A stretch of 42,780 bases of DNA from Thermodesulfovibrio sp. (lineage in GTDB: Bacteria; Nitrospirota; Thermodesulfovibrionia; Thermodesulfovibrionales; UBA6898): positions 1 to 42,780 of the forward strand of contig PNOC01000028.1 in assembly GCA_013824615.1 (NCBI GenBank), in the 5' to 3' direction. The translations under genes were made by a program, and so were the position numbers. The number at the start of each line of letters is the position of its first letter. Within the stretch, counting starts at the first letter, position 1. This document shows, piece by piece, positions 1 to 42,780 of this stretch. The notes beneath the pieces were generated by a model. It did no database searches, was not told the DNA's origin, and was given only the letters and a program-made list of their open reading frames with translations.

Positions 1-590
1 TTCAATCTCACCGGGAGCCGGTCTTCGATTATCCATTGCCCCAGTCTGCGGGGTGAGAGGCTGCCGGAGACCGGGGAAAACAACAGGGCATGGCTGCCCC
101 CGAGTCCATAGCGCGCTATGACCTGTTTTGCCCAATCGTAATCCAGCCTGTCCCCGATCACAAACTTTATCTCATCTGCAGCTTTAAGGTGTCCGAGATT
201 TGAAAAATCATTCTGTTCCGCCATCCCGCTGCCGGGGGTCTTCAGATCAAGAATAATCACGATCCTGGGATCCAGATCCCCGATGCCAAGGGAGCCGTTC
301 GTCTCCAGCAGCACCTGATACCCGTTATCAAGCAGGCAGCAGGCCAGTTCCTGCACCCCCTGGCTCTGCAGCAGAGGTTCACCGCCGGTTATCTCGACGA
401 GGGGAAGGCCTGCCTTATGCACCTGCTCAACAACTGCATCAACAGTCATCTCCTGCCCCTCTTCAAAGGCATACTGCGTATCGCAATAGGAACATCTCAG
501 ATTGCATCCTGTCAGTCGGATAAACGTGCAGGGCTGGCCGGCATAGCTTGACTCGCCCTGTATGCTGGTAAACATTTCACAAACCCTCAT
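1..590 (-). CDS. queE: 7-carboxy-7-deazaguanine synthase (partial, C-terminus off the window)
   Basis: Radical SAM enzyme that converts 6-carboxy-tetrahydropterin to 7-carboxy-7-deazaguanine in the queuosine/preQ0 pathway. Read on the minus strand from the ATG at 590, the product opens MRVCEMFTSIQGE. It carries the CNLRCSYC motif (Cx3Cx2C, cluster-binding cysteines), then EITGGEPLLQ (the GGE SAM motif) and LLETNGS, and continues to the left edge without a stop, about 196 residues. The family is about 210-240 residues, so only a short C-terminal piece is missing. The ATG overlaps the upstream transporter's stop as ATGA, so it is the third gene of a glgB-transporter-queE unit and probably translationally coupled. 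No other queuosine gene is visible. The family call is secure. Confidence 0.93.
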   Translation of the reverse strand, partial: MRVCEMFTSIQGESSYAGQPCTFIRLTGCNLRCSYCDTQYAFEEGQEMTVDAVVEQVHKAGLPLVEITGGEPLLQSQGVQELACCLLDNGYQVLLETNGSLGIGDLDPRIVIILDLKTPGSGMAEQNDFSNLGHLKAADEIKFVIGDRLDYDWAKQVIARYGLGGSHALLFSPVSGSLSPRRLGQWIIEDRLPVRL

Positions 591-1429
591 AGTCCGGCCT
601 GCACCCTATCCTTTCCCCTAAGGGTCAGATACCCCGAAAAAATGATCAGGCTCCCTCCTGCCAGAGATTTCAATGCAGGCACTTCGGATAAAAACAGCAT
701 ACTGAAAATGATCGCCATCACCGGTTCGAGATACCCCAGAACTGCCGTCCTGTTAGCCGTGACAGTCTTCATTCCCCAATAATACAGCATCGGCGCTATC
801 GTTGAATGGACCACCCCCATAACCAGAAAACTCCAGGCTGCATGGACAGGAAATTCCCTGACAAACGGAGCGAGGAGGATCATAATGACCACATTCGGAA
901 CAAAGGACATCACCAGCGGGTGCTGCTGCTGTGTATAGACACGCGCCATGATAATGAGCACGGCGTAGGAACACCCCGACAAGAGACCGGCGATAATGCC
1001 GGCAGAATCACTGCTGCCGACAGAAAAACCTCCCAGCATAATAAACAGCCCGGCCGTCGACAGGGCAATTGCCAGGATGAGAGTTCGCGTGGCCTTTTCC
1101 TTCAGAAAATATGCAGCCAGAAAAGCCACAAGCACCGGGGCAATATAATGGGACAGTACTGCATTGGCTATGGTCGTATGCCTGAAGGCATAATAGAAGG
1201 CAAAGGTGTTCAGAAGATTGACGCACCCCAGCATAGCCGGATACCGGAGGGTCCGGATGTCAGGAACAAACTTTGACCAGCCGCCCGCCAGAAGGATTAT
1301 CCCCTGGAGAGCCGCAGCCACAGCAGAGGAGTAGAAGATAAGGTCTACTTCGGAAACATCTGCTATTCTGACGATGACGCCGAGCGAACTCCAAAGAAAA
1401 ATCGCCAGCAGAATGCTTAAAGACGACAT
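587..1429 (-). CDS. EamA/DMT-family transporter
   Basis: Ten-helix drug/metabolite transporter, 280 residues from the ATG at 1429 ([13 protein letters not shown]). It has two EamA halves: residues 1-135 with ATTIANAVLSHYIAPVLVAF-like helices, and 145-275 with YWGMKTVTANRTAVLGYLEP, a typical second-half signature. The open frame extends upstream to 1597, but that extension only re-reads the end of glgB in another frame and is not hydrophobic. The ATG at 1429 shares one base with the glgB stop (TAATG), favouring this start and coupled translation. The substrate cannot be told; relatives export amino acids, nucleosides or metabolites. Its end overlaps queE by 4 nt. Confidence 0.88.
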   Translation of the reverse strand: MSSLSILLAIFLWSSLGVIVRIADVSEVDLIFYSSAVAAALQGIILLAGGWSKFVPDIRTLRYPAMLGCVNLLNTFAFYYAFRHTTIANAVLSHYIAPVLVAFLAAYFLKEKATRTLILAIALSTAGLFIMLGGFSVGSSDSAGIIAGLLSGCSYAVLIIMARVYTQQQHPLVMSFVPNVVIMILLAPFVREFPVHAAWSFLVMGVVHSTIAPMLYYWGMKTVTANRTAVLGYLEPVMAIIFSMLFLSEVPALKSLAGGSLIIFSGYLTLRGKDRVQAGL

Positions 1430-3345
1430 TATCTGGAGGGTTTGAAGTAAAGGGCCGAAAGCGGCGGGATCGTCATGTTCAGAGAGAAAGGCCTGCCATG
1501 GCAGGGGACAGGGTCTGCCTGAAGGCCCCCGGCATTGCCAAGATCGCTGCCGCCGTACAGACGGGAATCGCTGTTTAAAATTTCCCTGTAAAAACACGGT
1601 TCGGGCACCCCGATACGATAGCCATAATGGGGCACAGGGGTAAAATTACAGACCACCACAATATGATCTCCCCGGTCTTTTGCATAACGAACATAGGATA
1701 TCAGGCTGTTGTCGGTATCATGAAAATCGATCCACTCAAACCCCTGATGCTGAAAATCGACTTCATGCATTGCAGCCTCTGATGCATAGAGCCGGTTGAG
1801 GTCACGACTGTAACGCTGGAGTCGCTGATGCGGAAGCTCCTGCAGGAGATGCCAGTCGAGGCTGCTGTTAAATTTCCACTCATGCCCCTGGCCGAATTCT
1901 CCTCCCATAAAAAGCAGCTTTTTGCCGGGATGGCTGAACATATAGCCGTAGAAGAGTCTGAGGTTTGCAAACTTCTGCCAGGCATCACCCGGCATCTTCT
2001 CCAGCATCGATCTCTTGCCATGGACCACCTCGTCGTGCGAGAGGACCAGCACAAAGTTCTCGGAAAAAGCATACAGAAGACTGAAGGTCAGGCTGCCGTG
2101 ATGAAACTTCCTGTAGACCGGGTCCAACGAGATGTAATCAAGCAGGTCATTCATCCAGCCCATATTCCATTTCAGGTCAAAACCGAGTCCTCCCAGGTAG
2201 ACCGGCTTGGTGACGCTCGGCCAGGACGTGGATTCTTCGGCAACCGTCAGAATACCGGGGAAGTAGCCATGCGTGACTTCATTGAACTTCTTTATGAAAT
2301 CAATCGCCTCAAGGTTCTCCCTGCCCCCGTGGATATTAGGAACCCATTCACCCTCTTTTCTGGAATAATCCAGATAGAGCATAGACGCCACCGCGTCCAC
2401 CCTCAAGCCGTCTATATGGTATTTATCCAGCCAGAAGAGCCCATTCGAAATCAGGAAATTTCTGACCTCGTTCCTGCCGTAGTTGAATACGAGCGTGCCC
2501 CATTCCCGGTGTTCCCCTTTGCGGGGGTCGGCATGCTCATACAGGCAGGTCCCGTCAAAAAAACCGAGTCCGTGGCCATCCTTCGGAAAATGCGCCGGGG
2601 CCCAGTCGAGAAGCACACCGATTCCGTTTTGATGGCACTGGTCAATAAAGAACATGAAATCTTCAGGTGTGCCGAATCTGCTCGTCGGTGCAAAATACCC
2701 GATCGTCTGATATCCCCAGGAGTCGTCCAGCGGATGTTCACAGACAGGCAGTAGTTCGATATGCGTATAGCCCATCTCCTTGACGTATTCAATCAGGGTA
2801 TCGGCAAGTTCACGGTAGGTAAGAAAACGGTTCTCCTCATCAGGTACGCGCATCCATGAACCGAGGTGCACTTCGTAAATCGACACCGGAGACTCAAACC
2901 AGTTTTGCTGCTGGCGCCTCTTTATCCAGGCACTGTCACGCCACCGGTACTGATCGAGATCATGGACCACCGAGGCACTCTTGGGACGGTACTCAAAACA
3001 GAAGCCATAGGGGTCCGCCTTGACGGCGTGATGGCGATGATACTTCGACGTGATATCGAATTTATAAACTTCCCCTTCAGCAAGACCCGGGATAAAAACC
3101 TCCCAGATGCCGGAGGATTCGATGAGGTGCATCGCGTCCCTGCGGTTGTCCCACTGGTTGAAGTCTCCGACAACGCTCACGAGTTTGGCATTCGGGGCCC
3201 AGACCGCAAAATGGACACCGCGGACGCCGTCCACTTCCAGCAGATGCGCACCGAGCTTGTCGTAGCTCATATGATGACTGCCCTCGCCGAGCAGGTGGAT
3301 ATCATAATCCGTCAGTATCCTGATATGCTCCCCGGTCTTCTTCAA
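1429..3345 (-). CDS. glgB: 1,4-alpha-glucan branching enzyme
   Basis: Glycogen branching enzyme (GH13), 638 residues. It cuts alpha-1,4 glucan and transfers the piece to form alpha-1,6 branches in the cytoplasm. An N-terminal CBM48 domain (about 40-125, [20 protein letters not shown]) precedes the catalytic barrel. The three acids are visible: D317 in [14 protein letters not shown]370 in [11 protein letters not shown] and D438 in [16 protein letters not shown]-terminal beta domain follows. The start is TTG at 3345: a TGA lies five codons upstream, no ATG is in frame, and GGAG sits 8 nt before the TTG. No other glycogen gene is in view. It heads the unit with the EamA transporter and queE. Confidence 0.97.
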
Positions 3346-3422
3346 CCCATCTTCTCCATCTCAGATAACCTCATACCGGTATTGTACTATAATCCGAGTT
3401 TGTTTGTTATTAGATACCCTTC

Positions 3423-3594
3423 CGCAGAGGCAGACAGGAATACCGAAAAGACTCTGTCTGCAACTCCTTATAGCCCTTGCATGAAGCCAGCCAGCCTCTC
3501 TCTTATAAAGAAAGCACTTGACTGCGTTTACGTGATTAATAATAAGATCTTGTTGCATTACAGAGTCTTTGAGGTGTTTCTGTCCGCCTCTGCG
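3423..3594. repeat. MITE-like element with ~41-bp imperfect terminal inverted repeats
   Basis: The stretch between glgB and the MFS gene has matching ends. The left arm starts CGCAGAGGCAGACAGGAATA at 3423, and the right arm (about 3553-3594), read on the other strand, starts CGCAGAGGCGGACAGAAACA. Both continue through AAAGACTCTGT to TGCAA. Identity over about 41 bp is roughly 80% by eye, around a 90-bp AT-richer centre. A 65-codon minus-strand frame inside shows no recognisable protein. The transcript of either strand would fold into a long hairpin. No clear target-site duplication was found. It may also act as the end of the efflux operon or lie in the glgB leader. Confidence 0.6.
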
Positions 3595-3598
3595 AACC

Positions 3599-5155
3599 TC
3601 AGTGCATGCCCGCGGCAGAGGGATCTATCTTCCCCGCCCTCATCAGCAGCACCAGGGGCAGGATACAGATCATCAGGACACTCAGGAGATAAAAAGCGTC
3701 GTTAAAAGATATCATCGATGCCTGCTTCACCATCTGCCCATAGATCATGCCGAGTCCGCCCTGTGTGGCGGTTGCCGGGTCCATGCCCTTCAGTTGCAGC
3801 GCCTGAGAAGCGTTCTCCGCAGCCATCTGATAATTACGGTCGAAGGGCGTAAGATTATCAGTGAGTCTGACCCCATGGAACTGGGCACGCCGAGAGATAA
3901 TAGTCGTTACAAACGCCACCCCGAAACTGCCACCCAGGTTCCTGAGCAGATTATAAATGGCAGAGGCATTGCCCATTTCTTCCTTGCGGACACTCGACAT
4001 GGTCAGCGTCGTCAGCGGGATGAAGAGAAACCCCATCCCGATGCCCAGGACAATCCGGGGCCAGATAATCGTGTTAAAGTCTGCATGCAGATTGAACTGT
4101 GACATGAGGAATGTTGAGTACGCAGATACAACAATCCCGAAAATCAGCAGTCCTTTGGGATTGACCTTTGTCACGAGTCGCCCTGCGAGCGGCATTGCGA
4201 GCAGGGTTGCAACTCCCCCCGGTCCGAGCACCATGCCCGAAAGTGTCGAAGTATAGCCCATCAGCGTCTGGAGGTAGACCGGCAGCAGGACAATGCTTCC
4301 AAAGAGGTTGAAGAAGGCAAAAAACATCACGACCGTCCCGGTGCTGAACGAAATATTCCTGAAGGTCCTGAGATCAACAATCGGGTGCTCCACCACTGAT
4401 TCGACATAGACAAAAAGCAGCAGCGAGGCCACGGATATCACCGTCAGGGTTGTGATATATCCGGACGAAAACCAGTCCTCCATCTGTCCCTTGTCCAGCA
4501 CGATCTGGAGCGCCCCCAGGCCCACAGCCAGCAGCACCAGCCCCCAGTAGTCGATCTTCATGCTCATGCGCTTCATATACGAGGGGTCTTCGATAAAATA
4601 CAGGACCATGAGGACCGAAACTACTCCGATCGGGATGTTGATGAAAAAGATCCAGTGCCATGACCAGTTGTCCGTAATCCAGCCGCCGAGCAGCGGTCCG
4701 ATGATCGGGCCGAACATGATTCCGACCCCGAAGATCGCCATCGCCATGCCGTGCTGTTTCCGCGGAAATGTTTCCAGCAGAATCGACTGGGATATCGGTT
4801 GCAGTGCCCCTCCGCCGATGCCCTGGAGTATTCTGAACGCAACCAGACTCTGCAGGTTCCAGGAGATGCCGCAGAGAAAGGAGCTGAAGGTAAAGAGCAT
4901 AATCGAAAAAATGAGGTACCGTTTCCGGCCGAAGACCCGGCTGAGCCATCCGGTCATCGGGATGATGATCGCATTCGAAACGAGATACGACGTGATCGTC
5001 CAGGTTGACTCATCAATGCCGGCAGAGAGACTGCCCCGTATGCTGTCGAGAGCAACGTTTACAACCGATGTGTCGATGATCTCGATCAGTGTCGGCAGCA
5101 TGACGGTCAGGGCAATAATCCATTTGTTCAGACCCGCTGCGTCCCTGTCGTCCAT
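3599..5155 (-). CDS. EmrB/QacA-family (DHA2) MFS multidrug transporter
   Basis: Inner-membrane proton-driven drug exporter of the 14-helix DHA2 family, 518 residues. Signatures include IEIIDTSVVNVAL in helix 1, a motif-A loop (GWLSRVFGRKRY) and the motif-C helix FGPIIGPLLGGWI. EmrB-type pumps work with an EmrA membrane-fusion protein and a TolC channel, and both are encoded just upstream in this operon. ATG at 5155 is chosen over the TTG one codon earlier because it shares one base with the preceding gene's stop (TGATG). A FAD-dependent dehydrogenase separates it from its EmrA partner, which is unusual. It is the last gene of the operon and ends against the MITE-like element. The substrate is unknown. 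Confidence 0.93.
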   Translation of the reverse strand: MDDRDAAGLNKWIIALTVMLPTLIEIIDTSVVNVALDSIRGSLSAGIDESTWTITSYLVSNAIIIPMTGWLSRVFGRKRYLIFSIMLFTFSSFLCGISWNLQSLVAFRILQGIGGGALQPISQSILLETFPRKQHGMAMAIFGVGIMFGPIIGPLLGGWITDNWSWHWIFFINIPIGVVSVLMVLYFIEDPSYMKRMSMKIDYWGLVLLAVGLGALQIVLDKGQMEDWFSSGYITTLTVISVASLLLFVYVESVVEHPIVDLRTFRNISFSTGTVVMFFAFFNLFGSIVLLPVYLQTLMGYTSTLSGMVLGPGGVATLLAMPLAGRLVTKVNPKGLLIFGIVVSAYSTFLMSQFNLHADFNTIIWPRIVLGIGMGFLFIPLTTLTMSSVRKEEMGNASAIYNLLRNLGGSFGVAFVTTIISRRAQFHGVRLTDNLTPFDRNYQMAAENASQALQLKGMDPATATQGGLGMIYGQMVKQASMISFNDAFYLLSVLMICILPLVLLMRAGKIDPSAAGMH

Positions 5156-6693
5156 CAATGCTTGCTCTCTATAATATGCATAGCGGCCTTTACGCCGTCT
5201 GCTGCGCTGGATATTATACCTCCGGCGCAGCCGCTGCCTTCTCCGACGATATAAAGATTTTCAAAGTCAACACAACAGCCGCTCTTTTCCCTCAGAGCCT
5301 GAATCGGGGAAGAAGTCTTGCTCTCCAGCCCCATAATAATGCCTGTTTCAAAGCCCCGTATCTTTCTGCTGAAATCCATCAGTCCTTCCCTGATCGCACT
5401 GCTTATTTCAGCAGGCAGCAGGTCACACAAAGCAGCCGGCTTCAAGCCCAGGGGATAACTTGTTTCAACAGTTTGCGAGGTCACTTTCATTCCTATAAAA
5501 TCCCGGATACTCGAAAACGGCGCCAAGAAGCCGTCTGAATATCGGTAAAAACTCTCTTCCAGGGCTTCCAGCCAGGCAAGCGCCTCCAGCGGGGTCGATT
5601 CCCTGCCGATAAGTCTGTCCGGATGGACGCCGGCCACACAGGCCGCATTTGCGAATTGTCCATTTCTCTGGAACCGGCTCATGCCGTTGACTATGTTTAA
5701 ATTTTCATAGGCTGCTGCGGGGACGACAATGCCGCCCGGGCACATGCAAAAAGTGTACACAGGCAGAATCCCGTCTCCTGTTGAGGTAAGGCGGTATTCT
5801 GCAGCCTTTACGCCGGGCAGGCTTTCCCGGCCCCACTGGGCCTTGTTTATAATCTCCTGCGGGTGCTCCACTCTGCTGCCCAGGGCAAAGTTCTTTGTGC
5901 GGAACTGAACGCCCCTCCTGATCAACATCCGGTAGGTCTCATAGGCTGAATGACCGGGTGCGATGATAAAATAATCAGCTTCAAGTACGCCTGCTGTCGT
6001 GACAGCCTCCAGCACCTTTGCGTCCTTAATTTTCAGATCTTCCAGCAGCGTCTCGAAAAGCACGGTCCCCCCGATACCCAGAAACTCCTCTCTCAGATTG
6101 AGAACTATCTGCCTGAGTCTGTCACTTCCAAGGTGAGGGTGTGCCATAAACCCGATTTCTTCCGGTGCACCGGCCTGGATATAACTGGAGAGAATAAACT
6201 GTCTTTCTTTTGATATGTGCTTGCTTCTCGACGTGAGTTTCCCATCAGAAAATGTACCTGCCCCGCCCTCGCCAAAGGCATAATTGCAGACAGGATTAAA
6301 CACCCCAGTCCTCTCAAACTCCCTGATCCCCTCGGCCCTTTTATGGACCTCCGCACCCCTCTCGATAAGCGTGGTCTGAATGCCCGCCTTCTGCAGGACA
6401 AAAGCTGAAAAGAACCCTGCAGGCCCGCTGCCGACCACAATTGCTTTCTCTGCTGTTTGGTGCTGAGGAATAGTCAGGGAAGGAGATATGTCAGGCTCGC
6501 CACCTTCAATTTCACTGGACAGGACTGAGACCCGCAGCAGCCAATGGATGTTCTCTTTCTTCCTGGCATCAAGACTTTTGTTGGCTATTTCATAGGTGAA
6601 TTCTTTTATCCGGAGTTCTTTTTCGACAGCTTTTCTCAGCTCGTCCTCCTGATACTCAGTAGGCAGCTTCAACGATATTTCTTTGTAGCCCAT
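5155..6693 (-). CDS. FAD-dependent dehydrogenase (COG2509-type)
   Basis: Putative NAD(P)/FAD-dependent oxidoreductase of 512 residues, similar to uncharacterised COG2509 proteins. It has an N-terminal domain of about 85 residues, then the dinucleotide-binding motif VVGSGPAGFFSAFVLQKAG (about 86-104) followed by LIERG, the acidic end of the second strand. The GEGGAGTFSDGKLTSR segment is characteristic of this group. A C-terminal FAD motif, LYIVGEGSGCAGGIISSAAD, completes the fold. No reaction is known. It lies 20 nt after the EmrA-like adaptor and overlaps the MFS gene start by one base, so it is co-transcribed with the efflux genes. It could modify an exported compound; that is inference from position only. 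Confidence 0.85.
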   Translation of the reverse strand: MGYKEISLKLPTEYQEDELRKAVEKELRIKEFTYEIANKSLDARKKENIHWLLRVSVLSSEIEGGEPDISPSLTIPQHQTAEKAIVVGSGPAGFFSAFVLQKAGIQTTLIERGAEVHKRAEGIREFERTGVFNPVCNYAFGEGGAGTFSDGKLTSRSKHISKERQFILSSYIQAGAPEEIGFMAHPHLGSDRLRQIVLNLREEFLGIGGTVLFETLLEDLKIKDAKVLEAVTTAGVLEADYFIIAPGHSAYETYRMLIRRGVQFRTKNFALGSRVEHPQEIINKAQWGRESLPGVKAAEYRLTSTGDGILPVYTFCMCPGGIVVPAAAYENLNIVNGMSRFQRNGQFANAACVAGVHPDRLIGRESTPLEALAWLEALEESFYRYSDGFLAPFSSIRDFIGMKVTSQTVETSYPLGLKPAALCDLLPAEISSAIREGLMDFSRKIRGFETGIIMGLESKTSSPIQALREKSGCCVDFENLYIVGEGSGCAGGIISSAADGVKAAMHIIESKH

Positions 6694-6713
6694 AGTAATC
6701 AGTTGATGGTCTG

Positions 6714-7850
6714 CTACTCGATAATGATTGTCGGTTCGACCGACATCCCTACCCTGAGGACCTCTTTCCTGCTTGCATCCTTGTCAATGACAATCCGCAC
6801 CGGTATTCGCTGGACGACCTTCACAAAATTGCCGGTTGCGTTTTCTGCCGGAAAAAGAGAAAATGCCGAACCGGTACCTGCCATGATGCTCTCGACCTTT
6901 CCTTTTGCGACCACACCCGGGTACATGTCCACCCGGATATCAACGCTCTGGCCGGGCTTAACTTTCCGGAGTTGCGTCTCCTTGAAATTTGCCGTGATCC
7001 AGATATCGTCCAGCGGGACTATAGCCATAAGCGGCTGGCCAGGCTGCACCTGGTTACCTGCCTCCACCGATTTTTTGGTGACATAGCCGTCAGACGGAGA
7101 TAGAATCTTTGTATAGCCCTTCTGGAGTTCAGCTGCCTGGGCACCTGCCTCCCGCTGTTTGATGACGTCAGCCTGCGACTTCAGGAAGGCCTCAGCCTGA
7201 TAAATCACCGCCTGCTGGGTCTCAAGTGCCGACTCCGCCTGTCTGACCTGATCACGGGCAGCCTTCACCTGGGCAGCAGTGACATCAAAGGCAGTCCTGG
7301 TCTTCTCGAACCGCTCCCTGGAGATTACCTCTTTATCGGCAAGATTCTGGGCGCGTTTGAGGTCCATCTCGGCCTGTACCATCAGAGCCTCCTGCAGATC
7401 AAGACCTGCCCGGGCTGCCTGAAGCCGGTGTCCCAGTTCAGACTGCTGTTTTTTTGCAACCTCCACTCTTGCAGCACCCTCTGAAAGGCGTGACCGGTCG
7501 GCACTGAGACTGGACGAAGCCTCGTTGAGCCGGGCACCATAGTCAGCATCATCAATCTCCAATAAAACCTCTCCCTGCCTGACCAGTTGGTTTATGCCGA
7601 CAGGGACCGACCTGACCGTGCCGGGTATCTTCGAGGCAACCGTATGAATCCGCCCCTCAATAAAAGCATCATCAGTCGAGATATGGTTCGCCTTGTATCT
7701 GAGATAGAAAAAAACAGAGACAGCAGCTATTACGACGATAACAGCAAGTGTGGTTAAGGCGATTGTCCTTTTCCTGCCGTTGCTGCTATTAGTTCCGCCC
7801 TCTGCCACACCGCTTCCGCGGACCGCTTCTGCAACCACAGAATCATCCAT
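6714..7850 (-). CDS. EmrA-like HlyD-family membrane fusion protein
   Basis: Periplasmic adaptor of 378 residues that should bridge the EmrB-like pump to TolC. It has a short cytoplasmic N-terminus, one membrane helix (about residues 29-49, IALTTLAVIVVIAAVSVFFYL), a biotinyl-lipoyl half motif (HISTDDAFIEGRIHTVASKI), a long coiled-coil hairpin (about 95-220, repeated Ala/Gln/Glu), a second lipoyl half (ILSPSDGYVTKKSVEAGNQV) and a beta-barrel (ITANFKETQLRKVKPGQ). The NFKETQL segment is typical of EmrA. ATG at 7850 follows the TolC-like stop by one base (TAGTATG). Membership of the EmrA group is clear; the cargo is unknown. Confidence 0.92.
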   Translation of the reverse strand: MDDSVVAEAVRGSGVAEGGTNSSNGRKRTIALTTLAVIVVIAAVSVFFYLRYKANHISTDDAFIEGRIHTVASKIPGTVRSVPVGINQLVRQGEVLLEIDDADYGARLNEASSSLSADRSRLSEGAARVEVAKKQQSELGHRLQAARAGLDLQEALMVQAEMDLKRAQNLADKEVISRERFEKTRTAFDVTAAQVKAARDQVRQAESALETQQAVIYQAEAFLKSQADVIKQREAGAQAAELQKGYTKILSPSDGYVTKKSVEAGNQVQPGQPLMAIVPLDDIWITANFKETQLRKVKPGQSVDIRVDMYPGVVAKGKVESIMAGTGSAFSLFPAENATGNFVKVVQRIPVRIVIDKDASRKEVLRVGMSVEPTIIIE

Positions 7851-7851
7851 A

Positions 7852-9267
7852 CTATTGATATACCTCCGTCAGATCTCTGCCCAAAGCATACAGCACTGCT
7901 GCCTCAGCCTTTTTTGCATCGTAGAGCGCCTTATAGTGATTCGTCTCGGCAACCGTCAGCAGTGTCACAGCATCGAGGACCTCAGTAGCCGTACCGACGC
8001 CTTCTTCGTAGCGAGAGCGATTTATTCTCAGGTTTTCTTCTGACTGCAGGACAGCATCCTTTGTCACCAGGAGTCTCTCCCTGGCGGTGGCGGCATCGAG
8101 GATATAGCGTGTCACTTCAAGTCTGATGTCCTCAATGACCTTTTCCTTCTGCTCCCGAAGTCTGGAGCGCTGGGCCTCAATCTTCTGCAGTTCGGCCCTG
8201 GTACTGCCGCCGCTGTAAAGATTTATCCCCATGCCAAGAATAACAGACCAGTTACCCTCGTGGACCTGGTAGCGGTTTTCAGTGAAATCATACCCTCCCC
8301 TGACTATGAACCTGGGGTAATAATCCGCTCTCCTCGCAGCTTCATCAAGGTCAAGCGACTTCATGGTTTCAGCAACAATCTTCAGTTCCGGCCTCTGCCC
8401 TGCAGCTGTCTCCCAGGCCTGCTCCAGGGTCATAGCAGTTACGGAAACAGTCCCGAAGTCAACATCAACAGCATTGATTTCTGTGTAGAGCGGCCGCACG
8501 AGGATGTTATTGAGGCGGGAGACATTCAGCTGTCTGCTGTTTATCGCACTGATGCGACGTGACTGTGCATCAGAGAGTCTTACCTCGGCCTGCAGCAGGT
8601 CATTTCTGGTGATTGATCCCTCTTCCAGGAGCGCCCGGGTATTATGCATGTGTGCGGTCAGCCTCTCGACCTCCCTGTCCGCAACCGCAAGCATCTTCTG
8701 CGATTCAAGCAGATCAAAAAAAATCAGGGCAAATTCAATAGCCACAAAATTCCTGACCCGCAGGGTATCGAGTTTTTTCGTGTTGGCACGCATCCTGCCG
8801 GCCGCATACCGTGAAGCGTTCCCCTCAAAATCATAGAGCGTATGCTGTATGCTCAGGCTGTATTCGAGAAAATCCCGCTGGGAGAGAGGCACGGTATTAG
8901 ATCCAAATATTGCCGCCGGCTGATCTGCAAGCGCAGTCCCCCGAAAAGACGCATTGACTGCAGGCAGCAGACGGGCATGGTCCACTGCGGCATCAGCTTG
9001 AGCAGTACGCTCTTCGTACACCGCAATTTTTATCTGCCTGCTTTTTTCGACCGCCAGCTTCAAGCCTTCGGCCAGTTTCAGTTCAGTGGCCAGGGAAACA
9101 CCCGTAACCGCAAGAAAAGAAATCGCTCCCACAAAAAATAAACTTATATATCGCACGACTCGACTGTAATTAGAAAATCTCCCCTCACCCCTCTTTGCCA
9201 AAGAGGGGATCATTCCTCCCTTTGGCAAAGGGAGGTCAAGGAGGGATTTTCTTATAGTCATGTTCAT
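7852..9267 (-). CDS. TolC-family outer-membrane efflux protein
   Basis: Outer-membrane channel of the TolC/OEP family. Two repeats of long helices are evident, for example LKLAEGLKLAVEKSRQIKIA near the start and LEQAWETAAGQRPELKIVAE mid-protein, with short strand segments (YSLSIQHTLYDF, WSVILGMGINLYSGG). The ATG at 9267 gives 471 residues, but residues 6-32 are encoded by a palindromic repeat (9174-9250). A conventional signal peptide (RYISLFFVGAISFLAVTGV, then SLA) lies behind it. GTG at 9156 would start directly at this signal and is a serious alternative, giving 434 residues. The gene sits between an ABC pump and an MFS pump and is probably used by both. Confidence 0.92.
   Translation of the reverse strand: MNMTIRKSLLDLPLPKGGMIPSLAKRGEGRFSNYSRVVRYISLFFVGAISFLAVTGVSLATELKLAEGLKLAVEKSRQIKIAVYEERTAQADAAVDHARLLPAVNASFRGTALADQPAAIFGSNTVPLSQRDFLEYSLSIQHTLYDFEGNASRYAAGRMRANTKKLDTLRVRNFVAIEFALIFFDLLESQKMLAVADREVERLTAHMHNTRALLEEGSITRNDLLQAEVRLSDAQSRRISAINSRQLNVSRLNNILVRPLYTEINAVDVDFGTVSVTAMTLEQAWETAAGQRPELKIVAETMKSLDLDEAARRADYYPRFIVRGGYDFTENRYQVHEGNWSVILGMGINLYSGGSTRAELQKIEAQRSRLREQKEKVIEDIRLEVTRYILDAATARERLLVTKDAVLQSEENLRINRSRYEEGVGTATEVLDAVTLLTVAETNHYKALYDAKKAEAAVLYALGRDLTEVYQ
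9174..9250. repeat. Palindromic repeat element in the TolC N-terminal coding region
   Basis: This 77-bp stretch is an imperfect inverted repeat. The ends read AAAATCTCCCCTCACCCCTC and, on the other strand, AAAATCCCTCCTTGACCTCC, each followed by TTTGCCAAAG. Short nested palindromes (CTCTTTGCCAAAGAG and CCCTTTGGCAAAGGG) form the inner stems. Such TTTGCCAAAG palindromes are a familiar scattered intergenic repeat type in many bacterial genomes. Here it lies in frame inside the open reading frame of the TolC-like gene, ahead of the true signal sequence, or in its 5' leader if translation starts at 9156. Confidence 0.8.
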
Positions 9268-9292
9268 ACTATTTTAAGACTCATCAGTCAAT

Positions 9293-10522
9293 TTATTCAT
9301 ATCTCAGTGCATCAATCGGATCGAGCAGCGAGGCCTTGTAGGCCGGGTAATAGCCAAAGAAGATCCCTATCAGACCAGAGAACCCGAAGGAAAGCAGGAT
9401 CGACGGAACCGAAACAACGGTGGGCCAGCCTGCCAGCATCGACAGCACCTTTGACCCTCCGAGCCCGATCGCAATTCCCGCGGTCCCGCCGATCATCGAG
9501 AGCGTCAGTGCCTCGATGATAAACTGATATCTGATGTCCCAGGTCTTGGCGCCGATAGCCATACGGATACCTATCTCGCGGGTCCTCTCGGTCACCGAAA
9601 CGAGCATGATATTCATGATCCCGATACCTCCGACCAGGAGTGAGACCGAGGCTATGGCGCCAAGGAGCATGGTCATCACCTTTGAAGACTGCTCTGCGGC
9701 CTGCATCATCTGGGTCAGGTTTCTGACCGTAAAATCATTGTCCTGCCTCGGACCGATATGATGACGCTGCTTCAGAAGATCATTGATCTGCCTCTCCGCC
9801 ACGGCGAGGTCAGCTGCGCTCTTTGCCTTTACCATAATGACTCTGACCATGCCGGGCATGGTCGTTCCAAAGAGTTTTTTCTGGGCAGTGGTGACCGGTA
9901 CATAGATTGTATCGTCCTGGTCCTGCCCGTTTGGCGACTGCCCCTTCGGCCCCAGCACACCGATCACGGTGAAGGGTATTTTTTTGATCCTTATTATCTG
10001 GCCCAGAGGGTCAGCACTCCCGAACAGATTATCAACCACCGTCTGTCCGAGCAGGCAGACCTTGGTAGCGCTCCGGACATCCTGATCAGTAAAAGGACGT
10101 CCGGCTGAAAGCGGCCAGTCTCTGACTTCCAGCATGCCGGGCGTTGTGCCGGTAATGCCGGTCGACCAGTTCAGGTGGCCTGATACGACCTGTGCAGCCC
10201 CGTTATGCACCGGTGCGACAGCAGAGACGGCACTGCATTCCTTCTGGATGGCTGCGGCATCGTCCATCGTCAGGGTGGACTGAGTTCCCGCTCCCATCCG
10301 AACGCCCCCGGCGGTTGTCGTTCCCGGAACAATCATGATCATGTTGCTGCCCATTTTTGAAATCTGTTCCGTGATCTGGCTGCTGGCGCCGGTACCCACG
10401 GCAAGCATTGCAATCACCGCACCTACACCGATGATGATACCAAGCATCGTCAGCGCTGAACGCATTTTGTTAACACGCAACGCCCTGAAAGATAGTTTGA
10501 ATGTCGAAGAAAAGCTTATCAT
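9293..10522 (-). CDS. MacB-like ABC transporter permease (FtsX family)
   Basis: Permease of 409 residues with the MacB/FtsX layout. There is a first helix after FRALRVNKMRSALTMLGIII, a large periplasmic MacB_PCD-type domain (about 45-265, including ITGTTPGMLEVRDW), and three C-terminal helices with NIMLVSVTERTREIGIRMAI and GYYPAYKASLLDPIDALRYE. In E. coli MacB the ATPase and permease are fused; here they are separate, as in many other phyla. The ATG overlaps the ATPase stop as ATGA, so they are coupled. With the MacA-like adaptor and TolC it should form a tripartite mechanotransmission pump for drugs, peptides or lipoprotein-like cargo; the cargo is unknown. Confidence 0.93.
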   Translation of the reverse strand: MISFSSTFKLSFRALRVNKMRSALTMLGIIIGVGAVIAMLAVGTGASSQITEQISKMGSNMIMIVPGTTTAGGVRMGAGTQSTLTMDDAAAIQKECSAVSAVAPVHNGAAQVVSGHLNWSTGITGTTPGMLEVRDWPLSAGRPFTDQDVRSATKVCLLGQTVVDNLFGSADPLGQIIRIKKIPFTVIGVLGPKGQSPNGQDQDDTIYVPVTTAQKKLFGTTMPGMVRVIMVKAKSAADLAVAERQINDLLKQRHHIGPRQDNDFTVRNLTQMMQAAEQSSKVMTMLLGAIASVSLLVGGIGIMNIMLVSVTERTREIGIRMAIGAKTWDIRYQFIIEALTLSMIGGTAGIAIGLGGSKVLSMLAGWPTVVSVPSILLSFGFSGLIGIFFGYYPAYKASLLDPIDALRYE

Positions 10523-11214
10523 CGCCTCTGCTCCTGTCTTGTGTCGCTCACCAATGCCCCGTCCACAAACCTGATCACCCGCCGGCTGTAGGCGGCAATA
10601 TCGTTCTCATGGGTTACGAGGATCACCGTGATATTTTCGTCATTATTAAGTTTAACCAGGAGTTCCATTATCTCATTGCTGGTTTTTGTATCGAGGTTCC
10701 CGGTCGGCTCGTCCGCAAGAATGATTGGAGCATCATTTACCAGTGCACGCGCGATCGCAACACGCTGCTGCTGCCCTCCGGAGAGCTGGTTCGGATGGTG
10801 ATGTTCCCTGCCTTCCAGCCCAACGCTCTTCAGCGCGGCCATAGCCTTTTTCGTGCGCTCTGCCTGGCTGAGTCCGGCATAGAGCATCGGCAATTCAACA
10901 TTCTCCAGAGCTGAAGTTCTGGGAAGGAGATTAAAACCCTGAAAAACAAAACCTATTTTCTTATTTCTTATCCCAGCCAGATCATCCCGGGAGATATCTC
11001 CGACCTCCTGTCCGTCGAGAACATAGGTCCCGCCCGTCGGCCTGTCAAGACAGCCAAGGATATTCATGAAAGTCGACTTCCCTGAGCCCGACGGCCCCAT
11101 CACCGCAACAAACTCACCCTTCTCTATAGTAAGCGTCAGGTTGCTGAGGGCATGCAGGTCGATATCCCCCAGTCGGTAGGTCATACTGAGATTGCTGGCC
11201 TCAATGATCGCCAT
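10519..11214 (-). CDS. MacB-like ABC transporter ATP-binding protein
   Basis: Cytoplasmic ATPase of 231 residues for the neighbouring FtsX-type permease. It shows Walker [10 protein letters not shown] (40-48), the Q-loop region [20 protein letters not shown], signature [15 protein letters not shown], Walker B plus D-loop [12 protein letters not shown], and the switch His in VILVTHEND. This belongs to the LolD/MacB/FtsE group. The frame is open further upstream, to 11280, but that extension overlaps the adaptor gene and has no family similarity. ATG at 11214 lies one base after the adaptor's TAG (TAGTATG), giving the normal family start [14 protein letters not shown]. Confidence 0.95.
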
Positions 11215-11215
11215 A

Positions 11216-12379
11216 CTAGAACATACGGGGCGGACGTGAGGCGGAGTTGGCCTTGTTATCCTTTGCTCCGAGCGCCTCAAGGATCACCTCCTGCCCTTCC
11301 CTGAGCTCACCCGTGACTATTTCCGTCAGATTGCCGTCGCTCGTTCCGACGGTTACGCTGATCTTTTTCGGTTTGGTATTCTCAATAATGTAAACCGTTT
11401 GTCCTTTTTTGCCGCCGGCCGGCCGCTCCTTTTCGACCGGCCTGAACCTCAGGGCAGCATTCGGAACCTTAATAACATCCTTCTTCACCGCTATGATAAG
11501 CGTGACATTGGCCGTCATCCCGGGTTTAAGCTTCAGTTCAGGGTTGTCCACCTTGACCACCACATCATAGGTAACCACATTCTGCACGGTAATCGGCGCG
11601 CTTCTAACCTGTGAAACCATACCCTTAAACGTAATATCAGGATACGCATCGACGCTGAAATCAACCGCCTGTCCGACCTTGATCCTGCCGATGTCCGACT
11701 CGTCCACATTCGCATCGATCTGCATCTTCGTGAGATCCTGCGCAATCGTGAAGAGCGTAGGGGTCTGGAAACTCGCGGCAACGGTCTGCCCGACATCCAC
11801 GTTCCTTGAAATAACCGTGCCATCCACCGGGGATATTATCCTCGTATATCTGAGATTTGTTTCGGATATCTTCATTGCAGCGGAGGCCTGGGCTATCTGA
11901 GCCCGGGCCGAACCAACAAGCGCTGCGTTCGTCTCGACATTCGTCTCGGCCGAGTCAAGGTCACTCCTCGCTATATATCCCTTTGAAAAAAGCTCCCTGT
12001 TCCGTGCCAGGGTCCTCTTTGAATCCGCCAGAGTCGCCTCTGCTTTCTCATGATTAGCCCGAGCGTTCTGAACATTGGCGCGCGCCTGGTCGAGTTGCGC
12101 CTCGAAGGTTGCCGGATCTATTTCGGCTATCAGCTGCCCATTCTTTACCGGTGAATTAAAATCCACATGGATCTTTTTTACTGTCCCGGAGACCTGCGTG
12201 CCGACCAGAACCGTCGTCACCGCATTGACCGTGCCGGTTGCCGTCACCGCCTCGACAATATCCCCCCTGGTAACTTTCTCAGTCCTGAACTTCTGCCCGC
12301 CCTTGTCCTTCTGCCAGAAAAAGAAGACCGCGGCAGCAGCCAGCAGAACGATACTGATAATCACAATAGCTTTTTTCAA
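11216..12379 (-). CDS. MacA-like periplasmic adaptor (RND/HlyD family)
   Basis: Membrane fusion protein of 387 residues. It has an N-terminal membrane anchor (KKAIVIISIVLLAAAAVFFF), a lipoyl domain in two halves (GTVNAVTTVLVGTQVSGTV and IISPVDGTVISRNVDVGQTV), a coiled-coil hairpin between them (about 85-160), then beta-barrel and membrane-proximal domains (VGQAVDFSVDAYPDITFKG). It should link the MacB-like pump to TolC. The start is TTG at 12379, supported by GGAGG 5 nt upstream and a 4-base overlap with the TetR gene stop (TTGA). It is the first transport gene of the operon. Confidence 0.93.
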   Translation of the reverse strand: MKKAIVIISIVLLAAAAVFFFWQKDKGGQKFRTEKVTRGDIVEAVTATGTVNAVTTVLVGTQVSGTVKKIHVDFNSPVKNGQLIAEIDPATFEAQLDQARANVQNARANHEKAEATLADSKRTLARNRELFSKGYIARSDLDSAETNVETNAALVGSARAQIAQASAAMKISETNLRYTRIISPVDGTVISRNVDVGQTVAASFQTPTLFTIAQDLTKMQIDANVDESDIGRIKVGQAVDFSVDAYPDITFKGMVSQVRSAPITVQNVVTYDVVVKVDNPELKLKPGMTANVTLIIAVKKDVIKVPNAALRFRPVEKERPAGGKKGQTVYIIENTKPKKISVTVGTSDGNLTEIVTGELREGQEVILEALGAKDNKANSASRPPRMF

Positions 12380-12987
12380 TGAAGCCTCCGTTTCTCAGGC
12401 ACCGAACTGATTGTGCCCCTCGCAAATATGCGCACATACTCCCTGACCACCCTGTCCTTATCCGGCGCCTGATACTTGCGGAGCATAAGGAATTCCTGAT
12501 TGTTAAAATAAGAATAGAACATACCGAAAAAAGCCCTGGCCCCGAGCGCCGTATCAAACTCGCGCAGCGCACCTGTTTTGACCAATCCGTCAAAATATGC
12601 AGCCAGGGTGTTGACCATTTCATCGATAAACGAATGATAGATGCCGAGTATCTGTTCCGGGTAGCGGCTGATTTCAGTATGCATGATCCTTATAAGTCCC
12701 TTGCGCCGCTTCAGGGCAAGCAGCAGCTTGCGGGCTATCCGCATCAGTGCGTCTTCATACGACAGTCCGGAAACCGCCGGGAGCAGCTCCCTGAGAACCG
12801 GGAGGAACGAGTCATGCTTCAGAACCTCTTCGAAGAGTCTCTCCTTGGAGGAAAAATGCCGGAAGAGCGTCAATTCCGCAACCCCCGCAACGCGGGCTAT
12901 CTCCTTCGTCGTAGCCCCCAGATAACCTTTTGTTGAGAAAAGCTTCAGCCCTGCGTCAAGTATCTTATTTCGGGTATTTGTTTGCAT
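12376..12987 (-). CDS. TetR/AcrR-family transcriptional regulator
   Basis: DNA-binding repressor of 203 residues. The N-terminal helix-turn-helix is canonical: RNKILDAGLKLFSTKGYLG, then TTKEIARVAGVAELTLFRHF with the recognition helix and the usual YxHF-like end (LFRHFSSKERLF). The C-terminal ligand domain is unassigned. It is the first gene of the efflux operon and overlaps the adaptor start, so it presumably represses itself together with the pump genes and responds to a transported compound. An 18-bp inverted repeat lies 9 bp upstream of its ATG and is the likely operator. No strong Shine-Dalgarno is visible. Confidence 0.94.
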   Translation of the reverse strand: MQTNTRNKILDAGLKLFSTKGYLGATTKEIARVAGVAELTLFRHFSSKERLFEEVLKHDSFLPVLRELLPAVSGLSYEDALMRIARKLLLALKRRKGLIRIMHTEISRYPEQILGIYHSFIDEMVNTLAAYFDGLVKTGALREFDTALGARAFFGMFYSYFNNQEFLMLRKYQAPDKDRVVREYVRIFARGTISSVPEKRRLH

Positions 12988-12996
12988 GGCAATAAA

Positions 12997-13014
12997 TGTT
13001 AGCGCTTACTTACA
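12997..13014. promoter_or_regulatory. Candidate TetR operator
   Basis: TGTTAGCGCTTACTTACA, an imperfect palindrome of the form TGTnAG-N6-CTnACA. A second overlapping dyad, GTnAGCGCTnAC, is centred on AGCGCT. Length, partial symmetry, overlapping dyads and position just upstream of the TetR gene match how TetR-family operators are usually arranged. Binding by this regulator is inferred. Confidence 0.55.
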
Positions 13015-13120
13015 TTAATGATACGGGAATACCCGGGGAAAGTCAAAAGATCATCTGCCCCTGTGGCCGGGTTCCCGGTATGAAACGGGAGCCAACGCAG
13101 CGGGCAACACAGCGCCTCTG

Positions 13121-13143
13121 CAGGCAATTGCCTGTGCTATACT
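13121..13143 (+). promoter_or_regulatory. Palindrome plus -10-like box upstream of the hybrid kinase
   Basis: CAGGCAATTGCCTG (13121-13134) is a perfect 14-bp palindrome. It is followed after 3 bp by TATACT (13138-13143), a good sigma-70 -10 box, about 55 bp before the kinase GTG. No matching -35 box is present, so the palindrome occupies the -35/spacer zone where an activator or repressor could bind. The function is inferred from position. Confidence 0.4.
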
Positions 13144-13198
13144 TAATTCCAGGGCGCTGTTTTCACGGCAGCTATCATACCGGCAGAGAGGGACCTCA

Positions 13199-15496
13199 GT
13201 GACCAGATTGTTTTCGGCTTCTATACGTACGCAGCTGTTGCTGATTGTCACTATTCTTGCTCTGCCTGCTGCCGCAATTATCGTGTATTCGGGATTCAAA
13301 TTACGTGCGGAGGCAATACAGGAGGCCCGCAACGAGACACAACACCTCTCCTCGGTTATCGCTTCAGAGCAGCAGAATCTTACTGACGCCGCCGAGCAGC
13401 TGCTGGTGGCACTGGCCCAACTGCCGGAGGTACAAAGACCCGATGCCTCCCGGATAAAGCCGATTCTCCGTCGGATCCTGGCGCTGAACGCCCGATATTC
13501 AAATCTCATTATCGCAGACAAGGCTGGAAATATCTGGGCAACGGCAGTAGAAGTAAAACCTCACAACGTCTCGGACAGGAGACATTTCAAGGGAGCCCTG
13601 GCCTCGGGACAGCTGTCGTCCGGTGAATTTCTGATCAGTCCGGTTACCGGCAAAGGGGTACTGCCTCTGGCCTATCCCTATACAAACGAAAAAAGCGAAA
13701 TTTCAGGTGTCATCATTGTTGCTATTGACCTGGACTATTACAAGAAGCTCTTCAGCCGGTTTGAGCTTCCGTCAGGCAAGGGGTATCTGCTGCTTGACCA
13801 CCAGGGCATAATTCTGAGCGCCTCCGGTCCGGGCATATCTGTTGGTACAAGGTATAATCCCCTGGCCTTCAGCAATATGCAGAACGGAAAAGATAAAAGC
13901 ACGGTCATGGAAAAGGGCATGGATGGCAGGAAGCGCTTTATCACGTACCGCAAACTCCAGCTTAAGAGTGAAGACTCGCCCTATTTGTATATCCGCACCG
14001 GTATACCCTTATCGATCGTGCTGAATGCCATAGATAAATCCTTGGCCTTCAATCTGACGCTGTTTACCGTGGGCCTGCTGATTGCCCTTTTTTTTGCGTG
14101 GCTGCTTGGCAAACGCTCAATCGTCGACCGCATCAGTCTCCTGGAAAAAGCCACACGCCGGATTGCACAGGGAGATCTGAACATCACGGTCTCCAGTCTT
14201 ATCGGAGGGGGGGAACTGGGAAACCTCGGGGCCACATTCGACGACATGGCCAGGCAATTGGCCCTGAGAGAGAAGGAACTTACAGGGTACCGCGACCGTT
14301 TGGAGGAAATGGTGTCCGCACGCACCGCTGAAATCTCGGTTTTGAACAACCAGCTGCAGCAGTCCCAGAAGCTGGAGGCGGTGGGTCTGCTGGCCGGCGG
14401 AGTAGCCCATGACTTCCGCAATATCCTTGCGACCATAAAGGGCGCAGTCTATCTGATCCAGAAGAAACTGGAGAAAGAAAGTCCCCTGATCAAATACGCT
14501 GATCAGGTGTCAGCCTCCATTGCCAAGGCAACCAATCTGTCAGACAGCCTTCTTGCCTTCAGCAGAAAACAGGCCGTGGACCTGCAGCCGCTGGCATTGA
14601 ATACCGTCATTCAAAAGACCGAAAATCTGCTGCATCAGGTTGTCGGCGAACACGTTGAACTGATAGTGCAATTGGACGCTGCCCCTTCCGTTGTCCTGGC
14701 AGACAATAATCAACTCGAGCAGGTCCTCTTAAATATGGCAACCAACGCCCGCGATGCGATGCCTGGCGGTGGCAGACTTTTCATCCATACCATGAACTTT
14801 ACCATGGACGAGACCTTTATACGGACCCACGGCTATGGGGTTGCAGGGGACTATATCCTGATGGAGATCTCTGATTCCGGGTTGGGGATCGAGGACGGGG
14901 TGAAGGAAAAAGTCTTTGACCCCTTCTTTACCACAAAAGGGCTCGGAAAAGGCTCGGGGCTGGGACTCGCGGTGACCTATGGCATAGTAAAGCAATACAG
15001 TGGCTATATTGTCATTGAGTCAGAGCCGGAGCAGGGGACGACCTTCCGGATCTATCTGCCGGCGGCAGATGCGACTCCGGTGGAATACAGCCCCACTTTC
15101 CACTGTCCACCCACTGACGGTACAGAAACGCTCCTTCTCGCGGAGGACGATTCCGATACCAGGAGAACCCTGAGTGAAGTACTTAGCCTGTCGGGATACC
15201 GCGTGCTGGAAGCCGCGGACGGGGCAGAAGCCCTGGCGATTTATACGGAGAACAGACACAGCATTGATCTGGTTTTCATCGATGTATGGATGCCGAAGAA
15301 GAACGGGCCCGAAGTCTGCAGACTGATACGGGCAATCAGTCCCGAAGTCAGGTTTCTCTTCATGAGCGGCTATGCGGATGACCTGACGGATGCCCCGGAC
15401 GTACCCGAGAAATTCAGGGACTTCATTTCCAAAGGTGCCCGGCCTGAAGAAATCCTCAGAAAGATACGGAATCTGCTCGACCATCAGGTCAGCTGA
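13199..15496 (+). CDS. Hybrid sensor histidine kinase (Cache-HAMP-HisKA-HATPase-REC)
   Basis: Membrane sensor kinase of 765 residues with its own receiver domain. Helix 1 (about 12-30) and helix 2 (about 284-304) enclose a periplasmic double-Cache-like domain (SNLIIADKAGNIWATAVEVK; KGYLLLDHQGIILSAS). A HAMP domain (about 305-357) and coiled coil follow. HisKA has H404 in GGVAHDFRNILATIKG. The ATPase domain has N516 (NMATNARDAMPGGG), DSGLGI, DPFFTTKG and GSGLGLAVTYGIVKQ. The C-terminal REC (about 643-760) has acidic EDD, phospho-acceptor D695 (FIDVWMPKKNG) and K746-like SKGA. GTG start with GAGAGGGA upstream. No response-regulator gene is adjacent, so its partner and signal are unknown. Confidence 0.93.
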   Translation: MTRLFSASIRTQLLLIVTILALPAAAIIVYSGFKLRAEAIQEARNETQHLSSVIASEQQNLTDAAEQLLVALAQLPEVQRPDASRIKPILRRILALNARYSNLIIADKAGNIWATAVEVKPHNVSDRRHFKGALASGQLSSGEFLISPVTGKGVLPLAYPYTNEKSEISGVIIVAIDLDYYKKLFSRFELPSGKGYLLLDHQGIILSASGPGISVGTRYNPLAFSNMQNGKDKSTVMEKGMDGRKRFITYRKLQLKSEDSPYLYIRTGIPLSIVLNAIDKSLAFNLTLFTVGLLIALFFAWLLGKRSIVDRISLLEKATRRIAQGDLNITVSSLIGGGELGNLGATFDDMARQLALREKELTGYRDRLEEMVSARTAEISVLNNQLQQSQKLEAVGLLAGGVAHDFRNILATIKGAVYLIQKKLEKESPLIKYADQVSASIAKATNLSDSLLAFSRKQAVDLQPLALNTVIQKTENLLHQVVGEHVELIVQLDAAPSVVLADNNQLEQVLLNMATNARDAMPGGGRLFIHTMNFTMDETFIRTHGYGVAGDYILMEISDSGLGIEDGVKEKVFDPFFTTKGLGKGSGLGLAVTYGIVKQYSGYIVIESEPEQGTTFRIYLPAADATPVEYSPTFHCPPTDGTETLLLAEDDSDTRRTLSEVLSLSGYRVLEAADGAEALAIYTENRHSIDLVFIDVWMPKKNGPEVCRLIRAISPEVRFLFMSGYADDLTDAPDVPEKFRDFISKGARPEEILRKIRNLLDHQVS

Positions 15497-15505
15497 TAAA
15501 AAGCC

Positions 15506-15670
15506 TTATTCAGCTTCGCGTATATAGGCTATCTTGTCGGTCGGGATTACTATCCAGCCGGCCCCTTCGGATTCGAGATAAACCTCATTGTCATTGATCT
15601 CGATCAGCTTGCCCGTATAAAGCATCTCCCCTGTCCCGACCTCTACCATCCTGCCGATAAGTTCTGTCAT
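15506..15670 (-). CDS. Small conserved-looking protein (54 residues)
   Basis: Short gene reading MTELIGRMVEVGTGEMLYTG and ending IPTDKIAYIREAE. Its ATG at 15670 overlaps the YihY stop as ATGA, strong support for a translated, coupled gene at the end of the der operon. The alternation of short hydrophobic strands with turns (GKLIEINDNEVYLESEGAGW) suggests a small SH3- or Sm-like beta barrel, but this is fold guesswork. No signal peptide, cysteine or helix is seen. The function is unknown. Confidence 0.7.
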   Translation of the reverse strand: MTELIGRMVEVGTGEMLYTGKLIEINDNEVYLESEGAGWIVIPTDKIAYIREAE

Positions 15671-16494
15671 GCATCGCCCCTCGCTTTCTTCATTGCTCCT
15701 GAATTATATACGATACCGGCACCGATCAGAAAAAGGCTGCATGAATAAAACAGCCAGAGCAGAAAAAGCACAAAAGCGGTCAGGGGGCCATACACCCGTC
15801 CCAGTTGCGCAATACTCATCGCATACCAGGTGAAAGCGTGCTTGGCAATTTCCAGCATCACCGTCGTGAAACAGGCACCTTTGAAGGCATGTGCAGTCCG
15901 CACGACAGCCCTCGGCATAATCCGGTAGACCAGGGTCATCGTGAGCAGTACCATGACAAAGGGCAGCAGATACCCGACGGCAAAGGCTGTTATCCGTCCG
16001 AGCCGGATACCCGGGAAATAGGGTTTCAGCTGCGATATCAGGGGGATGACCGATGCCGTGGCAAACGAAGAACCGATGAGAAGGATGATCAGCGTGATCA
16101 TTGCCACCGATGCGACCACCGACTGCAGCAGAGGTCTTCTCTTTTTGATTTTGAATGTTATGTTCAGGGCTTTTTCAATAGTCAGGAACAACTGGAAAGA
16201 AAGCAGTCCATACAGCACGAGGCTGACCTTCCCCAGCCCCTTGTGGGAGATGAGACTGACAAGGTCCTTCGCAACCCTTTCGGTTGCCGTCGGAAAAAGA
16301 CTCGAAAGCCTTACGTACAGGAAATTATAAAAATCCGGATAATTGCCGAGAACCTGTCCAAAAAGAGCCATGAGAAAGAGACAGAACGGGATAAGCGCCA
16401 TCATGGTAAAGTAAGATAACGAAGCTGCCAGCATAAGCCCGTCGTCCCGAAAAAAAGAGACGATGCTTCTCCCTATCAGGCGGGGGAACGTCAA
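15667..16494 (-). CDS. YihY/BrkB-family inner-membrane protein
   Basis: Polytopic membrane protein of 275 residues with about six helices. Family features include LAASLSYFTMMALIPFCLFL in the first helix, LYGLLSFQLFLTIEKALNIT, and the final helices GPLTAFVLFLLWLFYSCSLF and LIGAGIVYN. The family (formerly misnamed ribonuclease BN) has no settled function. The start is TTG at 16494, with its TTGA overlapping the der stop and GGGA nearby; an ATG at residue 21 would cut into the conserved N-terminal region. It is co-transcribed with der and the 54-residue gene. Confidence 0.92.
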   Translation of the reverse strand: MTFPRLIGRSIVSFFRDDGLMLAASLSYFTMMALIPFCLFLMALFGQVLGNYPDFYNFLYVRLSSLFPTATERVAKDLVSLISHKGLGKVSLVLYGLLSFQLFLTIEKALNITFKIKKRRPLLQSVVASVAMITLIILLIGSSFATASVIPLISQLKPYFPGIRLGRITAFAVGYLLPFVMVLLTMTLVYRIMPRAVVRTAHAFKGACFTTVMLEIAKHAFTWYAMSIAQLGRVYGPLTAFVLFLLWLFYSCSLFLIGAGIVYNSGAMKKARGDA

Positions 16495-17813
16495 GAATCC
16501 CGGTCGCGTCTCCGCGCCCTGACATAAATCCGCAGAGGCGTTCCTCCAAAACCGAAGTATTCCCTCAGGCCCTTTTCAATATACCGGAGGTGTGAATCCT
16601 TGACTGAATCAGGATAGTTCGCAAATACCACAAAGGCAGGCGGGGCTTCCCGCACCTGGGTCATATAGTAAAGCTTCACCGACTTACCCTTATACATCGG
16701 AAGGGAAAGATGCGACATGATATCCCCGAAGAACCTGTTCAGCTCACCGGTCGGAATCCGCTTCTGCCTTTCTTCCATAATATGGTCTATGATCGGAAAG
16801 ACCTTGGTGATCCTCTTTTTTTCGGTCCCGGAGATTGAAAGGACAGGCGCATACTGCGAGAACCAGGCCTTCCGCTGCATCTCGGGTAAAAAAGCCTTGA
16901 AGGCCTCTTCAGGATCTCCTACCAGGTCCCATTTGTTCAGCAGGAAGATCGCCCCCCTCCCATATTCCTTGACAATGCCGGCGATCTTCAGGTCCTGCTC
17001 GGTAATGCCCTCGCTCGCATCAAAAACAACCAGGGCGAGGTCGCAGCGCTCGATGCTTCTGACCGCCCGGACCATCGAGAAACGCTCGATCGAATAACCG
17101 ATTTTACCTTTTCTCCTGAGACCGGCGGTGTCGATAAGAAGATATTTCTTCCCATGATACGAGCAGACACTGTCGATAGCATCCCGTGTCGTACCCGGCA
17201 CCGGACTGACGAGCATACGCTTCTTACCCAGAAGCGCATTGACCAGGGTCGATTTTCCGGCATTCGGTCTGCCCACAACAGCAATTTTCGGAAAGTCGGT
17301 AACTTCCTCCTGGTATACCGGCAACAGGGCATCGATCCGCTCCATCGCCTCCTCATATCCATAACCGGTAGCTGCAGAGACCGGCCAGAGGTCTTCAGTC
17401 CCAAGGGGATAAAAATCATAGAGTCGGCCGTCCCTGGACGGCGCGTCAATCTTGTTGACCAGCCAGAGCACCTTCTTTCCCGAAGCACGTATCAGGCGGG
17501 CCAGTTCCATGTCCGCAGGAGTGAGGCCATCCTTCCCGTCCAGCAGATGGATGATAATATCACCTTCGTCAATCGCAAAGAGGGCCTGCTCTTTTGCCTG
17601 AACGAAAAGGTCTTCCGGTGGATCGGGGTAAAAACCCCCGGTATCAACAACCATAAAGGTCTTTCCCCCCCAGCGTGCGTCGAGGTAATTCCTGTCCCTC
17701 GTCACCCCGGGAAAATCATCCACAATAGCTGTCTGCGATTTGGTCATACGGTTAAAAAGAGTGGATTTGCCGACATTGGGTCGGCCGACAATAACGATAA
17801 CAGGTTTAGCCAT
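16491..17813 (-). CDS. der: Ribosome-associated GTPase Der (EngA)
   Basis: Double-G-domain GTPase needed for 50S subunit maturation, 440 residues. G domain 1 has GRPNVGKS (10-17), DTGG (57-60) and NKID (120-123). G domain 2 has GRPNAGKS (181-188), DTAG (228-231) and NKWD (293-296). A KH-like C-terminal domain (about 355-440) follows, including LYYMTQVREAPPAFVVFANY, which is typical of Der, and a basic tail. ATG at 17813 gives the family-standard MAKPVIVIVGRPNVGKS. No Shine-Dalgarno precedes it; a -10-like TACAAT lies only 7 nt upstream, so the mRNA may be leaderless. Confidence 0.98.
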   Translation of the reverse strand: MAKPVIVIVGRPNVGKSTLFNRMTKSQTAIVDDFPGVTRDRNYLDARWGGKTFMVVDTGGFYPDPPEDLFVQAKEQALFAIDEGDIIIHLLDGKDGLTPADMELARLIRASGKKVLWLVNKIDAPSRDGRLYDFYPLGTEDLWPVSAATGYGYEEAMERIDALLPVYQEEVTDFPKIAVVGRPNAGKSTLVNALLGKKRMLVSPVPGTTRDAIDSVCSYHGKKYLLIDTAGLRRKGKIGYSIERFSMVRAVRSIERCDLALVVFDASEGITEQDLKIAGIVKEYGRGAIFLLNKWDLVGDPEEAFKAFLPEMQRKAWFSQYAPVLSISGTEKKRITKVFPIIDHIMEERQKRIPTGELNRFFGDIMSHLSLPMYKGKSVKLYYMTQVREAPPAFVVFANYPDSVKDSHLRYIEKGLREYFGFGGTPLRIYVRARRRDRDS

Positions 17814-17818
17814 AGTGG

Positions 17819-17832
17819 ATATTGTACAATAT
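17819..17832. promoter_or_regulatory. Perfect 14-bp palindrome over the der -10 region
   Basis: ATATTGTACAATAT is perfectly self-complementary and ends 5 bp from the der ATG. On the minus strand it contains TACAAT, a plausible -10 box, only 7 nt before the ATG. It may be a promoter for a leaderless or near-leaderless der transcript, an operator, or both. AT-rich palindromes of this size can also arise by chance. Confidence 0.4.
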
Positions 17833-18017
17833 TACCCGTGCATAAAGCCCCTTATTGAATTAACCGGCAAAGACTTAATGCGGGTTTTGAAGCACGGTGC
17901 GCGAAATCACAGCCTGATCATCCATTTCCGGAAGGATGGCCTGTGTGAAAACTGAGTTTCCTTCACTGCCAATAACGGGCACATAACTTGCTTTAATTAG
18001 TTGAGGACAATTGCGTC

Positions 18018-20018
18018 ATGATTATCAGAACCAAGATTATTACGATCATAGCCGTAACCATTCTGCTTACTGTCGGAGTAACTACTATTGCCCTGATTAA
18101 GTTTCAGAATAACAAGATGATCGAGTCAAAGCTTGAAGATACCGAGTTTCTCTGTGATTTAATCGAAAAGACAACCGAAAGCGCCATGCGTCAGGGCAAC
18201 ACCTCCGAAGTCCAGAGTATCCTTGAAAATATCGGAAAGAACAAAGAAATCCCTTTCCTCAGAATACTCTCCCCTGACGGCACCATACTCAAGTCGACCA
18301 ACAAAGCCGAGATCGGAGCAAAGTCTGCGGAATTCATCAAGTCGTCATCGCGGGAAAATTTTCTAAGGCCTACCCTCACCAATGAAACCACCATCAACTA
18401 TTTCCACAATATTCCCAATGGAAAAGATTGCTACGGCTGCCACGACCAGACAAACCCTGTCATCGGGGTCATCCACCTGAATTACGATATTTCCCGGAAT
18501 GTCGCTACCTTTCTTGCGATCAAGAGAATTCTGATTTTTTCGAATATAGGCATTGTCATCCTTGTCTCTATAATCCTGGGCATCCTCTTTTCGCGCCTTG
18601 TAATGGTCCCGCTCAGACGTCTTATGGATGCAATGCATGCCGTCGAAGGCGGCAACTGGCAGACAACGGTCAGAATAAGCGGCAATGACGAGCTCAATGT
18701 AATCGGCAGATCATTTAACACCATGGTCCAGGAAATCAACAACCTCTATAACAAGAATATTTCCAAAGAGCGCGAACTCTCAAAAATGCGCGGTGAACTG
18801 GAACATAAGAGCAGGGTGGAAGACCTTAACACTCAGCTTGAATTCAAGATCAAAGAACTTGAAACCGCCAACAAGGCGGTCACCGCCCTCTCCCGGGAGG
18901 TGAAGAGCAAAAATATCAAGCTGGAGATGGCTGTCGAGCGGCTGAAGAGGATCAACGAAGTCGGCCGCATCCTGGCATCTATTATCGAGATTCAGGAACT
19001 CATGAAGATCATCATCCAGACGGCTGCAGACCTGGTGAAGGCTGAAAAGGTGACCATGCATCTCAGGAGTGCTGACCGGCCTGAGCTGACCCTGCAGTTC
19101 GTCAGGGGCGTCGGGATACGAAATGCTGAAGAATTCACTGACGACATCAGCCGGGACTATGCCGATACGATCGCTCACGGAAGACCGATCATCAGGAACG
19201 ACGGCCCGGCAGCAGAGCATGCCGACTCCGGGTTGCGGGGTTCGCGGATAGCCGTCCCCCTCAGGATGAAGGGACAGGTCATCGGCGCGATGATAATCGA
19301 GAACAATGCCGACAGCGGTCTCTTTACTGAAAACGAACTGGAACTGCTCACCACCCTCGCAAATCAGGCTATGGTCGCTCTGGAAAATGCCTGGCTGTAC
19401 GAAAATGTCAAGAGCAACTATTTTTCGACCATACAGTCCCTGGTCAATGCCCTGGAAGCTAACGACCGCTTCACCAAAGGCCATTCAGAAAGGGTGCGGC
19501 AGCTCTCTGTCGAACTCGGCCGGTTCATCGGACTTGACGTCAAGGAACTTGAACTGCTCGAACATGCCGCAATTCTCCATGACATCGGCAAAATCGGGAT
19601 TGATAATTTTATACTGCAGAAAAACGGCAGGCTTTCCAGCAAAGAGTACAGCATTATTAAAAACCACCCGCTGATCGGAGACCAGATACTCCAGCCGATC
19701 GGCACCCTTGATGGCGTGCGCAATACGATCATCCAGCACCACGAGCGCTACGACGGCAGCGGCTACCCGTATGGCATACGGGGCGATGAAATATCTCTCA
19801 AGTCCAAGATTCTCTCGGTCGTCGATACCTTTGACGCAATGATGACCGACCGGCCTTACCGGAAGGCACTCCCTGTTTATGAGGTCAAGAACGAACTCAG
19901 GGCGAACGCCGGCACCCAATTCGATCCCTATGTGGTTGCTGCCTTCGTTGACCTGCTCTCTTCAGACGAAGAGCGCATTCTTGCGCTCACCGGATACCAG
20001 AGTCTCGCCGCACTGTAG
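18018..20018 (+). CDS. Heme-c-containing HAMP-GAF-HD-GYP sensor (putative c-di-GMP phosphodiesterase)
   Basis: Membrane receptor of 666 residues. Helix 1 (about 5-28) and helix 2 (about 169-192) flank a periplasmic domain that contains CYGCH (138-142), a CxxCH covalent heme-c site. A HAMP domain (about 193-245), a coiled coil (about 250-312), a GAF domain (about 315-460) and an HD-GYP domain (about 465-660) follow. The phosphodiesterase signatures are intact: HDIGK (521-525), HHERYDGSGYP (574-584) and DTFDAMMTDRPYR. HD-GYP proteins degrade cyclic di-GMP. Heme suggests redox, O2 or NO sensing; the ligand is inferred. ATG with GAGGA 10 nt upstream. It is divergent from der. Confidence 0.93.
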   Translation: MIIRTKIITIIAVTILLTVGVTTIALIKFQNNKMIESKLEDTEFLCDLIEKTTESAMRQGNTSEVQSILENIGKNKEIPFLRILSPDGTILKSTNKAEIGAKSAEFIKSSSRENFLRPTLTNETTINYFHNIPNGKDCYGCHDQTNPVIGVIHLNYDISRNVATFLAIKRILIFSNIGIVILVSIILGILFSRLVMVPLRRLMDAMHAVEGGNWQTTVRISGNDELNVIGRSFNTMVQEINNLYNKNISKERELSKMRGELEHKSRVEDLNTQLEFKIKELETANKAVTALSREVKSKNIKLEMAVERLKRINEVGRILASIIEIQELMKIIIQTAADLVKAEKVTMHLRSADRPELTLQFVRGVGIRNAEEFTDDISRDYADTIAHGRPIIRNDGPAAEHADSGLRGSRIAVPLRMKGQVIGAMIIENNADSGLFTENELELLTTLANQAMVALENAWLYENVKSNYFSTIQSLVNALEANDRFTKGHSERVRQLSVELGRFIGLDVKELELLEHAAILHDIGKIGIDNFILQKNGRLSSKEYSIIKNHPLIGDQILQPIGTLDGVRNTIIQHHERYDGSGYPYGIRGDEISLKSKILSVVDTFDAMMTDRPYRKALPVYEVKNELRANAGTQFDPYVVAAFVDLLSSDEERILALTGYQSLAAL

Positions 20019-20116
20019 TTGAGCGGTTGAGACCAATTCCTTCCCTGCAGCCGATTCCGCACATTTTTTTGAAATAATGAGGTTGTTGTCATTATATCTG
20101 CGCCGGTTGTTCACAT

Positions 20117-20146
20117 TTGTCATGCGCCGGCCAGATGAGGTATTAT
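20117..20146 (+). promoter_or_regulatory. Sigma-70-type promoter for the K+ channel gene
   Basis: TTGTCA (20117-20122), an 18-bp spacer and TATTAT (20141-20146). Transcription would begin near 20153, about 20 nt before the chosen ATG at 20173. This argues against an upstream in-frame start at 20077. Confidence 0.5.
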
Positions 20147-20172
20147 TATTCTGCTTTTGCAAAGGGCATGGC

Positions 20173-21171
20173 ATGAAAATCTATAAAAAACTGACAGGCA
20201 TTCTCCTCGCCCTGGCGGGCATCCTGGTGACCGGACTTCTGGGCTATTCATTCCTTGAGGGGTGGTCCACGCTTGAAGCACTCTATATGACTGTTATTAC
20301 CCTCTCCTCCGTCGGCTTCATGGAAGTTCATCCCCTTTCCAATGCCGGCAGGATTTTCACCATGCTGCTGATCCTGTTGGGCTCGGGGGTATTGATATAC
20401 GGCATTTCCGTTATCACCGCTTTTGTGGTGGAGGGCGAACTAACCGACGTACTCAGGAGGAGATCAATGGAAAAGAAAATCGCGGGACTTCACGCGCATT
20501 ATATTATTTGCGGTGTCAGTCAAACCGGACGGTATGTCATCGATGAACTTCTAAAAACCAAAAAAAACTTCGTGGTCATCGAAAAAGACCCGGGCAAAAT
20601 AAAGCAATTAATCACGGAAAACATTCTCTGTATTGAGGGCGATGCAACGCACGATGCGGTCCTGATGAAAGCCGGCATACAGAAGGCGAAAGGGGCGATC
20701 ACCGCCCTGCACTCTGATGCGGAAAACCTCTTTGTTGTAATCACTGCGAAAAGTCTCAATCCGGCCCTCCGGGTGATTTCCAAGGCGGTCGAAGAGGAGT
20801 CCGAGCAGAAGATCCGGATGGTCGGCGCTGATGGCGTGGTCATGCCCAACTACATCGGAGGCCTCAGAATGGCCTCAGAATTGATCCGTCCCTCTGTTGT
20901 CGGTTTTCTTGATATCATGCTCCGCTCAACTGACCACACCATACGGGTCGAGGAGATTGAAATTGCCGCGGAGTCACGGTTCGCCGGAAGGACGCTGCAG
21001 CAGACCGGCATCCCCGAAACAGAAGGCGTAACTGTCGTAGCCCTGAAGGACAGAACAAAGGATACCTATGTCTTCAACCCGTCTCTGCAGACGGTCCTCA
21101 GTTCCGGCCACGTCCTCATCGTTATAGGAAACATTGATCTCATACGGGGCATTGACAGCAGGCAGGTGTAA
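20173..21171 (+). CDS. Two-helix potassium channel with RCK (TrkA-N/TrkA-C) domain
   Basis: MthK/Kch-like ion channel, 332 residues. Helix 1 (about 8-27), pore loop and filter (TVITLSSVGFMEVHP, 41-55), helix 2 (about 60-84), then a cytoplasmic RCK domain beginning HYIICGVSQTGRYVIDEL with the acidic strand end VVIEKDP, and a TrkA-C module (about 250-332). The filter reads SSVGFME rather than TVGYGD; VGF-type filters occur in some bacterial K+ channels. The Rossmann glycines are GVSQTG instead of GxGxxG, so nucleotide preference is uncertain. ATG at 20173 with AAAGGG upstream is preferred to the frame's earlier ATG at 20077, which gives a basic non-family extension and precedes the likely promoter. 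Confidence 0.9.
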   Translation: MKIYKKLTGILLALAGILVTGLLGYSFLEGWSTLEALYMTVITLSSVGFMEVHPLSNAGRIFTMLLILLGSGVLIYGISVITAFVVEGELTDVLRRRSMEKKIAGLHAHYIICGVSQTGRYVIDELLKTKKNFVVIEKDPGKIKQLITENILCIEGDATHDAVLMKAGIQKAKGAITALHSDAENLFVVITAKSLNPALRVISKAVEEESEQKIRMVGADGVVMPNYIGGLRMASELIRPSVVGFLDIMLRSTDHTIRVEEIEIAAESRFAGRTLQQTGIPETEGVTVVALKDRTKDTYVFNPSLQTVLSSGHVLIVIGNIDLIRGIDSRQV

Positions 21172-21177
21172 GGGATA

Positions 21178-22593
21178 ATGCTGCCTAAAAAGCTCCGAAG
21201 AACCTCCGGATTCCTGCCTGAGATCAAAAAGGAGATGAGCCCGGGAATTTTACTGGCCATCATTTTCTTAATCAACTCCTTCCTCTTCACCGGTCCAGCT
21301 GAGGCAGCAGCCGCGCCCCGCCTCCGGCTGATAGTAACGGCAACGGAGCAGGAGGCCCGCGAGATACTTGCCCATATCCGAAGAGGGAACGCTTTCGCGC
21401 TCATTGCAAAAGAGCGGTCTATCGACCAGAGCAGGGAGCATTACGGAGAGCTGGACAGTCATGGTCTGAGCCAACTGGGGGGCCCGCTGCGCGCAGCCGT
21501 CTCCTCCATGCGTGAAGGTGATCTCAGCCGGGTTATCCGTATTGATGCCGACCGTTATGCGCTTATGCAGTATATAGATCTCCGGCACTACCGGCTGGGT
21601 GCTGCGGCTTTCCGGGCTGGTGATTTCAGGAGCGCGGAAAAGCACTTGCTCCGGCACCTGGATGACAACCCCGATGCAGTCAAAGCGCGGCTGATGCTTG
21701 GTGAGATATACGAGACACGGGGCCTCGCTGAAAAGGCCCTGACGGTCTATGGCGAAGTACTGGTGCACGACCCCGGTAACCAGGATGCAGAAATCCGGAA
21801 AACAAGACTGAGCAAGACAGAAAAACCCCCGTCTCCCCAGACCCTGCCGTCAACGGAACTATTGTCGAAGATTGCAGAACCTCAGCAGGAGGGCAAAGAC
21901 AGCAGTAGTCTGGGCAGTGTCGGCGCGGGAGAACCTGCAGGCAAAACAATCTCGCCTGCTGTGGTGCCGGTGCGGATCATAATCGTCGACAGCAGGCAAA
22001 GAGCAGAAGATATTCTGAATGAATTGCGCAGAGGCAAGCCCTTCTTTTTTCTGGCCCATGACAACTCCATTGAGAAGAAAAGCGCCGAGGAATACGGCGA
22101 CCTGGGGACCGTTGACCCTCTGACGCTGCACCCTGCCCTCCGGGATGCTCTGCTCGGACTTCAGCCCGGCCAGATAAGCGGTGTTATTCGACTCGGAGAG
22201 GGCAGCTATGCTATTATTCAGCGTAAGGATACTATCTTTTCATATGAAGCTGAAAAGGCTTCTGCAGCAGGCGATCTGCAAGGGGCTGAACACTATCTGC
22301 TGAAGCATCTCAGACTTAATCCTGAAGACGCGGAGGCAAGAATGCAACTGGCGTCACTTTACGAAACACGGCGCAACTTTGCCGGAGCCGAGGATGCATA
22401 TTTCCAGGCCCTGGTTTTTAAACCCCGGGATCCCGGACCTTATGAGAGACTGGGAAAGCTATATCTGGAGCAGCATAATTATGCAAAGGCCAGGGACATT
22501 TTCGGCAAAGGACTCAGTCTGCCCTCAGCTCGCAGACTTTTTGAGAAACTGATGGAAATAGCGAATATCTCTTTACTAGGAACGGTCCAATGA
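21178..22593 (+). CDS. Secreted tandem parvulin (PpiC)-TPR protein
   Basis: Exported or membrane-anchored protein of 471 residues. It has a hydrophobic signal/anchor (about 23-43, ending FTGPAEAAAA), then two copies of one module. Copy 1 is a PpiC-like rotamase domain (about 48-134, AREILAHIRRGNAFALIAKE) plus TPRs (138-212). Copy 2 is PpiC-like (about 263-351, AEDILNELRRGKPFFFLAHD) plus TPRs (352-450, PYERLGKLYLEQHNYAKARD). The linker 213-262 is Ser/Pro/Gly-rich. The rotamase folds look reduced, so activity is uncertain; a periplasmic chaperone or scaffold is plausible. It follows the channel gene by 6 nt and overlaps the next gene as ATGA. Confidence 0.82.
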   Translation: MLPKKLRRTSGFLPEIKKEMSPGILLAIIFLINSFLFTGPAEAAAAPRLRLIVTATEQEAREILAHIRRGNAFALIAKERSIDQSREHYGELDSHGLSQLGGPLRAAVSSMREGDLSRVIRIDADRYALMQYIDLRHYRLGAAAFRAGDFRSAEKHLLRHLDDNPDAVKARLMLGEIYETRGLAEKALTVYGEVLVHDPGNQDAEIRKTRLSKTEKPPSPQTLPSTELLSKIAEPQQEGKDSSSLGSVGAGEPAGKTISPAVVPVRIIIVDSRQRAEDILNELRRGKPFFFLAHDNSIEKKSAEEYGDLGTVDPLTLHPALRDALLGLQPGQISGVIRLGEGSYAIIQRKDTIFSYEAEKASAAGDLQGAEHYLLKHLRLNPEDAEARMQLASLYETRRNFAGAEDAYFQALVFKPRDPGPYERLGKLYLEQHNYAKARDIFGKGLSLPSARRLFEKLMEIANISLLGTVQ

Positions 22594-23570
22594 CAGACAA
22601 AAAGACACTTCTCTGGATAGTATGTATTCTGGCCCTTCTGGTCCACACGACCGGGTCTGCCTCTGCAGCACGTCAGAAAAACGTATCCCGCCAGAAAACA
22701 GCCGTCTCCAACGCAGCTGTCTCCATGACCCGCGCGCTCGTCAATGTCCCGGTTGCCGGCGTCTATATGAGAAGCAACCACTCCTCCGAGCGGGTGACTG
22801 AGGTCCTGCTGGGAGATGAATTCAGGGTGATTTCAATCAGCAATGACTGGATATATGGCTCCATCCCCTCCCAGAAGGACTACCGGGGGTGGATTGGGGC
22901 CAGGAATATCATCACCCCTGCTGATAACCGTTTTTTAACCAGCCAGACTTTTGTCCAGGTAAAGGCAAAAAACACAAAAATCATGATGGATGACGGCTCA
23001 ACCATTGCGGTGGCCTCCTGCACGAGACTGCCGCTGATCCGGAAGAACGGTGCACTGTATGAAGTCCTTCTGCCGGGCGGACTGACCGGCACTCTTCCGG
23101 CAGGTTCCTGCGTTGTTGAAGACGAAGAGTTCGGCAGAGGTGTGACCCCTGAGGACATTATGTATGCTGCAGAGTTCCTCGGCTCTGATTATAAATGGGG
23201 CGGAATAACCGCATCAGGTATGGACTGTTCCGGCTTTGTCTATTCGGTCTTCAGGGTCAACGGCATCTACCTCAAGAGAGACTCCTATATGCAGGCAGGC
23301 GAAGGGGTGGATATTCCGGTGGAAGACCTCAAGCCCGGAGACCTTGTATTCTTCAAATCAAAAGGGGCCAAACGTATAACCCATGTGGGAATCTATATAG
23401 GCTATGGCAATTTTATCCATGCCAGCAAATCGAACAACAGCGTCACCATCAGCAGTCTGTCTGAAGGCTATTATAAAAGAGGTCTGGTCGCCGCACGCCG
23501 CATACTGAACAGCGAAAGGAATCATCGAGCCGCCGGCAACCCTGTTTTAATGCAGTTCGCCAGTCACTAG
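22590..23570 (+). CDS. NlpC/P60-family peptidoglycan hydrolase with SH3 domains
   Basis: Secreted cell-wall endopeptidase (C40 family), 326 residues. It has a signal peptide (TLLWIVCILALLVHT, then SASA), a bacterial SH3 domain (about 48-108, GVYMRSNHSSERVTEVLLGD), a second SH3-like segment (about 118-176), then the catalytic domain (about 188-306). The triad is visible: C213 in GMDCSGFVYSVF, H265 in ITHVGIYIG and H277 in FIHASKS. Family members cut gamma-D-Glu-diaminopimelate or related stem-peptide bonds. The ATG overlaps the stop of the parvulin-TPR gene, so the chaperone-like partner and hydrolase are probably made together. Confidence 0.93.
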   Translation: MTDKKTLLWIVCILALLVHTTGSASAARQKNVSRQKTAVSNAAVSMTRALVNVPVAGVYMRSNHSSERVTEVLLGDEFRVISISNDWIYGSIPSQKDYRGWIGARNIITPADNRFLTSQTFVQVKAKNTKIMMDDGSTIAVASCTRLPLIRKNGALYEVLLPGGLTGTLPAGSCVVEDEEFGRGVTPEDIMYAAEFLGSDYKWGGITASGMDCSGFVYSVFRVNGIYLKRDSYMQAGEGVDIPVEDLKPGDLVFFKSKGAKRITHVGIYIGYGNFIHASKSNNSVTISSLSEGYYKRGLVAARRILNSERNHRAAGNPVLMQFASH

Positions 23571-23578
23571 CCGCGTTG

Positions 23579-24718
23579 TCACTTCGCCGGTATATCCGGC
23601 GCAGCCGGCTTGTTCCCCGACCGGAGAAGCTTCTCCAGCTTTCCGTACAACGCCGGGGAGAGCGTTGATACTATCTCCAGTTCCTGCCGTGCGGCAGCGT
23701 GATCCTTCATTCCCAGATAGGCAACCGCAATCAGGTAATGCGCATCCGCATCATTTGCTCTCACGGCCAGCAACCGGCGAAAGGAAGCAACAGCCTCCTG
23801 ATATTTTCCCAATCTGGTGTAGGCTATGCCAAGATTGAAATGTGCCTCGGCAAAATCAGGCCTGAGCTTAAGGACCTGCTGCAGCACCCCTATTGACTCA
23901 TCGTACTTCCCGGCCTTGCCATAAATAACACTCAGGTTATTATAGGCCTCGACATAATCCGGGGCAAGTCTTGTGGCCTCTTTGAACGCGGCAGCAGCGT
24001 CTGAGGCCCTGCCCTTCTCGGCATCATAGAGAAGACCCAGTTCAAACCAGGCACGGCTCAGGAGCCTGGTTCTGTACTCTGCAAGCATCTTCTCTACCAC
24101 GGATATTGCCACAGCGCTGCCAGCCTGGCCAGGCTTCTCAACCGGCTCAGTTACCACAGCAACGGCCTCCCCCAGCCGGTCCAGCACCGGAGCTCCGATG
24201 CTCTCTGCGGGCAGTCCGGCTTCTTCAATATCCAATAGATCACCCTTTGAAAGTCTTTTTCTGATCTTACCCTGCAGCAGCAAGGTCGATCCTGCCGGTC
24301 CGCCCGGAATATAGCAACGGGTGTCCTTCCTGAACGGGTATTCAGACTGAAGTCTGAGTGCCGGCAGCGCAGTCTGAGCAGTCTTCAGCAGCGCAATCCC
24401 GAGAAACGGATCAGTGGCAATAATCTCTTCCGCCACAAGGATGGTCCCGTCAAACGTTTTCAGGACAAGAGTCTTTTCCGGCTCCTGCCATGGAATAACT
24501 GTCCGGGAGCTGGTCACGACAATACCCTGTTCACTGATAATGAATCCGGAGGCAGCGGCAAGCACTTCCCCGTCGCGGGTCTGCAGAACAACAGAGACTA
24601 TCGCTTTGTTAACGGAGCCGAGCGGGTCCGGCAGTCCGGAAGAAACAGCAACTCCGGCCATGAGAGGCAGGCAGATTAAGAAGCAGACCGTCAGCAGTCT
24701 TTTGCGGTTCAGGAACAT
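23579..24718 (-). CDS. HtrA-like pseudoprotease with C-terminal TPR repeats
   Basis: Exported protein of 379 residues: signal peptide (LLTVCFLICLPLMAGVAVSS), trypsin-like beta-barrel domain (about 35-205) and TPRs (about 220-350, EAYNNLSVIYGKAGKYDESI; EAHFNLGIAYTRLGKYQEAV). The chymotrypsin-fold landmarks are recognisable but every catalytic position is changed: TNxHVV is replaced by TSSRTV (His to Arg), the DPxxDLA segment by DPFLGIA (Asp to Gly), and GNSGGP by ESIGAP (Ser to Ile). It is therefore probably a non-catalytic binding protein. ATG at 24718 is chosen; TTG at 24724 is two codons earlier and neither has a strong ribosome site. It converges on the NlpC/P60 gene, ending 8 nt away. Confidence 0.8.
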   Translation of the reverse strand: MFLNRKRLLTVCFLICLPLMAGVAVSSGLPDPLGSVNKAIVSVVLQTRDGEVLAAASGFIISEQGIVVTSSRTVIPWQEPEKTLVLKTFDGTILVAEEIIATDPFLGIALLKTAQTALPALRLQSEYPFRKDTRCYIPGGPAGSTLLLQGKIRKRLSKGDLLDIEEAGLPAESIGAPVLDRLGEAVAVVTEPVEKPGQAGSAVAISVVEKMLAEYRTRLLSRAWFELGLLYDAEKGRASDAAAAFKEATRLAPDYVEAYNNLSVIYGKAGKYDESIGVLQQVLKLRPDFAEAHFNLGIAYTRLGKYQEAVASFRRLLAVRANDADAHYLIAVAYLGMKDHAAARQELEIVSTLSPALYGKLEKLLRSGNKPAAPDIPAK

Positions 24719-24812
24719 ATCCAAGAATAAAATATCAGCGACCTAAAATGCCAATTATCTTTTGTTTTTGATCGGCCTTTGGTATACTCTAAAGAACGTA
24801 AACCGTCCTGTC

Positions 24813-25556
24813 ATGAAATATATTTATTACATTATCTCAATCTCCCTGCTGGTTTCGGCAATAGCCGCCTATCAGTTCGTCTTTAATAAACCACCGAAGA
24901 CAAATGCCGCACTCATAATCAATGACCGGATTATATCCAGGACCGAGTTTGATAATCTCTATGCGGCAAAGCCGGTCCAGATAGACGGCCAGAGCGAATT
25001 CATCAACACGCTGATAACCAAGGAGCTGATGATACAGGAAGCCCAGAAAGAAGGCATCGACAAGGATCCGGCCTTCAGAAAGGCGATCCAGAACTACTAC
25101 GAGCAGTCTCTTATAAAACTTCTCATGGACAGAAAATTTTCCCGGCTTCCGGTCGAAGTGTCCGAGAACGATATTGATCATTACATCGCCTTGCAGACCA
25201 GGAATCTTCACCTGACCATAGCGAACGCTGATAGCGAAGCGGCAGCCGCGGCAGGCACGTTCTCTGAAAAAGAGACGAAGGTAGTCCGTTGCCGTGATCT
25301 TTCCGAGGACATCAGAGAAAAAATCATCACACTGAAAGAAGGGGAAAGCACAAAACCGGTTAAAGCTGGAGCCTCCTATATGGTGATTCGCCTCGATAAA
25401 ACTGAACCGCTGCAGGAAATGACGGCACCTGCCCCGAACCGCAAAACAGTCAGGCTCATTCTCGCTGAACAGAAGAAGCAGCAGGCCATGGACCAGTGGA
25501 TGTCCGGTCTGCGCCAGAAGGCGACTATCAGCGACCTTCTCAAGGAAGGCAGGTAA
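24813..25556 (+). CDS. SurA/PpiC-like periplasmic protein with truncated rotamase domain
   Basis: Single-span or secreted protein of 247 residues from the ATG at 24813. It has an N-terminal helix (about 2-22), then a SurA_N-like helical chaperone region (about 30-130, ALIINDRIISRTEFDNLY; LITKELMIQEAQKEGID), and a short region resembling only the C-terminal half of a parvulin (LSEDIREKIITLKEGESTKP ... YMVIRLDKTEPL). The front half of the parvulin fold is missing, so isomerase activity is doubtful. The frame runs upstream to 24762, but those residues precede the membrane helix without support. First of three closely spaced envelope genes; TATACT at 24783-24788 is a possible -10. Confidence 0.75.
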   Translation: MKYIYYIISISLLVSAIAAYQFVFNKPPKTNAALIINDRIISRTEFDNLYAAKPVQIDGQSEFINTLITKELMIQEAQKEGIDKDPAFRKAIQNYYEQSLIKLLMDRKFSRLPVEVSENDIDHYIALQTRNLHLTIANADSEAAAAAGTFSEKETKVVRCRDLSEDIREKIITLKEGESTKPVKAGASYMVIRLDKTEPLQEMTAPAPNRKTVRLILAEQKKQQAMDQWMSGLRQKATISDLLKEGR

Positions 25557-25566
25557 GGGCACCGCT

Positions 25567-26160
25567 ATGGACCAGAAATGGAAACGTCGCAATTACTTCA
25601 TCAAGAAAGAACTGCAGGGGCAATATATCTTCACCATCTTCCTCTTTGTTATCTTCGGCTGCCTTATCTTCACCTTTATATTCAGCCGGCTCGCGGCAGA
25701 TACCATGACCATAACCTATGAGAATTCTGTGCTTCAGGTTGGAAAGACTCCGATAGTTCTCGCCAGGGAATTGTTGAAGGCAAACTGGATATTCATCCTT
25801 ACCGGCGGTTTTTTTATCGGCTTTCTGGCGCTGTTCGTCACACACCGTTTTGCCGGGCCGCTCTTCCGCTTTGAAAAAACTCTCGATGCCATGATCAGGG
25901 AAGACCACTCCTCAGTCATCAGGCTGCGCCCCAATGACGAGGCCAAGGAAGTGGCCGAACTGCTGAACCAATATAATGATAAAATATCAGCTGATCTGGC
26001 GGAACTCAGGAAAGAATCCGAGGCAGTCGGGGAGCAGCTGAAAGCCGCTGCCGGGGCCGATGATCCTGCCGTAGTCAGGGCCCTGCTGGCTGAGGCCACG
26101 GGGCGAACTGAAAAACTGATCACCCGGCTCCGGAATTACAAGCTCAAGAATGACTGTTAG
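25567..26160 (+). CDS. Two-helix membrane protein with a HAMP-like segment
   Basis: Protein of 197 residues: basic N-terminus, helix 1 (about 18-40, QYIFTIFLFVIFGCLIFTFI), short periplasmic loop, helix 2 (about 74-95), then a HAMP-like linker beginning HRFAGPLFRFEKTLDAMIRE and a coiled coil to the end. The layout is that of a receptor, but no kinase, methyl-accepting or nucleotide-cyclase output follows. It could be a signalling adaptor or scaffold. It lies 10 nt after the SurA-like gene, with AAGGG upstream of its ATG, and 2 nt before the next gene. No named family is recognised with certainty. Confidence 0.78.
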   Translation: MDQKWKRRNYFIKKELQGQYIFTIFLFVIFGCLIFTFIFSRLAADTMTITYENSVLQVGKTPIVLARELLKANWIFILTGGFFIGFLALFVTHRFAGPLFRFEKTLDAMIREDHSSVIRLRPNDEAKEVAELLNQYNDKISADLAELRKESEAVGEQLKAAAGADDPAVVRALLAEATGRTEKLITRLRNYKLKNDC

Positions 26161-26162
26161 CC

Positions 26163-26693
26163 ATGCGCCCCTTTACGGTCAGCGCCATCGTTCTCCTCTG
26201 CTGCAGCCTGCTGACAGCAGAGGCCTTCAGCGCTGAGCTCAGAACGCAGTACACTACCCTGGTCTACGAGAAGGATGAACTGCTGCGGGACTTCAATCAT
26301 GCGGTCTCACTCGGAAGTCTTAACCATCTCCTGCGCAGCAGAAAAAGCATCACGGCCGATGATGAAATAAAAAATAAAATCGATGTTTTAATCGAGCGCA
26401 TTCAGGCGGTCCTGGATATGCGCCCCCGTGAACTCAAATTCAAAATTGTTCTCCTGGCAACCGATACGGACGTCCAGAAGATATACCGGTCAAAATACAA
26501 TGCGAATGCTGATTTTATTGCCTTCTATTCGCAGAGGGATAAAACAATTTATCTCTCGGTCAGCGATATCCGCCTGGGAGTGCTTGCGCACGAACTGGCA
26601 CATATGATCATTGACCACTATTTTGGCGTCCCCCCCCCGGTCAAGATCCACGAAGTCCTGGCACAGTTCGTCGAGGAGCATCTCAAGGACTGA
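26163..26693 (+). CDS. Putative secreted zinc metallopeptidase (HExxH)
   Basis: Protein of 176 residues with a signal peptide (VSAIVLLCCSLLTAEAFSA). The HExxH motif is at 143-147 (LAHELAHMIIDHYF), followed by KIHEVLAQFVEEHL, in which E164 is a candidate third zinc ligand. Together these resemble a compact gluzincin or Peptidase-MA-type domain. Residues 25-140 include a helical part and strands (KFKIVLLATDTDVQKIY; DKTIYLSV). The proteolytic role is inferred from the motif. The gene contains a 9-C tract at 26630-26638, but the frame after it still gives the expected downstream helix. Third gene of the small envelope cluster; convergent with the next permease gene. Confidence 0.75.
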   Translation: MRPFTVSAIVLLCCSLLTAEAFSAELRTQYTTLVYEKDELLRDFNHAVSLGSLNHLLRSRKSITADDEIKNKIDVLIERIQAVLDMRPRELKFKIVLLATDTDVQKIYRSKYNANADFIAFYSQRDKTIYLSVSDIRLGVLAHELAHMIIDHYFGVPPPVKIHEVLAQFVEEHLKD

Positions 26694-26710
26694 AAAGTGA
26701 TAGGACCTGT

Positions 26711-27877
26711 TCAGCTTGTCCTGAGAGCTTCAACGATATTCATCCGGGCAGCCCGGATAGCGGGCAGCAGCCCTCCGACCAGCCCCATCCCGACCGCAAA
26801 AAAAAGAGACTGAAAAGCAATCCCCGCATTCATCGTAAATTTAAAGGCTAATTCTGAAAATGTCTGAAAGTTGACGGTTGAAACTGTGAAAAACTGGAGA
26901 AAAGAGGCAAAGAACAGCCCGATGCAGCCACCGGTCAGTCCCAGAAAAAGCGCTTCAATAACAAAAGCGGCCAGAATACTCCTGCGGTGGAATCCGAGGG
27001 AACGGAGCATCCCAATCTCTGCTGTTCGGTTGGCAACCGAAGCATACATGGTAATCATCGCCCCGATTACAGCCCCGATTGAAAAAATCACGGTCAGGGA
27101 TATCCCCAGTATGCGCAGGAATTTCGCCATCATCTCGGACTGGTCAGCATAATATTTCGTCTCCCTGCGAACCTCAAGCGTCAACCGGGGATCACTCTCC
27201 AGCCGTGTCTTCACTCCCTCAAAGGCAGATGACTCCCTGAGTTTGAAAAGGACAGATGAATAAACCGGCCGTCTGAAGGCCTGCATCAGCAGATCGGCAT
27301 CCCCCCAGATCTCTGAGTTATAGCCCGTATTTCCGGCGTCAAAGATGCCGACCACGGTCCAGTCCCGCATACTGAATCGCAGCTGCTCGCCAACACCACC
27401 TCCCCTGAACCGCCTGGCAATGCTTGATCCGGCAATGATTTCAGAGGACCCCGCCCTTGGCATCCGACCCTCGACCAGCTGTACCTGCGGGCGCAGGGCC
27501 AGCGAGTTTTCAGTTATACCCCTGATAACCACCAGAGACGGCCGGTTGCTGCCGCGTTTCGGCAGGTTGATGAGAACCACCAACTCCCTGGCCAGAAATG
27601 GCCTTCCGTTCAACCCTGTTGCAATTTCGGGCTGCGTCTCGACGATCGAGGCCTGCAACCGTTCTATGCCGCTCTGGACCTCAGAGTTCGAAGCCTTCCG
27701 CACCACGACAACGTTATCATAGGAGCCAGTCTCAATCAGCGTCTTGCGGAGTCCTTCAGCCAGCATCAAAATAGCGGCAAAGACAAACACCACCAGAGCC
27801 ATACCCAGTGTCGTAAACAGTGTTGTCAAACGTCTCGTGATCAGGTTGCGGTAACTGTAGGCAAGCGGCAGTTTCAT
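26711..27877 (-). CDS. ABC transporter permease, FtsX/MacB type (second of two)
   Basis: Permease of 388 residues. Helix 1 follows YRNLITRRLTTLFTTLGMAL, then a periplasmic domain (about 45-260) and three C-terminal helices with NRTAEIGMLRSLGFHRRSIL and GLLPAIRAARMNIVEALRTS, the classic FtsX terminal motifs. ATG at 27877 starts at the normal family position (MKLPLAYSYRNL) with AGG upstream; a GTG at 27904 is possible but adds a charged extension. It lies 43 nt after a clearly different permease, so the transporter is probably a heterodimer. Substrate unknown. Confidence 0.9.
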   Translation of the reverse strand: MKLPLAYSYRNLITRRLTTLFTTLGMALVVFVFAAILMLAEGLRKTLIETGSYDNVVVVRKASNSEVQSGIERLQASIVETQPEIATGLNGRPFLARELVVLINLPKRGSNRPSLVVIRGITENSLALRPQVQLVEGRMPRAGSSEIIAGSSIARRFRGGGVGEQLRFSMRDWTVVGIFDAGNTGYNSEIWGDADLLMQAFRRPVYSSVLFKLRESSAFEGVKTRLESDPRLTLEVRRETKYYADQSEMMAKFLRILGISLTVIFSIGAVIGAMITMYASVANRTAEIGMLRSLGFHRRSILAAFVIEALFLGLTGGCIGLFFASFLQFFTVSTVNFQTFSELAFKFTMNAGIAFQSLFFAVGMGLVGGLLPAIRAARMNIVEALRTS

Positions 27878-27920
27878 CCGGGACCTGCATTCTTTTTTCC
27901 CCACATTTCACTTATTACCC

Positions 27921-29078
27921 TCATCCAGTTTTCCTCAACGCACCGGCTATGCTGATATTCATCGTTCGCCAGGCAGGAATCAGCGCCGCCAGAACGCCCA
28001 CTGCCAGACCGGCGGCGATATCCATGTATATTGTTTCGCGCGCCACGTTGAATACCGGAAAGAAGGTGCCCATAGCGGTTCCAAAGGCAGCAGAAACCGG
28101 AAACGTCAGCACGATGCCCGCCGCAGAGCCCAGCAGGGTAAGCAGCAGCGACTCCCCAAAGATCATCAGGGCAATACGCCAGCGCTGAAATCCCAGGGTC
28201 TTGAATATCGCATACTCTCCCATGCGCTCACGCACAGTCATCGCCATGGTGTTTGCCACCACCACCAGGATGATCACAATGACCACAAAGGAAACGAGCT
28301 GAATCGCCATGATAATTGCATCGCTCATCGATACAAACCCCATCTGGAAGGCCTTTTCTGTCTCGGTAATAGTCTCTCCGATGGAATTTCTGAAATTCTG
28401 GTCGATCGCCACCGCCACCGATGAGGCCAGGTCCGGATTGGTCACGCCGACAACATAAAAACCGACGTTATCTGCGCGCAGAGGATAATTCTTCCGCAGC
28501 GTCTCATTGACATAATCCCACCTGAAGAGAAGCTGTGACTCATCAGTACTCTTGAACTTTCCGGTATAGATCCCCCTGAGGACCAACTCCCAGTTCCCCG
28601 GAAAGATCGTGCCTCTCAGGGTGATCGTATCACCGACCTTCCAGCCATATTTCGCCGCGACCTTGCGGCCGGCAATGCAGGCCTTGCGCTCACGGAAAAA
28701 AGCAGAGCGCTCCTCGGGCTTCAGTACGAATTCAGGATATAGGTCGAGGTAGGTCTTCGGTTCAACAATAAAATTAGGAATAAAGTTCTTCTCGTCGATA
28801 TAGATGCCGCCGAACCAGTTTCCGAAGGAGACCTGCTTCACCCCGGCCACCTGACGGATCTTTTCTTTATAAGAAAGAGGCAGATAGAAGATGATCGAAA
28901 TGGCATTTCTCGTCACGAGTCTGCTTGAAGAGGAGGCTTCCACCCCCGCATACCAGGCGCTGATTACGGTCCGGAGGAGTCCAAAGGAAAGAATCGCTAT
29001 CATGATGCCGGTGATAGTCAGAATGGTCCTGAGCTTATGCCTGAAGACATTCCTGAAGAGAAATTTAAGGAGCAGCAT
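27921..29078 (-). CDS. ABC transporter permease, FtsX/MacB type (first of two)
   Basis: Permease of 385 residues: helix 1 in FRHKLRTILTITGIMIAILS, a periplasmic domain (about 40-260) and C-terminal helices with NTMAMTVRERMGEYAIFKTL and AALIPAWRTMNISIAGALRK. The MxxRxxEYAxxKTLG pattern is typical of MacB/LolC-like permeases. Its start overlaps the ATPase end by 14 nt, implying coupling. It differs from the downstream permease, with little shared sequence outside the motifs, so the pair resembles LolCE-like heterodimers in organisation; the function remains open. Confidence 0.9.
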   Translation of the reverse strand: MLLLKFLFRNVFRHKLRTILTITGIMIAILSFGLLRTVISAWYAGVEASSSSRLVTRNAISIIFYLPLSYKEKIRQVAGVKQVSFGNWFGGIYIDEKNFIPNFIVEPKTYLDLYPEFVLKPEERSAFFRERKACIAGRKVAAKYGWKVGDTITLRGTIFPGNWELVLRGIYTGKFKSTDESQLLFRWDYVNETLRKNYPLRADNVGFYVVGVTNPDLASSVAVAIDQNFRNSIGETITETEKAFQMGFVSMSDAIIMAIQLVSFVVIVIILVVVANTMAMTVRERMGEYAIFKTLGFQRWRIALMIFGESLLLTLLGSAAGIVLTFPVSAAFGTAMGTFFPVFNVARETIYMDIAAGLAVGVLAALIPAWRTMNISIAGALRKTG

Positions 29079-29760
29079 CGTCCAGCATCAGCCCTTTATC
29101 CAGATGACGTATACGATCTGCCTTTGAAGCCGCCCGGGGGTCGTGGGTGACCATGATCACGGTCTTGCCGAGTTCGCGGACCAGCCGGTCCATCAGTCCC
29201 AGGATATCTCCGGCCGAGACGCGGTCAAGGTCTCCGGTCGGCTCATCAGCAACCAGTATCGTCGGATCGGTCACGATTGCCCGTGCGATAGAGACCCGCT
29301 GCTGCTGGCCGCCTGAAAGCTGGCCCGGGTAATGCTGCATGCGGTCTTCCAGCCCGACCATCCTCAGGGCTATCTCCGCATGCTCCCGTCGCCCCTTCCC
29401 TGAAAGGCCGGTAAGTATAAGCGGCAGTTCAACATTCTCCTTTGCAGTCAGCACGGGGATGAGATTATAAAACTGGAATATGAAGCCTACATGGGATCCG
29501 CGCCAGCTGGCCAGCTCGGTTTCGTTCAACTCTGTGATCTCGACTCCGCCAACTTTTATTGATCCGGAGTCAGCCTTGTCTATACCCGCGATAAGGTTCA
29601 GCAGCGTACTCTTGCCTGACCCCGAAGGGCCCATCAAGGCGAGAAATTCGCCTTCCCGTATATCAAAACTGATATCCTCCAGCACCGGCAGCACCTCACT
29701 ACTGCGGCGGTAGGACTTGAAGATATTGCGTATCTCAACAATAGGGGTGTCTGTCCCCAT
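29065..29760 (-). CDS. ABC transporter ATP-binding protein (LolD/MacB group)
   Basis: ATPase of 231 residues serving the two following permeases. Walker A is GPSGSGKST (44-52), with GFIFQFYNLIPVLTAKENVE (Q-loop), [16 protein letters not shown] (signature), ILVADEPTGDLDR (Walker B/D-loop) and VIMVTHDPRAASK (switch His). ATG at 29760 follows the adaptor's TGA directly with no gap. It is similar in design to the ATPase at 10519-11214 but is a separate gene in another operon. Confidence 0.95.
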   Translation of the reverse strand: MGTDTPIVEIRNIFKSYRRSSEVLPVLEDISFDIREGEFLALMGPSGSGKSTLLNLIAGIDKADSGSIKVGGVEITELNETELASWRGSHVGFIFQFYNLIPVLTAKENVELPLILTGLSGKGRREHAEIALRMVGLEDRMQHYPGQLSGGQQQRVSIARAIVTDPTILVADEPTGDLDRVSAGDILGLMDRLVRELGKTVIMVTHDPRAASKADRIRHLDKGLMLDDAAP

Positions 29761-30984
29761 TCACTTCTCGACGATCTTTATCCGGTTTTTATGGCCGCCG
29801 GTCTTCAGTTTCCCGGTCGGTCGCAGCAGAACCTTGTCGCCGGCCTTCACACCGCCGAGGACCTCAACCATATCCCCGACAGCGGCTCCCAGAGTGACCT
29901 GGACCTCAACCGCCTCTTCGCCCTTCACCAGGTAGACAAAGCGGGAAGACTGACGTTCTGTCACAGCGCCGGGATTTACCGCGGTCCTCGGACTCTCTTC
30001 CTCTGCTGTCAGCGGCCGCTGCAGAAAGGCGACCTTGGCGCTCATCTCCGGAAGTATCCTTGCGTCAGCGTCGATAAATGCCACCTTCACAAGAATTGTG
30101 GCCCTGGTACGGTCGGCAGTCGGTACGATCATATGCACCCGGCCACGGAAACGCTTCTCAGGAAAAGCGTCGAGCTGAATTTCACAGGGCTGTTCACGCT
30201 TCACCTGGCTGAGGTTGGACTCGGCAACATCGACCTCGACCTGCAGCGAACCCATGTCTGCCAGGGTAACGACAGAGGCACGGGCATTTGCAGCAGCACC
30301 GAGCGGAGTCACAATATCTCCGATGTCCGCATTCTTCGTAAGGACAACAGCATCGAACGGCGCCCGTATCAGTGCATATTCGACCGCTACCCCTGCTCCT
30401 TTCAGTGCTGCGCGTGCTGCACGGATGCCGGCCTCAGCGCCCGCAACCCCTGCCATGGCCTTCTGCCGCCGCGCTGCTGCGAAATCAAATTCCTGGCGCG
30501 AAACATATCCCTTTTCCATAAGCTCACGGTTGCGGGCAAACGAGAGTTCAGAATCATGCTGTTCAGCCAGCGCCTGCTGCCTGGTCTCTGTCATAACCGA
30601 AAGGTTGGCGGCCGCCTGTTCACTGACGGCAACGGCATCGTCATTTTCGAGACGCGCCAGAATATCACCCTTCTTCACCCTGCTGCCCTCCTCTACCATC
30701 AATGCAACAAGACGCCCGGTCACCTTAGAGGCGACCGCTGCCTTGCGCTGAGGCACAACATACCCGCTGGCATTCAGAAGCGTTATCGTCTGGGAAGGAT
30801 AGACTTTCGAGACCAGGGTCACTTCCACCGGAATGGCAGGACTAAGAATGCCGGATATAAAAAGCAGACCCAGGAGCAGAACCACTGCGCCGGCAGCTCC
30901 GATTTTCAGCATGACAGTCCTCTTCTTTTTTGTCACCCCGGGCACTGCCTTGTCTATCTTCAGGCGTGTAATATCATCAGTCAT
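29761..30984 (-). CDS. HlyD/RND-family periplasmic adaptor
   Basis: Membrane fusion protein of 407 residues, first gene of the second MacAB-like operon. It has a cytoplasmic basic segment (VTKKKRTV), one helix (about 26-48, LKIGAAGAVVLLLGLLFISG), a split lipoyl domain (ASKVTGRLVALMVEEGSRVK; LIRAPFDAVVLTKNADIGDI), an intervening coiled coil rich in Ala/Arg/Glu, then barrel and membrane-proximal domains (REQPCEIQLDAFPEKRFRGR). GAGGAG 5 nt before the ATG is a strong ribosome site. TATACT about 40 nt upstream of the ATG may be the operon's -10. No TolC gene is adjacent, so it may borrow the channel at 7852-9267 or work without one. Confidence 0.92.
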   Translation of the reverse strand: MTDDITRLKIDKAVPGVTKKKRTVMLKIGAAGAVVLLLGLLFISGILSPAIPVEVTLVSKVYPSQTITLLNASGYVVPQRKAAVASKVTGRLVALMVEEGSRVKKGDILARLENDDAVAVSEQAAANLSVMTETRQQALAEQHDSELSFARNRELMEKGYVSRQEFDFAAARRQKAMAGVAGAEAGIRAARAALKGAGVAVEYALIRAPFDAVVLTKNADIGDIVTPLGAAANARASVVTLADMGSLQVEVDVAESNLSQVKREQPCEIQLDAFPEKRFRGRVHMIVPTADRTRATILVKVAFIDADARILPEMSAKVAFLQRPLTAEEESPRTAVNPGAVTERQSSRFVYLVKGEEAVEVQVTLGAAVGDMVEVLGGVKAGDKVLLRPTGKLKTGGHKNRIKIVEK

Positions 30985-31111
30985 GCAGACTCCTCAGGTA
31001 CGATTATTCATTTCCAGGTCACTTAAGAAGTATAGCAAAACACCGTGGCAGGCTTAAAGAAAAGGCATTTGGCTCAGGAGCCTGCCAGCTTGTATGTGCC
31101 CTGCCGGGCGC

Positions 31112-31147
31112 ACAAAAAAAAAGGACAGCCTCGCTGTCCTTTTTTCC
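31112..31147. terminator. Strong bidirectional intrinsic terminator after infC
   Basis: Perfect 9-bp stem AAGGACAGC / GCTGTCCTT with a CTC loop, flanked by an A run on one side and a T run on the other, so it would work on either strand. It lies about 33 nt downstream of the infC stop and separates infC from the adaptor operon. The conserved rpmI-rplT genes do not follow infC here. Confidence 0.88.
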
Positions 31148-31179
31148 CTGTTTCCCTGCTGAACGGTATTCTAAAATCT

Positions 31180-31695
31180 CTATGTCGATTTCGGGGCAAT
31201 GACCATCGTGATATTCTTGCCCTCGAATTTCGGCTGCTGCTCAATCTGATACTTGCCGGTCAGTTGCCCGATGATCTTCTCGAAGATCTTCAGTCCGAAC
31301 TCCTGACGTATAATCTCACGGCCCCTGAACATCATGACCACCTTTGCCTTGTCCCCGCCCTCGATGAACCGGTTGATATTCTTGACCTTCAGGTCGAGAT
31401 CATGCTCATTGATCTGGGGGCGGAGCTTGACTTCCTTGACATCGGCCGTCTTTCTCGGACCGTGTTTCTTATTCATCTGATACTTGTATTTCCCGAAGTC
31501 GAGTATCTTGCATACGGGAGGTGCTGCAGTAGGAGACACTTCCACAAGGTCGAGGTCTCTTTCGATGGCGACTGCCAGTGCGTCCCTGACGGTCATCACC
31601 CCGAGCTGCACGCCTTCATTGTCAATAACCCGGATTTCCCTCGCCCGTATCTGGTCATTGATCCTAATACCTTTTGTGACGTCCTTGCTGCTTAT
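31180..31695 (-). CDS. infC: Translation initiation factor IF-3, ATA start codon
   Basis: IF3 checks the initiator tRNA and start codon on the 30S subunit and rejects non-canonical starts. With the start proposed here the protein has 171 residues, the normal length. The N-terminal domain begins RINDQIRAREIRVIDNEG, the linker region contains CKILDFGKYKYQ, and the C-terminal domain has EVKLRPQINEHDLDLKVKN and KAKVVMMFRGREI. A start at GTG (31611) would remove 28 conserved residues. The only initiator placed correctly is ATA at 31695, 7 nt after AGGAGG. That Shine-Dalgarno is the end of thrS (AGG AGG TGA). E. coli infC uses AUU for autoregulation; ATA here suggests the same control. Confidence 0.95.
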   Translation of the reverse strand: MSSKDVTKGIRINDQIRAREIRVIDNEGVQLGVMTVRDALAVAIERDLDLVEVSPTAAPPVCKILDFGKYKYQMNKKHGPRKTADVKEVKLRPQINEHDLDLKVKNINRFIEGGDKAKVVMMFRGREIIRQEFGLKIFEKIIGQLTGKYQIEQQPKFEGKNITMVIAPKST

Positions 31696-31708
31696 GTTTT
31701 CACCTCCT
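31693..31708 (-). promoter_or_regulatory. infC ribosome binding site and ATA initiator
   Basis: Minus-strand AGGAGG (31708-31703), 7-nt spacer, ATA (31695-31693). The in-frame codons upstream run to a TAA with no ATG, GTG or TTG. The AGGAGG consists of the last two Arg codons of thrS, so the two genes are physically interlocked. Confidence 0.85.
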
Positions 31709-33595
31709 GGTGTTTATCTCTTCGCGCAGAAAAGATAAAAGTTCATCCGTGGTAAAAGGGCCGATATTCACCCCATTCCGCCTTCTGACCGATACCTTGT
31801 CTTCGGCCATCTCTTTGTCACCTATTATAACCGAATAAGGTATTTTTCTAATACTGCTCTTCCTGATTTTGTTGCCGATCTTCTCATTGTCCGTATCCAG
31901 TTCAGCGCGAATGTCCTGCTGCACCAGCATACTCGTGAGGTTTTGCGCATACGCGTCATTATTTTCAGAGATCGTCAGCACCGAAAGCTGCACCGGTGCC
32001 AGCCACAGCGGGAATGCTCCCGCATAATGCTCTATAAGAATGCCGAAAAACCTTTCCAGAGAACCCATCAGCGCGCGATGGACCATGATTGGCCGATGTT
32101 CCCTGCCGTCAGAACCGCGGTAACTGATATCAAACCGTTCGGGAAGGTTGAAGTCTACCTGAATGGTGCTGCACTGCCACGAACGGCCGAGGACATCCTT
32201 AACCTTGATGTCAATCTTCGGGCCATAGAAGGCGCCGCCGCCCTCATCAACCTTGTAGGCAAGCCCCTTGGCCTTCAGCGCCCCTTCAAGCGCTGCCGTC
32301 GATTTGTCCCAGTGGTCATCACTGCCAACGTATTTCTCAGGCCGCGTCGACAGATAGGTATCAAACTCCTCGAACCCGAAGGTCCTCAGGATAAAGAGAA
32401 TAAATTCAAGGCACTTTTCAATTTCCACTTCAATCTGGTCTTCACGGGCGAAGATATGGGCATCGTCCTGCGTAAAGCCCCGGACGCGGAGCAGGCCGTG
32501 AAGTACGCCGGAACGTTCATACCGGTAGACCGTACCGAGTTCAGCATATCTGATCGGAAAATCGCGGTAGCTTCTGAGCGAGCTTTTATAAACATGGATA
32601 TGGAACGGACAGTTCATCGGCTTAATCTCGTAGGGATACCCCTCGACCTCCATGGGAGAATACATATTCTCACTATAGAAATCGAGATGACCGCTCGTCT
32701 TCCAGAGATCAAGCTTCGCAACGTGAGGGCTGAAGAGGAGCTTATACCCTGCTTTGAGATGCTCATTTCTCCAGAAGTCCTCGATCGTCTTGCGGATCAT
32801 GGCGCCGTTGGGGTGCCAGAGGATCAGCCCCGGACCGATCTCGTCGTTGATGCTGAAGAGATCCAGTTCCCTGCCGAGCCTCCGGTGGTCACGCTTTTTC
32901 ACCTCTTCGAGAAAATCAAGATATTTTTTCAGGTCCTTGCTGTTGGTAAATGAAATGCCGTAGATTCTCTGCAGCATCTTGTTTTTTTCATCTCCGCGCC
33001 AATAGGCCCCGGCAATGCTCAGGAGTTTAAAGGCAGCAATGCTGCCTGTCGAGGGGAGATGAGGCCCCCGGCACAGGTCCATGAAACCGTCCTCTTCATA
33101 CACAGAGACTGTATCGTCGGTGATCTCCCTGATCAGTTCTACCTTATAGGTCTCCCCCATGGATTCGAAAAGGCTGATTGCCTCATCCTTCGACATCACC
33201 TTCCGGAAAAATGGAGAGTTCTTACTGATCAACGCTTCCATCTCTTTTTCGATCGCCAGAAGGTCCTCGGGAGTAAAAGCCCTGCTTAAGTCAAAATCAT
33301 AATAGAACCCGTCCTGGATCGCAGGACCGATCGTCACCTTTGCTTCGGGAAAAAGCCGCTTGACCGCATGGGCCATGATATGAGACGTGCTGTGGCGGAA
33401 GATCTCTTTGCCTTCATCCGAGTCAAACGATATCGGTTCGACAAGCAGATCATTGTCAACAGAAGGGATAGAAGAAATATCACAGGACCGGCCGTCGATC
33501 TTCACTGCAACCGCCTTCAGTCTCTTAAGATGTTTGTCAAGCTCCGAAACCTCATGCAACTGCAGTTCATTGCCACCGTCTAATCTGAGCTTAAT
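31700..33595 (-). CDS. thrS: Threonyl-tRNA synthetase, ATT start codon
   Basis: Class II synthetase charging tRNA-Thr, 631 residues with the start proposed here. TGS domain (about 1-60, opening KLRLDGGNELQLHEVSELDK), second editing-type domain (HSTSHIMAHAVKRLFPEAKV, with the zinc-like HxxxH), catalytic core (MIRKTIEDFWRNEHLKAGYK; PMNCPFHIHVYKSS; RVRGFTQDDAHIF), and anticodon domain (PLWLAPVQLSVLTISENNDA). Starting at TTG (33559) would delete the first strand of TGS. In-frame ATT at 33595 lies 7 nt after AGGAGG and no ATG, GTG or TTG is between them. Gene order thrS-infC is conserved in bacteria. No T-box leader fits the short upstream space. Confidence 0.96.
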   Translation of the reverse strand: MKLRLDGGNELQLHEVSELDKHLKRLKAVAVKIDGRSCDISSIPSVDNDLLVEPISFDSDEGKEIFRHSTSHIMAHAVKRLFPEAKVTIGPAIQDGFYYDFDLSRAFTPEDLLAIEKEMEALISKNSPFFRKVMSKDEAISLFESMGETYKVELIREITDDTVSVYEEDGFMDLCRGPHLPSTGSIAAFKLLSIAGAYWRGDEKNKMLQRIYGISFTNSKDLKKYLDFLEEVKKRDHRRLGRELDLFSINDEIGPGLILWHPNGAMIRKTIEDFWRNEHLKAGYKLLFSPHVAKLDLWKTSGHLDFYSENMYSPMEVEGYPYEIKPMNCPFHIHVYKSSLRSYRDFPIRYAELGTVYRYERSGVLHGLLRVRGFTQDDAHIFAREDQIEVEIEKCLEFILFILRTFGFEEFDTYLSTRPEKYVGSDDHWDKSTAALEGALKAKGLAYKVDEGGGAFYGPKIDIKVKDVLGRSWQCSTIQVDFNLPERFDISYRGSDGREHRPIMVHRALMGSLERFFGILIEHYAGAFPLWLAPVQLSVLTISENNDAYAQNLTSMLVQQDIRAELDTDNEKIGNKIRKSSIRKIPYSVIIGDKEMAEDKVSVRRRNGVNIGPFTTDELLSFLREEINTRR

Positions 33596-33608
33596 ACCAA
33601 GGCCTCCT
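33593..33608 (-). promoter_or_regulatory. thrS ribosome binding site and ATT initiator
   Basis: Minus-strand AGGAGG (33608-33603), 7-nt spacer, ATT (33595-33593), then codons for KLRLDGG. The in-frame codons upstream (ACG, TAC, ACA, GGA, GGC, CTT, GGT) offer no standard start before a TAA. The spacing is identical to that at infC. Confidence 0.75.
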
Positions 33609-33633
33609 GTGTACGTTTAATAATAGTATAGAT

Positions 33634-33663
33634 ATCATACCTGATATGAATTTTCAAGGTCAA
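33634..33663 (-). promoter_or_regulatory. Sigma-70-type promoter of thrS-infC
   Basis: On the minus strand TTGACC (33663-33658), an 18-bp spacer and TATGAT (33639-33634). Transcription would start near 33627, leaving a leader of about 32 nt before the ATT codon. This leaves no room for a T-box or a tRNA-mimic operator of E. coli type. Confidence 0.6.
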
Positions 33664-33674
33664 TCGGGTTTTGC

Positions 33675-33815
33675 CGTGAAGCGCATACAAGCGGGTAAGC
33701 GAGCAAGCGCATACAATCTGGCAAACATTCTGAAAATCGATTTTCCCCCGCCTTGGAGCGTTAGAGCTTGTTTTAGCCTGCTTTCGCTTGTTCGCCTGTA
33801 TTCGCTGCGGGCCTG
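33675..33815. repeat. Degenerate short-repeat cluster downstream of prmA
   Basis: Contains two direct copies of AAGCGCATACAA (33679-33690 and 33705-33716), a perfect palindrome GAAAATCGATTTTC (33732-33745), and TTCGCTTGTTCGCCTGTATT, which continues into the prmA 3' coding end. Related words occur upstream of prmA (34731-34905). The C-terminal tail of PrmA (NTGEQAKAG) is encoded by this material. Confidence 0.5.
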
Positions 33816-34648
33816 AATACGAGCGACACCCATATGTCGGCAATCACCTTATCAAAACATTTCAGTCCGCCCGCCTCCATTCGGATGATGACTTCATCCT
33901 CCTGCCCGAGCATAATGCCCGAAAGCAGGACAATGCCCGTGTCTTTGAGGCGAGCCCCGATTTCAGGGACTATCGAGATGATGATCTCGGAAAGCAGGTT
34001 CGCTGCAATGAAGTCAAAGGTGCCTTCGGCAACGGTTATGCCGCCCTCCCTGATCGTGACGTTGTCCAGCCGGTTCAGACTGATGTTCCTCGGGGCCGCA
34101 TCGACCGCCAGGGGATCAATATCGACACCAACTACCTCTCTGAACCCGAGCTTGGAAGCGCAGATGGCAAGAATCCCGGTGCCGGTGCCAACATCAAGAA
34201 ACCGGTCCTTGGCGCGATGGTCCATATAGCGCTTGATCAGCAGCAGGCAGCTCTGCGTTGTATGGTGGTGCCCCGTCCCGAAGACCATCCCGGCGTCTAT
34301 AACAAGGTTGATGCGGTCAGGCTGTTCTGTCTCCCAGGACGGCAGTATCAGAAAGGTACCGGCCACATCTATTGGCTTAATATTCTTTTTCCATACCTCG
34401 TTCCAGTCCTTGTCCGGGAGGTTCACGCATTCAAACGTAAAGTCAGGGTCCAGGCCCGACTCTTTCAATACTTCCCTGAAGGCCAGCAGTTCTTCCGTCA
34501 GCTTGACAACCTCCACCTTGTCATCGAAATAGGCAATGATCCTTTCCTCCAGATCAGTTACACCGAGGCAGCCCATCCCGGTCAGCCGGTTTACAAGGGC
34601 ATCCCTGGATTCATTCGGCACAGTAATAGTAATTTCGTAATAGGTCAC
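33773..34648 (-). CDS. prmA: Ribosomal protein L11 methyltransferase
   Basis: SAM-dependent methyltransferase that trimethylates ribosomal protein L11, 291 residues. The N-terminal substrate-recognition domain (about 1-95) precedes AGMVFGTGHHHTTQSCLLLI, the conserved GTGxHxTT segment. SAM motif I is RFLDVGTGTGILAICASKLG, then GVDIDPLAV, and the NPPY-like motif appears as ANLL in FIAANLLSEII. GTG start at 34648 with GAGGAG 6 nt upstream. The last nine or so residues come from a repeat cluster and are probably dispensable. It precedes thrS on the same strand but thrS has its own promoter. Confidence 0.95.
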   Translation of the reverse strand: MTYYEITITVPNESRDALVNRLTGMGCLGVTDLEERIIAYFDDKVEVVKLTEELLAFREVLKESGLDPDFTFECVNLPDKDWNEVWKKNIKPIDVAGTFLILPSWETEQPDRINLVIDAGMVFGTGHHHTTQSCLLLIKRYMDHRAKDRFLDVGTGTGILAICASKLGFREVVGVDIDPLAVDAAPRNISLNRLDNVTIREGGITVAEGTFDFIAANLLSEIIISIVPEIGARLKDTGIVLLSGIMLGQEDEVIIRMEAGGLKCFDKVIADIWVSLVFRPAANTGEQAKAG

Positions 34649-34690
34649 TGTATTCTCCTCAATTACACTATATATATTTATTATTTCCCT

Positions 34691-34719
34691 ATCATATCGT
34701 GATCAACAAAAAGAGTAAA
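34691..34719 (-). promoter_or_regulatory. Putative prmA promoter
   Basis: On the minus strand TTTACT (34719-34714), a 17-bp spacer and TATGAT (34696-34691), about 43 bp before the GTG start. The -35 is a partial match and the -10 a good one. Confidence 0.45.
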
Positions 34720-34730
34720 GCAAAGCAGCT

Positions 34731-34905
34731 GGCAGGCTAGCAAGGACTACAAGCTCAAAAGCTTCAGACCGGTAAATAATTCCCCGATTCGCCTGACAGC
34801 TGATTTTCCCAAAAGTTTGCCAGCTTTCGTTCGGTTGTATGGCCTGTTGGCTTGCGTGTATTCGCTTGCCGCCTGCTGCTTATGTTCGCTTGTATGCACT
34901 TTATG
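34731..34905. repeat. Degenerate short-repeat cluster between prmA and the rluA-type gene
   Basis: A run of related words such as GGCTTGCGTGTATTCGCTTG, GCCTGCTGCTTATG and TTCGCTTGTATGCACTT. Read on one strand these match the words in the cluster beyond prmA; TTGTATGCACTT (34890-34901) differs by one base from the reverse complement of AAGCGCATACAA. AGCCTGCCAGCT (minus strand near 34735) also recurs near 31080. No protein is evident in the 270-bp gap. Confidence 0.45.
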
Positions 34906-34918
34906 ACATAATAACAAC

Positions 34919-35752
34919 ATGGAACCATTTACAAAAAAAGCAACCGTACAGAAGGGCGATCCTCTGGGGGCAGCCGATTTTCTCGTTGCTGCCTCCGGAC
35001 TTTCGAAAACAAAAATCAAGGACGCGATGAACAAGGGCGCTGTTTGGATCAAGAGGAGCAAGGGAAAGCTCAACAGGCTGCGGACAGCGACTGCATCCCT
35101 CAGGCCCGGAGACCAACTCGAACTCTACTATGACCCTGAACTACTCGCAAAAAAACCTCCGGTTGCACACCGATTGGCCGACCGACAGAATTACAGTATC
35201 TGGTTGAAGCCCGCTGGGCTTCTTGCCCAGGGAACGATGTATGGGGACCACTGCAGCCTCATGCGGCAGGCAGACCTCTTCTTCGGAGTTCAAAGGGAAA
35301 TATTCCTGGTGCACCGCCTCGACCGTGAGGCTGCGGGACTGATGGTCCTTGCGCATAGCAGTCAGGCGGCAGCCGCGTTCTCAGAGATATTCAGAAACAA
35401 TCTGATTGTCAAGAAATACCGCACCGAGGTGCGCGGGGACCTTCGCAGTAAGGCCCCCAAGGGTACCATAGACCTTCCGCTTGACAACAAACCGGCAGTC
35501 ACCGAGTATGCGGTCGAGTCTTACAATGAAAACACCAACACGTCCCTGGTCAGGGTAATTATAAAAACCGGGCGACTGCACCAGATCAGGCGTCATTTTG
35601 AAATGATCGGCTTTCCGGTCATAGGAGACCCCCGCTATGGAAAGGACAACAAAAATATCGGCGGGATGAGGCTCGAAGCGGTCTCTCTCTCCTTCAGATG
35701 CCCTTTCCTGAGAAAAGAGGTCGAATACAGGATTCCGGACAAGCCGGAATAA
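34919..35752 (+). CDS. RluA-family 23S rRNA-type pseudouridine synthase
   Basis: Pseudouridine synthase of 277 residues. An N-terminal S4-like domain (about 15-70, DFLVAASGLSKTKIKDAMNK) precedes the catalytic domain. The signature VHRLDREAAGLMVLA contains the catalytic D135. The later motifs GRLHQIRRHFEMIGFPVIGD and LPLDNKPAVTEY-like segments are also standard. The target uridine cannot be deduced. ATG at 34919 lacks a Shine-Dalgarno, and CATAAT lies only 6 nt upstream, so the mRNA may be leaderless. A 7-bp hairpin (ATTCCGG/CCGGAAT) covers its final codons and could be a weak terminator. Confidence 0.93.
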   Translation: MEPFTKKATVQKGDPLGAADFLVAASGLSKTKIKDAMNKGAVWIKRSKGKLNRLRTATASLRPGDQLELYYDPELLAKKPPVAHRLADRQNYSIWLKPAGLLAQGTMYGDHCSLMRQADLFFGVQREIFLVHRLDREAAGLMVLAHSSQAAAAFSEIFRNNLIVKKYRTEVRGDLRSKAPKGTIDLPLDNKPAVTEYAVESYNENTNTSLVRVIIKTGRLHQIRRHFEMIGFPVIGDPRYGKDNKNIGGMRLEAVSLSFRCPFLRKEVEYRIPDKPE

Positions 35753-35782
35753 CATAGTTAAGGTATTAACTTGTCGGCTTAA

Positions 35783-37255
35783 TCAAGAACTGTGAACAGG
35801 AACCTCAGTCTTTGAGGCAGGCAACTCGGCTTTGACCTGTTTCCGGGCGAAAGAATGCATCACATCTGAAAGGGCGTTCAATAACTCGGTTGAACAAAGG
35901 AAGCCTTCACCGTCCATCTCCTTGGTAATATCAATGCAGCCGAGGCAGCCGCCCTCCCCGACAATCGGAAGAGACAGGGCAAGAGGCCTTCCGTCTTCGC
36001 TGATGTTTTCACTGCTGTATTCAAAAAAAGGCTCAACAGGATCGTGGGCATAGAAGTAGATTCTTGCGGTAGAAAAAGTATACAGTTCCATCAGATGCCG
36101 GATATGATTCTTCAATTCATCGAGGGAATGGGACTTCGTCGCGTCATGCCTGAACCGCTTGATAATAAAATTGTAGTACTTGCGTTTTCTGTTCAGTTCG
36201 AAGTTGCGTTTCATCTCCCTCACAATAGGAACGAATTCTACATACCCCAAAAGTCTCAGGCCAAACACTGCGAAAAGGACTATAAAAACAAACCCGAAAA
36301 AGATACTGTTAAGCTGCTGACTGATCGAAAGCAGAGCCATAAGCATGACAAAAATATTGATGGCATATATGACAATAAGGACCATCTTTTTTGACAGGCC
36401 TTTTTCGAGCAGCTTGTGGTGGATATGTTCCTTGTCAGCCAGCCCCAGAGGTACACCCCGGTAATACCGGCGCAATACAGCATACGCCATATCCACGAGC
36501 GGCACACTAAACGCAAGAATCGGAACCATGACCGCTGCCAGAGCGGTCGCCTTATGCGAGGACATTATCGAGGTAGCGCCAAGAAAAAAACCGATAAAAA
36601 GGCTGCCCGCATCACCCATGAAGATCGAGGCAGGAGGAAAATTATAGATCAGAAAACCGCAGAGCGCGCCCATCAGGATGATCAGAGCAAGCTGCAGATG
36701 GACTTCACCGCCGGATATGTAAAAAAAAGTGGCTGCGATGAAGATTGCCGACCCCGCGGCCAGACCGTCCAACCCGTCTATGAGGTTAATGGCATTTGTA
36801 ATCACTATCATCCAGATTACGGTCACCGGGAGACTCATCCAACCCAATAGGATTTTGCTACCGAAGGGATTGTTAATCGCCTCGATGCGTATGCCCCAGG
36901 CATAGATGATCAGGGCGGCCGCAATCTCGGCAATCAGCTTGTGGCTTACCCGAGCGCCCTTTATGTCATCGTACAGACCGATCAGAACGATAACAACTGA
37001 CCCGAATACCACTCCGATAAAGACGTCGTGGAAATGGTCCCACTCTCCCCGGTAGAGAGAAAACATCGTCGTAACAAAAAAAGCGATATAAAAACCGATG
37101 CCGCCGAGCCGCGGAATAATGCCGGTATGCACCCGCCTGCCCGTGCCTTTATCGACCGCACCGGTCATAAAAGACACAGGACGCATCAACGGAACGAGAA
37201 TTGACGAAAGAATAAGTGCTGCTGCGAAATAAGAAAAATACTGGCTGAGCCCCAT
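35783..37255 (-). CDS. WecA/TagO-type polyprenyl-phosphate GlcNAc-1-P transferase with GAF-like tail
   Basis: Membrane enzyme that loads a sugar-1-phosphate onto undecaprenyl phosphate to begin O-antigen, enterobacterial common antigen-like or other polysaccharide synthesis. 490 residues with about 10-11 helices. MraY/WecA motifs: YDD (95-97), NAINLIDGLDGLAAGSA (154-170), FMGDAGSLFIG (212-222) and HIHH (277-280). Normal length is about 320-370; here residues 345-490 form a soluble extension resembling a GAF domain (LSLPIVGEGGCLGCIDITKE; LCSTELLNALSDVMHSFARK). ATG with GGGGAGG upstream. The exact sugar is unknown. Confidence 0.9.
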   Translation of the reverse strand: MGLSQYFSYFAAALILSSILVPLMRPVSFMTGAVDKGTGRRVHTGIIPRLGGIGFYIAFFVTTMFSLYRGEWDHFHDVFIGVVFGSVVIVLIGLYDDIKGARVSHKLIAEIAAALIIYAWGIRIEAINNPFGSKILLGWMSLPVTVIWMIVITNAINLIDGLDGLAAGSAIFIAATFFYISGGEVHLQLALIILMGALCGFLIYNFPPASIFMGDAGSLFIGFFLGATSIMSSHKATALAAVMVPILAFSVPLVDMAYAVLRRYYRGVPLGLADKEHIHHKLLEKGLSKKMVLIVIYAINIFVMLMALLSISQQLNSIFFGFVFIVLFAVFGLRLLGYVEFVPIVREMKRNFELNRKRKYYNFIIKRFRHDATKSHSLDELKNHIRHLMELYTFSTARIYFYAHDPVEPFFEYSSENISEDGRPLALSLPIVGEGGCLGCIDITKEMDGEGFLCSTELLNALSDVMHSFARKQVKAELPASKTEVPVHSS

Positions 37256-37306
37256 CGGCTTAACGACCTCCCCTGCATTGCGATTCCCCTGATAATGCCT
37301 ATCGTT

Positions 37307-37335
37307 AGTTTAATACTTCAGCGGGTTTTTTGCAA
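37307..37335 (-). promoter_or_regulatory. Sigma-70-type promoter for the WecA-type gene
   Basis: On the minus strand TTGCAA (37335-37330), a 17-bp spacer and TAAACT (37312-37307), about 52 bp before the ATG. It lies in the 158-bp gap after the DUF218 gene, which otherwise shows nothing recognisable. Confidence 0.5.
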
Positions 37336-37413
37336 TTATAATTTTATACGCAAATGCGAAATCTCAACTCTTGCCAGGCGGCTGCCTGATCTCCGGTACA
37401 TGGCCGACTTCAG

Positions 37414-38040
37414 TCAGGACCCTGTTTTTTCAGGCTGTGCGGCAAGACCTGTCCCATAAACCAGCAGGTAATACAGAAGTTTCTTGTATTCACTGAGGAC
37501 AAAGTCACGGGATGTTTTGATCCTCCACCAGTACTCTGCATTCCACCATGAAGCAGAGGTTGCAACAAGGGTGAACGTCATACCGGTCTCCCTGATGACC
37601 TGCCGCCAGGTCCAGCTGACGCGTCTCATATGAGGAGGATCAGTAACAATAAGCACATGCTTCCACCCCCTGGCCTGCATCAGCTTCAACGAGTTGACTG
37701 CCTCTTCATAAGTATTATTCGAATCCAAGTCGAAAAATATATTCTCCTTCCGGGCACCACTGCGCATAAACTCCTGCTGCCTTTCTTTTTTGCCGATCGG
37801 CCGGATAATAAGAACATTCTTGACATGGCCCTGCCTGAAAACGTCCAACGCCCTTGCAACGCGGGCCTCTCCATTACCTCCCAGAGCTATAACCGCATCA
37901 GCCTTTTCAGGAATACCGGCCTGAGAGGAGAGGTAAAACCCGGCACTGCAAAACAGCACCGTCACGATGGACAGCAGGCCGCCGAGTATTAACGTACCAT
38001 ACAGATAACTGAGAACCCTTTTCAGGCGATTGCGTTTCAT
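37414..38040 (-). CDS. DUF218 (YdcF/SanA-like) membrane protein
   Basis: Protein of 208 residues with one N-terminal helix (about 9-35) and a DUF218 domain (about 45-190). Family motifs: ADAVIALGGNGEARVARALD, NVLIIRPIGK, DSNNTYEEAVNSLKLMQARG and HVLIVTDPPHMRRVSWTWRQ. Members such as SanA, ElyC and YdcF are linked to envelope integrity and polyprenyl-carrier metabolism, which fits the neighbouring WecA-type transferase on the same strand. No enzyme activity can be assigned. ATG at 38040 with AAGG upstream; divergent from nifU. Confidence 0.9.
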   Translation of the reverse strand: MKRNRLKRVLSYLYGTLILGGLLSIVTVLFCSAGFYLSSQAGIPEKADAVIALGGNGEARVARALDVFRQGHVKNVLIIRPIGKKERQQEFMRSGARKENIFFDLDSNNTYEEAVNSLKLMQARGWKHVLIVTDPPHMRRVSWTWRQVIRETGMTFTLVATSASWWNAEYWWRIKTSRDFVLSEYKKLLYYLLVYGTGLAAQPEKTGS

Positions 38041-38227
38041 TCCCTTGAACCTTATCCCCCAGCTTAATGACAGGCTATTCCGGCCAGGCGTACTTCCTGC
38101 TTATCAGTTTTCATCGAAGCACCCTTAAAAACTACCCGAGGTCATATTACGCTGGGGCAAACATTATTGTCAATCACCGTCATTGACCTCAATTGACTTG
38201 CTCTGATCACTGTGCAACAATGGGCTT

Positions 38228-39061
38228 ATGTGGGAGTACACGGATAAGGTAAAAGAGACCTTCCTCAAACCGAAAAATGTCGGGGAGATCAAGAACGCTG
38301 ACGCAGTCGGAGAGGTGGGCAGTATCATCTGCGGGGATGCGCTTAAGCTCTACCTTAAGATCGATAGGGAAAGCGGAATGATAACGGACGCAAAATTTCA
38401 GACCTTCGGGTGTGCAAGTGCCATTGCTAGTTCGTCGGCACTAACCGAAATGGTCAGAGGGAAAACGCTTGATGAGGCCCTGCAACTCACGAATCAGGAC
38501 ATAGCAGATTATCTCGGAGGTCTCCCTGACCAGAAGATGCACTGTTCGGTCATGGGAAGAGAGGCACTTGAGACGGCAATTTCCGCTTACCGGGGGGGGG
38601 CCGTGCCTGTGAAGGAAGAGGGAAAGGTCATCTGCAAATGTTTTGACGTTACTGAAGAGAAGATACGGAAAGTCGCTCTGGAAAACCGCCTGACAACGGT
38701 TGATGAAATCACTAATTTCACCAAGGCCGGAGGCGGTTGCGGGGAATGCAAAGCCAATATCGAGATAATTCTCCGGGACATCTGGCCGCTAAAGCTCCCT
38801 GAAAAGACTACCAAAGAGAAAAAGCTGACAAATCTGCAGAAAATAGCCCTGATACAGGAAGTCATTGAGAGTCAAATCAGGCCTGGCCTGCAGGCGGACA
38901 ATGGGGATGTTGAACTGGTTGATGTCGAGGGAAACAGGGTGGTCATTGCTTTGAGGGGCCTTTGCACCGGCTGTGCCATGTCCGGCGTCACCGTAAGGGC
39001 GATGAGGGACAAACTCAGAGAACTGGTGGCTGACAATATTGAAGTCGAGGTTCAGGCGTGA
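38228..39061 (+). CDS. nifU: Fe-S cluster scaffold NifU (three-domain)
   Basis: Full-length NifU of 277 residues. The IscU-like domain has C35 (IICGDALK), C62 (FGCASA) and C106 (MHCSVMG). The central BFD-like [2Fe-2S] domain has CKC (136-138) and GGGCGEC (168-174). The C-terminal NifU/Nfu domain has CTGC (246-249). It assembles Fe-S clusters from sulfur supplied by the cysteine desulfurase encoded next. The G8 run at 38592-38599 is within frame. No clear Shine-Dalgarno is visible. No nitrogenase genes are in the window, so this is probably a housekeeping or stress Fe-S system as in several anaerobes. Confidence 0.96.
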   Translation: MWEYTDKVKETFLKPKNVGEIKNADAVGEVGSIICGDALKLYLKIDRESGMITDAKFQTFGCASAIASSSALTEMVRGKTLDEALQLTNQDIADYLGGLPDQKMHCSVMGREALETAISAYRGGAVPVKEEGKVICKCFDVTEEKIRKVALENRLTTVDEITNFTKAGGGCGECKANIEIILRDIWPLKLPEKTTKEKKLTNLQKIALIQEVIESQIRPGLQADNGDVELVDVEGNRVVIALRGLCTGCAMSGVTVRAMRDKLRELVADNIEVEVQA

Positions 39062-40239
39062 GCATTACCTACCTCGATAGCAACGCGACAACACAAACCG
39101 CGCCGGAGGTCCTGGAGGCGATGAGGCCTTTTCTTGCAGACCTCTACGGTAATCCTTCAAGCATGCATACTTTTGGCGGGCAGGTCCATCGCAGAATCGA
39201 GGAGGCTCGGTCGCAGGTGGCACGGCTTATCAACGCCGACCCTGCAGAAATCATTTTCACGAGTTGCGGAACCGAAAGCGATAATACGGCTCTCATGACT
39301 GCGGTCGAGACCAATCCACGAAAGAAACATATTATTACCACCAGGGTCGAACATCCTGCAGTCCTGAACTTCTGTCATCATCTCGGCAGAAAAGGTTTCC
39401 GGATAACCTATCTGCCTGTCGGCGGGAATGGAGAAATCGACCCGGACCTCCTCCTGAAATCGGTCGACGATGAGACCACTCTGGTTTCGGTCATGTACGC
39501 CAATAACGAAACAGGTGTCATCTTCCCTATCGAGGAGATCGCCGGAAGACTTGCTGACCGGGGTATTATGTTCCATACCGATGCGGTCCAGGCCGTCGGG
39601 AAAATTCCGGTCAATGTCAGAGATACGAGCATCGACATGCTCTCTCTGTCCGGACACAAAATCCATGCTCCAAAAGGCATCGGCGCCCTCTATGTAAGAA
39701 AGGGAAGAAGGTTTCATTCCTATATCATCGGAGGCCACCAGGAACACGGCAGAAGGGCCGGCACTGAAAATGTGGCCTCGATCATCGGGTTTGGAAAGGC
39801 AGCAGAACTTGCGCTGACAACACTTGAAGAAGAAAAGACATCTGTCAGCAGGCTTCGCGACAGACTCGAACAGGGACTGCTGGCATCGTGTCCGGATGCC
39901 AGGGTGAACGGCGATACTGCACACCGGTTGCCGAATACGACGAACATAAGCTTTGAATACATCGAAGGTGAAGCTATCCTGCTGAGACTCGATGAGTACG
40001 GAATCTGCGCATCATCGGGCTCCGCCTGCTCCTCGGGCTCGCTGGAACCTTCACATGTCCTGCGCGCCATGGGAATACCCTATACCGCAGTGCATGGTTC
40101 GATAAGATTTTCACTCAGCCGGTATACAACTGAACAGGAGATTGACCGCGTTATAGGTTTGATGCCGGGCATTGTAAAAGAACTCAGGGAACTCTCGCCG
40201 TTCGGAAGAGACGGGGTGACCGGCCCCAAGCAGAAATAA
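39058..40239 (+). CDS. nifS: Cysteine desulfurase (NifS/IscS family)
   Basis: PLP enzyme of 393 residues that removes sulfur from cysteine for cluster assembly. It opens YLDSNATTQTAPEVLEAM (family start), with THxx-type GTESDNTAL, HTDAVQAVGK, PLP lysine K201 in SLSGHKIHAPKG, and active-site C324 in SSGSACSSGSLEPSHVL. GTG start at 39058 overlaps the nifU stop as GTGA, so the scaffold and sulfur donor are translated together. The family split between NifS and IscS rests on the adjacent NifU. Confidence 0.95.
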   Translation: MSITYLDSNATTQTAPEVLEAMRPFLADLYGNPSSMHTFGGQVHRRIEEARSQVARLINADPAEIIFTSCGTESDNTALMTAVETNPRKKHIITTRVEHPAVLNFCHHLGRKGFRITYLPVGGNGEIDPDLLLKSVDDETTLVSVMYANNETGVIFPIEEIAGRLADRGIMFHTDAVQAVGKIPVNVRDTSIDMLSLSGHKIHAPKGIGALYVRKGRRFHSYIIGGHQEHGRRAGTENVASIIGFGKAAELALTTLEEEKTSVSRLRDRLEQGLLASCPDARVNGDTAHRLPNTTNISFEYIEGEAILLRLDEYGICASSGSACSSGSLEPSHVLRAMGIPYTAVHGSIRFSLSRYTTEQEIDRVIGLMPGIVKELRELSPFGRDGVTGPKQK

Positions 40240-40244
40240 TGCTC

Positions 40245-41051
40245 CTACTGGGCTGAGGGTTTTGTCTCCTCAACCGGAAGCTGACCGGTCCCCGGGCTAT
40301 CGTCTGCTGTCACGCCTTCATGTATCGCCTCATATTCAGGCACCACAATCCCCCGTTTCACCATAATGTTGTAGATCAGCCGCGACCGGTTTTGAACATA
40401 CTTTGACGAGCCGAGAGGATCGAACTTGCGCGGGTTCGGAAGCACTGAGGCAAGCCGGGCCGACTCCTCCGGATTGAGCATAGAGGCAGACTTGCCGTAG
40501 TAGTGCCGGGAAGCGGCCTCGATGCCGAAGATCCCCCGGTCGCCCCATTCAGCAACGTTCAGGTAGAGCTCGAGTATGCGTTTTTTGCTGATAACCTTCT
40601 CCATCCGGTAGGTGATGATAGCCTCTCTGAGTTTTCGGACAGGATTTTTTGAAGGAGACAGATAGAGGTTCTTGGTGAGCTGCTGGCTGATGGTGCTGCC
40701 GCCGAGTTTGAACTTCTTTTCTTTAATGTCCTTTTCTATGGCCTTCTGCATCGCCTCATAGTCAAAACCCTCGTGCTGCCAGAACTTATCGTCCTCACCT
40801 ATCAGCACCGCCTTGATCAGAAACGGTGAGACAGCACTCAGCGGTACCCACTTCTGATTAACCTTGTATTTCTTCCCCTCCCGCTCCCACTCACCTTCCC
40901 GGTATTTCATGAACGCGGACTTCTTCGGGTTCTCTTTCCGGAGAACTGATACATCAGGATAAACAAAGTTGAATCCGATAAAACCGGCAAGGCCGATAAA
41001 CAGGATGACGATAAACCTGGCTAAAAAGGATTTCTTTTTTTTCCTTGCCAT
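40245..41051 (-). CDS. mtgA: Monofunctional biosynthetic peptidoglycan transglycosylase
   Basis: GT51 glycosyltransferase that polymerises lipid II into glycan strands, 268 residues. Basic N-terminus, one helix (about 10-30), then the catalytic domain: AVLIGEDDKFWQHEGFDYEA with catalytic E86, GGSTISQQLTKNLYLSP, KKRILELYLNVAEWG, and LPNPRKFDP. No transpeptidase domain follows, so it is the MtgA type rather than PBP1. The C-terminal tail (about 240-268) is acidic and Pro-rich. It follows rmuC by 11 nt and converges on nifS. Confidence 0.95.
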   Translation of the reverse strand: MARKKKKSFLARFIVILFIGLAGFIGFNFVYPDVSVLRKENPKKSAFMKYREGEWEREGKKYKVNQKWVPLSAVSPFLIKAVLIGEDDKFWQHEGFDYEAMQKAIEKDIKEKKFKLGGSTISQQLTKNLYLSPSKNPVRKLREAIITYRMEKVISKKRILELYLNVAEWGDRGIFGIEAASRHYYGKSASMLNPEESARLASVLPNPRKFDPLGSSKYVQNRSRLIYNIMVKRGIVVPEYEAIHEGVTADDSPGTGQLPVEETKPSAQ

Positions 41052-41062
41052 AGGTCCCGGGC

Positions 41063-42472
41063 TCAGAGAAGGGACTGATCGGTGAGAGGCAGGTCTGTCA
41101 GGGGCTGAGTCTCTTCATGCCCCAGGGCCTTCTGCTGCCGCAACTCCTCGATCTTCCGCAGCGGCTTTTCGAGCATATTGGTGCGCGTCGTGACAATTGT
41201 ATCATATTCTTTTTTTGCGGCGTCGAGCCTCTCGCCCATGAGCTTGAACTTGTCCTTGTACAGCGACCACTGCTTCGAGAATTCCGCAAGCAGCCGCAGT
41301 ATCTCGGAGGCGGTCCGCTCAAGATTAAAATTCTCGACAGCCTGCCTGATGACTGCAAGCACCGCATACAGCGTAAATGGCGAGCAGAGGATGACCTTTT
41401 GTTTCAGGGCCTCGTCCATGATCAGCCGGTCCGACTCGTTGATAAAGCCATAGACCTGTTCGTTCGGGACAAAGAGGATCACATAATCAACCGTGTTTTC
41501 AGCCGGATTAATATAGTCCCTGGTCGTCACCTGTTTGATCATCAGCCGCATGTTCCTCAGGAGTTCTTCCTTATAACGCTTGCGATCGTGGTCGGACTGC
41601 GCATCGAGGTAATGTTGATAATTGTCCATCGGGAACTTGACGTCCATATTTATCTTGAGCCTGTTGGGGAGCAGGAAGGTATAATCCGGCCGGCCGGCGG
41701 CATGCTCCAGGGTCTTCTGCTTAATATAGTTAACGCCCTCGACCAGTCCGATCAGCCTAATGATGTCCTCTGCCATACGCTCGCCCCACTCCCCCCTCTT
41801 CTTGGAGCTTGCAAGGGCCTGTTTGAGGTGATCGGTCGTGGTATTGAGTTTGCTGGTGACCTCTTCATGTTTCTGTATCAGGGCCGCGACATGGGTAAGC
41901 TTGTCCCCGCTGTTTTTCCCGACCTCCTCGATCTTGCGCTGGACCTCGGCCAGAGTCTTGCCGATGTTCTCGATGTTCTGGTCGATTAGCTCCTTCTTGG
42001 TATCGAGCTCCTTTTTGCCCTCACTTGACTGGGACTTCATTTTTTCTTCAGCCAACTTTATGAATTCATCGGCATATTTCCTGAATTCGTCCGAGTTCTT
42101 CGCAAGGGCGTCATGCGAAAGAGCCTTGAACGTATCGCCTATCTTCTGCTCCATGACTGCGAAACGCTCAATCTCCTCTTTCAAGTGGCTCTGGGACTCC
42201 TCGAGTCTGGCCTTCAGCTGCCTCTCTGCATCGAGTTCATTCCTGAGAACGGCTATCTCCGCATCTCTGCCGGTGACCTGCATTCTTAGCTCAGCGGTTA
42301 TTGCCTCAGCACTCTTAGCCCTTCCCTCAAGCTCAGCGGACATTCCTGCGTGCTGCAACTGCAGGTCTGACATCTGACGTGCGTGTGACGCCCGAAGGCC
42401 TGCCCGTGAGGCGAACCAGGCAAGCAGTGCCCCGGCGATGAAGGCTGCGCTTATGTACACTATCGTCATCAT
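41063..42472 (-). CDS. rmuC: RmuC family protein
   Basis: Protein of 469 residues. An N-terminal helix (about 3-20, IVYISAAFIAGALLAWF) is followed by a long coiled coil (about 25-220), then the RmuC nuclease-like domain (about 225-420: KKRGEWGERMAEDIIRLIGL, RPDYTFLLPNRLKINMDVKF, VDYVILFVPNEQVYGFI, VILCSPFTLYAVLAVIRQA). RmuC limits recombination at short inverted repeats and has been tied to phage defence in some hosts; its chemistry is unsettled. ATG at 42472 with AAGGAG 6 nt upstream. First gene of a two-gene unit with mtgA, and divergent from the OsmC-like gene. Confidence 0.94.
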   Translation of the reverse strand: MMTIVYISAAFIAGALLAWFASRAGLRASHARQMSDLQLQHAGMSAELEGRAKSAEAITAELRMQVTGRDAEIAVLRNELDAERQLKARLEESQSHLKEEIERFAVMEQKIGDTFKALSHDALAKNSDEFRKYADEFIKLAEEKMKSQSSEGKKELDTKKELIDQNIENIGKTLAEVQRKIEEVGKNSGDKLTHVAALIQKHEEVTSKLNTTTDHLKQALASSKKRGEWGERMAEDIIRLIGLVEGVNYIKQKTLEHAAGRPDYTFLLPNRLKINMDVKFPMDNYQHYLDAQSDHDRKRYKEELLRNMRLMIKQVTTRDYINPAENTVDYVILFVPNEQVYGFINESDRLIMDEALKQKVILCSPFTLYAVLAVIRQAVENFNLERTASEILRLLAEFSKQWSLYKDKFKLMGERLDAAKKEYDTIVTTRTNMLEKPLRKIEELRQQKALGHEETQPLTDLPLTDQSLL

Positions 42473-42583
42473 ACAATTCTCCTTACGGCCTGTATTTTAC
42501 CCTATGCATCCTGACAAAAAACAGCCCTGATTCAGTTATAATTCATCGTCTTTTATAATTATATATTCTGGAGGTTATCTGAT

Positions 42584-42780
42584 ATGTCGGAAGAGAACAA
42601 CGAACAGCTTGAAGGCTCTTTAAAGGGCTACAAGGAAAAGATCAGCCCGCATGTCAAGGCGACGCTGAAATGGGAACGGGAGCTTATCTTCACCGGCAGG
42701 ACGCAGGAAGGCTATGAGATCGAATACGATGCCCATGTCCAGTGGGGCTGCAAGCCAACGGATTCGCTGCTGCTAAGTCT
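42584..42780 (+). CDS. OsmC-family protein (partial, N-terminus only)
   Basis: The first 65 residues of a gene running off the right edge. After a charged opening, the segment VKATLKWERELIFTGRTQEG and the following CKPTDSLLLS match the start of OsmC/Ohr-like proteins (strand-turn-strand, then a PxxxLLxSLAGC-like helix). Such proteins reduce organic peroxides with a cysteine pair, which would lie beyond the window. ATG at 42584 has GGAGG 9 nt upstream. TTCAGT-N17-TATAAT in the 111-bp divergent gap is a possible promoter. The call is moderate because the active site is not visible. Confidence 0.7.
   Translation, partial: MSEENNEQLEGSLKGYKEKISPHVKATLKWERELIFTGRTQEGYEIEYDAHVQWGCKPTDSLLLS

Follow-up and report, generated by a model that had tools for sequence, protein, structure and literature searches.

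A predicted periplasmic haem-c Cache sensor joined to HAMP, GAF and HD-GYP domains in a conserved Nitrospirota receptor

The stretch of Thermodesulfovibrio sp. DNA analysed in the current work (42,780 nucleotides of contig PNOC01000028.1, hereafter "the window") contains an open reading frame that is opened by an ATG at position 18018, extends to position 20018 on the forward strand and specifies a protein of 666 amino acids. The features of this gene are as follows, with the boundaries of both membrane helices being approximate:

18018-20018, + strand: whole gene (666 aa), with the layout transmembrane helix, periplasmic haem-c Cache sensor (predicted), transmembrane helix, HAMP, linker, GAF, HD-GYP
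18036-18104, + strand: transmembrane helix 1 (TM1), approximately aa 7-29, from hydropathy
18105-18518, + strand: predicted periplasmic single-Cache haem-c sensor, approximately aa 30-167, from PF21563 and 3b42/3b47 profile matches and an AlphaFold model
18186-18188, + strand: Met57 codon (the residue being the predicted distal ligand of the haem), from alignment with Met60 of 3b42
18429-18443, + strand: CYGCH (aa 138-142), predicted haem c attachment site with His142 as proximal ligand
18519-18587, + strand: transmembrane helix 2 (TM2), approximately aa 168-190, from hydropathy
18585-18740, + strand: HAMP domain, aa 190-241 (PF00672, E 2.6e-12)
18741-18989, + strand: linker between HAMP and GAF, probably a coiled coil, from its position and weak sub-threshold matches to coiled-coil families
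18990-19382, + strand: GAF domain, aa 325-455 (PF01590, E 2.6e-13)
19440-19931, + strand: HD-GYP phosphodiesterase domain (HD_5), aa 475-638, signature residues intact (PF13487, E 2e-34)

Hydropathy analysis revealed hydrophobic 19-residue windows beginning at aa 1-12, and again at aa 162-182 and 185, which places TM1 within approximately aa 1-30 and TM2 within approximately aa 162-200, with CYGCH between the two. The HAMP, GAF and HD_5 matches all exceed the Pfam gathering score, and the HD-GYP domain contains H489, H521-D522, H550, H574-H575, the GYP of positions 582-584 and D603, residues with a metal role. The first-pass annotation of this DNA had placed CYGCH between two membrane helices and upstream of intact HAMP, GAF and HD-GYP domains, an arrangement that is confirmed by hydropathy, Pfam and the table of residues. 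Its description of a small periplasmic domain with a single CxxCH was equally borne out, the domain comprising approximately 138 residues and CYGCH being the only copy in the protein, whose three cysteines occupy positions 46, 138 and 141. The sole other CxxCH in a six-frame scan of the window is situated in a 41-codon open stretch.

Sequence and modelled fold both identify the periplasmic domain as a single Cache domain, with GSU0935 and GSU0582 as homologous haem-c sensors. When compared with PDB sequences, a single-sequence query matches GSU0935 (3b42) at E 5.2e-4, and a profile of 27 orthologues produced convincing matches to 3b42 (GSU0935, E 8.1e-9) and 3b47 (GSU0582, E 7.5e-6) only. The sensor scores 23.7-26.7 bits (25.3 in the run on the orthologue set) with PF21563 (Mcp40H-20_sensor, a family named for an MCP sensor), the cut-off of which is 27; PF21563 matches 27 of 27 orthologues of set A1 at E <= 0.01 (best 2.1e-9), and two MCP paralogues encoded by the same genome exceed its cut-off. 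A Pfam profile search of the 666-aa protein returned no match to PF11845 (Tll0287-like), a family matched by only 2 of the 27 orthologues, and weakly. Narrow membership of the Tll0287-like group was rejected, since the protein lacks a PF11845 match and Cys46 is not conserved; for the latter reason, Cys46 was also rejected as axial ligand.

An AlphaFold model covering aa 26-172, built from 17 sequences and without haem (pLDDT 85.7, pTM 0.79), was found by Foldseek and VIA to match mostly Cache sensors, including WalK, CitA and DctB. WalK is ranked first by Foldseek (E 6.6e-6), followed by 3b42 in second (E 2.1e-5) and 3b47 in twentieth position; with VIA, 130 residues were aligned with WalK (Z 14.2, rmsd 2.9), and 3b42 and 3b47 are absent among the 50 matches listed for the sensor model. 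The superposition with 3b42 is poor (rmsd 14.6, TM 0.39-0.43), which may be attributed to the helix-swapped dimer published for the crystals. Considering that haem-free Cache domains such as WalK superpose best, the domain could be an ordinary ligand-binding Cache domain without haem, in which CxxCH serves as a disulphide or a metal site. We hold this to be very unlikely, because the aligned residues of 3b42 and 3b47 bear haem c (PMC8396549), and because a disulphide or a CxxC redox pair requires neither His142 nor Met57, both of which are invariant in the homologues described below.

Orthologues of the receptor occur in 19 of the 27 genomes of the family, a count which comprises the strong matches (L001 and L007-L024), with weaker matches being regarded as paralogues. 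At the level of the order, a match at E <= 1e-15 is found in 46 of 149 genomes, and the group can therefore do without the receptor; an even sampling of the phylum gave matches in 34 of 198 genomes, some of these being kinase-like proteins. The HD-GYP signature is present in 17 of the 19 family orthologues, with the remaining two truncated at contig ends, and all ten homologues inspected in the order's other families have kept the HD-GYP output. The first-pass annotation had named a lack of CxxCH conservation in close homologues as grounds for refuting its reading; the motif was observed in 19/19 family orthologues and in 45/45 order-level homologues that reach the site. In these 45 sequences C138, C141 and H142 are invariant (the 46th is a fragment that stops before the site), the two residues enclosed by the cysteines differ between sequences (YG, HG, FR, LG, YS, FA, MG, QA and others), and Met57 is present in all 46 aligned sequences. 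Full invariance in this order-level set extends beyond the haem residues to G60, R82, G88, S93, E98, G100 and G150 of the sensor.

The picture is narrower in a set of 38 sequences with differing outputs (HD-GYP, MCP and kinase proteins, and PDB entries), assembled from A1 (15 of its 27 sequences), from 21 other loci (including MCP and histidine kinase proteins) and from two PDB fragments: here, only M57, N134, C138, C141 and H142 form columns of 100% identity, with the caveat that in L005 and L025 the cysteines are separated by four residues, and that the histidine which the aligner assigned to the H142 column of these two is located two residues downstream. These two loci have CX4CH at the aligned site and one CxxCH elsewhere in the reading frame, and two further related sensors (L027 and L034) have two CxxCH motifs each in the reading frame. 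CxxCH is a short motif, which occurred in 21 of 100,000 shuffled versions of the protein sequence, and it might thus have arisen by chance in an unrelated periplasmic domain. This explanation is extremely improbable in view of the homology to 3b42 and 3b47 and the invariance of both cysteines and the histidine among homologues, and it was rejected on the basis of the family, order-level and 38-sequence conservation given above.

Since the first, broader alignment was too diverse for a genome-wide search, a closer subset (A2) was used instead, which yielded 16 loci, all in Nitrospirae or Nitrospiraceae records. A divergent der gene (specifying a GTPase) adjoins the orthologue in 16 of 16 A2 loci and in seven of ten order-level loci examined. 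Because der is a housekeeping gene, this adjacency supports orthology, not function. The gene downstream of the receptor (20077-21171), which on visual inspection resembles that of a potassium channel bearing a TrkA-type domain, recurs in 9 of 16 A2 loci and in none of the ten order-level loci, these being short. No RNA element was matched in an Rfam search of the window, and a promoter and terminator scan identified no convincing site directly upstream of the receptor gene. Elsewhere in the window, the region 13199-15496 (+ strand) specifies a 765-aa protein that by eye is a hybrid of periplasmic sensor, HAMP, histidine kinase and receiver, and 38228-40239 (+ strand) contains, again by eye, NifU-like and then NifS-like genes with a four-base overlap.

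In the single-sequence alignment, Met57 pairs with position 26 of the 3b42 chain; position 110 of this chain is the histidine of CxxCH, being His144, and position 26 therefore represents Met60. Met60 of GSU0935 has been reported as the distal haem ligand, which leaves the haem on oxidation and gives way to CO or NO (PMC8396549). The alignment of Met57 with this ligand leads to the prediction of His142/Met57 ligation and of a redox- or NO-driven methionine switch, the predicted contact of Met57 with the haem being derived from that alignment. Met57 (residue 32 of the model) is located near the end of a helix (model residues 2-33) which continues from TM1, so that a change of ligand might be transmitted straight to TM1.

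The earlier proposal, in which a periplasmic sensor with covalent haem c is coupled to HD-GYP, is thus, as far as sequence can indicate, supported as the best reading. It is favoured by the homology to two solved haem-c sensors and the Cache fold, by the invariance of the haem-binding residues and the predicted distal methionine, and by the presence in the genome of cytochrome c assembly genes (five Cytochrom_C_asm genes, all above cut-off). By analogy with the characterised relatives, haem would be attached to the sensor, and the receptor very probably carries this covalent haem outside the membrane, by means of which it would control an inner enzyme degrading a signalling molecule.

We consider it fairly probable that the protein belongs to the periplasmic haem-c Cache family (PF21563 / sCache_heme type) and acts as a one-component transmembrane receptor and phosphodiesterase that is switched by Met57. 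In the proposed mechanism, Cys138 and Cys141 would hold haem c, with His142 as proximal and Met57 as distal ligand, and the reduced haem would keep Met57 bound in a low-spin state. Oxidation in the periplasm, or binding of NO (or CO), would release Met57, upon which the N-terminal helix and TM1 would shift; this shift would be relayed through HAMP, the linker and GAF to the HD-GYP domain, with altered cyclic dinucleotide breakdown as a result. The methionine switch, with redox or NO as its signal, is modelled on characterised relatives: in GSU0582 and GSU0935, Met60 is described as being reversibly displaced on oxidation and by CO and NO (PMC8396549), and slow NO release has been reported for a signalling sCache_heme protein (PMC12889525).

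The same haem-c sensor might alternatively be dedicated to NO, such that the physiological signal consists in NO binding to the ferrous haem, with redox changes being incidental. Consistent with this, the genome harbours two genes of the Prismane family, which includes proteins linked to NO stress and also CO dehydrogenases. A HAMP-bearing sCache_heme protein moreover displays NO-sensor-like kinetics without a stable O2 complex (PMC12889525), but the signalling target of that study lacks the axial cysteine and its Results are silent on a distal methionine. The distal methionine is invariant here, as it is in GSU0582 and GSU0935, for which a redox-linked switch was proposed (PMC8396549), and a receptor dedicated to NO consequently appears somewhat unlikely.

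With regard to the output of the predicted Met57-switched receptor, the solved HD-GYP domain with the best match is 5z7c, named 3',3'-cGAMP-specific phosphodiesterase 3 (E 1.3e-38), with 4mcw following closely (E 4.6e-36). For this reason the c-di-GMP breakdown stated in the first-pass annotation is to be seen as an assumption; c-di-GMP is the most likely substrate and 3',3'-cGAMP a possible one. An output acting as 3',3'-cGAMP (or dual) phosphodiesterase, which would tune cGAMP rather than c-di-GMP signalling, would also agree with the alignments, where the glutamate found in 4mcw three residues before the Asn-His of the first helix motif is replaced by phenylalanine here and by tyrosine in 5z7c. 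However, 4mcw is nearly as close as 5z7c, and the genome points to ordinary c-di-GMP signalling, with GGDEF matched 21 times (19 over cut-off), PilZ 14 times and the c-di-GMP-I riboswitch once, so that a cGAMP-directed output is judged unlikely. HD_5 matches in the genome number 20, of which 19 are over cut-off. Two homologues from a single genus (L074 and L075, in genomes G066 and G214) have kept Met57 and CxxCH and carry the substitutions H489R and H521C/S, which suggests a haem sensor that is retained on an enzyme that is probably dead.

A search for the same domain in other receptors, as proposed in the earlier annotation, located the sensor with MCP and histidine kinase outputs as well. 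Within the same genome, the sensor query identified six places, one of which is the HD-GYP gene itself; the others are two PF21563-HAMP-MCP proteins (L002 and L003), two HAMP-HisKA-HATPase proteins (L004 and L005) and a Tll0287-like GGDEF protein (L006) with a weak match (E 9.7e-4). The kinase gene L004 (contig C14, 54618-56050), with a sensor of the haem-c type, has as its neighbour a gene for cytochrome c assembly that is read from the same strand, and L006 (contig C3, 1192-2433) specifies a membrane Tll0287-like (PF11845) sensor fused to GGDEF. Judging by its domains, L006 may put the other side of cyclic-dinucleotide turnover under the control of a sensor of the haem-c type. A more speculative extension, to which we assign a low probability, is that the redox switch of a methionine on TM1 is the common trigger of the whole Nitrospirota haem-c Cache set (in one genome, the phosphodiesterase, two MCPs, two kinases and the Tll0287-type GGDEF cyclase), whereby periplasmic redox poise would jointly set motility, transcription and second messenger, with the HD-GYP domain having decayed in one genus to a non-catalytic, haem-controlled effector.

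Among known systems, GSU2622 of Geobacter sulfurreducens also possesses HAMP, GAF and HD-GYP domains together with one c-type haem motif, a likeness in architecture as printed (PMC8396549), and its host belongs to a phylum different from that of the Nitrospirota receptor. GSU2622 has been described as a GAF phosphohydrolase predicted to bind haem (PMC2923632) and as a putative phosphodiesterase gene that is upregulated in a regulator mutant (PMC10599522), and it appears in a network analysis (PMC11283642). The sCache_heme or Tll0287-like (PF11845) proteins share the Cache fold with CxxCH and have signalling outputs that include c-di-GMP enzymes (PMC12889525), but differ from the orthologues described here in view of the two weak PF11845 matches among 27. 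In the haem-c Cache family CxxCH is reported to be 99% conserved, with a HAMP-bearing member binding NO, and the main text of that publication contains no mention of HD-GYP (PMC12889525). The sensors of GSU0935 and GSU0582 (3b42 and 3b47) are homologous to the one described here, with CxxCH and the distal methionine aligning, but their output is a chemotaxis (MCP) domain instead of HD-GYP, and identity in the Foldseek alignments is approximately 15-21%. The haem of globins is held non-covalently. A globin-coupled HD-GYP protein (PMC10882959) likewise employs a redox or gas sensor to drive an HD-GYP phosphodiesterase, but through a cytoplasmic globin haem, and Bhr-HD-GYP (PMC8846402) is likewise sensor-driven, but through cytoplasmic hemerythrin iron and not a periplasmic haem c.

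Since GSU2622 has already been published as a HAMP/GAF/HD-GYP protein with a c-type haem motif, and since published characterisation of the sensor family also exists (PMC8396549, PMC2923632, PMC12889525), the receptor is not new in kind. What is new is the conserved Nitrospirota family, often adjoining der and known here mainly from metagenome assemblies, and the genus in which the haem site is kept and two HD-GYP histidines are lost. Literature searches on HD-GYP proteins with c-type haem or periplasmic sensors yielded no assay of any haem-c HD-GYP protein, and the studies of the sensor that were consulted concern two chemoreceptors, one protein with HAMP and domains standing alone (PMC8396549, PMC12889525). 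If correct, the reading presented here would provide a direct path from periplasmic redox or NO, via a covalent haem, to cyclic-dinucleotide breakdown. The HD-GYP member would thereby supply an enzyme read-out for the proposed methionine-ligand switch, and represents a clean test case rather than a new class.
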